This document shows, piece after piece, positions 1-64,000 of a stretch of 64,000 nt of DNA (the stretch's first letter is position 1; every line of letters starts with the position of its first letter). The DNA comes from Aminivibrio pyruvatiphilus. Its GTDB lineage: Bacteria; Synergistota; Synergistia; Synergistales; Aminobacteriaceae. A program made the translations under genes and the position numbers. The notes beneath the pieces are model-generated. The model had not been told where the DNA came from. It made no database searches and saw only the letters and a list, made by a program, of their open reading frames with translations. The stretch is taken from NCBI RefSeq assembly GCF_004366815.1, contig NZ_SORI01000001.1, positions 186,001-250,000 of the forward strand, written 5' to 3'.

Positions 1-243
1 GTCCCTGTCGGCGGGGTGGATGATATCTGCATAGCGGACTTTCCCCGAGGTGAAATCGGAAGGGGTATATCCGAAGGAGGCGATGGCTCCCGAGACGAAG
101 CACGGCACGTCCCTGCTGCCGGAAAGCCAGACCATGGAAACCACCGGACTGATGTTGACCACGTGTTCGAAATTGACTCCGCCGCAACTCTCCATTTCCG
201 CTTCAGCTCCCTTTGCTCTGTTCTTCAACGACCGGAAAGGCAT
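1..243 (-). CDS. PAS-domain sensor protein, N-terminal part (cut by window edge)
   Basis: This leftward reading frame starts at an ATG at 243 and stays open to base 1, so only the first 81 residues are visible. A GGAAGG ribosome site lies 8 bases before that ATG; an alternative in-frame ATG is at 195. Residues from about 22 read as a PAS fold, including the typical block FGYTPSDF followed by IIHPADRD. PAS domains sense small ligands, redox state or light in kinases, cyclases and regulators. The output domain lies outside the window, so the protein class is unknown. It diverges from the GntR-type gene to its right. Confidence 0.7.
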   Translation of the reverse strand, partial: MPFRSLKNRAKGAEAEMESCGGVNFEHVVNISPVVSMVWLSGSRDVPCFVSGAIASFGYTPSDFTSGKVRYADIIHPADRD

Positions 244-263
244 GCCCGCGACCTTCCGGAGCA

Positions 264-272
264 ATTGTACCA
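264..272 (-). promoter_or_regulatory. Possible extended -10 for the leftward PAS gene
   Basis: On the minus strand the bases read TGGTACAAT, an extended -10 (TGnTACAAT) without a clear -35. It would give a leader of only about 14 bases before the ATG at 243, so this is tentative. Confidence 0.3.
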
Positions 273-303
273 TACGCTGTCGTACCCTTTCCCTCCGGCC
301 CTC

Positions 304-332
304 TTGACAGGATGCATTTGATTGATTATTCT
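304..332 (+). promoter_or_regulatory. Sigma-70-type promoter of the GntR/TRAP operon
   Basis: TTGACA at 304-309 is followed after 17 bases by TATTCT at 327-332. The -35 is perfect and the -10 matches four of six positions. Transcription would begin near 339, inside the first operator, which rules out the ATG at 312 as the translation start from this promoter. Confidence 0.6.
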
Positions 333-334
333 TG

Positions 335-364
335 TGGTATACCATGGAAGGAAGTGGTATACCA
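335..364. promoter_or_regulatory. Twin GntR/FCD operators
   Basis: The perfect 10-bp palindrome TGGTATACCA occurs at 335-344 and again at 355-364, centre to centre exactly 20 bp, so both lie on the same helical face. FadR/FCD-type GntR regulators are known to bind short palindromes of the form TnGTnnnACnA. The copies flank the presumed transcription start and the second overlaps the possible GTG start at 354, which points to autorepression of the operon. Confidence 0.65.
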
Positions 365-1028
365 CTTGAGGAAGGACAATCTTGCCTCCGGGGTGTACGA
401 GAGGATCAAAAAGGGCATTCTCTCCCTGGAGTATCCCCCGGGGTATATTCTGCAGGAGCGGAATCTCGCCGAAGAGCTCGGCATGAGCCGGACTCCGGTC
501 CGGGAGGCGGTCCACCGCCTCTCCCAGGAGGGGTGGCTGCGGGTGAATTCCCGGAAGAACATCCAGGTCCGCCCGGTGTCGTCTTCTGATCTTCGGGAGG
601 TGTTCCAGGCGCGGAAGATTCTCGAGCGGGACGCCCTGGAGCTTCTTCTCGCCACGGGCCTTGCCCGGGAGGCGGGGCGGAAGATGGCCGCCATGGCCGG
701 GGCGATGAATGAGTCCCGGGGAAGCCTGTTTTCCTTCATCACGGCGGACCAGTCGTTTCACTCGGTGCTCTTTCTCGTTCTGGGGAACTCCGTTCTCCGG
801 AAATTCTGGAACGCCGTAAGCGAGGAGATGATCTGGCTGGGCATGCTGGCCATGAACGAGAAACGGTATGACGACGTCCTGGCGGAACACGGCAGAATAC
901 TGGCGGCAGTGGAGGAAGGCAGAAAGCGGGCTGCCCGGGAGGCCCTCCTGGAGCATCTCGAAAAAACAGAGGACATACTGTTGCGGAAGATCGACGACGT
1001 TTCGTCCTCATACGGAAGAGGGAGCTGA
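354..1028 (+). CDS. GntR family transcriptional regulator, FCD subfamily
   Basis: This is a DNA-binding repressor or activator of about 224 residues. Residues 10-70 form the winged helix-turn-helix, with the recognition segment SRTPVREAV near residues 45-53. Residues about 85-215 form the all-helical FCD ligand domain, which keeps an Asp and three His of the metal-ligand site (ADQSFH, EHGRI, LLEHL). The start is uncertain: the frame is open from 213, GTG 354 and TTG 366 lie downstream of GGAAGGAAG, and the promoter argues against ATG 312. The downstream DUF2848, amidohydrolase and TRAP genes suggest the ligand is the transported acid or an intermediate. The ligand itself is unknown. Confidence 0.85.
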   Translation: MVYHLRKDNLASGVYERIKKGILSLEYPPGYILQERNLAEELGMSRTPVREAVHRLSQEGWLRVNSRKNIQVRPVSSSDLREVFQARKILERDALELLLATGLAREAGRKMAAMAGAMNESRGSLFSFITADQSFHSVLFLVLGNSVLRKFWNAVSEEMIWLGMLAMNEKRYDDVLAEHGRILAAVEEGRKRAAREALLEHLEKTEDILLRKIDDVSSSYGRGS

Positions 1029-1032
1029 CGAC

Positions 1033-1716
1033 ATGCGGATGAAAAGTGCTGTACTGAGAAAAGACGGTGTCTCCGGAGAGGTGCTTCTCTCCTGGGATGC
1101 CTGCGTGGCGGCGGGGTACACCGGCCGGGACCAGGCGGGAGTGCTCGCCCACGTGGAGGAGCTGCGGAAGATCGGCGTTCCGGCTCCCGAGAAGGTGCCG
1201 TCCATGTACTGGGTGGAGCCGGAGCGGGTGTCGAACACGGGCCTGCTGTGGGTGGTGGGCGAATTTTCCTCCGGCGAGGGAGAGGTGTTCCTCGCCCGGG
1301 ACGAGAGGGGAAACCTCTGCGTGACCGTGGCCAGCGACCATACGGACAGGGCTCTCGAGACGGTGTCGGTGGCCAAGGCGAAGCAGGCCTGCTCGAAGGT
1401 CATCGGCTCCCTCTTCTGGAGGGTGGACGAGGTCAGGGGACACTGGGATTCCATCGAACTGAGAACCTGGAATGACGGGAAGCTCTACCAGGAGGGAACC
1501 CTCGGGAAAATGCTTCCCCCGGAGAAGCTTTTCGAACTGGCCAGGGAGGACGCCCCGGCCGGGACGGGAAGGCTCGCCCTGTTCAGCGGCACCCTGCCGG
1601 TGCTCGGCGAGGGGATCGTCTACGGGACGCGGTACGTCCTCTCCCTGAAGGATCCCGTTCTTGGAAGGGAGATCCGGCACGAGTATTCCGTCCGGGTCCT
1701 TCCCGACCGCAATTGA
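1033..1716 (+). CDS. DUF2848 family protein (FAH-like fold, function unknown)
   Basis: This 227-residue protein resembles the DUF2848 family, which is often found beside catabolic amidohydrolases and carboxylate transporters. Recognisable family blocks are SDHTDR near residue 100, a Lys-rich helix with KQAC, and HWDSIELR near 140. No biochemical activity is established for the family; the fold is thought to be related to fumarylacetoacetate hydrolases. The ATG at 1033 follows GGGAG and lies only 4 bases after the stop of the regulator gene, so the two are co-transcribed. It is probably an enzyme acting on the substrate imported by the TRAP system encoded downstream; that role is inferred from neighbours only. 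Confidence 0.75.
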   Translation: MRMKSAVLRKDGVSGEVLLSWDACVAAGYTGRDQAGVLAHVEELRKIGVPAPEKVPSMYWVEPERVSNTGLLWVVGEFSSGEGEVFLARDERGNLCVTVASDHTDRALETVSVAKAKQACSKVIGSLFWRVDEVRGHWDSIELRTWNDGKLYQEGTLGKMLPPEKLFELAREDAPAGTGRLALFSGTLPVLGEGIVYGTRYVLSLKDPVLGREIRHEYSVRVLPDRN

Positions 1717-1728
1717 GGAGGTGGTTCC

Positions 1729-2532
1729 GTGAAGCTTCGAGTCGGCGTGCTGCAGCTTGATGTCGCCCTGGGCGACCGGGAGAAGAACAGGAAAAACGTG
1801 GAGAAGTGGATGGCCTCGGTGTCCGTTCCGTCCGACATGCCCACGGCGGTGGTCATACCGGAGATCTGGGACGTGGGGTACGCCCTCGACAGGGCGGCGG
1901 AACTCGCGGACCCGGAAGGCAAGGGGGCGGCCGAGTTTCTCGGAAGCCTGGCGAAGAAGTACGGGGTGTGGTTCGTGGGCGGTTCCGTGCTCGCCTCCAC
2001 GGGGAGCGGCTTCGCGAACCGCGCCCAGGTGATCAACCCCAGGGGCGAGCTGGTGGCCTACTACGACAAGGTCCATCTCATTCGCCTCATGGAGGAGGAA
2101 AAGTATTTCACCGGCGGCAGAAAGGAATGCCTCTTCTCCCTCGAGGGAGCGAAGGCGGGCTGCGTCATCTGCTACGACATCCGGTTCTGCGAATGGCTGC
2201 GCACCTATGCCCTCCGGGGCACGGAGGTGCTTTTCGTGAGCGCCGAGTGGCCGAGTCCCCGGGCGGATCACTGGAAGACCCTTCTCCGGGCGAGGGCCAT
2301 CGAAAACCAGATGTACATGGTGGCCTGCAACCGGTGCGGCACCACCGGGGACACCCATTTCGGCGGCGGCTCCATGATCCTCGGCCCCAAGGGAGAGGTC
2401 CTCTTCGAGGGCGGGGAAGGCGAAGAGGCGGGGTTTGTCACCATTGACCTCGACGAGGTGTCCAGGACCAGGAATTTCCTGACGGTCTTCAATGACAGGG
2501 TACCCGATATCTACGGGACCCATCTTAAATAG
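1729..2532 (+). CDS. Carbon-nitrogen hydrolase (nitrilase superfamily)
   Basis: A cytoplasmic amidohydrolase of 267 residues with a complete Glu-Lys-Cys triad: E45 in IPEIWDVGY, K114 in YDKVHL and C148 in CVICYDIRF. These enzymes hydrolyse amides or N-carbamoyl compounds to acid plus ammonia. The length and active-site context resemble the omega-amidase / N-carbamoyl amidase branch rather than true nitrilases, but the substrate cannot be read from the sequence. GTG start with a strong GAGGAGG site 8 bases upstream. It sits 12 bases after the DUF2848 gene and 12 before dctP, so it probably processes the compound delivered by the TRAP transporter. Confidence 0.9.
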   Translation: MKLRVGVLQLDVALGDREKNRKNVEKWMASVSVPSDMPTAVVIPEIWDVGYALDRAAELADPEGKGAAEFLGSLAKKYGVWFVGGSVLASTGSGFANRAQVINPRGELVAYYDKVHLIRLMEEEKYFTGGRKECLFSLEGAKAGCVICYDIRFCEWLRTYALRGTEVLFVSAEWPSPRADHWKTLLRARAIENQMYMVACNRCGTTGDTHFGGGSMILGPKGEVLFEGGEGEEAGFVTIDLDEVSRTRNFLTVFNDRVPDIYGTHLK

Positions 2533-2544
2533 GAGGGGAAGAAA

Positions 2545-3534
2545 ATGAAGAAGAGCGGAGTGTTTCTTGCGGCAGTTGCGGTGTTCATGTTCCTTCTGAC
2601 CGGGGCGGCGTTTGCTGCGGTGGAGTTCAAGTTCGCCCACTCGGGAAGCCTGGAGCACCAGTACCAGATCGGAGCGGAGCAGTTCAAGAAGCTCGTGGAG
2701 GAGAAGTCCGGCGGAGAGATGAAAGTCATCATCTTCCCGCAGGCTCAGCTCGGCGGCGAGAGGGACCTGGCCGAAGGAGTCCGCATGGGCACCATCGAAA
2801 TGAGCTCCGTGGCGGCGGGCAACATGGCAGGGTTCGTTCCCGAGCTCCAGGTGTTCGGCGTGCCTTTCCTCTTCCAGACCAGGGAGCAGGTGTACTCAGT
2901 GATCGACGGCCCCGTGGGCAAGGATCTTGCTGACATCATGCTCGGCAAGGGCTTCGTGAACCTCTCCATCTGGGAGGTCGGTTTCAGGAACATCACCAAC
3001 AACATCCGGCCCGTGAAGACCCCCGACGATATGAAGGGACTGAAGATCAGGGTCCAGGAGTCCAAGATCTGGATCGAGTTCATGAAGAGTCTCGGCGCCG
3101 TAGCCACCCCCATTCCCTTCGGCGAGCTCTATACCGCCCTGCAGCAGAAGGTTGTGGACGGCCAGGAGAATCCCGTGGCCACCATCTACTCCATGAAGTT
3201 CTACGAGGTGCAGAAATACCTCTCCCTTACGGGGCACACATACGAACCCGCTCTCGTGGTGGCCAACCCCAAGTGGTTCAACGGCCTCGACCCGAAGCAC
3301 CAGGCCATACTGAAGGAAGCTGCCATGGAAGCGGCCGTCTTCCAGCGGCAGAAGCTTGCCGAGCTGGACAGGGAGCGCTTCGAGGTTATCCGGAAGGCAG
3401 GAGTGGAAGTGGAGGAGAACCCCGACAAGGCAGCCTTCGCCAAAGCCACGGAGGATCTTCATAAGGTTCTCGCCGACTCCGTTCCCGAGGCCCTTGTCCA
3501 GAAGATAAAGGATGAAGTCGCAAAGGTGAAGTAG
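2545..3534 (+). CDS. dctP: TRAP transporter solute-binding protein (DctP family)
   Basis: A 329-residue extracytoplasmic receptor. Residues 1-24 form a signal peptide (basic MKK, hydrophobic core, cleavage after AFA). The mature part has the DctP pattern, including the conserved block GLKIRVQES with the substrate-carboxylate Arg near residue 175, and PFGELYTALQQ with VDGQENP shortly after. It captures an organic acid in the periplasm and hands it to the DctQM permease. The family is usually 320-340 residues, so it is full length. A terminator hairpin directly downstream should give more DctP than DctQM. The substrate is unknown. Confidence 0.93.
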   Translation: MKKSGVFLAAVAVFMFLLTGAAFAAVEFKFAHSGSLEHQYQIGAEQFKKLVEEKSGGEMKVIIFPQAQLGGERDLAEGVRMGTIEMSSVAAGNMAGFVPELQVFGVPFLFQTREQVYSVIDGPVGKDLADIMLGKGFVNLSIWEVGFRNITNNIRPVKTPDDMKGLKIRVQESKIWIEFMKSLGAVATPIPFGELYTALQQKVVDGQENPVATIYSMKFYEVQKYLSLTGHTYEPALVVANPKWFNGLDPKHQAILKEAAMEAAVFQRQKLAELDRERFEVIRKAGVEVEENPDKAAFAKATEDLHKVLADSVPEALVQKIKDEVAKVK

Positions 3535-3543
3535 CACCCCGCG

Positions 3544-3576
3544 GCTCCGGGGGGACCTCCCCCGGAGCTTTTTTTT
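3544..3576 (+). terminator. Intra-operon terminator/attenuator between dctP and dctQ
   Basis: A stem pairs 3544-3554 with 3558-3568 (ten Watson-Crick pairs plus a G-T at the tip, loop ACC) and is followed at once by eight T residues. It lies between the binding protein and the membrane subunits. Partial termination here is a recognised way to overproduce a binding protein relative to its permease. Confidence 0.85.
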
Positions 3577-3598
3577 CGAGAGCTCGAGGTGGAGTCAG

Positions 3599-4087
3599 GT
3601 GAAAAAAATACAGACGTTTTTTTCCGTTCTCACGGGAATCTGCCTTGCGGTAGTTTTTGCCGTGACCTTCGGCCAGGTAATCCAGCGGTATGTATTCCAG
3701 CTCCCCATGCCCTGGGCGACGGACATAATCCGGATTTTCTTTGTCTACTCAGTGTTTTTCGGCATGGCGGTAGGGGTCTTCAAGAAGGCCCACCTCAACA
3801 TCGACGTCCTTGTCCAGGTCCTGCCTCCGCGGCTCAAGCCATGGTTCGATCTTCTGTCCAACATCGTGGTCTGCACCTTTCTGACCGTGGTGCTGCGGTA
3901 CAGCTTTTCCTTCATGACGGCCAATGCCGACCAGGTGACCCCCTACCTCCTTTTCCCCATGAGCTATGTGTACATGGTCATCCCCTTTACGGTAGGCTTT
4001 ATGGTCCTCTTTCTGGCGCTGGATACGGTGAAGCTCCTGGGGACTATGGCAGGAAGAGGGAACGGCTCCTCTTCCGCCGGGAGGTGA
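3599..4087 (+). CDS. dctQ: TRAP transporter small membrane subunit (DctQ family)
   Basis: A 162-residue integral membrane protein with four hydrophobic segments near residues 8-30, 42-62, 82-104 and 122-146. The DctQ signature region RYVFQLPMPWATDIIR lies between the first two, with AHLNIDVL after the second. It partners DctM to form the permease. The GTG start follows GAGGTGGAG. The gene ends 6 bases before dctM and is separated from dctP by the terminator hairpin, as in many TRAP operons. Confidence 0.9.
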   Translation: MKKIQTFFSVLTGICLAVVFAVTFGQVIQRYVFQLPMPWATDIIRIFFVYSVFFGMAVGVFKKAHLNIDVLVQVLPPRLKPWFDLLSNIVVCTFLTVVLRYSFSFMTANADQVTPYLLFPMSYVYMVIPFTVGFMVLFLALDTVKLLGTMAGRGNGSSSAGR

Positions 4088-4093
4088 CGGGCC

Positions 4094-5365
4094 ATGCTCT
4101 GGATAGCCGGCCTGTTCGGCGTTTTCCTGCTGGGAATTCCCATCTCCTTCTCCCTGGGGGCCACGACCCTCGCAGGGCTGCTCGGCATGGGGCTGCCCCT
4201 TGAAGTCATTGTCCAGCGGATGTTTACGGGCATCGATAACTTCGCCTTCGTGGCCATCCCCCTGTTCATCCTCGCGGGCAACCTGATGGCCGTGGGCGGT
4301 ATTTCGAAGCGGATCACCACCTTTTCCGAAGCCCTGGTGGGGCACTGGCCCGGCGGGCTCGGCATGGTGGCCATCGTGGCCTCCATGATCTTCGCGGCGG
4401 TCACTGGCTCCGCCATAGCGGCCACGGCGGCCATCGGCGCCCTGCTCATCAGCGAGATGATCTCCAAGGGGTATTCCCGGGCCTATTCGGCATCCCTGGT
4501 GGCCACGGCGGGATCCATAGGGCCCATCATCCCGCCGAGCATCCCCCTGGTGGTGTACGGCGTCATCGTGGGCAGCTCCATCGCGAAGCTGTTCATGGGC
4601 GGCGTCATTCCCGGTCTTCTCATGGGCTTTTTCCTCATGGTCGCCAACTGGCTCATCAGCAAACGGAGGGGCTACGTGGGACGGGAAAAGCGGGCCTCGG
4701 CGGCGGAACTCCGCCAGGGCCTCAAGGATGCCGTCCTCGCCCTTCTCATGCCGGTGATCATCATCGGCGGCATCGTGGGGGGCATCTTCACCCCCACCGA
4801 GTCGGCTGCCATCGCGGTAGCCTACGCCCTTCTCCTCGGCGGGCTCGTCTACAGGGAACTCTCCTGGAAGAAGATCGCCCACGCCTTTATCGAGGCGGCC
4901 ATAACCAACGGGGTCATTCTCACGGTGCTCATGACGGCGAGCCTCTTCATCTGGTTCATGACGGTGAAGATGATCCCCCAGTCCATCACCCAGAGCCTGC
5001 TCCAGGTCATCGACACCAAGTGGGGCGCCCTGATGGTGATGAACATCATTCTGCTCATCGCCGGAACCTTCATCGACACCACCAGCGCCCTCACCATTTT
5101 CGTTCCCCTCTTCCTTCCCCTGGTGAAGACCTTCGGCATCGACCTGATCCATTTCGGCGTCATGGTGGCGGTGAACCTGACCATCGGCATGTGCACCCCG
5201 CCCCTGGGAGTGTGTCTCTTCGTTTCCTGCGAGATTGCAGGCACCTCCCTCCGGGAGATGTTCAGGGACCTGGTGATCATGCTCATACCCCTGCTGATCC
5301 TGCTGCTGCTCATAACCTACGTCCCCGCCGTGGTGACATGGCTGCCCGATTTCCTCGGGCTCTGA
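4094..5365 (+). CDS. dctM: TRAP transporter large permease subunit (DctM family)
   Basis: A 423-residue polytopic membrane protein with about 11-12 hydrophobic helices and the usual glycine-rich loops, for example GSIGPIIPPSIPLV and NLTIGMCTPPLGV, conserved in the transport channel. It carries out Na+-coupled uptake of the acid bound by DctP, together with DctQ. Full length for the family. ATG start 6 bases after dctQ. It is followed after 22 bases by a small cupin gene in the same operon. Confidence 0.93.
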   Translation: MLWIAGLFGVFLLGIPISFSLGATTLAGLLGMGLPLEVIVQRMFTGIDNFAFVAIPLFILAGNLMAVGGISKRITTFSEALVGHWPGGLGMVAIVASMIFAAVTGSAIAATAAIGALLISEMISKGYSRAYSASLVATAGSIGPIIPPSIPLVVYGVIVGSSIAKLFMGGVIPGLLMGFFLMVANWLISKRRGYVGREKRASAAELRQGLKDAVLALLMPVIIIGGIVGGIFTPTESAAIAVAYALLLGGLVYRELSWKKIAHAFIEAAITNGVILTVLMTASLFIWFMTVKMIPQSITQSLLQVIDTKWGALMVMNIILLIAGTFIDTTSALTIFVPLFLPLVKTFGIDLIHFGVMVAVNLTIGMCTPPLGVCLFVSCEIAGTSLREMFRDLVIMLIPLLILLLLITYVPAVVTWLPDFLGL

Positions 5366-5387
5366 TTTATCCATAAGGAGGATTGTC

Positions 5388-5780
5388 ATGGCAAAACCGG
5401 AGATGGAGTTTACCGATACCCTGCCCCTGGGACAGTGGAGACAGGTGGAGGGAGCGGAAAAAGGGGTGTTTGAAAAGATCCTTTCCTGGGACCCCGATAC
5501 GGGGAACCTGACCCGACTGGTGAAGTTCGCCTCGGGCGTGCGGATCCCGAAGACCCAGGTCCACGATTTCTGCGAGGAGGTGTTCATCCTCGAAGGGTAC
5601 ATGGTGGACACGGCGAAAAAACTGACCGCCCCTTCCGGGTATTACGCCTGCAGGCCGGTGGGCATGATCCACGGCCCATACGAGGTTCCGGTCTCGTGCC
5701 TCTGCTTCGAGACCAGGTACCAGGATCCGGCCCGTCCGCTGAACCCCGGCTGCTCCCTGTACGGGATGAAACCGGAATAA
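5388..5780 (+). CDS. Small cupin-domain protein
   Basis: A 130-residue single-domain protein with the cupin beta-barrel pattern of the ChrR/anti-sigma-like type: a first motif around HDFCEEVFILEGYMVD (residues 49-64) and a second around RPVGMIHGPYEVP (residues 88-100). The retained His and Glu could bind a metal. Such small cupins near catabolic genes are often isomerases, dioxygenase-like enzymes or sensors; no specific function can be assigned. AAGGAGG site 9 bases before the ATG. It is the last gene of the TRAP operon and is followed by a strong terminator. Confidence 0.8.
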   Translation: MAKPEMEFTDTLPLGQWRQVEGAEKGVFEKILSWDPDTGNLTRLVKFASGVRIPKTQVHDFCEEVFILEGYMVDTAKKLTAPSGYYACRPVGMIHGPYEVPVSCLCFETRYQDPARPLNPGCSLYGMKPE

Positions 5781-5787
5781 CCGGCCG

Positions 5788-5822
5788 AACCGCCCCGGAT
5801 TTTTTCGGGGCGGTTGTTTTTT
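5788..5822 (+). terminator. Rho-independent terminator ending the TRAP operon
   Basis: A 10-bp perfect stem (AACCGCCCCG with CGGGGCGGTT) around a T-rich 8-base loop is followed by G and six T residues. It lies 8 bases after the cupin stop. Confidence 0.9.
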
Positions 5823-5865
5823 CTCAGCGTTCGTCCTTACGCATGTTTTTCTTCCCGGCGCACCG

Positions 5866-5871
5866 TATAAT
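5866..5871 (+). promoter_or_regulatory. -10 box before the GNAT-nitrilase gene
   Basis: A perfect TATAAT lies 39 bases before the ATG at 5911 and just after the upstream terminator. No good -35 is seen at 16-18 bp, so an activator or a weak -35 would be needed. Confidence 0.45.
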
Positions 5872-5910
5872 AGAAAAAAAGGAAACTCTGCATTGAAAGG
5901 ACGGACGCTC

Positions 5911-7464
5911 ATGGCCCGGAAACGGTACCAGCACGAACTGGAGCTGCGCCAGTTCACCCTTGAAGATTATGACGAAGTGAAGCGGATAATGGACAGAATA
6001 TACCCGAAAATGGGAGGAGCCTGGACCAGGGAACAGTTCAGGTCGATGATCACCCGCTTTCCCGAGGGGCAGCTCTGTATCGAGGACAAGGGCAGGGTGG
6101 TGGCCGGAGCCTTTTCCCTCGTCATAGACTATTCCCGCTTCGGCGACAGGCACACCTACAATGAGGTCGTCGGCGACGGCACCCTGAAAAACCATGATCC
6201 GGAAGGGGATTTCCTCTACGGCATCGACATCTTCGTCTCCCCCGACTACAGGGAGAAACGGCTCGGCAGACGTCTCTACGACGCCAGGAAGGAACTCTGC
6301 GAAACCCTGAACCTCAAGGGGATCATCATCGGAGGCCGGATTCCCGGCTATGCCGAATGGGCGGACAAAAAAACCCCCCAGCAGTACCTCCGCATGGTAA
6401 ACAACCGGGAGATCTCCGACCCCGTCCTCACGTTCCAGGTCAGCAACGACTTCCACTACAAGAAGATGGTGGAAAACTACTGGCCGGAGGATTACAGCTC
6501 CAAGGGATACGGCGTCATCATGGAGTGGAACAACATCTATTACGAGGAGCGGAAGAGGCTCATCTCCAAGGTGAAGACCTACATGCGCCTCGGGGTCGTC
6601 CAGTGGCAGATGCGGAGCTTCGAGTCCTTCGAGGACTTTCTGCAGCAGGTGGAGTTTTTCGTGGACACCCAGGCCGGGTACAATACGGACCTCATGCTCT
6701 TCCCCGAACTGTTCAACGCCCCTCTGTTGGCCCAGTTCGACCAGGAGGACCCGGCAGAGGCCATGCGGTCCCTGGCGGGGTACACGGCGGAACTCCGGAA
6801 GAGCCTTGTGGAGATGGCGGTCTCCTACAACATCAACATCGTGTCGGGGAGCGTGCCTGAGCTCAGGAACAACCGGCTGTACAACGTCTCCTTCCTCTGC
6901 AGGAGGGACGGCACCTGGGACCAGCAGTACAAGCTCCATATCACTCCTGACGAGTACCGGTACTGGGGCCTCCAGGGAGGACACGACCTCCGGGTCTTCC
7001 AGACGGACGTGGGGAAGGTGGGCATCCTCATCTGCTACGACGTGGAATTTCCCGAGCTCTCCCGGTACCTGGCCATCAAGGGAATGGACATTCTGCTCAT
7101 CCCCTTCTGGACGGACACCAAGAACGCCTACCTCAGGGTGCGGCGCTGCGCCCAGTCCCGGGCCATCGAGAACGAATGCTACGTGGCCATCGCCGGGAGC
7201 GTGGGGAACATCCCCAAGGTGGAGAACATGGACATCCAGTACGCCCAGTCCGCCATCTTCACCCCTTCGGACTTCGCCTTTCCCCACGACGCCGTGGCGG
7301 CGGAGGCGACTCCTAATACAGAAATGGCCCTCATCGCCGACCTCGACGTGGAGCTCCTGAAGGAACTCCGGCTCCAGGGAAGCGTCCGGAACCTGTCAAG
7401 CCGCCGGACGGACCTGTACTGGATCGACTGGCTGAAGGAAAAGGAACGGGAAGAGGAAGAGTAG
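5911..7464 (+). CDS. Bifunctional GNAT acetyltransferase / carbon-nitrogen hydrolase fusion
   Basis: A 517-residue two-domain protein. Residues about 1-215 are a GNAT domain with the acetyl-CoA loop near REKRLGRRLY (residues 115-124). Residues about 225-510 are a nitrilase-superfamily domain with the full triad E266 (LFPELFN), K341 (QYKLHI) and C375 (ILICYDVEF). Fused GNAT-amidohydrolases occur in several phyla, but their physiological reaction is not settled. The ATG at 5911 follows GGACGG; the frame is open from 5893. It is a single-gene unit flanked by terminators. One guess is amide cleavage and acyl transfer on one metabolite. Confidence 0.9.
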   Translation: MARKRYQHELELRQFTLEDYDEVKRIMDRIYPKMGGAWTREQFRSMITRFPEGQLCIEDKGRVVAGAFSLVIDYSRFGDRHTYNEVVGDGTLKNHDPEGDFLYGIDIFVSPDYREKRLGRRLYDARKELCETLNLKGIIIGGRIPGYAEWADKKTPQQYLRMVNNREISDPVLTFQVSNDFHYKKMVENYWPEDYSSKGYGVIMEWNNIYYEERKRLISKVKTYMRLGVVQWQMRSFESFEDFLQQVEFFVDTQAGYNTDLMLFPELFNAPLLAQFDQEDPAEAMRSLAGYTAELRKSLVEMAVSYNINIVSGSVPELRNNRLYNVSFLCRRDGTWDQQYKLHITPDEYRYWGLQGGHDLRVFQTDVGKVGILICYDVEFPELSRYLAIKGMDILLIPFWTDTKNAYLRVRRCAQSRAIENECYVAIAGSVGNIPKVENMDIQYAQSAIFTPSDFAFPHDAVAAEATPNTEMALIADLDVELLKELRLQGSVRNLSSRRTDLYWIDWLKEKEREEEE

Positions 7465-7468
7465 CGAA

Positions 7469-7497
7469 AAAGGGCGGGCCCGGAAGGCCCGCCCTTT
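7469..7497. terminator. Bidirectional terminator hairpin between convergent genes
   Basis: A 12-bp perfect stem (AAAGGGCGGGCC with its complement, loop CGGAA) lies between convergent genes. The T-run is better on the minus strand (TTTTTC), so it mainly ends the leftward peptidase transcript. Confidence 0.8.
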
Positions 7498-7513
7498 GTA
7501 CGATGTGTCCCTA

Positions 7514-9409
7514 TTATTCCGCCATGCTCCCGAGGTGCCTGGCAAGGAAGCGCTCCATGGCGCGGTAGAAGTCGAACCGGTTCTCTTCATTGAGAAAACC
7601 GTGTCCTTCGTTGTCCTTTACCATGTACTCCACGTCCACTCCCCGCGCGCGGAGGGCTTCCACGATCTGGTCCGATTCCGCCTTCTTGACCCGGGGGTCG
7701 TTGGCGCCCTGGGCCACGAAGAGGGGAGCCCGGATCCTGTCTGCGTGAAAGACCGGGGAAACGGATTTCAGCAGGTCCCTGTCCTTCTCCGGGTGGCCGA
7801 TCTGCTCGTAGAGCATCTGGCGGCCGAGTTCCCAGTAGGGAGGTATCGTCTCCAGGAGGGTGAAGATATTGGATACCCCTACGTAGTCCACGCCGCAGGC
7901 GTAGATCTCCGGCGTGAAGGCCAGCCCCGCGAGGACGGCGTACCCCCCGTAGGAGCCGCCGTAGATGCCGATTCTTTCCGGATCTGCGATTTCCTGGTCA
8001 ATGAGCCATTGTACGCCGTCGGTGATGTCGTCCTGCATGGCCCGTCCCCACTGTTTGAAGCCCGCTTCCCAGAAAGCCCGTCCGTAACCCGTGGAGCCCC
8101 GGAAGTTCATCTGGAGCACGGCGAGTCCACGGTTTGCGAGGAACTGGGTTTCGCTGTCGTATCCCCAGGTGTCCCGGGCCCACGGTCCGCCGTGGGGGTT
8201 GATCACCACGGGGAGGTTTCTGCCGTCACTCCCGGCGGGGAGGGTGAGATACCCGTGGATGGTCAGCCCGTCCCGGGCTGTGTACTGCACCGGTTTCATG
8301 GGGGCGAGTTTCTCCTCGGGCAGCCAGGGAGTGAGGTCGGCGAGTTTCCGGAAGTCCTTCGTCTTCATGTCGTAAAAGTAATAGGTCCCCTGGGTCCGGT
8401 CGCTCCCGGCGTGGAGGAGAGCCCTGTCTTCCTCTTTGTTCATGGATGTCACGGTGACCACGTATCCGGGGAGCCGGGACTCGAGCTCCTTCTGGAGTTC
8501 CGCCCGCTCTTCGTCGAAGAAATGGTACCGGAACCGGTCGGTGGTGTACCCCGTTCCCGTGATCACTTTCCTTTTCTTCGACCGGAACAGGGCGTACACG
8601 TCCACCTCGGGGTGCTCGAAAATGAGCTCCTCGTTTTCCGCCTTTTCGGGGTTGAAGACGAAGATGGCGGAGGTATTCCTTCCCAGGTTGGAGGCAACGT
8701 AGAGCTTTTTGTTGTCGAAGGTGAAGAAGAGAGGAGACACGCTCTCCCGAAAGTCGGTGGTGAGGAGCGTCCGGAAGGGGTAATCCTCCCTGTCGCGATA
8801 GAGGAGGGACCGGTTGACCCCGTCGGTCCGGATGGCCACCCTGAGCTTCCCCTCGTGGTCGGTCATCCATCCCTCGATGTCCCCGGGGTTTTCCTCGATG
8901 AGAGTCAGTTTCCCGGAGGCGATGTTCAGCCTGTAGACATCGAAGAGCCGGGGATCCCTCCGGTTCATTCCGATGAGAACCTCGTCCTCGATCTCCTCCA
9001 GGCGGTCCACGATGGAAACCCGTACCTCCTTGAAGGGAGTCAGGTCCCTCGCTTCGGAACCCAGTGCGTCCACGGCGTAGAGGTGGTAGTTCTCGTCCCC
9101 GCCCGAGTCCTGCAGGTAGAGAATCCGGTCGTTCCCTGCCCAGAAGTAGGCCAGGATGTCTCTCTCCGTCGCCGACGTAATGCGCGTTGCCGTTTCCTCT
9201 CCGACATTCTGCACAAAGATGTTCATTCTTCGTTCCCATGAAGCGCGGTACGATATGCGCGTCCCGTCGGGGGATATCTGGAATCCGCTCCTTTCGGGAT
9301 TCCGGAAGAAATCCTCCATGGGGATGAGCCCGCCGGCCGCACGGGCCGGAGAGGGGAGAAGGGAGAGAGCCAGAAGAGCCGCCGTTCCCAGAAGTATGGA
9401 TTTCATCAT
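7514..9409 (-). CDS. S9 family (prolyl oligopeptidase-type) serine peptidase, exported
   Basis: A 631-residue protein with an N-terminal signal peptide (residues 1-24, ending ARAA). Residues about 30-370 form the beta-propeller and about 380-631 the alpha/beta-hydrolase domain. The catalytic triad is complete: S486 in GGSYGGYA, D571 in GANDPRV and H603 in EGHGF. It belongs to the acylaminoacyl/dipeptidyl peptidase group that trims short peptides, which fits an organism living on amino acids and peptides. It is encoded 3 bases downstream of the yjbQ-like gene, in one leftward unit. Confidence 0.92.
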   Translation of the reverse strand: MMKSILLGTAALLALSLLPSPARAAGGLIPMEDFFRNPERSGFQISPDGTRISYRASWERRMNIFVQNVGEETATRITSATERDILAYFWAGNDRILYLQDSGGDENYHLYAVDALGSEARDLTPFKEVRVSIVDRLEEIEDEVLIGMNRRDPRLFDVYRLNIASGKLTLIEENPGDIEGWMTDHEGKLRVAIRTDGVNRSLLYRDREDYPFRTLLTTDFRESVSPLFFTFDNKKLYVASNLGRNTSAIFVFNPEKAENEELIFEHPEVDVYALFRSKKRKVITGTGYTTDRFRYHFFDEERAELQKELESRLPGYVVTVTSMNKEEDRALLHAGSDRTQGTYYFYDMKTKDFRKLADLTPWLPEEKLAPMKPVQYTARDGLTIHGYLTLPAGSDGRNLPVVINPHGGPWARDTWGYDSETQFLANRGLAVLQMNFRGSTGYGRAFWEAGFKQWGRAMQDDITDGVQWLIDQEIADPERIGIYGGSYGGYAVLAGLAFTPEIYACGVDYVGVSNIFTLLETIPPYWELGRQMLYEQIGHPEKDRDLLKSVSPVFHADRIRAPLFVAQGANDPRVKKAESDQIVEALRARGVDVEYMVKDNEGHGFLNEENRFDFYRAMERFLARHLGSMAE

Positions 9410-9412
9410 CGC

Positions 9413-9826
9413 TTATTCCCCCATGATCTTGACGACCACGCGCTTTCTGCGCCTGCCGTCGAATTCAGCATAGAAACACTGTTCCCAGGGTCCGAGATCG
9501 AGTTTTCCGCCTGTCACCGGCAGAATCGCCTGGTGGTGGACCATGATCCGCTTCAGGTGAGCGTCCCCGTTGTCCTCCCCCGTGCTGTGGTGGGCGTAGG
9601 ACGGATCTTCGGGGGCTGTTTTCTCGAGCCACTCCATAATATCCCCGTGAAGTCCCGTTTCATCATCGTTCACGATGATTCCGGCGGTGATGTGCATGGC
9701 CGATACAAGCATCATCCCGTCCGAAACGCCGCTTCGCCCGAGAATCTGCTCAAGCTTCGGCGTGATGCGGACCAGTTCCTTTCGTTTCTTCGTTTCGAAC
9801 CACAGATATTCCGTATGAATTCTCAT
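9413..9826 (-). CDS. yjbQ: YjbQ family (UPF0047) secondary thiamine-phosphate synthase-like protein
   Basis: A 137-residue single-domain protein of the YjbQ/UPF0047 family. Conserved features are SAMHITAGI near residue 43, HGDIMEWLE near 60, and the central THAH-like block replaced here by YAHHSTGEDNGDAHLK (residues 77-92), which supplies the clustered His/Asp/Glu. Some members show weak thiamine-phosphate synthase activity, but the in vivo role is unclear. ATG start. It is the first gene of a two-gene leftward unit with the exported S9 peptidase; no functional link is obvious. Confidence 0.88.
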   Translation of the reverse strand: MRIHTEYLWFETKKRKELVRITPKLEQILGRSGVSDGMMLVSAMHITAGIIVNDDETGLHGDIMEWLEKTAPEDPSYAHHSTGEDNGDAHLKRIMVHHQAILPVTGGKLDLGPWEQCFYAEFDGRRRKRVVVKIMGE

Positions 9827-9941
9827 TGAATGCCCCCTTTCCCGATTGTAGGATGCAGGGATATGGTAGCATAAATACCGCAGCGGAAAAAACCGGCGGA
9901 CGGTTTTGCCGGAAGGGCTCCGCGAAAGGGAGGTCAGGCCC

Positions 9942-12398
9942 GTGAAACACTGCCCGCAGAGCGGAAATGAAGAACAGCTCTTTCCCGGAGAGGACGTGGT
10001 CTCCTTTCTCCTCTCCTATATAGGGGAAACGGACGACATCGTGACCGTCAAAGACAAGGACCTGGTCATTCGCTATCTCAACCGGGCCGGGGCGGCCTTC
10101 CTCGGGGTTTCCCCGGGAGAAGGTGCGGGCTGCAGATGCTTCGAACTGCTCGGAAGGCAGGATCCCTGCATCGGATGCCTTTCCGGACTGGCGGCGGAAA
10201 CGGGGATGTTCCAGTTTCGGGAAGTGTTCATTCCGGAGAGAAATACATGGTTCGAGGTGAAGAGCTGGCCGGTCAAGAACGCCGCCGGGGAAACGGCGGC
10301 CGTGGTGGAGATCCTGCGGGACTGCTCGGAAAGAAAAAGGGCGGAGGAGGAACTTGCGGCGGCGGTGGTCTCACTTGAGGGAAAGAACAGGGAGCTGGAG
10401 GAGGAGAGGAAACGGGCCGAAAGCCTGGTCGCGGAAGCCGGGAGGGCTGAGCGGGTGAAAAGCGCCTTCCTGGCGAACATGAGCCACGAGATCCGCACTC
10501 CGCTGAACGGAATTCTCGGGATGACCGACCTTCTTCTGGATTCTCCCATGTCCGGGGAGCAGGAAGAATACGCCGAGACCGTACGGAGGAGCGCCGAGCA
10601 CCTGCTGTCGCTGGTGGATGATATCCTCGACCTCTCGAAGCTGGAGGCGGGAAAGGTTGAACTTGAATCGGTCCCCTTCGACCTGAGGGAGATGATGGAG
10701 GACCTCGTCACCGAGGCGGCGGTCCGGGGAAGGGAAAAGGGCCTCGATACGGTGTTTTCCGTGGATCCGTCCATTCCGTCCATCCTGCGGGGCGACCCGC
10801 TGCGTACCCGGCAGATACTGGGCAACCTTCTCGGGAACGCCGTGAAGTTCACGCTCTCGGGGCATGTAAGGCTGGACGTCTCTCCCGTGGAGCCGGGACT
10901 CACGGGACTCGTGCTCCGCTTTGCCGTTTCCGATACGGGCATCGGTGTTTCTGAAAACAGCCTGCCTACCCTCTTTCAGCCTTTTTCCCAGGGGGATCCT
11001 TCCACGACCCGGCGGTTCGGGGGGACGGGGCTCGGCCTTTCCATCTGCAGGGGGCTCGCGGAGGCCATGGGAGGATCTCTGGGAATGACCCCGCGAAGCG
11101 GAGGCGGATCAGTTTTCTGGTGTGAGCTGCCCTTCGGGAGGGTGCCGTTCGGTGATGCGGAAGATCTGCCGGTAGACCAGCGCCTCCTGGGGTTTCCAGT
11201 GATCGTGGCGGGAAGCGGGGCCTCCTGGCCGGCTGAAGTGTCAGCCCAGGCGGGGGCGTGGCTCTGCTCCGTCCAGAGCGCGGACAGCCCGGAGGAATTG
11301 AGGAGTCTGCTCGAGAAGCGGACAGGGAGATCCGGGGAGGGGCGGTGCGCCGTTTTTCTGGACGGAGAGCGGCTGAGAGAGGCAGCGGGCTGGTCACCCT
11401 CAGCTCTTCCTGCGGATCTTCGGAGGGGGGTCCTGTTCTTCTCCGTGGATTCACCCGGGACAGCCAGGGAGACCGGTGATCTTCTCCGGGAGGGCCTTGC
11501 AGGCCGCATAACCAGTCCTGTGCGTCGGGCGGCCTTTCGTGAAGCCATTCTTTCGGCGTCTGAGCCTGACCGGGGAAAGAGGCAGGGGTTCCGGAACGCC
11601 GGTGAACCGGAAAGCAGCTATCGAAGCGGCATGCTTCCTGCCAGGGTTCTGCTCGCCGAAGACAGCCGGGTGAACAGAAAAGTTGCCGGGAGAATGCTGC
11701 AGAAGCTCGGCTGTTCGGTCAGGGCGGCGGCGGACGGGGATGAAGCCCTCCGTATGCTGGAAACGGAGACTTTTGACATCGTTCTCATGGACGTCCAGAT
11801 GCCTGGAAAGGATGGCATTGAAGTCACCGCCCTCCTTCGGAGCCCGGAATGGACAGGACGCAACGGGGACGTTCCCGTGATCGCCATGACGGCTCATGCC
11901 CTGCCGGGAGACCGGGAGAAGTGTCTCGCCGCGGGCATGGACGATTATCTTCCGAAACCGGTCAGGTTCAGGGATCTCGAAGAAAAGCTCTCGGTTCACC
12001 TGTCCCGGCGCCCGAAGGAGGGTACTGCCGGGCCGGCGGAAGAAAACAACGGGGTGTACTGCAGAGAGGAAACAGTCCGGAGACTGCGCATCGACGGAGA
12101 GGAACTCGACGCCCTGGCAGAGGAATACCTACAGGATGCCCTTGACATCCTCGCTCTGTTGACAGGTGCGGAAGAGCGGGGGGACAGGAAAGCGGCGGCG
12201 GAGGCTGTCCATACCCTGAAGGGGATGTCGGCCAACATAGGGGCGGAAAGAGTCCGGGCTGCGGCATGGAGAGCGGAAAAATCGTGGCGGGAGGAAGGGA
12301 GCGCCCCCGTGGCGGAAATCCTCCGGTCGGAGCTCCTGAGTTTCAGGAAAGTTCTCGACGAGATCAGGGAAAGGGGGTACGGGGATGAAAACCGATGA
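9942..12398 (+). CDS. Hybrid sensor histidine kinase with PAS, receiver and HPt domains
   Basis: An 818-residue cytoplasmic phosphorelay protein. In order: PAS (about 20-125), coiled coil (about 130-170), HisKA with phospho-acceptor H182 in NMSHEIRTP, HATPase_c with N box LGNLLGNAVKFT, G1 DTGIG and G2 GGTGLGLS, a degenerate receiver-like stretch (about 410-540), a true receiver with D617 in IVLMDVQMPG and Lys in LPKPV, and a C-terminal HPt with H757 in AVHTLKGM. No transmembrane segment is seen. The GTG at 9942 is chosen because AGGGAGG lies 8 bases upstream. The gene overlaps niaR by 14 bases. The signal sensed is unknown. Confidence 0.92.
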   Translation: MKHCPQSGNEEQLFPGEDVVSFLLSYIGETDDIVTVKDKDLVIRYLNRAGAAFLGVSPGEGAGCRCFELLGRQDPCIGCLSGLAAETGMFQFREVFIPERNTWFEVKSWPVKNAAGETAAVVEILRDCSERKRAEEELAAAVVSLEGKNRELEEERKRAESLVAEAGRAERVKSAFLANMSHEIRTPLNGILGMTDLLLDSPMSGEQEEYAETVRRSAEHLLSLVDDILDLSKLEAGKVELESVPFDLREMMEDLVTEAAVRGREKGLDTVFSVDPSIPSILRGDPLRTRQILGNLLGNAVKFTLSGHVRLDVSPVEPGLTGLVLRFAVSDTGIGVSENSLPTLFQPFSQGDPSTTRRFGGTGLGLSICRGLAEAMGGSLGMTPRSGGGSVFWCELPFGRVPFGDAEDLPVDQRLLGFPVIVAGSGASWPAEVSAQAGAWLCSVQSADSPEELRSLLEKRTGRSGEGRCAVFLDGERLREAAGWSPSALPADLRRGVLFFSVDSPGTARETGDLLREGLAGRITSPVRRAAFREAILSASEPDRGKRQGFRNAGEPESSYRSGMLPARVLLAEDSRVNRKVAGRMLQKLGCSVRAAADGDEALRMLETETFDIVLMDVQMPGKDGIEVTALLRSPEWTGRNGDVPVIAMTAHALPGDREKCLAAGMDDYLPKPVRFRDLEEKLSVHLSRRPKEGTAGPAEENNGVYCREETVRRLRIDGEELDALAEEYLQDALDILALLTGAEERGDRKAAAEAVHTLKGMSANIGAERVRAAAWRAEKSWREEGSAPVAEILRSELLSFRKVLDEIRERGYGDENR

Positions 12399-12909
12399 GC
12401 GGAGAAAAAAAATCGCCGCCGAGCTTTCCGGGGAAGGGGAAGCGATCACGGGAGGCGACCTGGCTTCCCGGTTCGGGGTCAGCAGGCAGGTGATCGTCCA
12501 GGACATGGCGGTGCTCAGGGCGGAAGGTCTTCCGGTTGTGGCGACTCCCAGGGGCTATATCCTGCTGCGTCCCGAAAGCACGGGCAGGCTCGTGAAGACG
12601 GTGGTCACAAGGCACAGGGATTACGAATCCATGGAGGAAGAACTCCTGATCATGGTGGGGTGCGGGGCGAAGGTGCTCAACGTCATAGTGGAGCATCCCC
12701 TCTACGGAGAAATCACCGGCAACCTCATGCTCTCCACTCCGGACGACGTGGCCCGTTTCATGGAGTCAATCAGGAAGAGCACGGGGGAACCTCTGTCCTC
12801 CCTGACGGGGGGCGTTCATCTCCACACCCTGGAAGTGGACGGCGAGGAGACATGGGAGCGGCTTCTCGCCGGACTCGGGGAAAAAAACTACTTGCCTGAG
12901 AGAATATAA
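12385..12909 (+). CDS. niaR: NiaR-type niacin-responsive transcriptional repressor
   Basis: A 174-residue regulator. Residues 1-60 form an HTH_11 winged helix (ASRFGVSRQVIVQDMAVLR). Residues 75-170 form a 3H domain with its three hallmark histidines in VTRH, VEHPLYGEI and GGVHLHTLE. NiaR proteins use nicotinic acid as co-repressor and silence NAD biosynthesis and niacin uptake genes. The ATG overlaps the kinase gene by 14 bases, so expression may be coupled to it. A perfect palindrome directly downstream, at the promoter of the next permease gene, is the likely operator. Confidence 0.88.
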   Translation: MKTDERRKKIAAELSGEGEAITGGDLASRFGVSRQVIVQDMAVLRAEGLPVVATPRGYILLRPESTGRLVKTVVTRHRDYESMEEELLIMVGCGAKVLNVIVEHPLYGEITGNLMLSTPDDVARFMESIRKSTGEPLSSLTGGVHLHTLEVDGEETWERLLAGLGEKNYLPERI

Positions 12910-12920
12910 AGGTGTATTCT
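12892..12920 (+). promoter_or_regulatory. Promoter of the NiaR-linked permease gene
   Basis: TTGCCT at 12892-12897 is separated by 17 bases from TATTCT at 12915-12920. The -35 lies inside the end of niaR and the -10 touches the palindromic operator. Confidence 0.5.
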
Positions 12921-12946
12921 TTACAGGTGACAAGACACCTGTAAAG
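12919..12946. promoter_or_regulatory. Palindromic operator, probable NiaR site
   Basis: An 11-bp arm CTTTACAGGTG (12919-12929) and its perfect inverse (12936-12946) are separated by 6 bases. The site covers the end of the -10 and the presumed transcription start of the permease gene, so a bound protein would block initiation. It lies 9 bases after the niaR stop. The ACAGGTGT/ACACCTGT-like core agrees with my memory of published NiaR motifs, but I could not check it. Confidence 0.7.
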
Positions 12947-12957
12947 GAAGTGGTCCA

Positions 12958-13968
12958 ATGGCAGGAACGGCGTCTTCTCCTCTCCGGGGATACCTGATCA
13001 AGGTCTCAAACGGTATGGCCCTCGGTCTTTTTTCCTCCCTCATCATCGGTCTTATCCTACGGCAGTGCGGACAGCTGCTCTCCCTTCCCCACCTCGAACA
13101 CTTCGGCCGTGTAGCCCAGCTCCTGATGGGCCCCGCCATTGGCGCTGGGGTGGCTTTTGCCGTCGGTGCTCCGCCCCTGGGTATTTTTTCCTCTCTTATC
13201 GCCGGGGCCGTAGGCGCAGGGACCTTCTCCGGACCTGTCGCTGCGGTTGGAGAACCTGTAGGCGCCCTTGTGGCCTCCTGGGCCGGCGCGGAAGTTTCCC
13301 GAAGGGTCGCAGGGAAGACGGGCGTGGATATCGTGCTCGTTCCCGCCGCCACCATAGTGGCCGGCAGTGCTGTGGGCGTGGTCGCCGGACCGGCAGTTGC
13401 CCGGATGATGTACTGGCTCGGCAGCGCCATAAACGCCGCCACCACCCTTCACCCCATCCCCATGGGGATGGTCCTCTCCGTGGCCATGGGGATTGTTCTT
13501 ACCCTGCCCATCAGCAGCGCTGCCCTTTCCATCTCCCTGGGGCTTTCCGGCCTTGCCGCGGGAGCCTCCACAGTAGGGTGCTGCTGCCAGATGATCGGTT
13601 TTGCCGTGGCGAGTTTCCGGGAAAACGGCACGGGAGGGCTCATTGCCCAGGGACTGGGCACCTCCATGCTCCAGATTCCAAACATCATACGGAACCCCTG
13701 GATCTGGGTTCCCCCCACTGCGGCGGCAGCCGTGCTCGGTCCCTTTTCCACCGTGCTCTTCCGGATGGAGAACAGCTCCATCGGTGCCGGCATGGGAACC
13801 AGCGGCCTGGTGGGACAGGTCTCCACCCTTGATGTCATGGGGCCCTCTGCCTGGCCCGGGATCCTGCTGCTTCACTTCCTTCTCCCCGCCGTTCTTTCTC
13901 TTCTCTTCTCGGAAATACTCAGAAGGACGGGACACATCCGGCCCGGCGACATGAAGCTCGAAAAATAA
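12958..13968 (+). CDS. PTS EIIC-type (PTS_EIIC_2) membrane permease, candidate niacin transporter
   Basis: A 336-residue polytopic membrane protein with about 8-10 glycine/alanine-rich helices and no EIIA or EIIB domain. It resembles stand-alone PTS_EIIC_2 permeases, which have no demonstrated sugar substrate in most species. A palindrome next to niaR covers its promoter and no PTS phosphocarrier genes are nearby, so uptake of nicotinic acid or a related vitamin is a better guess than sugar transport. That assignment is inference from context. GGAAG lies 9 bases before the ATG, and a terminator follows. Confidence 0.75.
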   Translation: MAGTASSPLRGYLIKVSNGMALGLFSSLIIGLILRQCGQLLSLPHLEHFGRVAQLLMGPAIGAGVAFAVGAPPLGIFSSLIAGAVGAGTFSGPVAAVGEPVGALVASWAGAEVSRRVAGKTGVDIVLVPAATIVAGSAVGVVAGPAVARMMYWLGSAINAATTLHPIPMGMVLSVAMGIVLTLPISSAALSISLGLSGLAAGASTVGCCCQMIGFAVASFRENGTGGLIAQGLGTSMLQIPNIIRNPWIWVPPTAAAAVLGPFSTVLFRMENSSIGAGMGTSGLVGQVSTLDVMGPSAWPGILLLHFLLPAVLSLLFSEILRRTGHIRPGDMKLEK

Positions 13969-13992
13969 AGGGGCAGCGGACGCTGCCCCTTT
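13968..13992. terminator. Terminator hairpin between permease gene and mgtE
   Basis: An 11-bp stem (AAGGGGCAGCG with CGCTGCCCCTT) has a GA loop and short T-runs on both strands. It lies between convergent genes and can serve both. Confidence 0.8.
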
Positions 13993-14018
13993 TCCGTATG
14001 TCCGCTCTTCGTGGAGGA

Positions 14019-15374
14019 TCAGCCCAGCACAAGCACCCTCCGGGCCACTTCGAAGTAGAGCAGCAGGCCAAGGATGTCCACTACCGTGGTGATGAATGGA
14101 CCGGACATGACCGCCGGGTCGATGTTCAGCTTTTTCGCAGCGAAGGGGAGAAAGGCTCCCACGAGGTTGCCCAGCATGACCACACCCACCACGGACGCCG
14201 CCACGGTGAGGGCCACGCCGTATCCCGTCCCCATGGTCCACGCCCGGATGGAGGCCAGCACCGCAAGGGATATCCCCAGGAGGAAGCCGGAGACGATCTC
14301 CTTCGAAATGACCCTGAAAAGGTCTTCCCTGACGATTTCCCCCACGGTAAAGCCCCGGATGACCAGCGTGGCGGCCTGGGTGCCCGTGTTGCCGCCGGTG
14401 CCGATGAGGAGGGGGATGAAGAAGGCGAGGGCCACCACGCTTTCGAGGACGAAGGAGTACCGTTCCAGGATGAAGGACGAGAAAAGCTGGGTGACGATGC
14501 AGACGAGCAGCCAGGTAAGCCGCTTGCGGGTGAGGGTCATGATCCCGGCATCCAGGTAGCTTTCGTCCACCGGCGAGATGCCCGCCATGCGCTCGAAGTC
14601 CTCGGTGGCCTCCTCCTGGACGATGTCCAGTATGTCGTCGAAGGTGAGGATTCCCACGAGACGGCTTTCCCTGTCCACCACCGGGATGGTCTGGAGGTCG
14701 TATTTCGACATGGTCTTCGCCGCTTCTTCCTGGTCGGTGTCCGTGGTGACGAAGACCGGCAGCCCGTCCATGAAGTCCGTGACGGGAGTGTCGGGGGAGG
14801 CGAGGATCAGGTCCTCGAGGTGCACCGTTCCCTTGAGCTTTCTCTCCGGGCTGACCACGAAGGAGGTATAGATGGTTTCCTTCTTCGCCGCCGTTGCCCG
14901 GATCCGGGCCAGGGCCTGGGAGGCGGTCATGGTCTCCTTCAGGTCGATGAACTCGGGAGTCATGATGCGCCCGGCGGAATCCGCCTGGTAGTTCAGAAGG
15001 GCATTGGCCAGTTTTCTTTCTTCGGGAGAAAGATGGGCCAGGAGTTTTTTTACTGTCTTGGCGGGAAGCTCGTCGAAAAGGGCCGTCCGGTCGTCGTCGG
15101 ACATCTCCTCGATGATGGCTGCCACTTCCGTATCGGTGAAGCTCCCGAGAAGCTCTTCCCGTTCTGCCCCCTCGAGAAATTCGAAGACTTCTATGGCGAT
15201 ATCCTTGGGAAGAAGGCGGAAGAGGAAGACCCGCTCGGCAGGCGCCTTCTCCGCCAGGACTTCGGCGATGTCGGCGGGTTCCATGGTGCTCAGCAGTTCC
15301 TTCAGGCTCTTGAACTGCTTCCGTTCGAAGAGTTTTTCAACGCTTGCGAGAAGCTTGTTCTGGATGTCCTTCAT
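14019..15374 (-). CDS. mgtE: Magnesium transporter MgtE
   Basis: A 451-residue Mg2+ channel. Residues about 15-125 form the helical MgtE N domain. Residues about 135-255 contain two CBS domains that sense cytoplasmic Mg2+. Residues about 285-450 contain five membrane helices, including the pore-lining segment IGTGGNTGTQAA. It acts in the inner membrane and closes when Mg2+ is high. Full length for the family. GGGGGAAGGG lies just before the ATG at 15374. The roughly 250-base upstream region is GC-rich and foldable and holds a possible leader peptide, which suggests post-initiation control. Confidence 0.95.
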   Translation of the reverse strand: MKDIQNKLLASVEKLFERKQFKSLKELLSTMEPADIAEVLAEKAPAERVFLFRLLPKDIAIEVFEFLEGAEREELLGSFTDTEVAAIIEEMSDDDRTALFDELPAKTVKKLLAHLSPEERKLANALLNYQADSAGRIMTPEFIDLKETMTASQALARIRATAAKKETIYTSFVVSPERKLKGTVHLEDLILASPDTPVTDFMDGLPVFVTTDTDQEEAAKTMSKYDLQTIPVVDRESRLVGILTFDDILDIVQEEATEDFERMAGISPVDESYLDAGIMTLTRKRLTWLLVCIVTQLFSSFILERYSFVLESVVALAFFIPLLIGTGGNTGTQAATLVIRGFTVGEIVREDLFRVISKEIVSGFLLGISLAVLASIRAWTMGTGYGVALTVAASVVGVVMLGNLVGAFLPFAAKKLNIDPAVMSGPFITTVVDILGLLLYFEVARRVLVLG

Positions 15375-15650
15375 GACCCTTCCCCCTGTCCCATGGCCTG
15401 TATGGAGGCGCTTCCGGGGAGGCGTCCTCCGTACCTTTCCTTTTCGTCGGTTGCTTGTCGCGGGATGTCCGGCGGAGAAACGCTCCCGGCATGCGCCGGA
15501 ATTCCGCCGAAGGGAGGGCGGGCGGCGCTGCTACGTCGTTTCGAAACCCTGTGCAGGTTGCGGTCCACTATCCATGATGCCATCTCCTTGAAACGGGCCG
15601 GATTGGGATCAACGGGAAAAAACTATCACAAAGGGAAAGAAATGTCGAGG
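15375..15650 (-). promoter_or_regulatory. Structured mgtE 5' leader
   Basis: No convincing gene lies in this region. On the minus strand 15509-15503 (CGGCGGA) pairs with 15476-15470, enclosing a CCGGC/GCCGG hairpin at 15499-15486. Nearer mgtE, GGAGG/CCTCC elements at about 15428-15398 can pair in alternative ways. A weak promoter, TCGACA then 17 bases then TAGTTT, lies at about 15645-15617. I did not find the conserved bases of the ykoK (M-box) riboswitch. Confidence 0.4.
15531..15575 (-). CDS. Possible 14-residue leader peptide upstream of mgtE
   Basis: ATG at 15575, stop at 15531, reading MDSGPQPAQGFETT. AAGGAG lies 8 bases upstream, a better spacing than most genes here have. It begins with an acidic residue and two prolines in alternation, reminiscent of the Pro/acidic MgtL leader peptides that couple Mg2+ availability to transporter expression in enterobacteria. 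Conservation is unknown, so this is tentative. Confidence 0.3.
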   Translation of the reverse strand: MDSGPQPAQGFETT

Positions 15651-15674
15651 CAAAAGAGCCCGGAACGAGACATA

Positions 15675-15698
15675 GGGCCGGCCCGTAAAGGCCGGCCC
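15675..15698 (-). terminator. Hairpin ending the tct operon
   Basis: A 9-bp perfect stem of GGGCCGGCC and its inverse with a 6-base loop starts 8 bases after the tctA stop. The minus-strand T-tract is poor (TATGTCT), so termination may be incomplete or Rho-assisted. Confidence 0.6.
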
Positions 15699-15705
15699 GC
15701 TTTTG

Positions 15706-17190
15706 TCAGTCCACCTTGTTCCTGCTCTTCTTGAAATGGCCCGAAAAGGCCGGGATCATGAGAAGGATGGTGATGGCCCAGAGGAGCATGCAGAGGGGCC
15801 GTTCGAAGAAAATCATGGGGGAGCCTCCGGCCATGATGAGGGACTGGCCGAAGCCCAGCTCCGCTATGGGACCGAGGATGAGCCCGAGAACGAGGGCTCC
15901 CGTGGAGAATCCGCCTTTTTCCAGGAAGTAGCCGGCGACACCGAAGCCGATCATGAGCCACACATCGAACATGTTGTTGTTGATGGCGTAGCTGCCGATG
16001 ACCGAAAGGATGGCAATGCCCGGAATCAGGAGCGCGTTTGGGGTCGATGTGACCTTCGCGAAATAGGGCGCCAGGTACAGCCCCAGGACGAGGAAGATCA
16101 CGTTTGCGATAAAGAGCGAGAGAATGAACCCATAGGTCATGGCACCGTACTTGGAGAACAGCTCCGGCCCGGGGATGAGTCCCTGGATAAGGAGCCCTCC
16201 CATGAGAGCCGCAGCCACGCTGTTGCCGGGAATGCCCAGGGTGAGCAGGGGGATGAGGGATCCGCCCACGCAGCCGTTGTTGGCGCTTTCTGAGGCGGCC
16301 ACTCCCTTGGGGTTTCCCTTGCCGAAGGTGTCCGAATCCCTGGCGCTCTGCTTCGCGAAGTTGTAGGAGATGAAAGCGGAAATGGTCGCACCGGCTCCGG
16401 GCAGCATGCCGACGATGGTCCCGATGATGCTTCCCTTCGTAATCGTTGGCCCGAGCCCCTTGGGAAGCCTGCTTCTCTTGATGGAGGCGATGGTATCGTT
16501 CAGGTCGTCAACGATATGGGTCTCCGCCGTCAGGTCCAGGATCTGGCTCACGGAAAAGAGGCCGATGAGGGCGGGCATGAAGGGGATGCCGTCGTAGAGG
16601 TCCACGACCCTGAAGGTGAAGCGCATATAGCCCGAGATGGGATCCATGCCGATGGTGGCCAGCACGAGGCCGAGAAATCCCGAGGTCAGCCCCTTGACCA
16701 TGCTCCCCTTTGTCAGGGTGACGATGCTGGAAAGGCCCATGATGGCCAGGACGAAATATTCCGGAGGACCGAACCTGAGGGAGAACCTGGCCAGGGCGGG
16801 GGCCATGAGGAGCAGGGCCACGGTGGAGATGATGCCGCCCCAGAAACTGGCCCAGGTGGCCACGGTGAGCGCCGTGCCGCCTTTGCCCTGCTTCGTCATG
16901 GGGTAGCCGTCGAAGGCTGTGGCTGCTGCTGCGGGAGTGCCCGGCGTGGAGAGAAGGATGGAGGAAATGGCTCCGCCGTACATGCCTCCGCTGTAGACTC
17001 CGCCCATGAGGGCAAGGCCCATGAGAGGATTCATTCCGAAGGTCACCGGGATGAGCAGGGCCACGGCCATGGTGGCGGTGAGGCCCGGCATGGCGCCCAC
17101 AATGATGCCCACCACAGTCCCGGAGAAAATGGCGAAGAGAACGCCGGGGTTCATAAGTTCCGAAAGTGCGGGCAGAAAGAATTCTGTCAT
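15706..17190 (-). CDS. tctA: Tripartite tricarboxylate transporter, large permease TctA
   Basis: A 494-residue integral membrane protein with about 11-12 helices and the signature GAMPGLTATMAVALL (residues 32-46) plus a second related repeat GMLPGAGATISAF near residue 260. It is the channel subunit of a TctABC system, which imports citrate-like or other carboxylates using the ion gradient. Full length. It lies 3 bases downstream of tctB and ends at a GC-rich hairpin. Substrate not predictable. Confidence 0.94.
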   Translation of the reverse strand: MTEFFLPALSELMNPGVLFAIFSGTVVGIIVGAMPGLTATMAVALLIPVTFGMNPLMGLALMGGVYSGGMYGGAISSILLSTPGTPAAAATAFDGYPMTKQGKGGTALTVATWASFWGGIISTVALLLMAPALARFSLRFGPPEYFVLAIMGLSSIVTLTKGSMVKGLTSGFLGLVLATIGMDPISGYMRFTFRVVDLYDGIPFMPALIGLFSVSQILDLTAETHIVDDLNDTIASIKRSRLPKGLGPTITKGSIIGTIVGMLPGAGATISAFISYNFAKQSARDSDTFGKGNPKGVAASESANNGCVGGSLIPLLTLGIPGNSVAAALMGGLLIQGLIPGPELFSKYGAMTYGFILSLFIANVIFLVLGLYLAPYFAKVTSTPNALLIPGIAILSVIGSYAINNNMFDVWLMIGFGVAGYFLEKGGFSTGALVLGLILGPIAELGFGQSLIMAGGSPMIFFERPLCMLLWAITILLMIPAFSGHFKKSRNKVD

Positions 17191-17193
17191 GGT

Positions 17194-17634
17194 CTATTCC
17201 CCCCAGATGCCCATGGGTACGGGTACCCCAAGGAAATGAACGAACACGAGCCAGACGAAGCCCAGGATCAGGCCTGTGCCCAGGATAATGAAGAAGGGGC
17301 GCCGGAATCCGAGCATCCAGGACAGGGCGGCCATGAAAAGGGCGCTGGCCGGGAAAAAGCCGAGATAGGACGTTAGAATGCCATAGGCTGCCAGGGATAC
17401 CACGGCCAGGGTGAAGTTTTTCGGTGAACGGACCCACCGGACATGGGAGTCGGGCGACGGTGTGTTCTGCAGGAGAAGGATCAGGGACAGCACCGCCAGC
17501 ATTCCCGCCAGGAAAAAGATATACCGGGCCGCAGCCGCGGCCCGGTCGGGAAAGCTGTTTGCCCCAAGGAACAGGGCGGCGGAAAGTCCCAATCCTCCGG
17601 CCGCGAAGATACGGTTCATGGAAGATCGGGTCAT
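17194..17634 (-). CDS. tctB: Tripartite tricarboxylate transporter, small subunit TctB
   Basis: A 146-residue membrane protein with four hydrophobic segments (about 8-26, 33-51, 74-110 in two parts, and 118-138) and little else, typical of TctB. It stabilises the TctA channel. It lies between tctC and tctA with gaps of 15 and 3 bases. An alternative in-frame ATG at 17619 is possible because no strong ribosome site precedes 17634; only a GGGCGGGG tract is visible. Confidence 0.85.
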   Translation of the reverse strand: MTRSSMNRIFAAGGLGLSAALFLGANSFPDRAAAAARYIFFLAGMLAVLSLILLLQNTPSPDSHVRWVRSPKNFTLAVVSLAAYGILTSYLGFFPASALFMAALSWMLGFRRPFFIILGTGLILGFVWLVFVHFLGVPVPMGIWGE

Positions 17635-17649
17635 GGAAAGAGCCCCGCC

Positions 17650-18597
17650 CTACCAGGGATCCTTCTCGTACGCCTTGTCGGTTACCACAAGAAGGTCTTC
17701 GAGATAGGCCTTGTACTCGCCGGGAGTCATCACGTTCATCTGGAGCTGTTCCTTGGCCGCCGCCTGGAATTCCTCGTCGGCAAGGACCTTCTCGAAGGTC
17801 TCCACGAGCATCTTAAGGGCATCCTCGGGAATGCCGGCGGGAGCGGCGAATCCCCTGGAGGAGTCGGAAATAACCTTATAACCCAGTTCTCCGAAGGTGG
17901 GAATCTCAGGCACGTTGGGGTGCCTCTTGGCCGTCATCATGGCCAGGACCCGGACTTCGCCGGCCTTGAGGTTCGATTCGATCTGGGAGAGGTTCATGAA
18001 GCCCATGGAAACGTGGCCGCCCATGACCGTGGCCTTGGCGTTGGAGGAACCCGTGGAGGGAACGCTCTTCACGGTGCAGCCCGTGGCCTCGTTGAACTGG
18101 GCGAGGGCGAAGGCATCGTCGCTGCCGGGACCGGACGTGGAGCCGGTGAGGGTTCCGGGGGCTGCCTTCTCGGCGTCGATGATGTCCTGAATGGAATTGA
18201 AGGGGCTGGAAGAGGGAACCACGAGGACGCCGGGGTCGGTGACAAAGTTGAACAGCATGGCGAAGTCACCGAGCGTGTACCTTGCCCGCTTGGCGGACAT
18301 GTGGGCCGTCAGGTGGGGCGTGTAGAGGGTACCGATGGTGTAGCCGTCCTTCCTCGCCCTGGCGAGGGCGTCAAATCCCCTCTGGCCGCCTGCGCCGTCG
18401 ATGTTGTTGATAACGAAGGGCTGGGGGAAATGCTTCTCGGCGAACTTGGCGAAGAGTCTCGCCATGGTGTCGGTGCCGCCTCCCGCATTGGAGGCCACGA
18501 TGATGGTGACAGCCTTCGTCGGGTATTCAGCTGCGAGGGCTGCCCCCGCTCCGAGGGCAAGGCACAGTACGAGGATAGCCAGAATTGCTTTTTTCAT
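17650..18597 (-). CDS. tctC: Tripartite tricarboxylate transporter, substrate-binding protein TctC (Bug family)
   Basis: A 315-residue extracytoplasmic receptor with a signal peptide (residues 1-22, ending ALAA) and the Bug family opening YPTKAVTIIVASNAGGGTD, in which the glycine-rich loop holds the ligand carboxylate. It delivers substrate to TctBA. The ATG at 18597 follows AAAGGAGACG with good spacing; the longer upstream frame to 18819 is antisense to phoU and rejected. It is the first gene of tctCBA and lies 62 bases after phoU with no terminator between. Confidence 0.93.
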   Translation of the reverse strand: MKKAILAILVLCLALGAGAALAAEYPTKAVTIIVASNAGGGTDTMARLFAKFAEKHFPQPFVINNIDGAGGQRGFDALARARKDGYTIGTLYTPHLTAHMSAKRARYTLGDFAMLFNFVTDPGVLVVPSSSPFNSIQDIIDAEKAAPGTLTGSTSGPGSDDAFALAQFNEATGCTVKSVPSTGSSNAKATVMGGHVSMGFMNLSQIESNLKAGEVRVLAMMTAKRHPNVPEIPTFGELGYKVISDSSRGFAAPAGIPEDALKMLVETFEKVLADEEFQAAAKEQLQMNVMTPGEYKAYLEDLLVVTDKAYEKDPW

Positions 18598-18659
18598 GTT
18601 CTCGTCTCCTTTCTGAAGTGGGTTCCCTTGATCAGTGTTTCCGTGTCGTTTCCCGGCGT

Positions 18660-19391
18660 TCAGCCTCCTTTGTTTTCGGAGAGGGCTTTTCTCTTCTCCT
18701 CGAGAAGGGGTTTCAGCCGTTCTCCCTTGACCATGAAGAATACCCGTTCCGCCACGTTGGTGGCGTGATCGCCTATCCTGGCGAGATGCCGCGCCACCCA
18801 GAGAAGCCCGGCGGCGCACTGGGCGGTGGCCTGGTCTCCCTCGGGCTTGTTGCCTATGATGAGAAGAAGTTCGTCGAAAATGTTCTCGTAGAGGATATCA
18901 AGCTCCTCGTCCCTGAAGCAGATGCCCTCGGCAAGGGCGGTGTCGTTCTCTTCGAAGGCCTTGAGGGAATCGGCCACCATCTCGGTGGCGATGACCTTCA
19001 TCTTCGGTATGTCCACCAGGGGCTTCAGAAGAGGATACCGGTTCAGGACCTTCGCCTTTTTCGCGATGTTCACGCCCTGGTCGCCGATGCGTTCAAGGTC
19101 GGTGATGATCTTCAGGACGGCGAAGACGAACCTGAGATCCTCCCGGACGGGCTGACGCATGGCAATGGAGCTGAGGCACTCCTGGTCGATGGATGCCTCG
19201 AGATCATCTATGGCGTCGTCCGACCGGATGACTTCGTCCGCCAGGGCGTCGTTCCGCTCTTCCAGCGAGCGGACGGCGCTGGAGAAGGCCCCGCTCGCCA
19301 TGGACCCCATCTCGCGGACCATGGAAAGGATTTTCGCCCTATCGGCAGAATACAGAAGGGATTCAACCTTCCCGTTTTTCTTCCAGAACAT
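18660..19391 (-). CDS. phoU: PhoU-domain protein
   Basis: A 243-residue cytoplasmic protein with two PhoU three-helix repeats (about 12-105 and 118-215) carrying the metal-ligand pattern: DLERIGDQGVNIA in the first and HLARIGDHATNVAE in the second. PhoU restrains phosphate import and the PhoR kinase. Here it is unusual in having no pst or pho genes nearby, lying instead directly before tctCBA; it could have been recruited as a regulator of a transporter, but that is speculation. A candidate promoter and inverted repeats lie upstream. Confidence 0.9.
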   Translation of the reverse strand: MFWKKNGKVESLLYSADRAKILSMVREMGSMASGAFSSAVRSLEERNDALADEVIRSDDAIDDLEASIDQECLSSIAMRQPVREDLRFVFAVLKIITDLERIGDQGVNIAKKAKVLNRYPLLKPLVDIPKMKVIATEMVADSLKAFEENDTALAEGICFRDEELDILYENIFDELLLIIGNKPEGDQATAQCAAGLLWVARHLARIGDHATNVAERVFFMVKGERLKPLLEEKRKALSENKGG

Positions 19392-19501
19392 CTCTGCAGT
19401 CCCTCCCTCGTCGGTACAGCCTGCCTGCGGGAAGCGTCTTTTCTTTCCGGGCGCCCCGTGGGGGCCCTTGCCTTGTAAGCGGGGGAAAAGTCCACAGCGA
19501 G

Positions 19502-19529
19502 GTTACAGGCGTGTAACGATAATGTTACA
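19502..19529. promoter_or_regulatory. Three alternating GTTACA/TGTAAC half-sites upstream of phoU
   Basis: GTTACA at 19502-19507, TGTAAC at 19512-19517 and GTTACA at 19524-19529 form two overlapping perfect inverted repeats with gaps of 4 and 6 bases. The TTACA-type hexamers recall PhoP/PhoB half-sites, although those are normally direct repeats at 11-bp spacing. They sit immediately downstream of the candidate phoU promoter. Confidence 0.45.
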
Positions 19530-19557
19530 AACTACGACATACCGGGAAGATTGTCAA
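19529..19557 (-). promoter_or_regulatory. Candidate phoU promoter
   Basis: On the minus strand TTGACA (19557-19552) is followed after 17 bases by TAGTTT (19534-19529). The -35 is perfect and the -10 is weak. Confidence 0.4.
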
Positions 19558-19570
19558 GAAGCGGATCCCT

Positions 19571-19783
19571 GCCTAAATCCGCAGCTTTTCCTGGCAGAGG
19601 GAGTGTCGCCGGGCATAAGGTGAATTCGCCCCCAGGGGCGAAGAGATGATCCCCTGGGGGACAGCGCCCGGACCGAGAAACCGACATGGATGTCGGTTTC
19701 AGGTGCAGTTGTCAAGGATGACAATCTGCACCGACGGCCCAAGCGAGCACCGGTGACGCTCCCCGCTGCCTGCGGATTTAGGC
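19571..19783. repeat. 213-bp foldable element with 14-bp perfect terminal inverted repeats (candidate ncRNA or MITE)
   Basis: The arm GCCTAAATCCGCAG (19571-19584) is exactly inverted at 19770-19783. Inside it, GGCAG and GGGAGTGTC (19593-19607) pair with 19755-19770 (one wobble pair). Three further hairpins lie within: TTCGCCCC/GGGGCGAA at 19625-19642 (or, alternatively, 19629-19638 with 19651-19660), a 10-bp stem at 19677-19700 and an imperfect 13-bp stem at 19702-19732. No coding frame is plausible. The multi-branched design suggests either a structured RNA or a miniature inverted-repeat element; CCT flanks both ends. Confidence 0.6.
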
Positions 19784-19818
19784 CCTGATTTTCCTGAGGC
19801 GGAGGGTTAACCTCCCGG

Positions 19819-19847
19819 TTTCTCATCATTTTTCTCTATGGTAGAAT
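19819..19847 (+). promoter_or_regulatory. Promoter of the FAH-family gene
   Basis: TGGTAGAAT at 19839-19847 is an extended -10 (TAGAAT with TG one base upstream). The -35 position 19819-19824 reads TTTCTC, which is weak. Expected transcription start near 19854. Confidence 0.45.
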
Positions 19848-19902
19848 CGTTCCTGTGCCACATTGGAAAAGAACAAAAGAGAACACGCCGGAGGAGAAAA
19901 TA

Positions 19903-20667
19903 ATGAAAAGAATGTTCGTGCGGTGCGTCATAAAGGGAAAAAGGGAAACGGGCCTGGTGGAGAACGGCATTATTTACCGCCTGGAAGGGGATATGTTCGG
20001 TGAATATACCCGGGGGCCCGCCCTCGGGTCAGTGGACGAAGCCGAGCATTTCCTTCCCCCCGTGGAGCCGTCCAAGGTCGCCGCGGTGGGACTCAACTAC
20101 AGGGACCACGCCATTGAGGTGGGGCTTCCCATCCCCGGGGAACCCCTCCTGTTCCTGAAGCCTTCCACCACGGTCATCGCCCACGGAGATCCCGTGGTCT
20201 ACCCCGGGCACATGTCGGAGCGGGTGGACTACGAGGCCGAGCTCGCCGTCGTCATAGGAAGAAAGTGCTCCTCCGTGGAGCCCGGTGAGACAAAGGACTG
20301 CATCCTGGGCTACACCTGCGCCAACGACGTTACGGCCCGGGATCTCCAGTCCAGGGACGGCCAGTGGACCCGGTCCAAGTCCTTCGACACCTTCTGCCCC
20401 CTGGGACCGTGGATCGTCGCCGGCATCGACCCCGCCGATCTCGAAATAGGCATGTTCCTCAACGGGAAACAGGTCCAGCACTCCAGGACCAGCAACTTCA
20501 TCTTTCCCGTGGACATTCTGGTAAGCCACATCTCGAAAGTCATGACCCTTCTGCCGGGCGACGTGATCATCACCGGCACCCCGTCCGGCATTGGCCCGGT
20601 GAAAAGGGGAGATGTCATGCAGGTGAAGATCGAAGGGATCGGGACCCTGGAAAACGTGGTGGAGTAG
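19903..20667 (+). CDS. Fumarylacetoacetate hydrolase (FAH) family protein
   Basis: A 254-residue single-domain FAH-superfamily enzyme. Visible family residues are GLNYRDHAIE near residue 62, the metal ligands Glu/Glu/Asp in the DYEAELAVVIG and ANDVTARDLQ blocks, KSFDTFCPLGP, and the C-terminal GDVIITGTPSGIG. Members hydrolyse or decarboxylate diketo acids (acylpyruvases, oxaloacetate decarboxylases, 2-hydroxyhepta-dienedioate isomerases); the precise substrate is open. The ATG at 19903 follows GGAGGAG; the frame is open from 19855. Single-gene unit ending at a hairpin. Confidence 0.9.
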   Translation: MKRMFVRCVIKGKRETGLVENGIIYRLEGDMFGEYTRGPALGSVDEAEHFLPPVEPSKVAAVGLNYRDHAIEVGLPIPGEPLLFLKPSTTVIAHGDPVVYPGHMSERVDYEAELAVVIGRKCSSVEPGETKDCILGYTCANDVTARDLQSRDGQWTRSKSFDTFCPLGPWIVAGIDPADLEIGMFLNGKQVQHSRTSNFIFPVDILVSHISKVMTLLPGDVIITGTPSGIGPVKRGDVMQVKIEGIGTLENVVE

Positions 20668-20709
20668 CGGGGGGCGAAACAACCTTCCGCCATGGGGCTT
20701 ATGCTGCAG

Positions 20710-20741
20710 AAAGTCCCCGCCGGCTGACCGGCGGGGACTTT
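20710..20741 (+). terminator. Terminator-like hairpin after the FAH gene
   Basis: A 14-bp perfect stem (20710-20723 with 20728-20741, loop CTGA) ends in TTT but lacks a long T-run. It lies between the FAH gene and the oppositely oriented tRNA gene and could act on both transcripts. Confidence 0.65.
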
Positions 20742-20777
20742 GGCTATCGTACATTGAAGCTGCATATTTTGGAAAAA

Positions 20778-20863
20778 TGGCGGAGGGCAGAGGATTCGAA
20801 CCCCTGGGGCTTTCGCCCAGCTGATTTCAAGTCAGCCACCATAGACCACTCGGACAGCCCTCC
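20778..20863 (-). tRNA. tRNA-Ser (anticodon UGA)
   Basis: On the minus strand the 7-bp acceptor stem GGAGGGC/GCCCTCC, the anticodon arm GCTGACTTGAAATCAGC with anticodon TGA, a long variable arm (class II, serine type) closed by GGGC/GCCC, and the T loop GGTTCGAATCC are all present. CCA is encoded at 20780-20778. It reads UCA/UCG-type serine codons. Confidence 0.97.
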
Positions 20864-20876
20864 GCGGAACGAGGAG

Positions 20877-20905
20877 ATTATACATGTATTTTCCGTTGTT
20901 GCCAA
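20877..20905 (-). promoter_or_regulatory. Promoter of tRNA-Ser
   Basis: On the minus strand TTGGCA (20905-20900) is followed after 17 bases by a perfect TATAAT (20882-20877), 13 bases before the tRNA 5' end. Confidence 0.8.
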
Positions 20906-20988
20906 CGGATGAAGGGGCGGCGCCTGCGAAAGCTGCGGAGAGTATAATGAACGGGAGTGGACCGATTTTTCCTGAGAGGTGATTCCTG

Positions 20989-21402
20989 GTGAAAAAAGAA
21001 GAAATTCTCGAGAGGTTTGTGTGCACCCCGTCCCGGGTGGCCGTGGTGGGAGCGTCGCCGAAGGAGGACCGCCCGGTGTTCCGGGTGATGAACTATCTTG
21101 CCGGGGCCGGCTTCACTCTCTTCCCCGTGAACCCGGGGTATGCCGGAACCGAGATCCTTGGACGCCCCTGTGCCGCCGGGCTCGAATTTCTCGAAGGTGG
21201 AGTGGACGTGGTCGCCCTGTTCCTTTCGGCGAAACAGCAGGGGAATGTGGCGGCAGATCTGGAGAAGCTGCCCTCACGGCCCGTGGTCTGGTTCCAGCCG
21301 GGTGCGGAGAATGAAGATCTCGCCGCGGAACTGGAGCGGAAAGGATACGATGTAGTGCCGTCCGACTGTCTGATGGCCGACCACATGAACAAATGCAGGT
21401 GA
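20989..21402 (+). CDS. CoA-binding domain protein (YccU-like)
   Basis: A 137-residue Rossmann-fold protein of the small CoA-binding family. It has VAVVGASPKEDRPVFRV at residues 17-33, FPVNPGY near 45 and the conserved Cys/His-containing end PSDCLMADHMN. The family is related to the CoA-binding part of succinyl-CoA synthetases but has no ligase domains; its function is not known. GTG start after GAGAGG. A TATAAT at 20943-20948 may be its -10. It is followed by a separate promoter, so it is probably monocistronic. Confidence 0.85.
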   Translation: MKKEEILERFVCTPSRVAVVGASPKEDRPVFRVMNYLAGAGFTLFPVNPGYAGTEILGRPCAAGLEFLEGGVDVVALFLSAKQQGNVAADLEKLPSRPVVWFQPGAENEDLAAELERKGYDVVPSDCLMADHMNKCR

Positions 21403-21446
21403 GAATTATTTTGTGCTTCTGACGCCATCGGAATGATAAAAATTTC

Positions 21447-21475
21447 TTGCCCCAGGGTGCGAATTTATATATAAT
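21447..21475 (+). promoter_or_regulatory. Promoter of the thioesterase-iorAB operon
   Basis: TTGCCC at 21447-21452 and a perfect TATAAT at 21470-21475 are separated by 17 bases within an AT-rich patch. The start would be near 21482, giving a leader of about 90 bases. Confidence 0.75.
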
Positions 21476-21493
21476 TACAGAAAAGACCGCACT

Positions 21494-21541
21494 TGCCTCC
21501 CTAACTCCTGAGTATTCCCCACAGCCTTTCCCTGGGAGGCA
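21494..21541 (+). promoter_or_regulatory. Leader stem upstream of the thioesterase-iorAB operon
   Basis: TGCCTCCC (21494-21501) is perfectly complementary to GGGAGGCA (21534-21541), closing a 32-base loop in the untranslated leader. The stem ends about 15 bases before the AGGAGG ribosome site. It could be regulatory, but no known riboswitch class was recognised. Confidence 0.35.
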
Positions 21542-21571
21542 GAAATCCGCACCGCAGAGGAGGTAATTCCG

Positions 21572-21982
21572 ATGTCCTCCGAATACCCGTACACCCTCAG
21601 GGTCCGGTACGGCGATACCGACCAGATGGGAGTCGCCTATTACGCCAATTATCTCTACTGGTTCGAGGTGGGCCGGACTGAATTCTGCCGGGCCCACGGA
21701 AAGTCCTACGCCGACTGGGAGGGAGAGGGCATTTTCCTTCCCGTGGTGGAATCCCACTGCCGCTATAAGCATCCTGCCCGGTACGAGGACGAGATCACCA
21801 TCTTCACGAAAATCGCCGAGGTGAAGATATCGTCCGTAATCTTCGAATGCCGCATTGAACGGGCCTCCGACGGCAAACCCCTCGCCTCGGGATGGACCCG
21901 CCATGCCTTCGTGGACCGGAACGGAAGGCTTCTTAGAGGAGACAACCCCCTGCGCCGCTGGATCGAGGCGCTTGCGGGATGA
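21572..21982 (+). CDS. Acyl-CoA thioesterase, YbgC/FadM hot-dog family
   Basis: A 136-residue single hot-dog domain. The signature YGDTDQMGVAYYANYLYWFE includes the catalytic Asp at residue 17. These enzymes hydrolyse short or branched acyl-CoA thioesters. The ATG follows AGAGGAGG. Its stop overlaps the iorA start by 4 bases (ATGA), so it is translationally coupled to an oxidoreductase that makes aryl-acetyl-CoA from aromatic keto acids; release of the free acid plus CoA is therefore a plausible job. Confidence 0.9.
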   Translation: MSSEYPYTLRVRYGDTDQMGVAYYANYLYWFEVGRTEFCRAHGKSYADWEGEGIFLPVVESHCRYKHPARYEDEITIFTKIAEVKISSVIFECRIERASDGKPLASGWTRHAFVDRNGRLLRGDNPLRRWIEALAG

Positions 21983-23859
21983 CGGAGGTGTCGCGTACAG
22001 TGAGCACGAAAGCCATACTTTTGGGAAACGAGGCAATCGCCAGGGGAATTGTTGAAGCGGGGTGTCTTGTGGCGTCCGCCTACCCGGGAACGCCGTCGTC
22101 CGAAATACTGCCTGCGGTGGCAAAGTTCGCCGACGAACTGGGCTCTCCCATGGCGGTCGAGTGGGGCGTGAACGAAAAGGTGGCCTTCGAGGTGGCCGCC
22201 GCCGCCTCCTTCACCGGTGCCCGCTCCTGTGCAGTCATGAAGCAGGTGGGGTTGAATGTGGCGGCCGATCCCTTCATGAGCGCCGCCCACTTTCAGCTCA
22301 AGGGCGGCATGCTTCTCGTCGTGGCCGATGACCCGGGGCCTCACAGCTCCCAGACGGAACAGGACAGCCGGTATTTCGCCATGTTCGCGAAGGTACCCTG
22401 TTTCGACCCCTGTTCCGCCGTCGAGGCGAAGGAAATGGTTTTCGACGCCTTTGACCTGTCCGAGCGGTTCGGCATCATTACCATTCTCCGTCCCACCGTG
22501 AGGGTGGACCACTGCCGCCAGGACGTGGAACTCGGGGAACTCCGCCCTCTGAAGGGGCAGGTGAAGTTCGACAAGGAGCCTTCCCGGTGGGTCTGCCTTC
22601 CCGCCAGCGTGAAGGTGAACCATCCCCGGCTGAACGCCAAGGTCGAGGAGATCCGGACCGCCTTCGAGAGCGAGTTCGGGAAGTACAACTACGAAGTTCC
22701 CTCCCGTGAGAAGAGCGTCCTGGGCATCGTGGCTTCCGGTGTGTGCTTCTCCGTGGTCAGCGACATCCTGAAGGGGTGGGGCCGGGAGGACGTGGCGGTG
22801 CTCAAGATCGGCACCCCCCACCCGCTTCCGGTGCAGATGGTGACTGATTTCATCTCGCGCCACCCGAAGGTGCTCTTCCTCGAGGAAACCTACCCGGTAA
22901 TGGAAATGCAGCTTCCCGACAGAACGGGCATCCTCGGCAGGTGGAACGGTGTCGTACCGGGGGCCGGAGAGCTTCTTCCCGAGGTTATCGCGGGCATTCT
23001 CGCAAAGGTCCTCGGCATGGACCACACCGCCGGGGAAGCATCGCCCCTTCTCAGGGAAGCCCTGGAAGAGCTGAAGATAACTCCCCGGAAACCCATGCTC
23101 TGCCCGGGGTGCCCCCACAGGGCGAGCTACTTCTCCATCAGGCAGGCCCTGCCCAACGCGGTGAACCCCTCGGACATAGGCTGCTACACCCTCGGAGTGA
23201 ACCAGAAGGCTGTGGATGCCGTGATGGACATGGGCGCTTCGGTGACCATGGGTTCCGGATTCTGGCTTGCCCACAAGGCCGCCGGGACGGAACGCCCCAT
23301 CGTGAGCACCATCGGGGATTCCACGTTCTTCCACATGGGTATTCCCGGCCTCGTGAGCGCGGTCTACAACAGGCACGCCTTTGTCCTCGGAATACTGGAC
23401 AACAGTACCACAGCCATGACGGGCGGACAGGCGAACCCGGCGGTGGGCGACAAGCTCAGGAAGGGCGACGAAGGCCGGAAGGTGGATATCGAGGCTGTCT
23501 GCAGGGGCTGCGGTGTGACCTTCGTCAGAACCATTGAAGCCTATGACGTCGCCTCCGGGAAAGAAGCCGTGAAGGAAGCATGGGAGCACGCCAAGTCCCG
23601 CTCGGAACCGGCGGTGATCATTTTCCGGCATCCCTGCATGCTCCTCCGCCCCCAGCAGGCTGTGGTCCAGGTGAAGGTGGATCCGGAGAAGTGTATCGGC
23701 TGCAAGTTCTGCATCAATTTCTTCAACTGCCCCGGCCTCGTCTTCGACGAGAAGAGGAGCAAGGCATACATCGACGAGCGGTTCTGCGTTTCCTGCGGGG
23801 TCTGCGTTTCCGTCTGTCCCCACGGGGCCATCGGGGAAAATTCCGGGGAGGGTGAATAG
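21979..23859 (+). CDS. iorA: Indolepyruvate:ferredoxin oxidoreductase, alpha subunit
   Basis: A 626-residue enzyme subunit that with IorB oxidatively decarboxylates aryl pyruvates (from Trp, Phe, Tyr) to aryl-acetyl-CoA, CO2 and reduced ferredoxin. Residues about 10-190 are the pyrimidine-binding domain, about 360-560 the TPP domain (GDSTFFHMGIPG with the Mg2+/TPP motif ending at LDNSTTAMTGGQ), and residues 573-620 a two-cluster ferredoxin domain with CIGCKFC, CPG, CVSCGVC and CPHG. The cysteines appear sufficient for two 4Fe-4S clusters. ATG overlaps the thioesterase stop. Central to amino-acid fermentation. Confidence 0.95.
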   Translation: MTEVSRTVSTKAILLGNEAIARGIVEAGCLVASAYPGTPSSEILPAVAKFADELGSPMAVEWGVNEKVAFEVAAAASFTGARSCAVMKQVGLNVAADPFMSAAHFQLKGGMLLVVADDPGPHSSQTEQDSRYFAMFAKVPCFDPCSAVEAKEMVFDAFDLSERFGIITILRPTVRVDHCRQDVELGELRPLKGQVKFDKEPSRWVCLPASVKVNHPRLNAKVEEIRTAFESEFGKYNYEVPSREKSVLGIVASGVCFSVVSDILKGWGREDVAVLKIGTPHPLPVQMVTDFISRHPKVLFLEETYPVMEMQLPDRTGILGRWNGVVPGAGELLPEVIAGILAKVLGMDHTAGEASPLLREALEELKITPRKPMLCPGCPHRASYFSIRQALPNAVNPSDIGCYTLGVNQKAVDAVMDMGASVTMGSGFWLAHKAAGTERPIVSTIGDSTFFHMGIPGLVSAVYNRHAFVLGILDNSTTAMTGGQANPAVGDKLRKGDEGRKVDIEAVCRGCGVTFVRTIEAYDVASGKEAVKEAWEHAKSRSEPAVIIFRHPCMLLRPQQAVVQVKVDPEKCIGCKFCINFFNCPGLVFDEKRSKAYIDERFCVSCGVCVSVCPHGAIGENSGEGE

Positions 23860-23860
23860 C

Positions 23861-24424
23861 ATGCAGTATGTCATCGTGGGCATCGGCGGCCAGGGTATCC
23901 TTTTCGCAAGCAAGGTCCTCGGAAAGATCGCTCTCGAGCGGGGCGAATCCGTCATCGGCAGCGAGGTGCACGGCATGGCCCAGCGGGGCGGGTCGGTGAT
24001 AAGCCACTTCAAGGTGGGGAATTACCGAAGCCCCCTCGTCATGGCAGGAGAGGCGGACATTCTCCTCGCCTTCGACCAGAACGAAGCGGTCCGAAACCTC
24101 CATTTCCTGAAGAAAAAGGGCAGTCTCGTGGTGAACGTCCACGATCGTATAGCCCTGGAAAACGCCTCACTCGCAGGGATGATCCGGGACAGGGAGATTT
24201 CCGTCCATTCCCTGGAGGGGTATGCTCTGCTGAAAGAGCACATGGGGGGCAACTTCCTCTTTCTCAACGTGCTCCTCATGGGGGCCATGTGCGGTGCCGG
24301 GGTGAGCGGCCTTTCCTTCGGGGAGGTTTCCCGGGCGGTGAAGGAGCTTTCTCCTCCCAAGTTCGAGGACGCCAACATGAAGGTCCTGGCTCTTGGAGCC
24401 GAGGCGATCCGCGGCGGGAGGTAG
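23861..24424 (+). CDS. iorB: Indolepyruvate:ferredoxin oxidoreductase, beta subunit
   Basis: A 187-residue subunit homologous to the gamma domain of pyruvate:ferredoxin oxidoreductase. It begins VIVGIGGQGILFASKVL, has HGMAQRGGSVISHFKVG near residue 38 and is full length. It completes the active enzyme with IorA. The ATG at 23861 is chosen because GGGAGGG lies 9 bases upstream; it is 1 base after the iorA stop. Co-transcribed with the thioesterase and iorA genes. Confidence 0.94.
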   Translation: MQYVIVGIGGQGILFASKVLGKIALERGESVIGSEVHGMAQRGGSVISHFKVGNYRSPLVMAGEADILLAFDQNEAVRNLHFLKKKGSLVVNVHDRIALENASLAGMIRDREISVHSLEGYALLKEHMGGNFLFLNVLLMGAMCGAGVSGLSFGEVSRAVKELSPPKFEDANMKVLALGAEAIRGGR

Positions 24425-24426
24425 CC

Positions 24427-24942
24427 TTGAGATGTGCTGACAGGGGAGGCCGGTTCCGGCCTCCCCTTTTTCGGGACCGGGGCTTTTCACTGGCCGAACT
24501 CCTTGCTGTCCTCGCCATTTGCCTCGTCCTCGGAGGCGGCGCGTCTGTTGCTCTTGTCTCCTCCTTCGCGGGGGCGCCTTCCGACGAAACGGCGGTGCGG
24601 GAAGGCAAGTACGCCGCCCAGTGGCTCCAGCGGGTCTTCCACAAGGCCCTGCTTTCGGGCAGGTCCTTTGTTTTCAGGCTTTCTCCCTCGGTGCCCCAGA
24701 AAAGGCTGAAGATACAGTGGGCTGACGGGAGCGAGGAAATTTATGACGGAAAGGGGCGCGTCTGGTTCACCAACCGCAGCGCCGTCATGGCTTTCTGCAC
24801 GTACTCGCCGAAGTGGAACACCATTTCCCCGGCGTTCACCATAGAAGCCGGATCATCACCGGACCGGAGGCGCCCCCTGAAATACATCGTGGTCACTCCC
24901 TTCTGCAGGGTTTCCTACAGGGATGATCCTCCCCGGGATTGA
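24427..24942 (+). CDS. Orphan pseudopilin-like protein with type IV prepilin signal
   Basis: A 171-residue protein. Near residue 18 it has a prepilin peptidase site and hydrophobic helix, RDRGFSLAELLAVLAICL, with the expected Gly before the cut, Phe at +1 and Glu at +5. The remainder resembles GspH/minor-pilin soluble domains rather than a major pilin. The TTG start at 24427 follows GGGAGG by 5 bases and comes directly after the iorB stop. No other pilus or secretion genes are nearby, so its assembly machinery must be elsewhere. It precedes lepB, a general signal peptidase, by about 80 bases. Confidence 0.75.
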   Translation: MRCADRGGRFRPPLFRDRGFSLAELLAVLAICLVLGGGASVALVSSFAGAPSDETAVREGKYAAQWLQRVFHKALLSGRSFVFRLSPSVPQKRLKIQWADGSEEIYDGKGRVWFTNRSAVMAFCTYSPKWNTISPAFTIEAGSSPDRRRPLKYIVVTPFCRVSYRDDPPRD

Positions 24943-25024
24943 AAGACACCTTCTTTCGGGGTATAAAGAGAAACCGGCGTTCCCGTTTTTTCAGGAGCGC
25001 ACATCGGAAACGGAGGTTGTCCTG

Positions 25025-25567
25025 ATGGCGGCAGCGGCAAAACCATGGTGGAGGGAGACGATCGAGACGGTGCTGTGGGCACTCGTCCTCGCTCTCGTGC
25101 TCCGTACGTTTGTTGTTCAGGCGTTCTGGATCCCCAGCGGGTCCATGATCCCCACTCTCGAGGTGGGCGACCGCGTCCTCGTGGCGAAATTCTGGTATCA
25201 CTTCACTGAGCCGAAGCGCGGACAGCTTTTTGTCTTCAAGTATCCCGTGGACCCCAAGCGGGATTTCGTGAAAAGAATCATCGGCCTTCCGGGAGACGTG
25301 CTCGAAATCCGGGGCGGGCTGGTCTACGTCAACGGACAGCCTCTCCGGGAGGAGTACGTTAAGAACCATGATTCTTTCTCCCTGACGGCGGGCCCCGTTT
25401 TTGCGGAGGTTCCGGTGAAGATTCCGGAGGGCAGCTATTTCGCCATGGGGGACAACCGTCCGAACTCGCAGGACAGCCGGTTCTGGGGATTCGTACCGAA
25501 GCAGAACATCCGGGGACCGGTGTTTTTCCGATACTGGCCCCTGAACAGGATCGGGACGGTGGACTGA
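25025..25567 (+). CDS. lepB: Signal peptidase I
   Basis: A 180-residue membrane-anchored type I signal peptidase that removes signal peptides from exported proteins on the outer face of the membrane. One N-terminal membrane helix (about 14-34) is followed by catalytic S40 in IPSGSMIPTL and general-base K83 in DFVKRIIGLPGD, then box D/E GDNRPNSQDSR. The ATG at 25025 follows GGAGG with 7 bases; the frame runs back to 24923 without support. It heads the tightly packed rbgA-rnhB run; the next gene starts at the base after its stop codon. Confidence 0.94.
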   Translation: MAAAAKPWWRETIETVLWALVLALVLRTFVVQAFWIPSGSMIPTLEVGDRVLVAKFWYHFTEPKRGQLFVFKYPVDPKRDFVKRIIGLPGDVLEIRGGLVYVNGQPLREEYVKNHDSFSLTAGPVFAEVPVKIPEGSYFAMGDNRPNSQDSRFWGFVPKQNIRGPVFFRYWPLNRIGTVD

Positions 25568-26398
25568 TTGGGACGGACCGTCTGGTATCCCGGCCACATG
25601 GCGAAGGGAAAGCGAAAGCTTGCCGAACTCGCCGAAAAGCTGGATATCATTCTGGAGGTCCGGGACGCCCGGGCTCCCCTGGTGACGTCCTCTCCCCTGT
25701 CGGAAGAGCTCTCCCGGATCTGTCCGGTGGCCGTGGTGCTGTCGAAAAAGGACCTGGCCGACGAGAAGGGCACGGCACAATGGCTCTCCTGGTTCGCCTC
25801 TTCGGGCAGAAAGGCCTGGGCGGTAAACCTGCTCAAGCCGCGGATGGAGCAGGTACGGAAGGATTTAGCCCCCTTCGGACCCTCCCACAGGGAAGTCCGG
25901 CTCGCGGTGGTGGGCATACCGAACGTGGGTAAATCCATGTTCCTGAACGCCCTGGTGGGAAAATCCTCCGCCCAGGTGGGGGGCATTCCCGGAATCACCA
26001 GGGGAGTCTCGTGGTACAAGGGGAAGGGCTTCCTGGCGGTGGACTCACCGGGCATCCTCGACCCCCGGTCCGGCGACTCGGTCCAGCGGTGCCTCGCCTG
26101 GCTGGGGAGCAGCAAGTCGGAGGTGATCGGGGGGTATGACCTCATCGCCCTCGACCTGATCTCGGCACTCCGGAAGCGGAGCCTCTGGGCCATGGTGGAG
26201 GACAAGTGGGGCGTTCCCGCGCCCATGGAACTCTCCGGCGAGGAGATCCTTGAATCCCTGGGGCGAAGGCTCGGGTGCCTTGTCTCGGGAGGGGCCGTGG
26301 ATATCCTCTCGGCGGGCCGCAAGTTCGTGGAGGCCTTTTCCACCGGCAGGCTCGGCCCGGTGACCCTGGAGCTTCCGGGGGACTCTCCATGGATCTGA
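25568..26398 (+). CDS. rbgA: Ribosome biogenesis GTPase RbgA/YlqF
   Basis: A 276-residue circularly permuted GTPase that acts in late assembly of the 50S subunit. G4 (SKKD, residue about 59) precedes G1 (GIPNVGKSM, about 118-126), then G3 DSPG; a C-terminal helical RNA-binding region follows. TTG start directly after the lepB stop. It overlaps rnhB by 10 bases. The order rbgA-rnhB matches Bacillus, supporting the assignment. Confidence 0.92.
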   Translation: MGRTVWYPGHMAKGKRKLAELAEKLDIILEVRDARAPLVTSSPLSEELSRICPVAVVLSKKDLADEKGTAQWLSWFASSGRKAWAVNLLKPRMEQVRKDLAPFGPSHREVRLAVVGIPNVGKSMFLNALVGKSSAQVGGIPGITRGVSWYKGKGFLAVDSPGILDPRSGDSVQRCLAWLGSSKSEVIGGYDLIALDLISALRKRSLWAMVEDKWGVPAPMELSGEEILESLGRRLGCLVSGGAVDILSAGRKFVEAFSTGRLGPVTLELPGDSPWI

Positions 26399-26973
26399 GC
26401 CGGTGGGGAAGGGTCGCCGGGGCGGATGAAGCCGGACGGGGCCCCCTCGCCGGACCGGTAGTCGCCGCAGCGGCGGTTCTGACCCCTGCCCAGGAAGAGG
26501 AACTTCTCTCCCTTGGCCTCACCGATTCAAAGAAACTTACCCCCCGGAGGCGGGAATTCCTTTTTGAGCGGATGCTCATCCTGAAGGTCCAATGGCGGGC
26601 CCAGGCAGCCTCACCGGCCAGGATCGACGGAATGAACATCCTCAGGGCGTCTCTCTGGGCCATGGGGCGCAGCGTGGAGAAGCTTCCCCCGTGCTTCGAC
26701 ACGGTCATCGTGGACGGCACCTTCCCCCTTCCGGGGCTTGCCTTCCGCCAGGTTCCCCTTCCGAAGGCCGACAGCCTTGTCCCCGCCGCGGCGGCTGCTT
26801 CCGTGGCCGCCAAGGTGCTCCGGGACAGGGTCATGGATATTCTCGACGGCCTGTATCCCGGCTACGGCTTTCGAAAGCACAGGGGATACCCCACGGCGGC
26901 CCACAGAAAGGCCCTCGAGGCCCTCGGTCCCTCCCCCGTCCACAGGGCCAGCTTTACCTGGAGGGCACCCTGA
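26389..26973 (+). CDS. rnhB: Ribonuclease HII
   Basis: A 194-residue endonuclease that removes ribonucleotides from DNA and RNA from RNA-DNA hybrids. Acidic site residues are D13 and E14 in AGADEAGRG, an Asp in VIVDGTF near residue 107 and one in VMDILDG. Conserved TDSKKLTPRRR follows near 47. The ATG overlaps rbgA and its stop overlaps the next ATG (TGATG). Standard housekeeping gene, full length. Confidence 0.95.
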   Translation: MDLSRWGRVAGADEAGRGPLAGPVVAAAAVLTPAQEEELLSLGLTDSKKLTPRRREFLFERMLILKVQWRAQAASPARIDGMNILRASLWAMGRSVEKLPPCFDTVIVDGTFPLPGLAFRQVPLPKADSLVPAAAAASVAAKVLRDRVMDILDGLYPGYGFRKHRGYPTAAHRKALEALGPSPVHRASFTWRAP

Positions 26974-28028
26974 TGGCAGCCCAGGGCATCGGCGGCATCT
27001 CCGGCCCGTCGGTCCGGCCGGGCTTTCCCGAGGGGCAGACCCAGCCCCGGGTGGACGGCAGCCCCCGACAGCCTGGAACCCAGCTTCCCCGGATCGCCGA
27101 CGGAACCCTGGTGAACGGCCTCGTCATGGAAGCCAGGGAGGAGGGATCCTACCTGGTCCGGGTGGCCGGGCAGGCCCTTCTTGCCCGGGCGAATCTGCCC
27201 CTTCTTCCGGGACAGCATTTCCGGGCCGTGTGGGACGCTTCCGGCGATATTCCGGTCCTCCGCCTCTCCGACGCGGAGGCGGCTCTTCTCGGAAAGCTCC
27301 CCGCAGGGGACAGGGAAATGGCCTCCGCCCTGTTGTCCCGGGGCCTTCCCCTCGACAGCCAGGCTCTCGCCTCCCTGAGAAGCGCCTGGGCGGGCATGGG
27401 CGGACAGCCGTCCCAGCTGGGCCCCCTCGCGGAACTCTGGGCTCGGGGTATTCCGCTCACAGCGGGCAACGTGCAGGTTCTCGCATGGTATTTCACCCTC
27501 GGCGAAAAAGACGCCGGTTCCCTGTGGAAAAGGGTACGGGATGAAATCCGCAGCAGGGCGGCCAGGGGGGAAAATCCGCTGGCCATCCTGAAGGAAATGA
27601 CGGAGGGAGACGACGACCTGGCCGCCTTTCTCCGGGGGCATGCCCTGCTTTCCAGGCCGTCACGGGAAGGGATCGACCCGTCCCTCCTCGCGCCCGCCCT
27701 TCTTCCGGCGGGCGAAGGGGAAGGGGCCCTCACGGCACGGATCACCACCGGGGCGTGGAAACGGCAGGGAAAGTCTTTCTGGTCCATTTCCTTCGAGATG
27801 GAGGGTGACCGTATCGGCCCCGTCGGGGGGGACGTGGAGAGCGACGGCAAAAATCTCGGGGTTACCCTGAAGGCTGAACGGAACGAGACTTTCGAGGTTT
27901 TCCGCATGCGCCGCCATCTTCTGCGGCAGCAGCTCGGGGACCTTCCCCTGGCACTGCAGCATATCGCCGTGGCCCGGGGGCGGAGAGTGCCCCGGATTCC
28001 CGGCAGGGGGCTGGACATAACGGTATGA
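26973..28028 (+). CDS. YlqG-like protein, distant FliK/hook-length-control similarity
   Basis: A 351-residue protein rich in Pro, Gly, Leu and Arg with no clear enzymatic motif. Residues about 1-40 look disordered. A small beta-like domain with VNGLVMEAREEGSYLVRVAGQALLA follows (split as VNGLVMEAREEG and SYLVRVAGQA), and the C-terminal part (about 235-350) has a FliK-like alpha/beta pattern with a predicted helix before PLALQHIAVARG. In Bacillus the gene between rnhB and the FlhB-like ylqH is ylqG, also compared with FliK. The pairing with an FlhB-tail gene supports a flagellar-export-related role, but function is unknown. Overlaps the next gene by 4 bases. Confidence 0.6.
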   Translation: MAAQGIGGISGPSVRPGFPEGQTQPRVDGSPRQPGTQLPRIADGTLVNGLVMEAREEGSYLVRVAGQALLARANLPLLPGQHFRAVWDASGDIPVLRLSDAEAALLGKLPAGDREMASALLSRGLPLDSQALASLRSAWAGMGGQPSQLGPLAELWARGIPLTAGNVQVLAWYFTLGEKDAGSLWKRVRDEIRSRAARGENPLAILKEMTEGDDDLAAFLRGHALLSRPSREGIDPSLLAPALLPAGEGEGALTARITTGAWKRQGKSFWSISFEMEGDRIGPVGGDVESDGKNLGVTLKAERNETFEVFRMRRHLLRQQLGDLPLALQHIAVARGRRVPRIPGRGLDITV

Positions 28029-28303
28029 ACGGAAAGGGAAAGAAGCGCCTTCAGGCGGCGGCGGTCCAGTACGACGAAAAGCATGACGACGCCCCGAGGG
28101 TAACCGCCTCGGGGAAGGGATACGTGGCGGAGAAAATCCTCGAGCTTGCCAGGGAGGCGGACGTTCCCGTGGTGGAGGACGCCGCCCTCGTGAGCGCCCT
28201 CATGGTGCTGGAGCTCGGCGAAGAGATCCCCGCGGAGCTCTACGAGGCCGTGGCCCGGATTCTCGCCTTCATCTACAAACTCGACAAAGGAGAAAAACCA
28301 TGA
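28025..28303 (+). CDS. FlhB C-terminal-domain-like protein (YlqH/FlhB_2)
   Basis: A 92-residue protein homologous to the cytoplasmic tail of FlhB/EscU: VQYDEKHDDAPRVTASGKGYVAEKI, then VVEDAALVSALM and a final AVARILAFIYKLDKG that matches the end of FlhB (AVAEVLAFVYRI in this window). It begins just after where the NPTH self-cleavage site would be, so it lacks that motif and all membrane helices. It may modulate export-substrate switching with the FliK-like neighbour. ATGA overlaps on both sides indicate coupled translation. Confidence 0.85.
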   Translation: MNGKGKKRLQAAAVQYDEKHDDAPRVTASGKGYVAEKILELAREADVPVVEDAALVSALMVLELGEEIPAELYEAVARILAFIYKLDKGEKP

Positions 28304-28674
28304 CGGCGGAACATCTCGAACGGGGGCGGCGGGGCGAGGAAATCGCCGCAGCCTACCTGGCTGACCTGGGGTGGAAGATACTCGACCGCAACGTGGTATT
28401 CCGGGGCGGAGAGCTTGACGTGGTGGCGCTCTCCGGCGGGGAGCTCGTGGTGGTGGAGGTCAGGACCCGCTCCGAGGGGTGGATGCAGCGGGGCGAGGAA
28501 TCCGTGGGGCCCAGGAAGCTGGGGCGCCTCGTACGGGCCGGCAGGAGGTACGTGGAGGCCCGGGGGTGGGACGGGCCGTGGAGGATCGACATCCTCTCGG
28601 TGACCCTTCATCCAGGGAAGGACGCTTCGGTGGAGCGGTTCGAGGATGTCACGGCGGGGGCGTATCTCACGTGA
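28300..28674 (+). CDS. yraN: YraN family (UPF0102) endonuclease-like protein
   Basis: A 124-residue member of UPF0102, a restriction-endonuclease-like fold. It has GRRGEEIAAAYLADLGWKIL at residues 9-28, GELDVVAL with the acidic residue, and VVVEVRTRS, the E-x-K/R-like site. Its function is unsettled; Holliday-junction or repair roles have been suggested. It overlaps the FlhB-like gene by 4 bases and comM by 4 bases. In many bacteria it clusters with rnhB and comM, as here. Confidence 0.9.
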   Translation: MTAEHLERGRRGEEIAAAYLADLGWKILDRNVVFRGGELDVVALSGGELVVVEVRTRSEGWMQRGEESVGPRKLGRLVRAGRRYVEARGWDGPWRIDILSVTLHPGKDASVERFEDVTAGAYLT

Positions 28675-30173
28675 ATCCCGTCTGGGGCATCACCCTGAAG
28701 GGCATGGAGGCCCTGAGGGTTGAAGTGGAGGCGGAAATCACCGGGGGCCTGTTCGCCATCTCCATTGTCGGCCTGCCCGATACGGCGGTCCGGGAGTCGA
28801 AGGAACGGGTAAGGGCGGCCCTCCGCTCCCTCGGTCTTTCCGTCAGGGGGCGCGTTGCGGTGAACCTCGCGCCGGCGGACCTGCCGAAGGAGGGAGCGAT
28901 CCTGGACCTTCCCATTGCCCTCGGCATTGCCGGAGCCATGGGAAGCATTCCGGAAGTCCCCAGGGCAATCTTTCTCGGCGAGCTGGCCCTGGACGGACGC
29001 CTCCGGGGCGTCCGGGGGGCCGTCGGCGCGGCCATTCTCGCCAGGGATACGGGAATTCCCCTCTTTGTACCCGCGGACAACGCAGACGAAGTCTCCCTGG
29101 TGGAGGGATGCGAAGCCTGGGGCGCCGAGAGCCTGGGCGACGTGATCGCCTTTCTTCGTGGGGAAAAAGACCTGGCTCCGGTGGTCCCTGCGGTTCCGGA
29201 GGCGGAGCCTGTCGTGGCCGACCCCGATTTCGCCGACATCCGGGGGCAGTCGGGGGCCAAGAGGGCCCTGGAAATTGCCGCCGCCGGGCATCACAACATC
29301 CTCTTCACCGGGGCACCGGGCAGCGGCAAGACCCTTCTTGCCCGGGCCCTCCGGGGAATCCTTCCCCCTCTGTCCCGGGAGGAGTTTCTCGAGGCCGCCC
29401 TTGTGCGGAGCACCCTGGGCATTCCCTTCGACCGGGGAATGCATCCCCCCTTCAGAACTGTCCATCATACGGCCAGCATCGTCTCCATCTGCGGGGGCGG
29501 CGCCACCCTTCGGCCAGGCGAGGTCAGCCTTGCCCACAGAGGGGTTCTGTTCCTCGACGAATTTCCCGAATTCCGCCGCGACCTCCTGGAAGCCCTCAGG
29601 CAGCCCCTGGAGGACGGACGGATCACCGTGAGCAGGGCGTCGGGCTCGGTGGCCTATCCCTGCAGGGTTCTTCTCGTGGCCGCGTGCAATCCATGCCCGT
29701 GCGGGTGGGACGGCGACCCCGTGGAGCGGTGCACCTGCTCGTCAGCGGAGCGGGAACGGTACCGGAGAAAGATTTCCGGCCCCATCCTCGACAGGATCGA
29801 CCTTCACCTGGCTGTCCCCAGGCTGCTCCCGGAAGAACTTGTGGCGGTGGAGTCGGAGGGAGGAGAACCAAGCGCCGCCATTGCCGCGAGAGTGAGGGCG
29901 GCCAGGGAGATCCAGAGAAAGCGGTGGGCCGGAACAGGGTTCACCTGCAACGCCGAGCTGCCCGAACGGCTTGTGAAACGGGCCCTCTCCCTTTCTCCTG
30001 GTGTAAGGCCCTTTCTTGCGTCCATGGCGGAGCGTCTCCGCCTCTCAGGAAGGGGCATCAGCAGGGTCCTCAAGGTCTCCCGGACCATAGCGGACCTGGC
30101 GGGAAGCGGCGACGTGGAGGTGCCTCACGTGGCGGAGGCCATGGCCTACCGGGACGGAGGGGAAAACAGATGA
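28671..30173 (+). CDS. comM: YifB/ComM family Mg-chelatase-like AAA+ ATPase
   Basis: A 500-residue AAA+ protein. Residues about 20-165 are a Lon-protease-like domain, about 185-390 the AAA+ core with Walker A GAPGSGKT and Walker B VLFLDEFPEF, and about 395-500 a C-terminal Mg-chelatase-like domain; a Cys cluster PCPCGWDG is present. ComM is a helicase for branch migration during natural transformation and recombination. GTG start at 28671 overlapping yraN. It lies directly before dprA, another recombination/transformation gene, and overlaps it by 4 bases. Confidence 0.93.
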   Translation: MNPVWGITLKGMEALRVEVEAEITGGLFAISIVGLPDTAVRESKERVRAALRSLGLSVRGRVAVNLAPADLPKEGAILDLPIALGIAGAMGSIPEVPRAIFLGELALDGRLRGVRGAVGAAILARDTGIPLFVPADNADEVSLVEGCEAWGAESLGDVIAFLRGEKDLAPVVPAVPEAEPVVADPDFADIRGQSGAKRALEIAAAGHHNILFTGAPGSGKTLLARALRGILPPLSREEFLEAALVRSTLGIPFDRGMHPPFRTVHHTASIVSICGGGATLRPGEVSLAHRGVLFLDEFPEFRRDLLEALRQPLEDGRITVSRASGSVAYPCRVLLVAACNPCPCGWDGDPVERCTCSSAERERYRRKISGPILDRIDLHLAVPRLLPEELVAVESEGGEPSAAIAARVRAAREIQRKRWAGTGFTCNAELPERLVKRALSLSPGVRPFLASMAERLRLSGRGISRVLKVSRTIADLAGSGDVEVPHVAEAMAYRDGGENR

Positions 30174-31270
30174 CAGGTGTCCTGAGAGTACTTCTGCTCC
30201 TTGCGGCGTCAGGAGGGTTTCCTCCGGTTCTCTGGGAATCCTTCAGGAAGGAGGATCTCCCGCCCGAGGCGTTTCTTGAGGAAGGACCCGGGCTGTGGGA
30301 ACGGCTGGGATATTCCGAGACGGTCCGGAACAACCTTGCGCGGCTTGCCCTGGCCGGGTGGCCCGAGCGGGAGGAAGAGCGGGCCCGACGGGCCGGCGTA
30401 CGGCTCGTTCCCTTCGATTCCAGGGATTATCCCCGGGGACTCGCCGGAACGCCCTCCGCCCCCCTGCTTCTGTACGTCAGGGGAAAATGGCCCGTTGCGG
30501 GGCCGTCCGCAGCCGTGGTGGGAACACGAAAATGCAGTTCCTATGGATGGCGGACTGCGGCGGAAATCGGCCGGGCGGTGGCAGGGGCCGGCGGAGTGGT
30601 GATCAGCGGCGGAGCCGCCGGCATCGACGGCGCCGCCCACGAAGGGTGCCTCGACGGAGGCGGCGCCACCATCGCTGTGCTCGGTACGGGAGTGGACATG
30701 GTCTATCCCCGGGGGCACGAAGGGCTCTTCGGCCGCATAGTCCGGGATGGAGGAGCCCTGGTCGCCGAGTATCCCCTCGGTTCTCCTCCCAGGCAGTGGC
30801 GTTTCCCCGAGAGGAACAGGATCATCGCCGGAATGGCCGATCGCCTGGTGGTGGTGGAGGCTCCGCTGAAAAGCGGCGCCATGAGTACCGCCCGCCATGC
30901 CCTGGAGGCCGGCAGGGAAGTCTGGGCCGTTCCGGGCAGGATTTCCGAGGAAGGGTGTGCCGGTTCGAACCGGCTGCTCTTTGACGGGGCCCAGCCCCTT
31001 GTCTCCGTGGCGGAGTTCGTCTCCGTGGCTTTCGGAAGACAGCTCGGCCTGTTTCCTCCCGGAGAGGAACGTCAAAAAACTCCTTCATTGACTGAAAAAG
31101 AGCAAAGAATTCTTTCCGTTCTAAAAAAATATGGAGAAAGAACTGTTGACAACCTCGCCGTTGAATGTACAATGTCTCCCGCTGACGTTTTTTCCTGCCT
31201 GGCCCTTCTGGCCGCGGCGGGGCACGTTTTCCCCTCTGGACCGGGGCGGTGGAGTGCCGTTCCCCGATAG
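30170..31270 (+). CDS. dprA: DNA-processing protein DprA (Smf)
   Basis: A 366-residue single-stranded DNA-binding protein that loads RecA during transformation. Residues about 60-290 form the Rossmann-like core with VVGTRKCSSYG, ISGGAAGIDGAAHEG and FPERNRIIAGM. The C-terminal part (about 300-366) is the winged-helix DprA_WH domain starting at LTEKEQRILSVLKK. ATG overlaps comM. Full length. Together with comM it suggests that this organism, or an ancestor, takes up DNA. Confidence 0.93.
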   Translation: MTGVLRVLLLLAASGGFPPVLWESFRKEDLPPEAFLEEGPGLWERLGYSETVRNNLARLALAGWPEREEERARRAGVRLVPFDSRDYPRGLAGTPSAPLLLYVRGKWPVAGPSAAVVGTRKCSSYGWRTAAEIGRAVAGAGGVVISGGAAGIDGAAHEGCLDGGGATIAVLGTGVDMVYPRGHEGLFGRIVRDGGALVAEYPLGSPPRQWRFPERNRIIAGMADRLVVVEAPLKSGAMSTARHALEAGREVWAVPGRISEEGCAGSNRLLFDGAQPLVSVAEFVSVAFGRQLGLFPPGEERQKTPSLTEKEQRILSVLKKYGERTVDNLAVECTMSPADVFSCLALLAAAGHVFPSGPGRWSAVPR

Positions 31271-31299
31271 ACAAGACTGGATCGGAAAGGAAGAGCCTG

Positions 31300-31629
31300 G
31301 TGCCCAAATCACACAATACGGACCGAGCCCGCGGAGGCAGGCTGGTGGATTCGCTCCTCGTCCGCCGCGTTCTCCATGACTGCGAACGAAGATACCTCGC
31401 CCCCGAGGCGCAGGGAAGAATATACCGCTACATCGCCACCGAAGAGATCCCCCTCGAGATCACCGAGAGGGCCATCCAGGAGGCCGTGTCCCTCGGCGCC
31501 CTGAAAAACTCCGCCGTGGAGGCCTCCCTGTTCGAGGCCATCGTGGACGCCCTTCTTGACGACCGGTCCTTTGAGATTCCCGGCAGCCCCTCGGAGAAGA
31601 TGTATCCTTCGAGCTGCTGGATCTGCTGA
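31300..31629 (+). CDS. Small protein between dprA and topA, possibly a short Smg (DUF494) homologue
   Basis: A 109-residue acidic-tailed protein. The GTG at 31300 follows GGAAAGGAAG; an in-frame extension to 31249 overlaps dprA and lacks a ribosome site. Residues about 30-85 (RYLAPEAQGRIYRYI, then EIPLEITERAIQEAVSLG and SLFEAIVDALL) look like the C-terminal half of the DUF494/Smg family, whose gene sits between dprA and topA in many proteobacteria. The N-terminal half of Smg is absent and the tail is cysteine-containing (SSCWIC). Function unknown; the family match is my own judgement from motif spacing. Confidence 0.55.
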   Translation: MPKSHNTDRARGGRLVDSLLVRRVLHDCERRYLAPEAQGRIYRYIATEEIPLEITERAIQEAVSLGALKNSAVEASLFEAIVDALLDDRSFEIPGSPSEKMYPSSCWIC

Positions 31630-31638
31630 GAAGGCTCC

Positions 31639-34074
31639 ATGGCGAAGGCAGGGAAAAAGGAAAAGACGGCACCGGACACGGCGCCCCTTTCCACTTCTGA
31701 AAAAAAGAAGACGGCGGTGACGGCCCCTTCCGCAGGCGGAAAGAAGACTTCCCCCGCCTCCGGGAAGAAACCGGCCGCAGGGAAATCCGCACCCGCCGGA
31801 GCGGCGAAAAAGGCGTCCCCTTCCGGCAGGAAGTCTCCGTCTGCCGGGACGGGCAGAAAAGCCTCTTCTGCCGGCAAAAAGACCACAGGAACGAAGAGCG
31901 TTCCCAAAGCACCGCGGCAGAAAACATCCGGACGGTCCGGGACAGCTTCCGCCCTCTCTGAGGCGGGGGCCGGAAAGTCCCTCGTCATCGTCGAATCCCC
32001 CACGAAAGCCAAAACCCTCACCAAGATCCTCGGGCCGAAATACGTGGTCAAGTCGAGCGTGGGGCATATCCGCGACCTGCCGAAAAGCAGGCTGGCCATC
32101 GATGTGGACAACGACTTCGCTCCCGAGTACATTCTCGTCAAGGGCAAGGCCAAGGTGAAGAACGAACTTGCAGGGCTGGCCCAGAAAGCCTCAAGGGTCA
32201 TTCTCGCCTCGGACCCGGACCGCGAAGGGGAAGCCATCGCATGGCATCTCTGCGAACTGCTCGGCATCGACCCCTCATCCCCCTGCAGGGTCCGCTTCTA
32301 CGAGATCACCCCAGGGGCCGTCCGGGAAGCGGTCAACAATCCCGAAGAAGTCAACATGAGCAAGGTGGAGGCCCAGCAGGCCCGCCGGATACTCGACAGG
32401 CTCGTGGGGTACACCCTGAGCCCGCTGCTGTGGAAAAAAATCCGGAGAGGCCTCTCTGCGGGAAGGGTGCAGTCCGTGGCCCTGGCCCTCATCTGTGCCC
32501 GGGAACGGGAGATCCGGGAGTTCGTTCCCAGGGCCTATTGGCTCGTCACCGTCACGGCAGCGGCGGACGACGGCAGGAAGTACGCGCTCCGGGCGGACAG
32601 CCTGGACGGGAAATCCCTCTGGAAAGAGGGCAAATCCCTTCTCATAGATTCCGAAGAGGTTGTGGAGGCCATACTCGGCGAGGTGGAGAAATTCCCCCTC
32701 ACCGTGACCGATTTCAAGGTGAGGGAGAGCCTGAGGGCCGCCCCCGCACCCTTCAAGACGAGTACCCTCCAGCAGGAGGCCGCCCGAAGGAGCAGCCTGT
32801 CCCCCCGCAGAACCATGAGCATAGCCCAGGAACTTTTCGAGGGAGTCGCCATTCCGGGGAGGGGGCCCACCGGCCTGATCACCTACATGCGTACCGACAG
32901 CCTCAGGATAGCGCCCGAGGCCGTGGAGAAATGCAGGGCCTACATCGCCTCCTCCTTCGAGCCGTCGTACCTGCCTGAAAAGGAGAACGCCTATTCCGCC
33001 AAGGGCCGGTCCCAGGATGCCCACGAGGCCATCCGGCCGACGGACGTGACCATCACCCCCGAAAGCCTGGAGGGGATCCTCACTCCCGACCAGATGAAGC
33101 TCTATTCCCTCATCTGGCGGCGGTACGTGGCATCCCAGATGACCCCCGCCCGGGTGGCCAACGCCACCCTCGCCGCTTCCGCGGGCAGGGCGGGTTTCCG
33201 GCAGCTCGGGGAAACCCTGCTCTTTCCCGGGTGGAGCGCCGTGTGGCCCCTGGACCTCAAGGGAGAATCCCTCCTGCCGGCGGTCCGGGGAGAAGTGCTT
33301 GCCGTGGAGGGAACGGAAAAGGAACAGAAATTTACCCGTCCTCCGGCACGGTATTCCGAGGCCACCCTCATCAAGGTCCTCGAGGACGAGGGCGTCGGTC
33401 GGCCGTCCACCTACGCCTCCATCGTGGAGACACTCTATGACCGGGGGTACGTGATCCGCAACGAGGAGCGGCGGCTCCAGTCCACTCCCCTCGGGGAGAC
33501 CGTGGACGAATTCCTGATGAAGTACTTCAACGGCGAAAGCCTCTCCTCCATCGTGGACACAGGGTTTACCGCCCGCATGGAGGAAAGCCTCGACGACGTG
33601 GAGGAGGGAAAGACCCCCTGGCTCTCCGTCCTCCGGGATTTCTGGAAAAATTTCACCGTCACCATGTCCGAGGCCGAAACCGCCCCGGCGGCTCAGCTCC
33701 CACCCCCGGAACCCATAGGGGAGGACTGCCCCGAGTGCGGCAAACCCCTTGTGCTGAAAAACGGACGCTTCGGCGAGTTCGTCGGCTGCAGCGGCTACCC
33801 TGAATGCCGGTTTACCCGTCCCGTCCTCGTCAAAACGGGGGCCGTATGCCCGAAGTGCGGCACGGGGGACGTGGTGAAGCGCAAAAGCAGGAAAGGGAAG
33901 CCGTTCTACGGCTGTTCACGCTACCCCGACTGCGATTTCGTCTCATGGAACCCCCCGTCGGGGAAGGACTGCCCCGAATGCGGCGCAGCCATGATGACCA
34001 CAGGGCGGAAGGGCGGCGAGGAGTGCCCGAAATGCGGGTACGTGCCGCCGAGGGAGACCCGGGACGATGACTGA
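31639..34074 (+). CDS. topA: DNA topoisomerase I with a long basic N-terminal extension
   Basis: An 811-residue type IA topoisomerase that relaxes negative supercoils. Residues 1-110 form a Lys/Ala/Ser/Pro/Gly-rich, histone-H1-like extension not found in typical TopA. The TOPRIM domain begins at about 113 (LVIVESPTKAKTL), the catalytic Tyr is Y416 in LITYMRTDS, and three C-terminal Cys4 zinc ribbons start with CPECGKPL, CPKCGTGD and CPECGAAM. ATG start 9 bases after the small Smg-like gene. It overlaps trmFO by 8 bases, as expected for the conserved topA-trmFO pair. Confidence 0.96.
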   Translation: MAKAGKKEKTAPDTAPLSTSEKKKTAVTAPSAGGKKTSPASGKKPAAGKSAPAGAAKKASPSGRKSPSAGTGRKASSAGKKTTGTKSVPKAPRQKTSGRSGTASALSEAGAGKSLVIVESPTKAKTLTKILGPKYVVKSSVGHIRDLPKSRLAIDVDNDFAPEYILVKGKAKVKNELAGLAQKASRVILASDPDREGEAIAWHLCELLGIDPSSPCRVRFYEITPGAVREAVNNPEEVNMSKVEAQQARRILDRLVGYTLSPLLWKKIRRGLSAGRVQSVALALICAREREIREFVPRAYWLVTVTAAADDGRKYALRADSLDGKSLWKEGKSLLIDSEEVVEAILGEVEKFPLTVTDFKVRESLRAAPAPFKTSTLQQEAARRSSLSPRRTMSIAQELFEGVAIPGRGPTGLITYMRTDSLRIAPEAVEKCRAYIASSFEPSYLPEKENAYSAKGRSQDAHEAIRPTDVTITPESLEGILTPDQMKLYSLIWRRYVASQMTPARVANATLAASAGRAGFRQLGETLLFPGWSAVWPLDLKGESLLPAVRGEVLAVEGTEKEQKFTRPPARYSEATLIKVLEDEGVGRPSTYASIVETLYDRGYVIRNEERRLQSTPLGETVDEFLMKYFNGESLSSIVDTGFTARMEESLDDVEEGKTPWLSVLRDFWKNFTVTMSEAETAPAAQLPPPEPIGEDCPECGKPLVLKNGRFGEFVGCSGYPECRFTRPVLVKTGAVCPKCGTGDVVKRKSRKGKPFYGCSRYPDCDFVSWNPPSGKDCPECGAAMMTTGRKGGEECPKCGYVPPRETRDDD

Positions 34075-35401
34075 CCGTACCGTATCCGTGGTCGGCGGAG
34101 GGCTTGCCGGGTCCGAAGCGGCCTGGATGCTCGCATGCCGGGGAATCCCCGTAACCCTGTACGAGATGCGCCCCCAGGCCACGACGCCGGCCCACAGGAC
34201 GGACGGACTGGCGGAGGTGGTCTGCAGCAATTCCTTCGGGGCCGATTCCACCACCAGCCCTGCAGGGATTCTGAAGGAGGAGCTCCGCGGCCTCGGCAGC
34301 CTCATCCTGAAGTGTGCCGACGCCGCCCGGGTGCCTGCCGGGAAGGCCCTCGCCGTGGACAGGGACATCTTTTCCCGGCTGGTGACGGAGACCCTGGAGA
34401 AACATCCCCTCGTCACCGTGGTCAGAGAGGAATGCGTCTCCGTTCCGGAAGGGCCGGCGATCCTTGCCACGGGCCCTCTGACCTCGCCCGCCATGGCCGG
34501 GGAGATCCGCAGGATGGCCGGGGAGGAATACCTTTCCTTCTTCGATGCCGTCGCCCCGGTGGTGGAGGCGGACTCCATCGACATGACGAAGGCATTCCGC
34601 CTCGGCCGGTGGGGGCAGGAGGACGATTACATCAACTGTCCCTTCACCCGGGAGGAATACGAAGCCTTTATTTCCGCCCTGACCGGCGCCGAAAGAACCC
34701 TTCCCCACGATTTCGAGGACTCGCCCTCCTGGTTCGAGGGGTGCCTTCCCGTGGAGGTTATGGCCTCCCGGGGAACGGACACCCTCCGGTTCGGCCCCCT
34801 GCGGCCCGTGGGCCTTCCCCTCCCCGGAACGGGGGAAGAAGCCTGGGCAGTGGCCCAGCTCCGGCAGGACAACAGGGAAGGTACCCTCTACAATCTCGTA
34901 GGGTTCCAGACCAGCCTCCGGTGGGGCGAGCAGGAGCGGGTCTTCCGGATGATCCCGGGACTTGCCGATGCGGAATTCGCCCGCTTCGGCGTCATGCACC
35001 GGAACATCTACGTCAACGCCCCGGCAGTGCTGGACGGCCGTCTCCGGTTCCGGAACGGCCGGGAGGATCTCTTCCTGGCGGGTCAGATCACAGGCGTGGA
35101 AGGGTACATGGAAAGCACCGCCATGGGGTGCGTCGCGGCCCTCAACATGGCCGCCCTGCTCCTCGGAAAGCCGTTTCCCGAGTGGCCCCGGGAAACGGCC
35201 GCCGGTTCTCTCCTTCACTACCTGGGAGACGCCCTGGAGCGCCGTTTCCAGCCCATGAACGTCAACCTCGGCATCTTCCCCCCCCTGGGGAAAAAAGTCA
35301 GGAACAAGGCCCTGCGGTGCGAACAGGTCGCCCAGCGCGCACGGGAGGCCTTTGATCCCTTCCTTGCGGGCCTGGCGGAACTCGCGGGACCTGCCAGATA
35401 G
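34067..35401 (+). CDS. trmFO: tRNA (uracil-5-)-methyltransferase, folate/FAD-dependent (TrmFO)
   Basis: A 444-residue flavoprotein that makes m5U54 in the tRNA T loop using methylene-tetrahydrofolate. It has the N-terminal FAD motif VVGGGLAGSEAAW, RPQATTPAHRTD and EVVCSNSFGAD near residues 30-60, and the C-terminal GQITGVEGYMESTAMG. The active-site Cys lies in VCSNSF. ATG overlapping topA. Full length. The topA-trmFO-xerC-hslVU-codY order is the Bacillus order. About 160 AT-rich bases follow before xerC. Confidence 0.95.
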   Translation: MTDRTVSVVGGGLAGSEAAWMLACRGIPVTLYEMRPQATTPAHRTDGLAEVVCSNSFGADSTTSPAGILKEELRGLGSLILKCADAARVPAGKALAVDRDIFSRLVTETLEKHPLVTVVREECVSVPEGPAILATGPLTSPAMAGEIRRMAGEEYLSFFDAVAPVVEADSIDMTKAFRLGRWGQEDDYINCPFTREEYEAFISALTGAERTLPHDFEDSPSWFEGCLPVEVMASRGTDTLRFGPLRPVGLPLPGTGEEAWAVAQLRQDNREGTLYNLVGFQTSLRWGEQERVFRMIPGLADAEFARFGVMHRNIYVNAPAVLDGRLRFRNGREDLFLAGQITGVEGYMESTAMGCVAALNMAALLLGKPFPEWPRETAAGSLLHYLGDALERRFQPMNVNLGIFPPLGKKVRNKALRCEQVAQRAREAFDPFLAGLAELAGPAR

Positions 35402-35519
35402 CTCCACTTCCGATTTTTCTCTTAATTTTCTCTCCCAAAAGATGGGAAAAAAGAGATGCAGGAAAGAAAAACTCCGGTCAGGGACAGATTTTACATCACT
35501 GCCGAAAAAACATTAATTG

Positions 35520-35534
35520 ATTCTTTTGAAAAAT
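35520..35534. promoter_or_regulatory. CodY-box-like site in AT-rich xerC promoter region
   Basis: The region 35402-35563 is far more AT-rich than its surroundings and probably carries the promoter of xerC-hslV-hslU-codY; TAAAAT at 35558-35563 with TGC before it could be an extended -10, though it abuts the ATG. ATTCTTTTGAAAAAT (35520-35534) matches the Bacillus CodY consensus at 11 of 15 positions, suggesting autoregulation. CodY of this lineage may use a different motif. Confidence 0.3.
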
Positions 35535-35563
35535 ATCGAGAATCTAGAAAAAGATGCTAAAAT

Positions 35564-36499
35564 ATGCTTATGCAGGAAAAGATATCCGTTTCCCTTGACC
35601 AGTTTTTCGATCACCTCCGGTATGAAAAGGAGGCGTCGCCCCACACGGTGACCAATTACTCCGTGGACCTCGCCCAGTTCGCCGAGTTTCTCGAGGTGCA
35701 GGGGATAGAGTCCCCGGCGGAGGTGGACGGAAAGACCATACGGTCCTGGCTTCGGGAGATGATGGGCTACGGCTACGCGAAAACGTCGGCGGCCAGGAAG
35801 CTTTCCTCGGTCCGGAGCTGGTTCGCCTTCCTGTTTGACCGGGGGCTGATCTCCTCCGACCCCGCGAAGGGAATCCGGGGCCCGAAGCTCCCTTCCAGGC
35901 TGCCCCGGGCCCTCTCACGGGAGGACGCCTTCCGGCTGGTGGACGCTGGACAGCAGGGGGAGGATCCCCTCCGGGATACGGCTGTTCTTGAGCTTCTGTA
36001 CGGCTGCGGCCTCCGGATCGCCGAGCTCGCCTCCCTGCGCTGGCAGGACGTGGACCTGGACGAACGGATGGTCCGGGTTCTCGGCAAAGGAAGCAAGGAA
36101 CGGATTGTCCCCTTCGGGACGTGTGCGCTGAAAGCCCTCGGGAACTGGAGAGATTCGGGAGAGGGAAGCAGCGGGTTCGTCTTCCCCGGCCGGAGGGGAG
36201 GGGCAATTACGGTTCGGACGGTCCACCGGATCGTCCGGAGAGCGGCCCTGAAGGCAGGGGTGGCGAACGTGACGCCCCATGTTCTCCGGCACAGCTTCGC
36301 GACCCACCTCCTTGAGGGAGGCGCATCGCTCAGGGTCCTCCAGGAGCTTCTCGGGCACGAGAGCCTGCTCACCACCCAGCATTACCTCGCCGTCGGGGCG
36401 GATCACCTGCGGAAGAGCTATGAAATGGCCCACCCCCGGGCGAAAGGAGACAACGGAGATGTTCAAGGGAACGACGATAGTGTGTGTCCGCAGGAATGA
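35564..36499 (+). CDS. xerC: Tyrosine recombinase XerC (CodV-like)
   Basis: A 311-residue site-specific recombinase that resolves chromosome dimers at dif sites. It has an N-terminal SAM-like core-binding domain (about 8-95) and a C-terminal catalytic domain with Arg in GCGLRIAEL, Lys in GKGSKERIV, His/Arg in HVLRHSFATHLL, His in LGHESLLTT and the nucleophile Tyr in QHYLAV. ATG at 35564 or 35570. The last 41 bases overlap hslV, an unusually long overlap for this window. Confidence 0.93.
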   Translation: MLMQEKISVSLDQFFDHLRYEKEASPHTVTNYSVDLAQFAEFLEVQGIESPAEVDGKTIRSWLREMMGYGYAKTSAARKLSSVRSWFAFLFDRGLISSDPAKGIRGPKLPSRLPRALSREDAFRLVDAGQQGEDPLRDTAVLELLYGCGLRIAELASLRWQDVDLDERMVRVLGKGSKERIVPFGTCALKALGNWRDSGEGSSGFVFPGRRGGAITVRTVHRIVRRAALKAGVANVTPHVLRHSFATHLLEGGASLRVLQELLGHESLLTTQHYLAVGADHLRKSYEMAHPRAKGDNGDVQGNDDSVCPQE

Positions 36500-36992
36500 C
36501 ATGGTGGCCATGGCCGGCGACGGCCAGGTGACCCTTGGAAACCAGATCATAAAGGCGGGAGCGAAAAAAGTCCGCCGGCTGCACAAGGGAACGGTCCTCG
36601 CCGGGTTCGCCGGGAGCACCGCCGATGCCATGACTCTCCTGGAGAGGTTCGAGAGCCGGCTTGAGGAGAATTCGGGAGACCTGATGCGGTCCGCCGTGTC
36701 GCTGGTGAAGGAATGGCGGACTGACAAGGCTCTGCGGAGGCTCGAAGCCCTCATGATCGTCGCCGACGCAAGGCTTACCCTGATGCTCTCCGGCGCGGGG
36801 GACATCCTGGAACCGGAGAACAACGTGGCTGCCATAGGATCGGGATCCGGTTACGCCCAGGCTGCGGCCCTCGCCTTTCTTGAAAGCGGGAGCCTGCTCC
36901 CGTCGCAGATTGCCCGGAGATCCATCGAAATCGCTTCGGAAATCTGCATATATACGGACAACATCGTCACAGTGGAGGCACTGGGAGAATGA
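36459..36992 (+). CDS. hslV: ATP-dependent protease subunit HslV
   Basis: A 177-residue proteasome-like peptidase (ClpQ). After removal of the first residues the nucleophile Thr is exposed in FKGTTIVCVR; the active-site partner Lys lies in GAKKVRRLHKG and Gly-rich AGFAGSTADA follows. It forms a double hexamer degraded-substrate chamber with HslU. The ATG at 36459 follows GGAG and lies inside the end of xerC. It overlaps hslU by 4 bases. Full length. Confidence 0.96.
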   Translation: MFKGTTIVCVRRNDMVAMAGDGQVTLGNQIIKAGAKKVRRLHKGTVLAGFAGSTADAMTLLERFESRLEENSGDLMRSAVSLVKEWRTDKALRRLEALMIVADARLTLMLSGAGDILEPENNVAAIGSGSGYAQAAALAFLESGSLLPSQIARRSIEIASEICIYTDNIVTVEALGE

Positions 36993-38410
36993 ACATGCAG
37001 GAGAATGACCGGTTCGACCTCACTCCGCGCCAGATCGTGGAGTACCTCGACCGGTATATCGTAGGACAGGAGAAGGCCAAGAAATCCGTGGCCATCGCCC
37101 TGAGAAACAGAATCCGGAGAAGGCGCCTTCCCGAAAATATCGCCAAGGAAGTGGCGCCGAAGAACATTCTCATGGTGGGACCCACCGGCGTGGGCAAGAC
37201 CGAGATCGCCCGGCGCCTCGCCGACCTTGTGAAGGCCCCCTTCGTCAAGGTGGAGGCCACGAAGTTCACCGAGGTGGGCTATGTGGGACGGGACGTGGAA
37301 TCCATCGTGAGGGACCTGGCCGAGACGGCCGTGGCCATGGTGAAGAAGCGGAAGATCGAGGACGTCCGGATTCCCGCCGCGGAGCGGGCGGAGCAGCGGC
37401 TGGCGGACGCCCTGCTGCCCCGGCCGGAGAAAAAAAGCGCCGTGCCCGATTTCATGCGCCTCTTCGGGGGCGGAGGCTCACCGGAAAAGGACCAGGAACG
37501 GGAAGATTCCCCCGAGGAGGAGAGGCTCCGGGATTCCACGCGGAAGAAGATCCTCGCCCTGCTCCGGGAGGGGAAGCTTGACGACCGGGAAGTGGAGATC
37601 GACGTCACCGAGAGCCAGTCGGTGGGAATTCCCCTTCTCGGAGGAGCCGGGATGGACTCCATGGGCATCAACATCGGTGACATGCTTGGCGGACTGATGC
37701 CCAAGAAGACGAAGCGCCGCAGGATGAAGGTCTCCGAGGCGCGGACCATGCTCGCCGCGGAAGAAGCGGAGAAGCTGGTGGACATGGACGCCGTCGTCCG
37801 GGAGGCCCTCGACAAGGCACAGGAAGAGGGAATCGTCTTTCTCGACGAGATCGACAAGGTGGTGGCAAGAGGCGGCACCGGCGGCCCCGACGTCAGCAGG
37901 GAGGGCGTGCAGCGGGATCTTCTGCCCATCGTGGAAGGTTCCCCGGTCCAGACCAAGTACGGTACGGTGAACACGGACCATATTCTTTTCATCAGCGCAG
38001 GGGCTTTCTCCAGCGTGAAGCCCTCGGACCTGGTGCCGGAACTGCAGGGCCGGTTCCCCATCCGGGTTGAGCTTCAGCCCCTGACAAGGGAGGACCTTGC
38101 CCGCATCCTGGTGGAGCCCGAAAACAGCCTGCTGAGGCAGTATACGGCCCTTCTCGCCACGGAAGGCGTACATCTGGACTTCACCCCCGGGGCGGTGGCC
38201 GAAATGGCCCGCCTGGCTGAGCGGATGAACGGCGAAATGGAAAACATCGGGGCCAGGAGGCTCCATGCCATGATAGAGCACCTTCTGGAGAACATCAGCT
38301 TCGGCGCCCCCGAGGAGGGGCAGGGCACGGTCTCCGTAACGCCCGAATTCGTTCGGGAGAGGCTGGAGCCCCTAATTTCGGACAGCGATATCAGAAGATA
38401 TCTTCTGTAG
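36989..38410 (+). CDS. hslU: ATP-dependent protease ATPase subunit HslU
   Basis: A 473-residue AAA+ unfoldase (ClpY) partner of HslV. Walker A is GPTGVGKT near residues 61-68, Walker B VFLDEIDK near 286, an inserted I-domain about 130-245, and the conserved C-terminus SDSDIRRYLL that docks into HslV. ATG overlapping hslV. The last codons also form a perfect 16-bp DNA palindrome (38392-38407). Confidence 0.96.
   Translation: MNMQENDRFDLTPRQIVEYLDRYIVGQEKAKKSVAIALRNRIRRRRLPENIAKEVAPKNILMVGPTGVGKTEIARRLADLVKAPFVKVEATKFTEVGYVGRDVESIVRDLAETAVAMVKKRKIEDVRIPAAERAEQRLADALLPRPEKKSAVPDFMRLFGGGGSPEKDQEREDSPEEERLRDSTRKKILALLREGKLDDREVEIDVTESQSVGIPLLGGAGMDSMGINIGDMLGGLMPKKTKRRRMKVSEARTMLAAEEAEKLVDMDAVVREALDKAQEEGIVFLDEIDKVVARGGTGGPDVSREGVQRDLLPIVEGSPVQTKYGTVNTDHILFISAGAFSSVKPSDLVPELQGRFPIRVELQPLTREDLARILVEPENSLLRQYTALLATEGVHLDFTPGAVAEMARLAERMNGEMENIGARRLHAMIEHLLENISFGAPEEGQGTVSVTPEFVRERLEPLISDSDIRRYLL
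38392..38407. promoter_or_regulatory. Perfect 16-bp palindrome at the end of hslU
   Basis: CAGAAGATATCTTCTG is self-complementary and lies 12 bases before CATAAT (38420-38425), a possible codY -10. It also encodes the conserved HslU tail, so its symmetry could be accidental. Confidence 0.3.
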
Positions 38411-38428
38411 ATTACATTACATAATCCG

Positions 38429-38446
38429 GTACGGACAGTACGGACG
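38429..38446. repeat. Tandem 8-bp repeat in the codY leader
   Basis: GTACGGAC is repeated at 38429-38436 and 38438-38445 with one A between. It sits between the possible -10 at 38420 and the AGGAGG site of codY. Confidence 0.35.
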
Positions 38447-38471
38447 GATACCATATCAGGAGGGATTTTGA

Positions 38472-39320
38472 GTGGCTACAAAGAAGAACAAAATAGTCGA
38501 AGAAGCAAAAGCGGCGGGACCTCATATGATCGATGAGGATCCGGGACTGAAGGATCTCCTCGAGAAAACGCGGCAGGTGGGCAGGGCCCTCCAGAGCCGC
38601 CGGGAAGGTACAAGGCCCGATTACAACAAGCTCGCCAAACTGCTGTGCGAGTTCTCCACGGCCAACGTGTACCTTATCAACAGGGAGGGCAAGATCCTCG
38701 GCCATTCCTGGATTTCCGAGTACCATTCCGAGGAAGTGTCCAACTTCATCGATAAGGGATATATGCCCGAGGTCTTCGTGGAGAAGATGAACCAGCACCG
38801 GGAGACCATGTTGAGCGAGACGGACGGCTACCTGTTCGACGACGCCAACGCCGACGCGCCCGAGAAGCACATGCTGTACATTCCCATTTACGGCGCTGCG
38901 GAGAGGCTCGGCACTCTGCTCCTCGTGCGGTTCTTCCAGCCCTTCTCCATGAGGGACCTCGTGCTTGCGGAGTACCTGGCCACCCTCGTGGGCATCGAAA
39001 TTCTCCACGAGAGGACGAAGAACATCGAAGAACGGTCCAGGGAACGCCTCATCGTCCAGATGGCCATGAGGGCTCTCTCCTACTCGGAAGTGGAATCGGT
39101 GAAGCACATCATCAGCGAACTCGGCTCCTTCGAGGGCGTGGTCATCGCCAGCAAGGTGGCCGACCGGGTGGGCGTCACCAGGAGCGTCATCGTGAACGCC
39201 CTCCGGAAGCTGGAAAGTGCCGGCATCATCGAAAGCCGGAGCCTCGGCATGAAGGGAACCTTCATCAAGGTGCTCAGTCCTCTCTTCGTGGAAGAACTGG
39301 GAGTGCTGCAGAAAGACTGA
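38472..39320 (+). CDS. codY: GTP- and branched-chain-amino-acid-responsive repressor CodY
   Basis: A 282-residue global regulator of nutrient limitation. Residues about 25-175 form the GAF domain that in Bacillus binds Ile/Val/Leu, and residues about 200-270 the winged helix with ASKVADRVGVTRSVIVNALRK (split as ASKVADRVGVTRS and VIVNALRKLE), the CodY recognition helix. It has an N-terminal polar extension of about 20 residues. GTG start after CAGGAGGG. Found mainly in Firmicutes, so its presence here in the exact Bacillus context is notable. It sits next to the flagellar genes it controls in some species. Confidence 0.94.
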   Translation: MATKKNKIVEEAKAAGPHMIDEDPGLKDLLEKTRQVGRALQSRREGTRPDYNKLAKLLCEFSTANVYLINREGKILGHSWISEYHSEEVSNFIDKGYMPEVFVEKMNQHRETMLSETDGYLFDDANADAPEKHMLYIPIYGAAERLGTLLLVRFFQPFSMRDLVLAEYLATLVGIEILHERTKNIEERSRERLIVQMAMRALSYSEVESVKHIISELGSFEGVVIASKVADRVGVTRSVIVNALRKLESAGIIESRSLGMKGTFIKVLSPLFVEELGVLQKD

Positions 39321-39321
39321 T

Positions 39322-39349
39322 TCAAGTCCGGGGGAAAGCCCGCCGAAAC
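39322..39349 (+). promoter_or_regulatory. Sigma-28-like promoter before flgB
   Basis: TCAAGTCC at 39322-39329, a 12-base gap, then GCCGAAAC at 39342-39349. The FliA consensus is TAAAGTTT, 11 bases, GCCGATAA. The same layout recurs before fliJ. It begins 2 bases after the codY stop and 35 bases before flgB. Confidence 0.4.
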
Positions 39350-39383
39350 ACACAGTAAGAACCGGGGCGGGAGGGAATGCGCC

Positions 39384-39785
39384 ATGATGGGCGACTTCAA
39401 CTGGAAAGTAATGGAGAAAAACCTCGAGGGGCTTTCGAAGCGCTTTGAAGCCACGTCGAGAAACATTGCCAACGCAAACACACCTGAGTTCGCCCGGCGG
39501 AACGTCTCCTTCGAGGACCAGCTCAGAGATCTCGTGGACGGTCCCCGGAGGCTCCCCATGACCGTTACGGACGAAGGTCATATCCCTTCGGGACCGCTGG
39601 CAGTGAGTTCTGTGATTCCCGAGGAGATCAAGGTGTACGACGAGAAATTCCGGCTTGACGGAAACAACGTGGATCCCGAAAGGGAGATGGCCGTCATGTC
39701 CCAGACGAGAATGGCCTACAATGCCATGACCCGTTTCGCCGCCAAGAAAAGCTCTCTGTACCGCCTGGTCATAGGAGGAAGATAG
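39384..39785 (+). CDS. flgB: Flagellar proximal rod protein FlgB
   Basis: A 133-residue rod subunit. It has the N-terminal rod motif with SRNIANANTPEFARRNVSFE (residues 26-45) shared by axial proteins, a mid part with NNVDPEREMAVMSQ, and a C-terminal amphipathic helix. It forms the part of the rod nearest the MS ring with FlgC. It is exported without a signal peptide through the flagellar apparatus. ATG at 39384, where a second ATG follows at 39387; GGGAGGG upstream. First gene of the cluster and 2 bases before flgC. Confidence 0.94.
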   Translation: MMGDFNWKVMEKNLEGLSKRFEATSRNIANANTPEFARRNVSFEDQLRDLVDGPRRLPMTVTDEGHIPSGPLAVSSVIPEEIKVYDEKFRLDGNNVDPEREMAVMSQTRMAYNAMTRFAAKKSSLYRLVIGGR

Positions 39786-39787
39786 CC

Positions 39788-40207
39788 ATGAGAATGTTCC
39801 GCGCCATCGACGTGTCAGGGAGCTCTCTCACAGCGCACAGACTCTGGCTCGACTCCATATCGGCGAACCTGGCGAACGTGAACACCACCCGGACCGCGGA
39901 AGGCGGCCCATACCGCAGAAAGGTGCCGGTCTTCGCCGAGATGCTCGACAAGACCATCGGCGGCTACGAGGACACCGGGGGAGTCCGGGTAGTGGAAATC
40001 GCCGAGGATGACACCCCTCCCCGGCTGGCCTACCAGCCCGACCACCCTGATGCGGACGAGGAAGGGTACGTTGCCTTCCCGAACGTGAACGTGGTCCGGG
40101 AAATGGCGGACATGCTCACCGCAAGCCGGGCCTACGAGGCAAACCTTGCGGTGGCCGACGCCGCCCGGAACATGTGGGCAGGGGCCCTGGAAATAATGCG
40201 GGGGTAG
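39788..40207 (+). CDS. flgC: Flagellar proximal rod protein FlgC
   Basis: A 139-residue rod subunit with the axial-protein N-terminus (LDSISANLANVNTTR, residues 21-35), YVAFPNVNVVREMADM near 94-109, and a C-terminal helix. It stacks on FlgB in the proximal rod. ATG start after GGAGGAAG. A terminator and a new promoter separate it from fliE, so flgBC can form their own unit. Confidence 0.94.
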   Translation: MRMFRAIDVSGSSLTAHRLWLDSISANLANVNTTRTAEGGPYRRKVPVFAEMLDKTIGGYEDTGGVRVVEIAEDDTPPRLAYQPDHPDADEEGYVAFPNVNVVREMADMLTASRAYEANLAVADAARNMWAGALEIMRG

Positions 40208-40283
40208 CATTTCCCCCGCTATCAATCGGGCAGCATATGGAAAGTTCTTGAATTCAAAGGACTTTCGGCTCATGGAACAACAG

Positions 40284-40315
40284 ACGGGAGGCGCATGTAT
40301 GCACCTCCCGTTTTT
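40284..40315 (+). terminator. Terminator between flgC and fliE
   Basis: ACGGGAGG (40284-40291) pairs with CCTCCCGT (40304-40311); the inner GCAT/ATGC extends the stem past one mismatch. TTTTT follows. It splits the flagellar cluster. Confidence 0.8.
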
Positions 40316-40343
40316 GTTATAAATGTCCCTGCTGTGTTAATAT
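40314..40343 (+). promoter_or_regulatory. Promoter region of fliE
   Basis: TTGTTA (40314-40319), 18 bases, then TAATAT (40338-40343) preceded by TGT, an extended -10. An overlapping sigma-D-like reading is TTAA (40337-40340), 15 bases, TCGATAT (40356-40362). Either would restart transcription after the terminator, before the GGAGGAGAGG site of fliE. Confidence 0.5.
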
Positions 40344-40390
40344 ATGGCTGCACTATCGATATTGTCAGAAAAAAAGGAGGAGAGGGCCCC

Positions 40391-40708
40391 ATGGGTTCGC
40401 TGAACATCGATCTTATGAAGCTCGCTTCACCCGCTGCGGTCCGCGGGCCGGAAGCGGTTCCCGCGAAGGACCGTTCTTCCGGCACGGGCCTTTCTTTTGA
40501 AGAACTTCTTCAGGATTCCATGAAGAGAGTAAACGATCTTCAGGTCGAATCCGACGGCCTGGTGAACAAGCTCGCCACGGGAGACGTGGATGACATTTCC
40601 AGGGTGGTCCTCGCTTCCCAGAGGGCCGAATTTGCCCTCAGAATGATCACCGAGGTCAGGAACAAACTGCTTGACGCCTACCAGCAACTTGGCCGGATGC
40701 CTGTGTAA
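40391..40708 (+). CDS. fliE: Flagellar hook-basal body protein FliE
   Basis: A 105-residue junction protein between the MS ring and the rod. The family core is LSFEELLQDSMKRVNDLQ (residues 35-52), then GDVDDISRVVLASQRAE and the final helix FALRMITEVRNKLLDAYQ. ATG at 40391 with a strong GGAGGAGAGG site; upstream frame to 40295 is not needed. First gene after the internal terminator, 11 bases before fliF. Confidence 0.94.
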   Translation: MGSLNIDLMKLASPAAVRGPEAVPAKDRSSGTGLSFEELLQDSMKRVNDLQVESDGLVNKLATGDVDDISRVVLASQRAEFALRMITEVRNKLLDAYQQLGRMPV

Positions 40709-40719
40709 GGGCTTTGTGA

Positions 40720-42291
40720 ATGGACTGGTTCCGAAGGTTTTCCGCCCGTCTCGGACTCTTCTGGTCTTCCCTCAAGCCGTGGCAGAAACTCTCCATTGTC
40801 GGGGCGTCCATATTGGTGGTCTCTGCACTTGTCCTTGCCGTCTACTGGGCGGGCAAACCCTCCTATGAACCCCTTTTCACCGCTCTCGAGGTAGAAGACC
40901 AGTCGGCCATCGTGGCCTACCTCCGGGAAAACCGGATCGACTACAAGCTTGACCCGGCGGCGAACGCCATCCTCGTTCCACGGGACATCGTGTACGAAAC
41001 CCGCCTCAGCCTGGCCCAGGGCGGCCTTCCGAAAGGGGGCAGCGTGGGCTATGAGATCTTCGACACCACGAAGATGGGCCTGAGCGAATTCCAGCAGAAA
41101 ATAACCTACATACGGGCTCTCGAAGGAGAGCTTGAGCGGACCATCCGCCAGATCGACGCGGTGGATTACGCCAAGGTGAACATCGTCATCCCCGAACAGC
41201 GTCTTTTTCTCGAGCAGCAGCAGCCCTCCACGGCATCGGTCCTCGTCCGCCTGAAGACGGGGATGCAGATCGGCCCGGACCAGGTGAAATCCATAGTGCA
41301 CCTCGTGTCCCACGGAGTCCAGGGCCTGCTCCCCGAGAATATCACGGTGGTGGACACTTCAGGAAAGGTCCTCTCGGACCTGCTCGATCAGGATCTGCTG
41401 ATCTACGGGCAGGGAGGAGACGGGCGGACTGTTTCCTCGGTCCAGCGGGAGCTTGAGCGGCAGCAGGAACGGGAGCTTGAAAACAAGGTCAGGATCATGC
41501 TCGAGCGGGTGTTCGGGCCGGGCAGGGTTGTGGTCCGGATCAAGGTGGATCTCGATTTTGACCGCAGGACCAGCTCCTCCAGGGAGTATATTCCCGGAGA
41601 AACAGGCAGGGGGGTCCTCCGGAGCCAGCAGAACATGGAGGAGACCTACACCGGAACGGGCGGCCCCATAGGAGGCGCCCCCGGAACCACAACGAACATC
41701 CCCGGCTACGCCATTGCCCAGCAGCAGGGAACGGCGAGCGAATACAACAAGACGGAGACCACCAACAACTACGAGATCACTACCCGTGAGACCCAGCAGG
41801 TGGTGACTCCCGGGACCATCAGGCGGCTTTCGGCGTCGGTCCTGGTGGACGGAGAACTCGAGCAGGAACGGCTGACGGAGCTCCGGGCCCTTGTGGCTCC
41901 AGCCCTTGGAGTGGACGCCGGCAGGGGAGACCAGCTCGTCATCCAGTCCATGAAATTCTCCACCACCTTTGCCGACAGTCTGGCGGAACAGCTGCAGGCC
42001 CAGCAGAGAATGCAGCTTCTCTTCGCACTGGTCGCCACCGCAGTGCTCCTCCTCGCTGCCGCCCTCGCCGGAGTGCTGTGGATGCGGAAGCGCAGGTCCA
42101 GGAAAGCCGCGCTCCCTCCCGCGGAGGAACGGAAACGCATACCGAGCATTCAGGAACTTCTTTCGTCCCCGGAGCTGCTTGAAGCCCAGGGAGAGCTGGC
42201 CGTACTGGAAGAACAGCTTCGCGCCTACGCGAGAAGCAAACCAGAAGAAATAGCCAACCTTTCCCAGGACTGGCTTGCAGACGAGTCTTAG
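40720..42291 (+). CDS. fliF: Flagellar MS-ring protein FliF
   Basis: A 523-residue membrane protein that forms the MS ring, the base of the flagellum. It has one membrane helix near residues 27-47, a periplasmic secretin-like domain (about 50-300) with RALEGELERTI, a variable linker rich in Gly/Thr, and a second helix near 428-452, followed by a cytoplasmic tail that binds FliG (final LSQDWLADE). Full length. ATG start, 10 bases before fliG. Confidence 0.96.
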   Translation: MDWFRRFSARLGLFWSSLKPWQKLSIVGASILVVSALVLAVYWAGKPSYEPLFTALEVEDQSAIVAYLRENRIDYKLDPAANAILVPRDIVYETRLSLAQGGLPKGGSVGYEIFDTTKMGLSEFQQKITYIRALEGELERTIRQIDAVDYAKVNIVIPEQRLFLEQQQPSTASVLVRLKTGMQIGPDQVKSIVHLVSHGVQGLLPENITVVDTSGKVLSDLLDQDLLIYGQGGDGRTVSSVQRELERQQERELENKVRIMLERVFGPGRVVVRIKVDLDFDRRTSSSREYIPGETGRGVLRSQQNMEETYTGTGGPIGGAPGTTTNIPGYAIAQQQGTASEYNKTETTNNYEITTRETQQVVTPGTIRRLSASVLVDGELEQERLTELRALVAPALGVDAGRGDQLVIQSMKFSTTFADSLAEQLQAQQRMQLLFALVATAVLLLAAALAGVLWMRKRRSRKAALPPAEERKRIPSIQELLSSPELLEAQGELAVLEEQLRAYARSKPEEIANLSQDWLADES

Positions 42292-42301
42292 GAGGCGGGC
42301 C

Positions 42302-43318
42302 ATGGCGAAGACAGCGACCAAGGGACTGACAGGAAGAGAAAAAGTGGCCATCCTCATGGTGGCCCTCGGAAACGAAGTGGCCGCCGAAGTCTACAAGAGG
42401 CTGGACGATGCCACTATCGAAGTCGTCACACTGGAAATCGCGAACCTGAGAAAGGTGACTCCCGAACAGCGGCTCGGAGTCCTGAAGGATGCCCAGGAAA
42501 TGCTCCTCGCCAGGGAGTACATGGCCAGGGGCGGCGTGGACTATGCCCGGGATATACTCGAACGGGCCCTCGGCCCTGAAAGGGCGCAGAATCTCCTCAC
42601 ACGGATCACCGCCAGCCTTCAGGTCCGGCCCTTCGACTTCATGCGGCACACCGACGCCCAGCAGATCCTCGGCTTCATCCAGGGAGAACATCCCCAGACC
42701 GTGGCCCTCATCATGTCCTACCTCGAACCACAGCAGGCGGCGTCCATCATCGGCGGCCTTCCTGGGGCCATGCAGGCCGAAGTGGCCAAGCGGATCGCCA
42801 GGATGGACCGGATCACTCCGGAAGTGCTCCGGGAGGTGGAGCGGGTGCTGGAAAGGAAGCTGAGCACTGTCATGGGACAGGACTTTACCCTTGCAGGCGG
42901 CATCGACGCCATCGTGGACATCATAAACAACGCCGACCGCGCCACGGAGCGGAACATCATGGAACACCTGGAAGAAAACGACCCCGAACTCGCGGAAGAA
43001 ATCAAGCGGCGGCTCTTCGTCTTCGAGGACATCATCAAGATGGACGACCGGTCCCTCCAGAGGGTGCTCCGCGAGGTGGAGATGAAGGAACTGTCCCTGG
43101 CCCTCAAGGGAGCCACGGAAGAGCTCCGGGGAAAGTTTTTCAGGAATATGTCCAAGCGGGCCTCCGAAATGCTCAGGGAGGATATGGACTACATGGGCCC
43201 CGTCAGGGTGAAGGACGTGGAAGAAGCCCAGCAGAAGGTGGTCAACGTGGTCCGGGCCCTGGAGGATGTGGGAGAAATCGTCATCTCCAGGGGAGGAGAG
43301 GAAGAGCTGGTTGTCTAA
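42302..43318 (+). CDS. fliG: Flagellar motor switch protein FliG
   Basis: A 338-residue rotor protein that couples ion flow to rotation. The N domain contains LTGREKVAILMVALGNEVAA, the middle domain has EHPQTVALIMSYL (the EHPQR-like motif, here EHPQT), and the C domain carries the charged motor helix DDRSLQRVLREVEMKELS. The ATG at 42302 follows GGAGGCGGG, and the frame runs upstream to 42275 inside fliF. It overlaps fliH. Confidence 0.96.
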   Translation: MAKTATKGLTGREKVAILMVALGNEVAAEVYKRLDDATIEVVTLEIANLRKVTPEQRLGVLKDAQEMLLAREYMARGGVDYARDILERALGPERAQNLLTRITASLQVRPFDFMRHTDAQQILGFIQGEHPQTVALIMSYLEPQQAASIIGGLPGAMQAEVAKRIARMDRITPEVLREVERVLERKLSTVMGQDFTLAGGIDAIVDIINNADRATERNIMEHLEENDPELAEEIKRRLFVFEDIIKMDDRSLQRVLREVEMKELSLALKGATEELRGKFFRNMSKRASEMLREDMDYMGPVRVKDVEEAQQKVVNVVRALEDVGEIVISRGGEEELVV

Positions 43319-44201
43319 GCTTCTTCGGCCCAATGTCCTCCGGGCTGTTCGCCTGCTTCCGGAGGCCGTCCGGATCGGGAATGCCCCCGGAGGGGACCGG
43401 GAAATCCATGAGACGACACCCCGGGAACCGGAGGCAGGGAACCATCCTGTCGACCTGATTTCCCAGCTTAGTGAAGAACTTTCCCTTCTCAAAACAAGGC
43501 TGGAGGAATCGGAAAGGGAAAACCGGGACCTCGCCTCCAGGGCCTCCGTTTTCGAGGAAGAGCTCTCCAGGGAGAGAGTGCGTCTCGAAGAGGAGCGGGG
43601 GAAGATGGTGTCCTCTCTCGAGGCGGAAGCAGCCGCAGTGCGGAAAAAGGCGGTTTCCGAAGGGTTCGAGGAAGGACGGAAGGCGGGGTACGAACAGGGC
43701 ATTGAAAATGCCCGGAAAGATGCGGCAAAGGAAGCCGAGGAAAAAATCCGGTCGGCTGTCTTTCTGCTTGAATCGGTCCACCGGTCCCTCGGCGAACATC
43801 TTGATGCTCTCTGTTCACTCCAGATGCCCAGGCTTATCCGCATGTGGGAATTCCTTCTTTCAAGCATGCTCCGCAAAGAGGTCTCCCTCGACGGCGAAAC
43901 GGCCGTCAGGATGCTCCGGGGAGTTCTGGAGCGCATCAGCGACAAGGAAAGGGTGCTCGTCTACCTGAATCCGGAGGACGTGGACGCCTTACGGGGACGG
44001 AAGGACGAATTCGGCGACCTTCTTCGGGGAGTCCGTCACCTCGAGTTTATACCGGACGGGAACGTGGACGCCGGAAGCTGTATTGTGGAGACCAACCTCG
44101 GAATTTACGACGCCCGATGGAGGATCCAGCTTGAACAGGTTTCCGGAGAGATAGAGCGTCTGTTCATCGAGGGAGGGACCGGGAATGACGGCAGCTCCTG
44201 A
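43311..44201 (+). CDS. fliH: Flagellar assembly protein FliH
   Basis: A 296-residue cytoplasmic regulator of the export ATPase FliI. The N-terminal 50 residues look disordered, residues about 50-130 form a long Glu/Arg-rich coiled coil, a Gly-repeat segment [13 protein letters not shown] follows (typical FliH GxxxG pattern), and the C-terminal ATPase-binding domain includes [12 protein letters not shown]. The TTG at 43311 is the probable start (GGGGAGGAGAGG upstream, 8-base overlap with fliG), but a start upstream within fliG is possible. Overlaps fliI by 17 bases. Confidence 0.85.
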
Positions 44202-45513
44202 GACAGGCCTGCTGTCCATTCTCGAGCAGCGTCTTTCCGGAGTCCAGCTCACCAAGATCAACGGACGTATCGTCCAGGTGGTGGGTCTCGTGGCCGAATC
44301 CAGAGGGCCGGACGTCCGGGTGGGCGATCTTTGTTCCATACGGTACCGGAACAGCGCCAGGGCATCCCTTTCGGCGGAGGTTGTCGGCTTCCGGGGTGAC
44401 AGGGTCCTCCTCATGCCGCTGGGCAACCTCAAGGACATCGGTCCGGGGTGCGACGTCCTCTCCATGGAGCGCCCCCTGGGCGTCCGGGTTGGTGATTCCC
44501 TTCTCGGACGGATTCTCGACGGCCTGGGAAACCCCATCGACGACAGGGGACCCGTGGCAGCCTCCGGCTTTTACCCCCTCTATGCAGACCCTCCCCATCC
44601 CCTCCGCAGGAAAATGATCACCTCCCCTCTTCCCGTGGGCGTCAAGGTCATCGACGGCCTTCTCACCCTCGGGACAGGGCAGCGGATCGGCATCTTCGCG
44701 GGATCGGGAGTGGGAAAGAGCACCCTGCTCGCCATGATGGCCCGGTACACCGAGGCGGATGTGAACGTCATCGCCCTGGTGGGGGAACGGGGAAGGGAGG
44801 TCCGGGAATTTGTCGACCGCGACCTGGGCGAGGAGGGACGACGCCGTTCAGTGCTTGTCATTGCCACCTCCGACCAGCCTCCTCTCATCCGTCTCAAGGC
44901 ATCCCTCACCGCCACCGCAATCGCGGAGTATTTTCGCGACCAGGGAAAAAACGTGCTCCTCATGATGGACTCGGTGACCAGGGTGGCCAGGGCCCAGCGT
45001 GAAGTGGGCCTCGCCATCGGCGAACCCCCCACCACCAGGGGATACACCCCGTCTGTCTTCGAAATGCTCCCCCGGCTGCTTGAACGGGCAGGGGCAGGAG
45101 AACGGGGGAGCATCACTGGAATCTACACCGTCCTGGTGGAAGGGGACGACATGAACGAGCCCGTGGCGGACACGGTGAGAGGCGTTCTCGACGGCCACGT
45201 GGTCCTTTCAAGGAAGATCGCCGCCCGGAATTTCTACCCCGCCGTGGACGTTCTCGAAAGCGTGAGCCGCGTCATGCCCTCCATCGTCGACCCTGAGCAC
45301 CTGTCAGCGTCGGGGCGGCTCCGGGAGCTTCTCGCCGTCTACGGGGAGGCAGAGGACCTTATAAGCATAGGGGCCTACAAAAGCGGCTCCAACCCGAAAG
45401 TGGACTGGGCTGTAGAGCATCTCCAGGGGGTCCATTCCTTCCTCCGGCAGACAGTGGGGGAGAAAGTCCCCTTCGGGGAGATGGAAGGGCAGCTCCTTTC
45501 CCTTGTTCCCTGA
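44185..45513 (+). CDS. fliI: Flagellum-specific export ATPase FliI
   Basis: A 442-residue F1-beta-like ATPase that powers unfolding and docking of exported flagellar proteins. Walker A is [12 protein letters not shown] near residues 169-180, Walker [11 protein letters not shown] near 256, and the family block [16 protein letters not shown] follows. The ATG lies inside the end of fliH. Full length. A short gap with a sigma-28-like promoter separates it from fliJ. Confidence 0.96.
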
Positions 45514-45519
45514 CCGGGG

Positions 45520-45547
45520 TCAAGGCTGGGCATCCGTTTGCCGATGA
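45520..45547 (+). promoter_or_regulatory. Sigma-28-like promoter before fliJ
   Basis: TCAAGGCT at 45520-45527, 12 bases, then GCCGATGA at 45540-45547, which matches seven of eight FliA -10 positions. The layout equals the one before flgB. It lies in the 63-base gap between fliI and fliJ. Confidence 0.5.
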
Positions 45548-45576
45548 ATATGTAAAGGCTGCAGCCGGAGGATTTC

Positions 45577-46032
45577 ATGAACGCGAAAGTGAACAGGTTT
45601 GAACGTATTCTCAGGACGAAGGTCAAGGTGCGGGATGACGAACGAATCCTTCTCTCCATTGAAAAGAAGGAGGAAGAGCGTCTTCTCTCCGTCCTCGAGA
45701 CCCTCGGAACAGAAAAGGAAGAAGCTCTCGCCTCCTTCGGTTCCCAGAAGGACGAAACCTTTACCCTGCAGGATATCTGGTTCAGAAGGAAGGCCATCGA
45801 CCTCCTGGAAAACCGTATCTGCAGCGAGGGAGAGTCTCTTTGCGGGGTGCGGCAGTCCATCGAGGATACCGAGACCAGGCTGCTGGAAAAACACAGGGAC
45901 GTAAAAGCGATGGAAAAATACATTTCCTTCATGGTCATGGACCTTCAGGACGAAGAGAAAAAACGGGAACAGTCGGAACTGGATGACATCGCAGGCATCC
46001 GCCACGGTTCACCGAAGGAGAGAAGACGATGA
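45577..46032 (+). CDS. fliJ: Flagellar export chaperone FliJ
   Basis: A 151-residue protein, almost entirely heptad-like coiled coil rich in Glu, Lys and Arg (RFERILRTKVKVRDDE at the start, then KEEERLLSVLETLG). FliJ links FliI to FlhA and recycles chaperones; sequence conservation is low and the assignment rests on size, coiled coil and position after fliI. GGAGG site 7 bases before the ATG. Overlaps the next gene by 4 bases. Confidence 0.85.
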   Translation: MNAKVNRFERILRTKVKVRDDERILLSIEKKEEERLLSVLETLGTEKEEALASFGSQKDETFTLQDIWFRRKAIDLLENRICSEGESLCGVRQSIEDTETRLLEKHRDVKAMEKYISFMVMDLQDEEKKREQSELDDIAGIRHGSPKERRR

Positions 46033-46646
46033 GAGCGAATCTTTCGGGAGTGTCGAGGGTTATGGGCCGCATAGAGGAGATTGAGCGCAAGATCCGGCCT
46101 CAAAAGGACGAAGAAGTGCGGGAAGAGAAGCAGGACCGCTTTGTGGATGTCCTTGAAAGGGCGGAGAAAAAAGAAAGAAACAGGCCGGAGGCGGATGAGA
46201 AGACGCGGCACCCCGTCGTTCCCGGCATTGTTTCGCCGGAAAGGACTGTGTCCGGCGGCTGGGAGAACCATATCGCCCCGCTGGCGGCGAAGTACGGCGT
46301 GGAAGAAGCCCTGGTCCGTGCGGTGATCCGGATGGAATCGGGCGGGCAGACCGGGGCCGTCTCCCCGAAGGGCGCCATGGGACTCATGCAGCTCATGCCC
46401 GGAACGGCACGGATGCTCGGGGTGGACGATCCTTTCGATCCCGTGCAGAATCTCGAGGGCGGAATTAAATACCTTTCACAACTGTCCGATAAGTATCAGG
46501 GAGACCTGGTAAAAACTCTTGCCGCCTACAATGCCGGGCCGGGCAGGGTGGACTCCTACGGAGGGGTGCCTCCCTTCGCGGAGACGCAGAAATATGTGAA
46601 AAACGTCCTCTCCATGTACCGAAAGAATTCAGGGAGCGATGACTGA
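46029..46646 (+). CDS. Lytic transglycosylase (SLT domain), FlgJ-like role
   Basis: A 205-residue protein. The first 75 residues are charged and helical (RIEEIERKIRPQKDEEV); residues about 78-200 are an SLT goose-lysozyme-like domain with catalytic Glu in VIRMESGG, GAMGLMQLMPGTA and AYNAGPGRV. It cuts peptidoglycan so the rod can pass. No signal peptide is visible, so export through the flagellar apparatus is likely. ATGA overlap with fliJ and 1-base overlap with the next gene. It replaces the muramidase part of FlgJ in this cluster. Confidence 0.9.
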   Translation: MRANLSGVSRVMGRIEEIERKIRPQKDEEVREEKQDRFVDVLERAEKKERNRPEADEKTRHPVVPGIVSPERTVSGGWENHIAPLAAKYGVEEALVRAVIRMESGGQTGAVSPKGAMGLMQLMPGTARMLGVDDPFDPVQNLEGGIKYLSQLSDKYQGDLVKTLAAYNAGPGRVDSYGGVPPFAETQKYVKNVLSMYRKNSGSDD

Positions 46647-47311
46647 TGGCTGACGAACCCAGGAATCAGACGGAAGACGTCCTAGAGGAGAGCTCCCCCC
46701 GGCCGGTGCGGATAAAGGAAAAGAAAAAGAGCCGGAAAGGAACTCTCCTCTTTTTATTCTTTGTTCTCGCGGCGGGGGCTGCGGCAGGACTCCATGCCTC
46801 TGGAAGCTGGGATGCCCGACCGGTGATGTACTGGTCCATCCCCCGCATTCCATGGATCGGGAAGGATCTGGCAACCGCCCTCGGAATTCCCGGAGAATAC
46901 TCCCTGACTGCCGGGCAGAGACGGACTATCGAGCTTCAGCGCTGGAACGACCGGCTCAACGAAAGGGAGAGGGAGCTCGAGGGGCGGGAAAGACGTCTCG
47001 CCGCCCTCTCGGCGGACCTGGAAAAACGGTCTGCTGTCCTGGAAAAAGTCGAGGCGGAACAGACTGCGGCCCAAATGAAACCTCCCGAGAACCTGCAGGA
47101 GGAAAAAGAGTACCTGGATATGCTCATGAAAACCTACCAGGAGATTTCTCCCAGGAGGGCGGCTCTCATTCTCGAGCAGCTGAGGGAAGATCTGGCGGTA
47201 AAACTCCTTGAGGCAATGCCCCGGGATGCCCGGGCATCCATTCTCGGCCGCATGGAGGCGGTGAGAGCGGCAAGGCTGACGGAACGGCTGGCGGCCGGCG
47301 GGTCGCGGTGA
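46646..47311 (+). CDS. MotE/YlxF-like protein (MgtE-N-type domain)
   Basis: A 221-residue single-pass membrane protein. It has a basic cytoplasmic stretch, a membrane helix at about residues 34-52, a coiled coil at about 98-150 (RLNERERELEGRERRL) and a C-terminal MgtE-N-like helical domain with YQEISPRRAALILEQL and LLEAMPRDARASILGRM. MotE acts as a chaperone of MotC in Sinorhizobium and YlxF sits at this place in Bacillus. It probably helps organise the export gate or stator. Overlaps the fliK frame by 4 bases. Confidence 0.8.
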   Translation: MADEPRNQTEDVLEESSPRPVRIKEKKKSRKGTLLFLFFVLAAGAAAGLHASGSWDARPVMYWSIPRIPWIGKDLATALGIPGEYSLTAGQRRTIELQRWNDRLNERERELEGRERRLAALSADLEKRSAVLEKVEAEQTAAQMKPPENLQEEKEYLDMLMKTYQEISPRRAALILEQLREDLAVKLLEAMPRDARASILGRMEAVRAARLTERLAAGGSR

Positions 47312-47331
47312 CACATTCGGAGGTGCGGCCT

Positions 47332-48813
47332 ATGATCTCGCCCATTCTTGCGGCAGGCCGGGAAAAGAGCGCTTCGGAGCTCTCCCCGGATTCAACCGCA
47401 ACAAAACCGAAACCTGAAGGAGAAAAAAACGGCCTGTTCTCGCGCCTGCTTCACCGGTGCGAGCAGTGTTCCGAGACTCCCGTGCCGGAAGACAGCCGGA
47501 CGGGTGTCCATTTACAGGTGATCCATGCAGTTTTTCCGGCGATACTCCGGGGAATGAACGGCTCCATCAAAGTTGACGACCCCTCCATGGAGAACGAAGG
47601 GGCGGAAGCAACACTTGCCGGCGAAGAACCGGACAGCCTTTTTTCCGGCGAAATCCAGGAAGAGAAAGTGTTTTCCGCGGAAGAAGCGCTTCAGTTTCCG
47701 GAGTACCTCCCCCCGGACGGCACAGCCCGCAACGAATCAGAGGCTGCAGCGGCGGTAATGATGGTCCGGGACGTCGTCTCTCTCCTCCCCGCGGGGGAAG
47801 GAATCCGGGGGCCTGAGAACGGAGCCGGTCCGGCTGAAGAGAAAGGGACGGTTGCCCTTCCCCCAGGTTCCTCGCCCCTTATTTCCTCCGGAGTAGTTCT
47901 CTCTGAGATAAAGGCTGAAACAGGACAAGCTGCTTTTATTCCAAAGGATGGTACGGAGAAGCAAGACGTCCCGGCTGAAAGGGAAGCAATTCTGGAGAAA
48001 AACGAACAAACGGCCCGGACTTCCCCTGAAAAACATCTCTCCGATGCTCTTGCAGGGGAAAAACGGGCAACCGATAGAGCTCCCGGTAACGGCGCGGACC
48101 TGGGGAACACTGCCGGAGCCCTTCCTGTGGACCATACTCACGGGGAACAGGAAAAGAACGGCGGCACCCAAGGCCGGGACAGCGTACCGTTGTCCTTTGC
48201 TTCAGGGAAAGATGCCGTTTTTCAGGGAACTTCAAGGGGCGGCGGAGAGAAGGGAGAGGGACGGCAGTCCCTTTTCGGAAAGAATGACGAGCCGGGCGCG
48301 GCCCTTTTCGCACAAAAACCGGCGCAGGGGGCGGACGGAGTCCGTGCCGAAAGACCCCCTCTTCCGGCCGGGTTCGCCCGGGAACTGGCTCTGGCCGGAC
48401 GGGACGGTGCCGCCCTCGAGGACGGGATGCACAACGTGGTGAGGTTTATGCGGACCGAAGGACATCACAGGGCATCCATGATTGTTGATCCTCCCGCTCT
48501 CGGGCGGGTGGAGATCGAGCTTTCCGCTACAACCGGAGGCGTGGAGGCGTCCATCAGGGTCGGCAATGAACAGCTCCGTCAGCTTGTCCAGGACCAGATA
48601 ACGGTTCTGAGGACCCATCTCCAGCAGCAGGGTGTTCAGGTGGCCGAACTGACGGTTGACATCAGGGACAGCGGCAAAGAGGGGCGCGGAGAAACCAGGG
48701 ATGGCGCGAAAGACAGGAATCTCCGCGGATCCAGGATGGTCGGGGCGGCAGAAGAAGACATTCCATCCTTTGCGGTGGATCTTGAACAGGGCCTCCTTCA
48801 CTGGGTGGCCTAG
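47332..48813 (+). CDS. fliK: Flagellar hook-length control protein FliK
   Basis: A 493-residue molecular ruler. Residues about 1-370 are low-complexity, Glu/Gly/Pro/Ala-rich and disordered; residues about 375-465 form the Flg_hook domain with the conserved PPALGRVEIELS and TVLRTHLQQQGVQVAEL. The ruler part sets hook length and the C domain contacts FlhB to switch export specificity. The ATG at 47332 is preferred (GGAGG 8 bases before) over the GTG at 47308. 11 bases before flgD. Confidence 0.9.
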   Translation: MISPILAAGREKSASELSPDSTATKPKPEGEKNGLFSRLLHRCEQCSETPVPEDSRTGVHLQVIHAVFPAILRGMNGSIKVDDPSMENEGAEATLAGEEPDSLFSGEIQEEKVFSAEEALQFPEYLPPDGTARNESEAAAAVMMVRDVVSLLPAGEGIRGPENGAGPAEEKGTVALPPGSSPLISSGVVLSEIKAETGQAAFIPKDGTEKQDVPAEREAILEKNEQTARTSPEKHLSDALAGEKRATDRAPGNGADLGNTAGALPVDHTHGEQEKNGGTQGRDSVPLSFASGKDAVFQGTSRGGGEKGEGRQSLFGKNDEPGAALFAQKPAQGADGVRAERPPLPAGFARELALAGRDGAALEDGMHNVVRFMRTEGHHRASMIVDPPALGRVEIELSATTGGVEASIRVGNEQLRQLVQDQITVLRTHLQQQGVQVAELTVDIRDSGKEGRGETRDGAKDRNLRGSRMVGAAEEDIPSFAVDLEQGLLHWVA

Positions 48814-48824
48814 GAGGTGGAGAA

Positions 48825-49241
48825 ATGAACGTATCGGCAGTGAACGGCGGAAATGAAACAAACTATACGGCGGCCGCGAACCAGGCTCTCAGGGAAACGA
48901 ACAGCGAGCTCGGAAAGGAAGCCTTTCTGAAGATACTCATCGCCCAGCTCAGCAACCAGGACCCCCTCGATCCTCTCAAGGACAAGGATTTCATAGCCCA
49001 GATGGCCCAGTTCAGCACCCTGGAGCAGATGACCAACATGAACAAGAGCATCGAACAGATGAACGCCGTGACCAAGGGATCCGCGGTGAACTATATCGGC
49101 CGCGTGGTGGAATATCTCGACGACGAGGGGCTGAGTACCTACGGCACGGTGGCCTACGTCCGGTTCGACAAATCAGGGGTCATCCTCACCACCACCGAAG
49201 AAATCGAAATTCCCCTCGAAAAGGTCGTGGCGGTGGGCTGA
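48825..49241 (+). CDS. flgD: Flagellar hook assembly (cap) protein FlgD
   Basis: A 138-residue hook scaffold. Its conserved N-terminal half has LGKEAFLKILIAQLSNQDPL (residues 29-48) and DKDFIAQMAQFSTLEQM. The C-terminal part is short, so the TUDOR/Fn3-like domains of long FlgD proteins are absent, as in Bacillus. It caps the growing hook during FlgE polymerisation. AGGAGG site; stop followed by a 150-base gap before flgE. Confidence 0.92.
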   Translation: MNVSAVNGGNETNYTAAANQALRETNSELGKEAFLKILIAQLSNQDPLDPLKDKDFIAQMAQFSTLEQMTNMNKSIEQMNAVTKGSAVNYIGRVVEYLDDEGLSTYGTVAYVRFDKSGVILTTTEEIEIPLEKVVAVG

Positions 49242-49394
49242 GAAAGGGCTACAGAAAACAGCCGAAACCTCCGATTCAATAGAAGATCGGTTCAATGACG
49301 ACAAGGACCAACCACCGCCCCCAGGGAAGGCCGGGCGTAACGGAAACTGCAAGGGACTGCGGCATCTCAGAATTGACAGGGAGGAAATAATACC

Positions 49395-51287
49395 ATGCTT
49401 CGATCCCTTATGTCCGGCGTATCAGGCGTGCGGGGGCACCAGACCCTCCTCGACGTGGTCGGAAACAACATCGCCAATGTAAATACCGTAGGCTTCAAGA
49501 AATCGACCGTGACGTTCCAGGACCTCATGTACCAGACCAGCAAGGGCGCTTCCGCCCCCGGCGAAGCGCGGGGCGGCATCAACCCCATGCAGGTGGGCCT
49601 CGGTGTGAACGTGGCCGCCATCGAAACCATCCATTCCCAGGGGCAGCTCCAGTTCACGGGAAACAGGACGGACATGGCCATCGAGGGCGACGGGTACTAC
49701 GTGGTCAGCGACGGAACGAACCAGCTCTACACCAGGGCAGGTAATTTTATCCTCGACGCGAACGGAAACCTTGTCCAGTCGGGCACCGGGTACATGGTGA
49801 AGGGCTTCGGCATGTCCGTGGACCCCAATAACCCTTCCTCCTACACCATGGGCTCCAATCTGATGAACATCAACATTCCCGTGGGGCAGAAGATCCCCGC
49901 GAAGGCCACCGAGCTCGCAGGATTCCGGTGCAACCTCGACAGCCGGGTGGATGCCTATCTTCCCATGGGCATCGAGACCAACGACTCTTCACTGACGGTG
50001 AACCTCGGGACCGACCGGTATGTTCTCAGCAACATTTCAGGGAACAGCACCCAGGCGGGATTTCTTACCCTGTCCACCGCAGCGGGGGCGACGGCTCCTG
50101 CCGGTATAGCGTGCGCCTACGACGGGATCGACGCTACATCAGGATACCCTCTGCTTGACGTCACCCTGACCGGAGCATTCGCCGACCCGGCGAACCCTCT
50201 CACCGCGAACTACGACTCGTCAACCGGCACCCTGACCCTGCTCAATTCTTCGAACCAGATTGTTTCGAAAATAGAGCTCTCCGGGTTCATGAACTTCCAG
50301 ATGGTGACCGATTCCTCCTCGGGAACTGCCGTGAACTACCTCGTGGAATTTGACGACGATGCCGCCACGGGGAACCGTATCCTAAATCTCTGGAGCGAAA
50401 CGGCCGCCGACCCCGAGACCCTTGAGATCACCATGAACAGCGACGGTACATTCCAGCTTGCCGCTGCGACGTCCGTCGGAGGGAGCCCGTTGAGCGCCCG
50501 GGCCACTGAGAACGGCCTCGGCATCACTCTTCTCAATGGAAGCGCATCCGTGGCAACCATCAACCAGAAGATCGCCAGCGTGCACAACACGAAACTCGAT
50601 GTCTACGACAGCCTGGGAAACGCCCACACCCTCGAGGTGAGCTGGGAGAAGATCGACAACAACCAGTGGCGCTGGAGAGCCTGGCTTCCGTCCGAGCCCG
50701 GGATAACCATTTCGAACAATACGGGCATCATGGAATTCAATTCTGACGGCAAAATCACGGCGGGGTCCTCCGGGGTCATCGGGCTGAACTTTGCGTCCCT
50801 CGGCGCTGACGATGCCACCATCACCCTCGACTTCACCGGTGAGGCTTTCGGCAAGGATGTCATGGAGGGCGTGACGCAGTACGGTTCTTCCTACACTACC
50901 AAGGGATATTTCCAGGACGGCTATGCCATGGGCGTCCTGAACGATTTTGCCGCAGGCAAGGACGGCACCATAACCGGCGTCTACAGCAACGGCGTCAACA
51001 TCCCGCTGTACCGGATCGCTCTGGCGCTCTTCTCCAACCCCACGGGGCTCACCAAGGTGGGGAGCACGGCCTTCACGGCGAGCAACAACTCGGGCCTCGC
51101 CCAGGTCGTGGCGGCGGGTGAAGGCGGAGCGGGCACCATTGCGGGAGGCACCCTGGAAATGGCCAACGTGGACCTTTCCGAGGAGTTCGTCCGGCTCATC
51201 GTCGCCCAGCGCGGTTTCCAGGCCAACGCCAGGGTGGTCACCACCAGCGACCAGGTGCTCGAAGAAGTCATCAACATCAAGCGGTAG
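49395..51287 (+). CDS. flgE: Flagellar hook protein FlgE
   Basis: A 630-residue hook subunit, longer than the 400-residue E. coli protein because of enlarged D1/D2 regions (about residues 170-480). The N-terminal rod motif has LLDVVGNNIANVNTVGFKKS (20 residues), and the C-terminus has VDLSEEFVRLIVAQRGFQAN, both typical. Secreted via the flagellar export apparatus and capped by FlgD. GGGAGGAAAT lies before the ATG. The 153-base gap upstream holds a GCCGAAAC box at 49261-49268 that may be a promoter element. Confidence 0.94.
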   Translation: MLRSLMSGVSGVRGHQTLLDVVGNNIANVNTVGFKKSTVTFQDLMYQTSKGASAPGEARGGINPMQVGLGVNVAAIETIHSQGQLQFTGNRTDMAIEGDGYYVVSDGTNQLYTRAGNFILDANGNLVQSGTGYMVKGFGMSVDPNNPSSYTMGSNLMNINIPVGQKIPAKATELAGFRCNLDSRVDAYLPMGIETNDSSLTVNLGTDRYVLSNISGNSTQAGFLTLSTAAGATAPAGIACAYDGIDATSGYPLLDVTLTGAFADPANPLTANYDSSTGTLTLLNSSNQIVSKIELSGFMNFQMVTDSSSGTAVNYLVEFDDDAATGNRILNLWSETAADPETLEITMNSDGTFQLAAATSVGGSPLSARATENGLGITLLNGSASVATINQKIASVHNTKLDVYDSLGNAHTLEVSWEKIDNNQWRWRAWLPSEPGITISNNTGIMEFNSDGKITAGSSGVIGLNFASLGADDATITLDFTGEAFGKDVMEGVTQYGSSYTTKGYFQDGYAMGVLNDFAAGKDGTITGVYSNGVNIPLYRIALALFSNPTGLTKVGSTAFTASNNSGLAQVVAAGEGGAGTIAGGTLEMANVDLSEEFVRLIVAQRGFQANARVVTTSDQVLEEVINIKR

Positions 51288-51301
51288 GGGAGGCCTGAAC
51301 C

Positions 51302-51532
51302 ATGATCACCCTGCGCAGGATCAACGGCGAAGCCTTCACCGTCAACGCCGATCTCATCGAAACGGTGGAGTCCACTCCCGACACGGTCATCCGCCTCGTC
51401 AACGGTCACCGGTACGTGGTGGCCGAACCCATGGATGAAATAGTGGATTTAGTGGTAAAGTACAGGCAGAAGGTTCTTTTCTCCTTCTTCGGGGGAAAAT
51501 CCCCCCTTCCGGAAGACGGGGAAAAAGACTGA
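51302..51532 (+). CDS. flbD: Flagellar protein FlbD (SwrD)
   Basis: A 76-residue basic-acidic small protein of the FlbD family (MITLRRINGEAFTVNADLIE, then VESTPDTVIRLVNGHRYVVAE). SwrD increases flagellar motor torque in Bacillus. It sits between flgE and motA, as in Bacillus. ATG 14 bases after flgE. Confidence 0.92.
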   Translation: MITLRRINGEAFTVNADLIETVESTPDTVIRLVNGHRYVVAEPMDEIVDLVVKYRQKVLFSFFGGKSPLPEDGEKD

Positions 51533-51579
51533 TCAATAGTTCCGGCAACTGACGCGGTAACCGGGGAGGCAGGATTTTC

Positions 51580-52371
51580 GTGGATCTTACAACCGTCATC
51601 GGCTTGGCTGTCTGTTTCATCCTCGTCATCGGAGGTGTGGTGGCGGGAGGGCAGGGACTCGCTTTCATCGACTTCCAGTCCATGCTGATCGTCCTCGGGG
51701 GAACGAGCGGCGCTCTCATAGTGTCGAATCCTCCCGAGAAGATCAAGGGTTTCATGAAGGTCCTGAAGATGGCCTTTACCGGAGGATCACCGGACCTGGT
51801 CTCCCTGGTGCAGACCATAGTGAGCTTCGCCGAGAAGGCACGGCGGGAGGGACTTCTCGCCCTCGAGGCCGATGCCTCGGAACTGGACAACGAATTCCTG
51901 AAGAAATCAATCCAGCTTGTTGTGGACGGCACCGACCCTGAACTCGTCAAGGCCATTCTCGACACGGAAATAGGCATTCTGGAGAACCGTCACTCGTCCA
52001 ACAAGTATTTCTTCGATTCCATGGCCGAACTGGCGCCGGCCTTCGGTATGCTCGGAACGCTCATCGGGCTCATCACCATGCTCGGAAACCTCTCGAATCC
52101 GGACGCTCTCGGTCCCGGCATGGCCGTCGCCCTTGTGACCACCTTTTACGGATCGCTCATTGCCAACGGCTTTGCTCTTCCTATAGGAAAAAAGCTCGCC
52201 GTGCGCTCCTCCCAGGAAGTACTCTCCATGGAGCTCATGGTGGAGGGGGTGCTTGCCATCCAGGCGGGTGAAAACCCCAGGATAGTGGAGGAGAAACTGA
52301 AGGTTTTCCTTCCCCCGAAGCAGCGTCTTGACCTCGAGGAGAAGGCGGCAGAGGCGAAAGGAGGAGCCTGA
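51580..52371 (+). CDS. motA: Flagellar motor stator protein MotA
   Basis: A 263-residue membrane protein with four helices (about 5-25, 32-50, 148-170, 180-200). It includes the conserved PPEKIKGF cytoplasmic-loop start and PAFGMLGTLIGLI in the third helix. With MotB it forms the ion-conducting stator. GTG start after GGGGAGGC. The stop codon overlaps the motB start by 1 base. Whether protons or sodium are used cannot be told. Confidence 0.94.
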   Translation: MDLTTVIGLAVCFILVIGGVVAGGQGLAFIDFQSMLIVLGGTSGALIVSNPPEKIKGFMKVLKMAFTGGSPDLVSLVQTIVSFAEKARREGLLALEADASELDNEFLKKSIQLVVDGTDPELVKAILDTEIGILENRHSSNKYFFDSMAELAPAFGMLGTLIGLITMLGNLSNPDALGPGMAVALVTTFYGSLIANGFALPIGKKLAVRSSQEVLSMELMVEGVLAIQAGENPRIVEEKLKVFLPPKQRLDLEEKAAEAKGGA

Positions 52372-53093
52372 TGGCACGGAAGAGGAAAGAGGAATCATCT
52401 CCCGGAGCTCCGCTGTGGCTTGTCACCTATGGTGACATGGTGACGCTCGTCCTCACCTTTTTTGTGCTTCTGTTCTCCTTTTCGTCCATCGACGTCCAGA
52501 AGTTCGAGATGATGATCATGTCGTTCCAGGGAGCTCTTGGTTTCATGCCCGGAGGAAAGGCGATACAGCAGGACGCGGCTGTCTTCGGAGGACAGCCGGC
52601 CTCCCAGGCCGGAGAGTCCCGCAGGGTTACGCCCAATATCCAGCAGGTCGCCCAGAACCTCAGGAACTACCTCAGGAGCGAAGGGCTGGACAAGCAGGTG
52701 GTTGTGCGGATCGACCAGAGAGGCGTGACAGTCTCCCTTTCAGACCAGTTCCTTTTCGATTCCGGAAAGGCGGAACTGAAGCCGGAGGGAATGAGAGTTC
52801 TTTTCAAAATAGCGGAGTTCATAAAGGATTCTGTTCCTGCGGTAGCCGTGGAGGGACATACCGACTCCGTCCCTCTCAGGGGCGGAATCTACCGGGACAA
52901 CTGGGGGCTTTCCTCCGCGAGAGCTGCGGCGGTAGCGTCGTACCTGCAGTACCGGGCAAATTTCGACCCCCGGAAACTGCAGGCAGTCGGTTACGGGCCT
53001 AACCGGCCCCTCGTGCCTAACGACACGCCTGAACACATGGCGCTGAACAGGCGGGTGGACCTGGTGTTCCTGTCCCAGCACCCGAAACAGTAA
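52371..53093 (+). CDS. motB: Flagellar motor stator protein MotB
   Basis: A 240-residue protein with one N-terminal membrane helix (about 25-42), preceded by PLWLVTYGDMVTLVLTFF with the ion-binding Asp in YGDMVT, and a C-terminal OmpA-like peptidoglycan-binding domain (about 115-235) with VEGHTDSVPL, NWGLSSARAAAVA and NRRVDLVF. It anchors the stator to the cell wall. Overlaps motA by 1 base. Followed by fliL. Confidence 0.95.
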   Translation: MARKRKEESSPGAPLWLVTYGDMVTLVLTFFVLLFSFSSIDVQKFEMMIMSFQGALGFMPGGKAIQQDAAVFGGQPASQAGESRRVTPNIQQVAQNLRNYLRSEGLDKQVVVRIDQRGVTVSLSDQFLFDSGKAELKPEGMRVLFKIAEFIKDSVPAVAVEGHTDSVPLRGGIYRDNWGLSSARAAAVASYLQYRANFDPRKLQAVGYGPNRPLVPNDTPEHMALNRRVDLVFLSQHPKQ

Positions 53094-53134
53094 AGCCGGC
53101 TCGAGTCAGCGCAGCCGACAAGGGGGATGATCGA

Positions 53135-53581
53135 ATGAAACGGATGTTGCTTTTTCTTTTCCTGGCGCTTCTTCTGCTGTCCCTCGGGTTCGGCGGCGGC
53201 GTGTTCGCAGGGAGGATGTGGATGACTCCGGAAGGAGGGGCCTCGGGGACGGTGATCGAAGAACCCGGTCCGGTCTTTTTCGTGGGGGACTTTATTTCCA
53301 ATCTCGCGGGTGCCGGAAGCCACGTGGTCAACTTCAAGCTCTCCATGGAAATGAGCAGCCCCAGGGCTCTTGAGATGATCTCGTCCCCGAACTGGCTCGC
53401 AAGGGTGAAGAACGAGGTGATTCTCCTCGCCAAGGACAGGGTGTTCGAGGACCTGACGAATGCCGAGGGAATTCTTTCCCTCGCCGAGGACATCAAGAGA
53501 ACGGTCAACGCCATTATGCCCCCCGTGCGGGACAAGGTTCCGGTGATCAGGGTCCTTTTCGAGGGATTTGTTCTGCAGTAG
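53135..53581 (+). CDS. fliL: Flagellar basal body-associated protein FliL
   Basis: A 148-residue protein with one N-terminal membrane helix (residues about 4-25) and a periplasmic stomatin-like domain with PVFFVGDFISNLAG and the C-terminal RVLFEGFVLQ. It surrounds stator units and increases torque. GGGGGATG-type ribosome site before the ATG. Full length. Confidence 0.9.
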   Translation: MKRMLLFLFLALLLLSLGFGGGVFAGRMWMTPEGGASGTVIEEPGPVFFVGDFISNLAGAGSHVVNFKLSMEMSSPRALEMISSPNWLARVKNEVILLAKDRVFEDLTNAEGILSLAEDIKRTVNAIMPPVRDKVPVIRVLFEGFVLQ

Positions 53582-53625
53582 ACCGGGCGGGTTTATCCGT
53601 ACACCGGAAGGAGGTGGGGATTATA

Positions 53626-54645
53626 GTGACACCGGATGTGCTCTCACAAAGTGAAATAGACTCTCTTCTCGAAGCTCTTTCAAGCGGAAGCGTCGACGTG
53701 GACGCCATGCGGAAGGAAGACGAAAAGAAGATCAAGCTCTACGACTTCCGCCGTCCCGACAAGTTCAGCAAGGACCAGCTCCGGGCCATCCAGATGATCC
53801 ACGAATCCTTCACCCGGCAGCTGACCACCACCATGTCGACCATGGTCCGGTCCATGGTTTCGGCGGAAATCGCGTCGGTGGACCAGTTCGCCTACGACGA
53901 GTTCGTCCGTTCCCTGGTCCAGCCCACGGTGATCGGGATCCTCGAGATGTACCCTTTCAGCGGGAATGCCCTCATCGAGATCAACCCGAACCTCGTGTTC
54001 GCCATCATCGACAGGATGCTCGGCGGCAAGGGGGAATTTTCGGGAAAGATCAGGGAGCTGACCGACATCGAGAGAACCGTGGTGGAAAGGGTCATCATGC
54101 GGATGCTCGAACTCCTGGAGGAGAGCTGGAGTACCGTGGTGGACGTCCGTTTCCGCTACGAGAACCTCGAGAGCAACCCCTTCTTCGTGCAGATCTGCCC
54201 GGGAACCGACATGGTGCTCCTGGTCATTCTCAAACTGAAAGTGGGCGACGTGGAGGGAATGGTGAGCATCTGCATCCCCTACTTCCTCATGGAGCCCATC
54301 ATGGACAAGCTGAGTTCCCAGCAGTGGTTCGCCTCTACGGGCAGGAAGAGCGACGAAGGTTCGCGGGACTATATCCTGAGGCACATGCAGCACGTCCGCG
54401 TTCCCCTTGCCCTGGAACTGGGGCACACGGTGCTCAACGTGGCCGATCTTCTGCAGCTCAGGACGGGCGATGTGATAAAACTCGACGAGACCCTTGAGGA
54501 TCCCCTGAGCGTCCGCGTCGGCAACCTCGTCAAGTTCAGGGCAGTACCGGGTTCGGTAAACGGCAGGTATGCCGCGGAAATTTCTGAGATTATCCCGGGC
54601 GAGGATGACCTGCCCGAAAGAGAGGGAGGGGCGGGCAATGATTGA
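53626..54645 (+). CDS. fliM: Flagellar motor switch protein FliM
   Basis: A 339-residue rotor component. The N-terminal CheY-P-binding segment is LSQSEIDSLLEAL; the middle CheC-like domain includes FRRPDKFSKDQLRAIQMIHESF (split as FRRPDKFSKDQ and LRAIQMIHESF) and GKGEFSGKIRELTDIER; the C-terminal SpoA domain follows (LQLRTGDVIKLDE). GTG 53626 is preferred because AGGAGG at 53609-53614 lies 11 bases upstream; GTG 53614 would lie in that site. Overlaps the next gene by 8 bases. Confidence 0.95.
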   Translation: MTPDVLSQSEIDSLLEALSSGSVDVDAMRKEDEKKIKLYDFRRPDKFSKDQLRAIQMIHESFTRQLTTTMSTMVRSMVSAEIASVDQFAYDEFVRSLVQPTVIGILEMYPFSGNALIEINPNLVFAIIDRMLGGKGEFSGKIRELTDIERTVVERVIMRMLELLEESWSTVVDVRFRYENLESNPFFVQICPGTDMVLLVILKLKVGDVEGMVSICIPYFLMEPIMDKLSSQQWFASTGRKSDEGSRDYILRHMQHVRVPLALELGHTVLNVADLLQLRTGDVIKLDETLEDPLSVRVGNLVKFRAVPGSVNGRYAAEISEIIPGEDDLPEREGGAGND

Positions 54646-55786
54646 CGAACTTCTGAGTCAGGACGAAATCAACGCCCTCTTGTCAGGAGCCGATTTTGGC
54701 GGAGACGGAGGAGCAGGAAAGAATGAGGGGGGAATTTCCCCGGAACAGAGGAGCATTCTGGACGACCTGGCAGGTATCTTTTCCACGTCGGCGTCGAGCG
54801 TCTATGGCATGCTCGCGGGCAAGGAAGTCACCGCCCTGGTCCGCGAAACTGCGGTGCTTTCCCAGAGAGATTTCATCGCCAGGCCCGAAGGGGCGGCATT
54901 TGCCTTCCGGGTCACCTGCGGCGGGCTCAATGACGCCCCCCTGGTGCTCGTCATCACGGAGCGGGGTGCCCTTACCCTCGCCGACCTTATGATGGGCGGA
55001 GAAGGAAAGGATCTTCCCGAGGAAGCGGGGGAGCTTTACCTGAACGCCGCCCAGGAAGGACTGAGTCAGGTTGTGGGCGCCGCCTTCACGAGTGTGAGCG
55101 GCATGCTCGGAGGAAAGCGCCTCATACCGGAGAACATTTCCTCCGCCCTGGAGCCGGTCGACTGGCTTCCCTTTCCAGCCAGGTCTCCCGAAGAGGCAGC
55201 ATGGACCATCTCTGCGGTCGTTTCCATCGAGGGGCTCGGCGATTTCCCCCTCTGGGTGCTTCTTCCCCTCGGCACGGCTACGGCACTGGCCGACGAGGTC
55301 CGGGAGCTCGTTGACGGGAAGGAGAAAAAAGAAGCTCCGGCAGCCGCCAAGGTTCCTTCGGCAGGACCGAAGCCCGCTCAGGCTGCTCCCCAGGGAGCTT
55401 CCCGGATGGATACATCGGCGCCGGAAGCGGATCATCCCTCCTTCGGAAACGTCTATGACCAGTCCTCCGTGGATGTCCGTCCTGCCGAGTTCGTTCCCCT
55501 GGTCCAGAAGCCCGGGACAGGATACGGCAGCAGCAGGATCGACCTCGTGGCGGATATTCCCGTCCGGGTGACCGTGGAATTGGGCAGGACGAGAAAAAAT
55601 ATCTCCGATATCTTGAACATGACACCGGGTTCCGTGATAGAATTAGACAAAATGGCCGGTGAGCCTGTGGATATTCTGGTCAATGGCAAGCTTGTCGCCA
55701 AGGGCGAGGTCGTTGTCATTGATGAAAATTTCGGCGTCCGCATAACGGAAATCGTGTCTTCCGCAGGAAGGGTCCATTCACTCTAG
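54638..55786 (+). CDS. fliY: Flagellar motor switch phosphatase FliY (FliN type)
   Basis: A 382-residue protein. It starts with the FliM/FliY peptide LLSQDEINALLSG, has a CheC-like phosphatase region (about 50-220), a Pro/Ala-rich linker (about 230-280) and a C-terminal SpoA/FliN domain from about 300 (DIPVRVTVELGRTRKNISD, then GSVIELDKMAGEPVDILVNG). It replaces FliN and can dephosphorylate CheY-P. ATG within the fliM end. The standalone cheY follows 46 bases later. Confidence 0.92.
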   Translation: MIDELLSQDEINALLSGADFGGDGGAGKNEGGISPEQRSILDDLAGIFSTSASSVYGMLAGKEVTALVRETAVLSQRDFIARPEGAAFAFRVTCGGLNDAPLVLVITERGALTLADLMMGGEGKDLPEEAGELYLNAAQEGLSQVVGAAFTSVSGMLGGKRLIPENISSALEPVDWLPFPARSPEEAAWTISAVVSIEGLGDFPLWVLLPLGTATALADEVRELVDGKEKKEAPAAAKVPSAGPKPAQAAPQGASRMDTSAPEADHPSFGNVYDQSSVDVRPAEFVPLVQKPGTGYGSSRIDLVADIPVRVTVELGRTRKNISDILNMTPGSVIELDKMAGEPVDILVNGKLVAKGEVVVIDENFGVRITEIVSSAGRVHSL

Positions 55787-55832
55787 GAAGGATCCGCCGT
55801 TCAAGCTATTACCGAGAGAGGGATGTGGAAGT

Positions 55833-56195
55833 ATGGGGAGGAAAGTGCTGATAGTCGACGATGCCGCCTTCATGAGAATGATGCTGAAGGACATTCTGAC
55901 GAAGAACGATTTTGAAGTGGTGGCCGAGGCGGAAAACGGGAAAGTCGCCGTGGCCTCCTACCAGAAATTCAAGCCCGACATCGTCACCATGGACATTACG
56001 ATGCCGGAAATGAACGGAATCGACGCAGTGAAGGCCATCAAGGCTATCGACGGGAGCGCCAGGATCGTCATGGTGAGCGCCATGGGGCAGCAGCCCATGG
56101 TCATAGAGGCGATCCAGGCCGGAGCGACAGATTTCATCGTGAAACCCTTCCAGCCTGACAGGGTGGTGGAAGCGCTCAACAAGGCTCTCGGCTAG
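55833..56195 (+). CDS. cheY: Chemotaxis response regulator CheY
   Basis: A 120-residue single receiver domain. D9 and D10 bind Mg2+, D54 is the phosphorylation site in IVTMDITMPEMNG, a Ser lies in VMVSAMGQQ in place of the usual Thr, and Lys is in FIVKPFQ. Phospho-CheY binds FliM to reverse the motor. Located between fliY and fliO as in Bacillus. The kinase CheA is not in the window. Confidence 0.93.
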   Translation: MGRKVLIVDDAAFMRMMLKDILTKNDFEVVAEAENGKVAVASYQKFKPDIVTMDITMPEMNGIDAVKAIKAIDGSARIVMVSAMGQQPMVIEAIQAGATDFIVKPFQPDRVVEALNKALG

Positions 56196-56205
56196 AAGGA
56201 TTGTC

Positions 56206-56559
56206 ATGACCCGTTTCTGCGCCGCGGCCGCGCTTCTTCTGATACCGGCCGCCGCGGAGGCTTCTCCGGCTGAATCCCCCTCTCTGACCGGGTACATGAT
56301 CCGGATAGGGCTGAGTCTTGCCATTCTCGCTCTCGCGGGGTACGGCATGATCCTTTATTCCCGGCGAACAGCTCCCCTGAAGGCCAAGGGAGCCGTAAGC
56401 GTACTGGCATCCTTGCCCCTCGGCAAGGATGTTCTTTTTATCGTCCGGCTGGGACCGGACGTGGTTGCCCTGGCATCGGGAGGTGCCGGGACGAGGGTGA
56501 TCGGCAGGTGGCGATATGAAGACTGGAAGCAATACGGGGACGAAGACCGTCCTCAATAG
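56206..56559 (+). CDS. fliO: Flagellar biosynthesis protein FliO
   Basis: A 117-residue protein with a signal-like N-terminus, a membrane helix at about residues 26-47 and a cytoplasmic domain containing LASLPLGKDVLFIVRLGPDVVAL (split as LASLPLGKD and VLFIVRLGPDVVAL), typical of FliO/FliZ. It assists FliP assembly. ATG 56206, 10 bases after cheY. It overlaps fliP by 44 bases. Confidence 0.8.
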   Translation: MTRFCAAAALLLIPAAAEASPAESPSLTGYMIRIGLSLAILALAGYGMILYSRRTAPLKAKGAVSVLASLPLGKDVLFIVRLGPDVVALASGGAGTRVIGRWRYEDWKQYGDEDRPQ

Positions 56560-57313
56560 GATCCTTTTCCTTTTGCCGGTGCTCCCCGCCCTGGCGGCAG
56601 CAGTTCCCGCCTTCGGGCAGGACGGGGCTCCGTTCATCCCTCTGCCGGCGCTCCAGTTCGGTGTCCGCATGGCGGAATCTCCCTCCGACGTGGCGGTGAC
56701 CCTCCAGATTCTTGCCCTCCTGACCGTGCTGAGCCTGGCCCCGGCCATCATTCTCATGGTGACGAGCTTCACGCGTATTCTCGTGGTCCTCGGGTTTGTC
56801 CAGCGGGCCATCGGACTCCAGCAGACTCCGCCCAACCAGGTGATCGTGGGCATCGCCCTGTTTCTTACACTTTTCGTCATGGCGCCCACGTGGGGAAAGG
56901 TCTACGACGGCGCCCTCTCCCCCTACCTCGCCGGGAACATCAGTTCCGCCCAGGCCTGGGAGGGCACCATACAACCCGTGAGGGAATTCCTTTTCAGGTT
57001 CACCAGGCAGGAGGAGCTGTCCCTCATGGTCACCATGGCGAAGATGGAGCAGCCCAGAAACCAGGACGACATCCCCACCAGGGTGCTTCTGCCCGCCTTC
57101 ATGCTCAGCGAACTGAAGACCGCCTTCCAGATGGGGGTGGTCATCTTCATCCCCTTCATAGTGGTTGACATGATCGTGGCCAGTGTCCTCATGGCCATGG
57201 GAATGATCATGCTTCCGCCCATGATGATCTCCCTTCCCTTCAAGGTGCTGCTCTTCGTCATGGCCGACGGCTGGAATCTCGTGGTGACGAGCCTGCTGAA
57301 AAGTTTTACCTAG
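56516..57313 (+). CDS. fliP: Flagellar biosynthetic protein FliP
   Basis: A 265-residue export-gate membrane protein with a signal sequence (about 1-25) and four later helices. Conserved segments are ILMVTSFTRILVVLGFVQRA (20 residues) and PPNQVIVGIALFLTLF, and FKTAFQMGVVIF-like ELKTAFQMG. It forms the export channel with FliQ and FliR. ATG inside fliO; alternative starts nearer 56560 cannot be excluded. Full length. Confidence 0.94.
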   Translation: MKTGSNTGTKTVLNRILFLLPVLPALAAAVPAFGQDGAPFIPLPALQFGVRMAESPSDVAVTLQILALLTVLSLAPAIILMVTSFTRILVVLGFVQRAIGLQQTPPNQVIVGIALFLTLFVMAPTWGKVYDGALSPYLAGNISSAQAWEGTIQPVREFLFRFTRQEELSLMVTMAKMEQPRNQDDIPTRVLLPAFMLSELKTAFQMGVVIFIPFIVVDMIVASVLMAMGMIMLPPMMISLPFKVLLFVMADGWNLVVTSLLKSFT

Positions 57314-57326
57314 GAGGCGGTGAACG

Positions 57327-57596
57327 GTGTTTTCGGTGAACATGTACGATGTGCTCAGCAACGCCATCTGGACCACTCTCGTCACTTCCCTCCCGGTCCT
57401 CCTCGTGGCCATGCTCGTAGGGCTCGTCATAGGCATTCTCCAGACCGCCACTTCCATTCAGGAGCAGACCCTCATCTTCATTCCGAAGATCGTGGCCGTG
57501 CTTCTCGCTCTCGTGGTCTTCGGTCCCTGGATGTTCGGCCGGGTGGGGGACATGGCGAGGCTCATCTTCGGGCAGCTTGAGCGTTTTGTCCGATGA
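57327..57596 (+). CDS. fliQ: Flagellar biosynthetic protein FliQ
   Basis: An 89-residue protein with two membrane helices (about 15-38 and 50-72) and the conserved TATSIQEQTLIFIPK loop. Part of the export gate. GTG/ATG start near 57327 after GAGGCGG. Overlaps fliR by 4 bases. Confidence 0.95.
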   Translation: MFSVNMYDVLSNAIWTTLVTSLPVLLVAMLVGLVIGILQTATSIQEQTLIFIPKIVAVLLALVVFGPWMFGRVGDMARLIFGQLERFVR

Positions 57597-58381
57597 CGGC
57601 TGAACAGACCAGGTTTGTAACCCTCCTCCTTTTCTACCTCCTCGTGGGGATCCGGTTTACGGGGATGATGTTCTCCGCTCCTGCTTTTATGGCGTCAAGC
57701 ATGCCCCTTCCTCTCCGCTTCTGGTGCGCCTTTTTTCTCACTCTCGCGGCGGTGGGAACCATCCCTGACGCCTCGGTGCCCGTCGCGGTTTTTGAAAACT
57801 GGACCTCCATCCTGCTCGCGGCGGCAAGGGAGTTTCTCGTCGGAGTGGTCATCGGCTTTCTCGCAGCGCTCCCCCTGTACGCGCTGCAGATCTCGGGAGA
57901 ACTCATCGGCATCTCCATGGGACTCTCCATGGTGAGCCTCATGGATCCCCTGAGCGAGACCCAGGCCTCCATTATCGCCCAGCTCCAGTTCCTCGTGGGA
58001 CTCTGGTTCTTTTTCCGCTGGAACGGGCATCTCCTGATGACCCAGTCCGTGGTCGAAAGCCTCAGGCTTGTTCCTCCCGGAAAGCTTGCCCTTTCCGTTT
58101 CCTGGGATCTTGGTATCGGAGGGTGGCTGCAGCAGGCCTTCGTTCTGAGCCTGCGGTTCGTCCTTCCCTTTTACGGGGCGATTCTCCTGGCGGACGTGGG
58201 GCTCGGGTTTCTTGCCAGGACAGTTCCCCAGATGAACATCTTCGTCCTCGGCCTTCCCCTGAAGATCGCCCTCGGTTTTTTCGTGCTCATGGTGGTCCTT
58301 CCCGTCACGGTGGAGATCATGGCGGAGCAGATGGAGCGGTTCGTGGAATTCGCCCTCCAGGGAGCGACCGCGTGGCGATGA
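57593..58381 (+). CDS. fliR: Flagellar biosynthetic protein FliR
   Basis: A 262-residue membrane protein with about six helices. It has the early MMFSAPAFMASSMPLPLRF and ISGELIGISMGLSMVSLMDP blocks common to FliR. It completes the FliPQR export gate. ATG overlapping fliQ; its stop overlaps flhB by about 10 bases. Confidence 0.93.
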   Translation: MTAEQTRFVTLLLFYLLVGIRFTGMMFSAPAFMASSMPLPLRFWCAFFLTLAAVGTIPDASVPVAVFENWTSILLAAAREFLVGVVIGFLAALPLYALQISGELIGISMGLSMVSLMDPLSETQASIIAQLQFLVGLWFFFRWNGHLLMTQSVVESLRLVPPGKLALSVSWDLGIGGWLQQAFVLSLRFVLPFYGAILLADVGLGFLARTVPQMNIFVLGLPLKIALGFFVLMVVLPVTVEIMAEQMERFVEFALQGATAWR

Positions 58382-59523
58382 CCTTCGATCTCCAGTTCTT
58401 CTCCCAGGAACGGACTGAGCCCGCCACCCCGAGAAAGAGGCGGAAGGAGCGGGAAGAGGGGCGGGTGGCGAAAAGCCAGGACCTCGGAGCAGCGGCCGTC
58501 ATCCTCGTGGGACTCTTTGCCCTCCTGGTCTTCGGGAGGTTTCTTTTTTCCCGGATCCTTGCTTTCACCACGGACATGATCGCCTTCATGGGAGGGAACA
58601 CCCTCAGGGAGGACGGCTGGTTTTCAGTGATCCGGGACGAGACCATGTACGCCCTTGTGGTTCCCTGGCTTCCCATCGGACTTGCCGCCGCCGTGGGAGC
58701 CCTCATCGTCACCGTATCTCAGGTGGGTTTTTTCATTACCGCGAAGCCCCTGGCTCCCAAAATGGACAGGTTCAATCCCGTCTCGGGACTGAAAAAAGTC
58801 CTGTCCCTCCGATCCCTGGTGGAGATGGTGAAGGGGCTGCTCAAGGCGGCCCTGTTCGCCCTGGTGATCTATTTTTCCCTCCGGAAGGACACCCCCGAAC
58901 TGGTCCATGCCATCCGCTTCCCCCTCGAGGCGGGGGTTTCCCAGCTCCTGTGGAAGCTTCTTGGGCTGAGCTTCCGCCTGGCCTTCCTGCTCCTCGTCAT
59001 CGCCGTGTTCGACTACGCCTACCAGAAGTGGGAGTTCGAGCGGTCCATAAAGATGAGCAAGCAGGAGCTGAAGGAAGAGTACAAGCAGATGGAAGGAGAC
59101 CCCCAGATCAAGAGCAAGATACGGCAGAAACAGCGGGAGCTTGCCCGGAACCGGATGATGTCCTCCGTTCCCAAAGCGGACGTGGTGATTACCAACCCCA
59201 CGCACCTGGCGGTGGCCCTCGAATACGACAGGAAAGTCATGGACGCCCCGGTAGTCTGTGCAAAGGGCAGCGGTTTCCTTGCCCGAAAAATACGGGAGGT
59301 CGCCGAAGAAAACAGTGTTCCTGTCGTGGAGAACAAGCCCCTGGCCAGATCCCTCTTTGAAACGCTCGAGGTGGGGGAGGAGGTCCCGGAGGAATTTTAC
59401 AGGGCCGTGGCAGAAGTGCTCGCCTTTGTCTACAGGATCAGAACGGAAAAACGGCCCGCTTCCCCCGGCGGTAAACGGGAGGGTCCGGAAGAAAAGGACG
59501 GGCAGTCCCCGGTTTTCATGTAG
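58372..59523 (+). CDS. flhB: Flagellar biosynthesis protein FlhB
   Basis: A 383-residue export-gate protein with four helices (about 30-210) and a cytoplasmic tail carrying the self-cleavage site N275-P-T-H in TNPTHLAVALEYD. Its N-terminus FSQERTEPATPRKRRKEREE is conserved. It switches export from hook to filament proteins with FliK. GTG 58372 chosen (GGGAG 7 bases before). A tail-only relative lies at 28025-28303. Confidence 0.95.
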   Translation: MAMTFDLQFFSQERTEPATPRKRRKEREEGRVAKSQDLGAAAVILVGLFALLVFGRFLFSRILAFTTDMIAFMGGNTLREDGWFSVIRDETMYALVVPWLPIGLAAAVGALIVTVSQVGFFITAKPLAPKMDRFNPVSGLKKVLSLRSLVEMVKGLLKAALFALVIYFSLRKDTPELVHAIRFPLEAGVSQLLWKLLGLSFRLAFLLLVIAVFDYAYQKWEFERSIKMSKQELKEEYKQMEGDPQIKSKIRQKQRELARNRMMSSVPKADVVITNPTHLAVALEYDRKVMDAPVVCAKGSGFLARKIREVAEENSVPVVENKPLARSLFETLEVGEEVPEEFYRAVAEVLAFVYRIRTEKRPASPGGKREGPEEKDGQSPVFM

Positions 59524-59567
59524 AATAGAACGAATCAGGCAGGGTCTCCAAGGGAAGGACGGATAGC

Positions 59568-61682
59568 GTGGCGGAATCGACGACGAACATGTCAGTGTTC
59601 AAAAAGATGCTCCATTATTCGGATATAGGCATGGCAGGGCTCGTGATGCTCATCGTGGTGATGATGATCATCCCGCTGCCCACGTGGCTTCTGGACGTGC
59701 TGCTGACGGTGAACATCACCCTCGGCGTGGTGGTCCTGCTCTCCACGTTCTATGCCCAGAGGGCCCTCGACCTCGCCGCCTTCCCCACCATGCTCCTGAT
59801 CGTGACCCTTTTCCGCCTCGCCCTGAACGTCTCCACCACGAGACTCATTCTGCTGAACGCCGATGCGGGCCAGGTCATCAGCGCCTTCGGCAATTTCGTG
59901 GTGGGTGGAAACTACGTGGTCGGAGCCGTGGTCTTCCTCATCCTCGTGATCATCCAGTTTCTCGTCATTACCAAGGGCGCCGAACGGGTAGCTGAAGTTG
60001 CGGCACGGTTCACCCTTGATGCCATGCCGGGCAAGCAGATGGCCATCGACGCCGACCTGAACGCCGGGCTCATCGATGAGTCCGGCGCCAGGGAGCGGCG
60101 GCTCACTATCCAGCGGGAGGCGGATTTCTACGGCGCCATGGACGGAGCCTCCAAATTCGTCAAGGGAGACGCCATCGCAGGTCTCATCATCACTCTCATC
60201 AACATTATCGGCGGCCTGTCCATCGGGGTGCTCCAGCGGGGACTTCCCCTGGAGAGGGCCCTCGGCCTGTACAGCCTCCTGACCGTGGGAGACGGCCTCG
60301 TCTCCCAGATTCCCGCCCTCCTGTTCTCCACCGCCACCGGCGTCATCGTCACCCGGGCGGCAGGGCAGACGGACCTTGGAAAGGATATTTTCACCTCTCT
60401 GACCAACTATCCCCGGCCGCTCTTCATCGGCGCCGTGCTGCTCTTTGCCCTTGCCATGGTGCCGGGGCTTCCCACCATTCCCTTTCTTCTCCTGGGTTCC
60501 TTCCTGACACTCATGGGCTACTGGGTCTACAGGGAAGGGAAGATCCAGGAAGCCGAAGGCGGGGAGAAGCGGCGGGAGGGAGGGAAACCCCAGGCGCCGG
60601 GCGCTCCCGGAGAAGGGGCAAAGCCTCAGGGGGCCCCGTCCTCACCGGAGGATGTCATGCGTCTCCTGACCGTGGATCCCATGGAGGCGGAAATCGGGTA
60701 TGCCATCATTCCCCTCGTGGACCCCGGCCAGGGAGGGGACATGCTGGACCGCATCGGGACCATCAGGAAGCAGATGGCCATGGAACTCGGTCTCATCGTG
60801 CCCCCCATACGGATCCGGGACAACATCCAGATCAAGCCCACGGAATACATTCTGCGGGTCAAGGGGGCGGAGACGGGACGGGGAGAGCTTCTCCCGGACC
60901 ATTATCTCGCCATGAACACCGGGTCCGCGGAAGAGGAGATCGTCGGGGTTCCCGCCGTGGAGCCCGCCTTCGGGCTGCCCGCGGTGTGGATCTCTCCGGA
61001 GATGCGGGACAAGGCCGAATCCCTCGGGTACACCGTGGTGGATGCTCCATCGGTTCTGGCGACCCATCTCTCGGAGGTCATCAAGCGGTTCGGCGCCGAC
61101 CTGCTCACCAGGCAGGAGGTACAGAAACTCACTGACATGGTGAAGGAAGCCGCACCGGCCGTGGTCGAGGAGATGATGGCCGCCCTGTCCCTCGGCGAGA
61201 TCCAGAAGGTCCTCCAGAATCTCGTCAGGGAGCAGGTTCCCATCCGGGACCTGGTGAGCATCTTCGAAGCCCTGGCCGACTACGGCAAGACGTCCCGGAG
61301 TGTGGATTTCCTCACGGAACGGGTGCGGGAATCCCTGGCCCGGCTGATTACGATACGCATGCAGGATGAAACCGGCACCGTTACCGTTGCCACCCTTTCT
61401 CCCAACTGGGAGCAGAAGATCAAGGCCGCCATGGAAGGCGACCTTCTCCGGGGATGGCAGTTCAACATGGATCCCAGGGAAGTCCAGAAGATGATGGGAG
61501 CCGTTTCGAGAGCCGCGGAGGATATGTCCGTGAAGGGCATGGTTCCCGTTCTGCTTGTTCACCCCGATGTACGGCTCGTCATGCGGCGGATTCTTGAAGG
61601 ATCGTTGCCAAGCCTGTTCGTGATATCCTATAATGAAATATCGCAGGGTGCACAGCTTAAATCGGTCGGGATGGTGGAATAA
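59568..61682 (+). CDS. flhA: Flagellar biosynthesis protein FlhA
   Basis: A 704-residue export-gate protein: eight N-terminal helices (about 20-325) with the FHIPEP-type loop KGAERVAEVAARFTLDAMPG, and a C-terminal cytoplasmic domain (about 365-695) that docks chaperone-substrate complexes. Full length. GTG start after GGGAAGGACGG. Stop directly before the flhF TTG. Confidence 0.96.
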   Translation: MAESTTNMSVFKKMLHYSDIGMAGLVMLIVVMMIIPLPTWLLDVLLTVNITLGVVVLLSTFYAQRALDLAAFPTMLLIVTLFRLALNVSTTRLILLNADAGQVISAFGNFVVGGNYVVGAVVFLILVIIQFLVITKGAERVAEVAARFTLDAMPGKQMAIDADLNAGLIDESGARERRLTIQREADFYGAMDGASKFVKGDAIAGLIITLINIIGGLSIGVLQRGLPLERALGLYSLLTVGDGLVSQIPALLFSTATGVIVTRAAGQTDLGKDIFTSLTNYPRPLFIGAVLLFALAMVPGLPTIPFLLLGSFLTLMGYWVYREGKIQEAEGGEKRREGGKPQAPGAPGEGAKPQGAPSSPEDVMRLLTVDPMEAEIGYAIIPLVDPGQGGDMLDRIGTIRKQMAMELGLIVPPIRIRDNIQIKPTEYILRVKGAETGRGELLPDHYLAMNTGSAEEEIVGVPAVEPAFGLPAVWISPEMRDKAESLGYTVVDAPSVLATHLSEVIKRFGADLLTRQEVQKLTDMVKEAAPAVVEEMMAALSLGEIQKVLQNLVREQVPIRDLVSIFEALADYGKTSRSVDFLTERVRESLARLITIRMQDETGTVTVATLSPNWEQKIKAAMEGDLLRGWQFNMDPREVQKMMGAVSRAAEDMSVKGMVPVLLVHPDVRLVMRRILEGSLPSLFVISYNEISQGAQLKSVGMVE

Positions 61683-63068
61683 TTGGCAATAAAAATCAAG
61701 AGGGGGACGCAGATCACCTTCGAAGCGAAAGATGACGCTGAAGCACTCCGGACCGTCAGGGACCGTCTCGGGCCGGACGCGGTCATTCTTTCCTCCCGGC
61801 AGGTGAAGACCGGTGGTTTTCTCGGTCTCTTCCGCCGCACCGTCCTCCAGGTGAGCGCCGCTGTTCTCGAGGAAGAACGCCGTTCCGAGAGCGACACGGA
61901 GAAAAAGGAACGGCTCGCGGCATTCCAGAAACTGCTGGAGATAAAGCAGGCCATGGTTTCACCCGGAGAGGGCGTTACCGGCGGTGAAGCTTCCGTTCTC
62001 GACGGAGCGCCGTTTCGGGGAGATCAGGTTCTTTCCGCGGCGGGCGTCTATTCCCCCCGGCCGCCGAAAGTGAAGAAAGAAGTTCTCCCCCGTGAGACTG
62101 TCTCTGACGGCGTGGATTTTTCTCGGCAGGGGCTTGCCCTGGCGTCGGAAAAAACGGCCCCTCCGGCGGATCCTCCGGAAACGGTCTCCCCGGAGAAGCT
62201 CCAGAACGAAGTCAACGAAATTGCCCGAAGACTGGACCTCGTCCTGAAACGTCTCGAAACCGAGCGGTCCGAACCGGCCCCTCCTCCGCCACCGTCCGAC
62301 GGGGGGAAGGATATCCTGGCAAAACTTCTTGCCGCGGACGTGAGTGAAACCCATGCCCGTTCCCTGGTGGAGCGGTTCAGGGACGACCCCCAGGGGAAAG
62401 ATTTTCCCCAGTGGCTCGGAAGAATGATACCCGTGGCTGCCCAGGAATCCTGGGAAGCCCTGGGAGGCCGGAAGATTATGCTCATCGGCCCCACCGGGGT
62501 GGGGAAAACCACCACCATTGCCAAGCTGGCGGCCATTCATTCCCTGTGGAAAAAGAAAAAGGTCTTCCTGCTCACCGCCGACACCTACCGAATCGCAGCG
62601 GTGAAGCAGGTGGAAACCTATTCCAAGATCCTGGGAATCCCCATGGACGTGGTGGACGACCCCAGGCATATCGGTCCCGTCCTGGAGAAGACCGGCGAGG
62701 CGGACCTGGTTCTCCTTGACACGGCGGGACGCTCCCAGAGGGACGGGGCCCGCATCGAGGAAATGCGGGAACTTTTCCTGGCCTATCAGCCTGACGTGGT
62801 CCATCTCGTTCTCGCCGCGAACATGAAATACCGGGACATGCTCGACGTGGTGAAACGAATGGGCGTGGTCCCCATCTCACGGGTCATCTTCACCAAGACT
62901 GACGAGACCACCACCTACGGCGCCCTTCTCAACATTCTTCTGGATTTTGACCGTCCTGTCTCTTTCATCACCACCGGACAGAATGTTCCCAACGATATCG
63001 AGGTGGCATCGGGAATGCGGCTGGCCGAAATGCTCCTCGGGGAAGAGAGGCGAACAGGCAGTGCCTGA
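61683..63068 (+). CDS. flhF: Signal-recognition-particle-like GTPase FlhF
   Basis: A 461-residue GTPase that sets flagellar position and number. N-terminal B domain (about 1-50), Pro-rich linker (about 180-210), then the NG domain with G1 IGPTGVGKTTT near 272, DTAGRSQRD and TKTDETTTYG. TTG start just after the flhA stop. Overlaps flhG by 8 bases. Confidence 0.95.
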   Translation: MAIKIKRGTQITFEAKDDAEALRTVRDRLGPDAVILSSRQVKTGGFLGLFRRTVLQVSAAVLEEERRSESDTEKKERLAAFQKLLEIKQAMVSPGEGVTGGEASVLDGAPFRGDQVLSAAGVYSPRPPKVKKEVLPRETVSDGVDFSRQGLALASEKTAPPADPPETVSPEKLQNEVNEIARRLDLVLKRLETERSEPAPPPPPSDGGKDILAKLLAADVSETHARSLVERFRDDPQGKDFPQWLGRMIPVAAQESWEALGGRKIMLIGPTGVGKTTTIAKLAAIHSLWKKKKVFLLTADTYRIAAVKQVETYSKILGIPMDVVDDPRHIGPVLEKTGEADLVLLDTAGRSQRDGARIEEMRELFLAYQPDVVHLVLAANMKYRDMLDVVKRMGVVPISRVIFTKTDETTTYGALLNILLDFDRPVSFITTGQNVPNDIEVASGMRLAEMLLGEERRTGSA

Positions 63069-63975
63069 CGTCGGGACCAGGAAGGGAGACCAGGCGAAAG
63101 ACCTGCGGCGTATCGTCGATATGCAGCGCAGGCCTGCCGGCAGACTTACCGGGCTCCGCTCCCTTGCTGTCCTGAGCGGCAAGGGAGGGGTGGGGAAAAG
63201 CAACATCTCGGTGAACCTTTCCCTGGCCATGGCCGGGAGAGGCAAACGGGTCGTCCTTCTCGACGCCGACCTCGGGATGGCGAACGTGGATCTGCTCTGC
63301 GGCCTCTCGCCCAGGTTCAACCTTGCCCACGTCATTCGGGGACAAAAGCAGGTCCGGGATATCCTTCTTCCCCTCGGGGAGAACCTTTCCGTTCTTCCCG
63401 GAGGGCCCGGGGTCCGTGAGCTGGCCGACCTCGACGAGGAGGCCCTTTTAAATCTCATTGACAGCATGTCAATCCTTGAGGGCCTGGCAGATGTTCTCGT
63501 TATCGATACCGGGGCCGGCATCCACAGGAACACTATCTCCTTCGGTGCCGCTTCCGATGCAGTGCTGCTTGTGACCACCCCGGAACCCACGTCCATCCGG
63601 GACGCCTACGGCGTGCTGAAAGCCCTGGTTTCGGCCACGGCGGGCAAGACGGAGGTGACCGTGGTGGTGAATATGGCGGCCTCTCCGGAAGAAGGGGAGG
63701 ATGTCGCTGACCGCATCAGGAGCGCCGCGTCCCAGTTCCTCGGCATCTCGCCGGCCTTCGGGGGCACTGTGCTTCGGGACGAGACTGTTCCCCTTTCGGT
63801 GAAACGGCGGACGCCGCTCCTTTCCGCCTACCCGGACAGCGACGCCTCCCGGTGCATCAGGGCAGTGGCCGGAAAGATTCTCGGCCTCGGCGGCGAGCAG
63901 GAACCTCTTCCTCCGGGCAAGGGAGTCAAGTCTTTCTTTTTCAGGCTTGCCCGCGGGCTGGGATTGGGGCAGTAG
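63061..63975 (+). CDS. flhG: MinD-like ATPase FlhG (YlxH/FleN)
   Basis: A 304-residue P-loop ATPase that limits flagellar number by acting on FlhF. Deviant Walker A SGKGGVGKSNIS, then LLDADLGMANVDLL and VIDTGAG. GTG start overlapping flhF; the frame runs back to 62947 without support. The C-terminal helix is the likely membrane-targeting sequence. Confidence 0.95.
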   Translation: MPDVGTRKGDQAKDLRRIVDMQRRPAGRLTGLRSLAVLSGKGGVGKSNISVNLSLAMAGRGKRVVLLDADLGMANVDLLCGLSPRFNLAHVIRGQKQVRDILLPLGENLSVLPGGPGVRELADLDEEALLNLIDSMSILEGLADVLVIDTGAGIHRNTISFGAASDAVLLVTTPEPTSIRDAYGVLKALVSATAGKTEVTVVVNMAASPEEGEDVADRIRSAASQFLGISPAFGGTVLRDETVPLSVKRRTPLLSAYPDSDASRCIRAVAGKILGLGGEQEPLPPGKGVKSFFFRLARGLGLGQ

Positions 63976-63978
63976 GCC

Positions 63979-64000
63979 ATGGAGACCATGACTCCCCGGG
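63979..64000 (+). CDS. Start of the next gene (cut by window edge)
   Basis: An ATG at 63979 opens a frame that runs out of the window after 7 codons. It begins 3 bases after flhG, so it is probably the next gene of the operon. Its identity cannot be judged. Confidence 0.25.

Follow-up and report, generated by a model that had tools for sequence, protein, structure and literature searches.

A modular, BOX-like family of miniature inverted-repeat elements with IS1380-type ends in Aminivibrio pyruvatiphilus and its sister species

Several kinds of short repeated elements in bacteria provide a basis for understanding the locus described here. Nezha and the ISNpu3-like elements are bacterial MITEs that are moved in trans by resident insertion sequences (IS), and the BOX elements of Streptococcus pneumoniae and S. 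suis are composite repeats built of outer and inner modules (PMC3049150). TIMEs are non-autonomous miniature elements derived from Tn3, which form mosaics and have ends of 38 bp (PMC4133298). For the transposition of ISEcp1, a member of the IS1380 family, direct repeats of 5 bp have been reported (PMC2887853). A full-text literature search, which was not exhaustive, found no paper joining Synergistetes and MITEs. It also revealed no obvious MITE family driven by IS1380, the IS1380 papers being assessed mainly by title and abstract.

The element analyzed in this study lies in a window of 64,000 nucleotides from the genome of A. pyruvatiphilus. A first-pass annotation, made from the sequence alone, had proposed two possible identities for it, a structured RNA of a new type and a MITE. 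The latter is borne out by its copies, terminal inverted repeats (TIRs), 5-bp duplications, empty sites and IS-shared ends. We consider it very probable that the element is a non-autonomous MITE with optional hairpin modules, which would be moved in trans by an IS1380-type transposase with a 5-bp target duplication. It represents a new family of MITEs, one that combines ends of the IS1380 type with a modular interior reminiscent of BOX, and not a new class of functional RNA.

The element at the window locus and its modular anatomy

The window copy is located between the divergent phoU and FAA-hydrolase-family genes, upstream of both (Table 1). The 14-bp perfect inverted repeat noted at first pass was found at 19571-19584/19770-19783. 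The TIR of the mobile unit is only 13 bp, because the bases of the 14th pair (G19571/C19783) both belong to the target duplication and their pairing is fortuitous. The length of the unit is accordingly 211 bp and not 213 bp, and the proposed 3-bp CCT duplication gives way to one of 5 bp, CCCTG, on both sides. The internal hairpins and the long imperfect second helix were confirmed in the sequence and by RNA folding. The folding energy was −126.2 kcal/mol (z = −10.0) for the plus strand and −130.6 kcal/mol (z = −10.7) for the minus strand, and none of the 200 shuffled sequences used for comparison was as stable as the element. The statement that it has no coding frame was right in substance: mechanical open reading frames cross the element, but it is intergenic.

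Table 1. Features of the window copy and its neighboring genes
Feature	Position	Strand	Remarks
phoU (neighbor, outside the element)	18660..19391	−	Pfam PhoU, 166 bits
Left target-site duplication, CCCTG	19567..19571	none	one copy, TCCTG, at the unoccupied G001 site
Whole MITE copy, 211 bp, module type A+B+C	19572..19782	+	
Left TIR CCTAAATCCGCAG, 13 bp	19572..19584	+	same sequence as the right IS1380-family end present at contig ends of the own genome
Left subterminal arm GGCAGAGGGAGTGTCGCCGGGCA of the long imperfect second helix	19593..19615	+	
Module A	19616..19661	+	hairpins TTCGCCCC/GGGGCGAA or CCCCCAGGGG/CCCCTGGGGG
Module B, hairpin GAAACCGACAT/ATGTCGGTTTC	19677..19700	+	
Module C, hairpin GGTGCAGTTGTCA..TGACAATCTGCACC	19702..19732	+	
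Right subterminal arm	19747..19769	+	partner of 19593-19615
Right TIR CTGCGGATTTAGG, 13 bp	19770..19782	+	perfect with the left TIR
Right target-site duplication, CCCTG	19783..19787	none	
Fumarylacetoacetate-hydrolase-family gene (neighbor, outside the element)	19903..20667	+	Pfam FAA_hydrolase, 231.6 bits

An Rfam scan, which had been suggested as a check, matched no known family in the element at gathering thresholds; the whole window gave a single match, to a tRNA gene (20781-20863, minus strand). An imperfect palindrome, TGTAACGATAATGTTACA, lies about 70 bp to the left of the element (near 19511-19530), upstream of phoU, and is kept in both sister species; it is a possible operator.

Inside the TIRs, the arms GGCAGAGGGAGTGTCGCCGG and CACCGGTGACGCTCCCCGCTGCC base-pair with each other and enclose the modules. 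Modules A (46-48 nt), B and C are present or absent at fixed points between the arms, some copies have a module D between B and C, and modules may also be shuffled or in tandem. Thus the outer modules enclose from zero to seven A units together with optional B, C and D, which is a BOX-type trait. The 165-bp copies contain B and C without A, two copies contain A alone (L025 and L028), two contain no module (L033 and L034), and three have the order A+B+D+C (L013, L014 and L021), one of which (L021) carries a further hairpin nested within module A. The upper limit of the range is set by L027, with seven A units in tandem, and other combinations are found in copies of the sister species G002 (L167, L171 and L172).

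Compensatory changes were seen in hairpin C (U-A to C-G) and in module A (C-G to A-U). The central stem is GGGCC/GGCCC, versus GGGGGAG/CCCCCC in some G002 copies, and one copy (L111) is chimeric, with one side from each type. The covariance analysis of homologues proposed at first pass gave a covariation term of −0.17 kcal/mol, which is nearly nil, with double changes at 5 of 45 pairs; we therefore make no claim that covariation supports an RNA. The gain, loss and multiplication of modules probably occur through slippage, template switching and recombination among copies. As a result of this turnover the copies span 89-446 bp, yet most of them still fold as a single closed branched structure.

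Copies, insertion sites and the partner insertion sequence

The search for copies was extended from the own genome (G000; 3.35 Mb in 62 contigs) to related genomes, including those of two sister species (G001 and G002, both Synergistaceae MAGs), and many copies were found, as the first-pass annotation had thought worth checking. In the own genome, BLAST with the element returned 52 matching segments distributed over about 34 places, and several of these were full length and more than 94% identical. Each sister species gave at least 19 matches. A covariance model of the core located 28 places in G000, 19 in G001 and at least 41 in G002, and, among 83 genomes of the family, one in another genus (G062). 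A scan with the element pattern matched Synergistaceae MAGs, chiefly LM3-B4.3, and no relatives were found in plasmid and phage searches. None of these copies, 89-446 bp in length, contains a coding gene.

Single module-A-like hairpins occur in other genera of the phylum (L153 in G013, L154 in G036 and L155 in G168), and that of G013 sits within a different palindrome. We considered whether module A might be a repeat in its own right in these genera and rejected the idea, since only such single weak or odd copies were found. The module-A matches L161 and L163 are similar to each other, probably lie within a gene and were taken as chance.

Genes around 30 copies were called with a home-made hexamer-based caller in place of a standard annotation program, and nearly all of these copies were intergenic: 14 lie between tandem genes, 11 between divergent and 2 between convergent ones, 2 are at contig ends, and 1 is over a weak open reading frame. 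No orientation bias of the kind expected for an RNA role was evident among these 30 copies. The divergent genes at the window locus, the occurrence of copies in all orientations and the variable insertion state between species argue against a structured RNA as the primary identity of the element.

The mobility of the element is indicated by its flanks. Identical 5-bp flanks were found in 38 of the 59 TIR pairings scanned, a set that includes several mis-pairings of neighboring ends, whereas left and right flanks taken from different copies were identical in only 10 of 3422 combinations (0.3%). When the joined flanks of copies were searched against the sister genomes, the window copy was found to be missing from G001, where the empty site reads GATTCCTG followed directly by ATTTTC and holds one target copy. 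The L010 locus is empty in both sister species and the L023 locus in G002, again with one target copy each. Insertion state varies between sister species at many sites. In G002, the locus of the window copy carries an A+B+D+C copy (L139), no more than about one base away from the insertion point of the window copy. Either L139 inserted independently at a preferred target, or the insertion is old and G001 has lost it.

The flanks of L023 (G000:C12:15899-16059, compared with G002:C22:38894-39075) are 100% identical over 200 bp, while most other flanks differ between species by several percent or more; a recent exchange is possible.

The ends of the MITE (CCTAAATCCGCAC/CCTAAATCCGCAG) also recur at contig breaks of the own genome: many contigs terminate within a repeated insertion sequence that bears the 13-bp MITE end. 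A complete IS copy of 1912 bp was found in G002 (L103, 572-2483), with the ends CCTAAATCCACA.../...CTGCGGATTTGGG, which are nearly those of the MITE, and the duplication CGGTC on both sides. Its transposase scored 63.8 bits against Pfam DDE_Tnp_1_4 (PF13701; cut-off 34.7) and 174.2 bits against NCBIfam IS1380 (NF033539), just under the cut-off of 180. Target duplications in the IS1380 family are normally 4-5 bp, and the partner IS combines a DDE transposase and short TIRs with a 5-bp duplication, as expected of this family. A family HMM search detected no transposase in the 62-contig assembly of the own genome, and no intact gene was seen there, a result most likely due to contigs ending inside the IS. 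In four cases (L025, L033, L103 and L104) the MITE adjoins an IS1380-family IS with a single 5-bp duplication in between, suggesting insertion at or beside each other's ends.

Nothing substantial is common to MITE and IS beyond the 13-bp ends, which rules out an internal deletion derivative of the IS. Since the likeness is limited to the ends, mobilization in trans would be the natural reading. The element is shorter than about 500 bp, lacks a transposase gene, is multicopy and dispersed, shares its TIRs with a resident IS, and shows target duplications and empty sites, all of which are properties of MITEs. We propose that an IS1380-family transposase encoded elsewhere in the genome recognizes the 13-bp ends, excises or copies the MITE, and inserts it in trans with duplication of 5 bp of the target.

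Conservation of the core and alternative readings

The strong predicted fold and the position upstream of two genes might suggest an already known non-coding RNA, or else a regulatory RNA that occurs only once and belongs to the phoU/FAA-hydrolase region. This is hardly credible, given the absence of any Rfam match at gathering thresholds and the presence of nearly identical copies elsewhere, and as a primary identity the single-copy RNA is ruled out by those copies together with the empty site in G001.

The copies without terminal repeats call for more attention. The own genome contains seven core copies without clear TIRs, and L026, L029, L030, L031 and L032 constitute a subfamily that has a hairpin C of the type GGCGCAG..GTGCGCC and lacks IS1380-type TIRs. 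In the alignment of these five copies the cores are 86-90% identical to the consensus, while the best TIR match is at random level; the values for the right TIR are uninformative here, since the core range used takes in the first base of that TIR. A further copy, L024, has a partial left TIR (9/13), and its TIR has been lost by decay, because the G002 orthologue still has a clear one (CCTAAATCCGCAGG). Between L024 and its TIR-decayed orthologue in G001 (L101), we counted 0 changes in 128 core positions, compared with 61 in 600 flank positions (about 10%) and 9 in 60 TIR or spacer positions. The invariant core columns include unpaired bases, e.g., most of CCCAAGCGAGCA.

These observations, together with the few compensatory pair changes, could be explained if the core (the arms with hairpins B and C) were a functional structured RNA or 3′-UTR element, an exapted MITE whose TIRs decay while selection preserves the folded core in its hosts. 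We regard this explanation as rather unlikely, since covariation is nearly nil, copies stand in all gene orientations, and many insertion sites differ between the sister species. Unlikely as well is its fuller form, according to which the core would be a host-adopted RNA or regulatory element that was spread by IS1380-type transposition and selected after end decay, with the modules as interchangeable functional cassettes. The conservation of the core could reflect selection, gene conversion between copies, or both. Two loci shared between G000 and G001 hold copies in opposite orientation (L030/L092 and L035/L093), which suggests ectopic recombination and could also result from independent insertions, and such recombination, to which the chimeras also point, would be able to homogenize cores. 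We tentatively favor gene conversion because chimeric copies exist.

Two copies of the TIR-less subfamily, L026 (G000:C1:~130076-130206) and L032 (G000:C5:~35308-35438), have empty sites in sister species and are located at or beside apparent terminator T-runs, with no clear 5-bp duplication. The proposed mechanism therefore leaves some copies unexplained. The core might instead be the older entity, a mobile or recombining unit that moves in an unrelated way of its own and of which one lineage later gained IS1380-type ends, an idea consistent with the subfamily as a whole and with these two sites. However, no consistent alternative ends are visible among the TIR-less copies, and L024 shows that a TIR can be lost by decay, which makes an older unit of this kind quite improbable. 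We thus retain the MITE with IS1380-type ends as the identity of the element.

Relationship to known systems

If this reading is true, the family provides a further bacterial miniature repeat with interchangeable hairpin modules besides the streptococcal BOX, and in this case both the target duplication and a likely transposase partner can be seen. The filled, empty and decayed sites of the three sister species offer a usable system for studying the gain and loss of hairpins and the retention of the core by the host.

Like Nezha and the ISNpu3-like MITEs, the element is short, non-coding, multicopy and intergenic, has a strong fold, shares its TIRs with an IS and generates target duplications. 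It differs from them in its G+C-rich hairpins, IS1380-type ends, 5-bp duplications and modular structure, and in that its likeness to the IS is confined to the 13-bp ends. With TIMEs it has in common that it is a non-autonomous miniature element forming mosaics, but the transposon family, the length of the ends and the interior are different. The ends of ISEcp1 start with CCTA. The element resembles this IS1380-family IS in its CCTA-starting ends and 5-bp duplication, and a transposase of the family is present in a sister genome; unlike an IS of this family, it is a MITE with neither a transposase gene nor an IS-derived interior.

The organization resembles that of BOX in that outer modules surround inner hairpin modules, which vary in number and may stand in tandem arrays, the entire element forms one branched fold, and alternative inner modules exist. 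In contrast to BOX, it occurs in a Synergistaceae host, has four unrelated-looking modules (A-D) that are mostly used once, and shows clear IS1380-type TIRs with 5-bp duplications. The resemblance to BOX, as we read it, concerns organization and not ancestry, and we make no claim of BOX membership.
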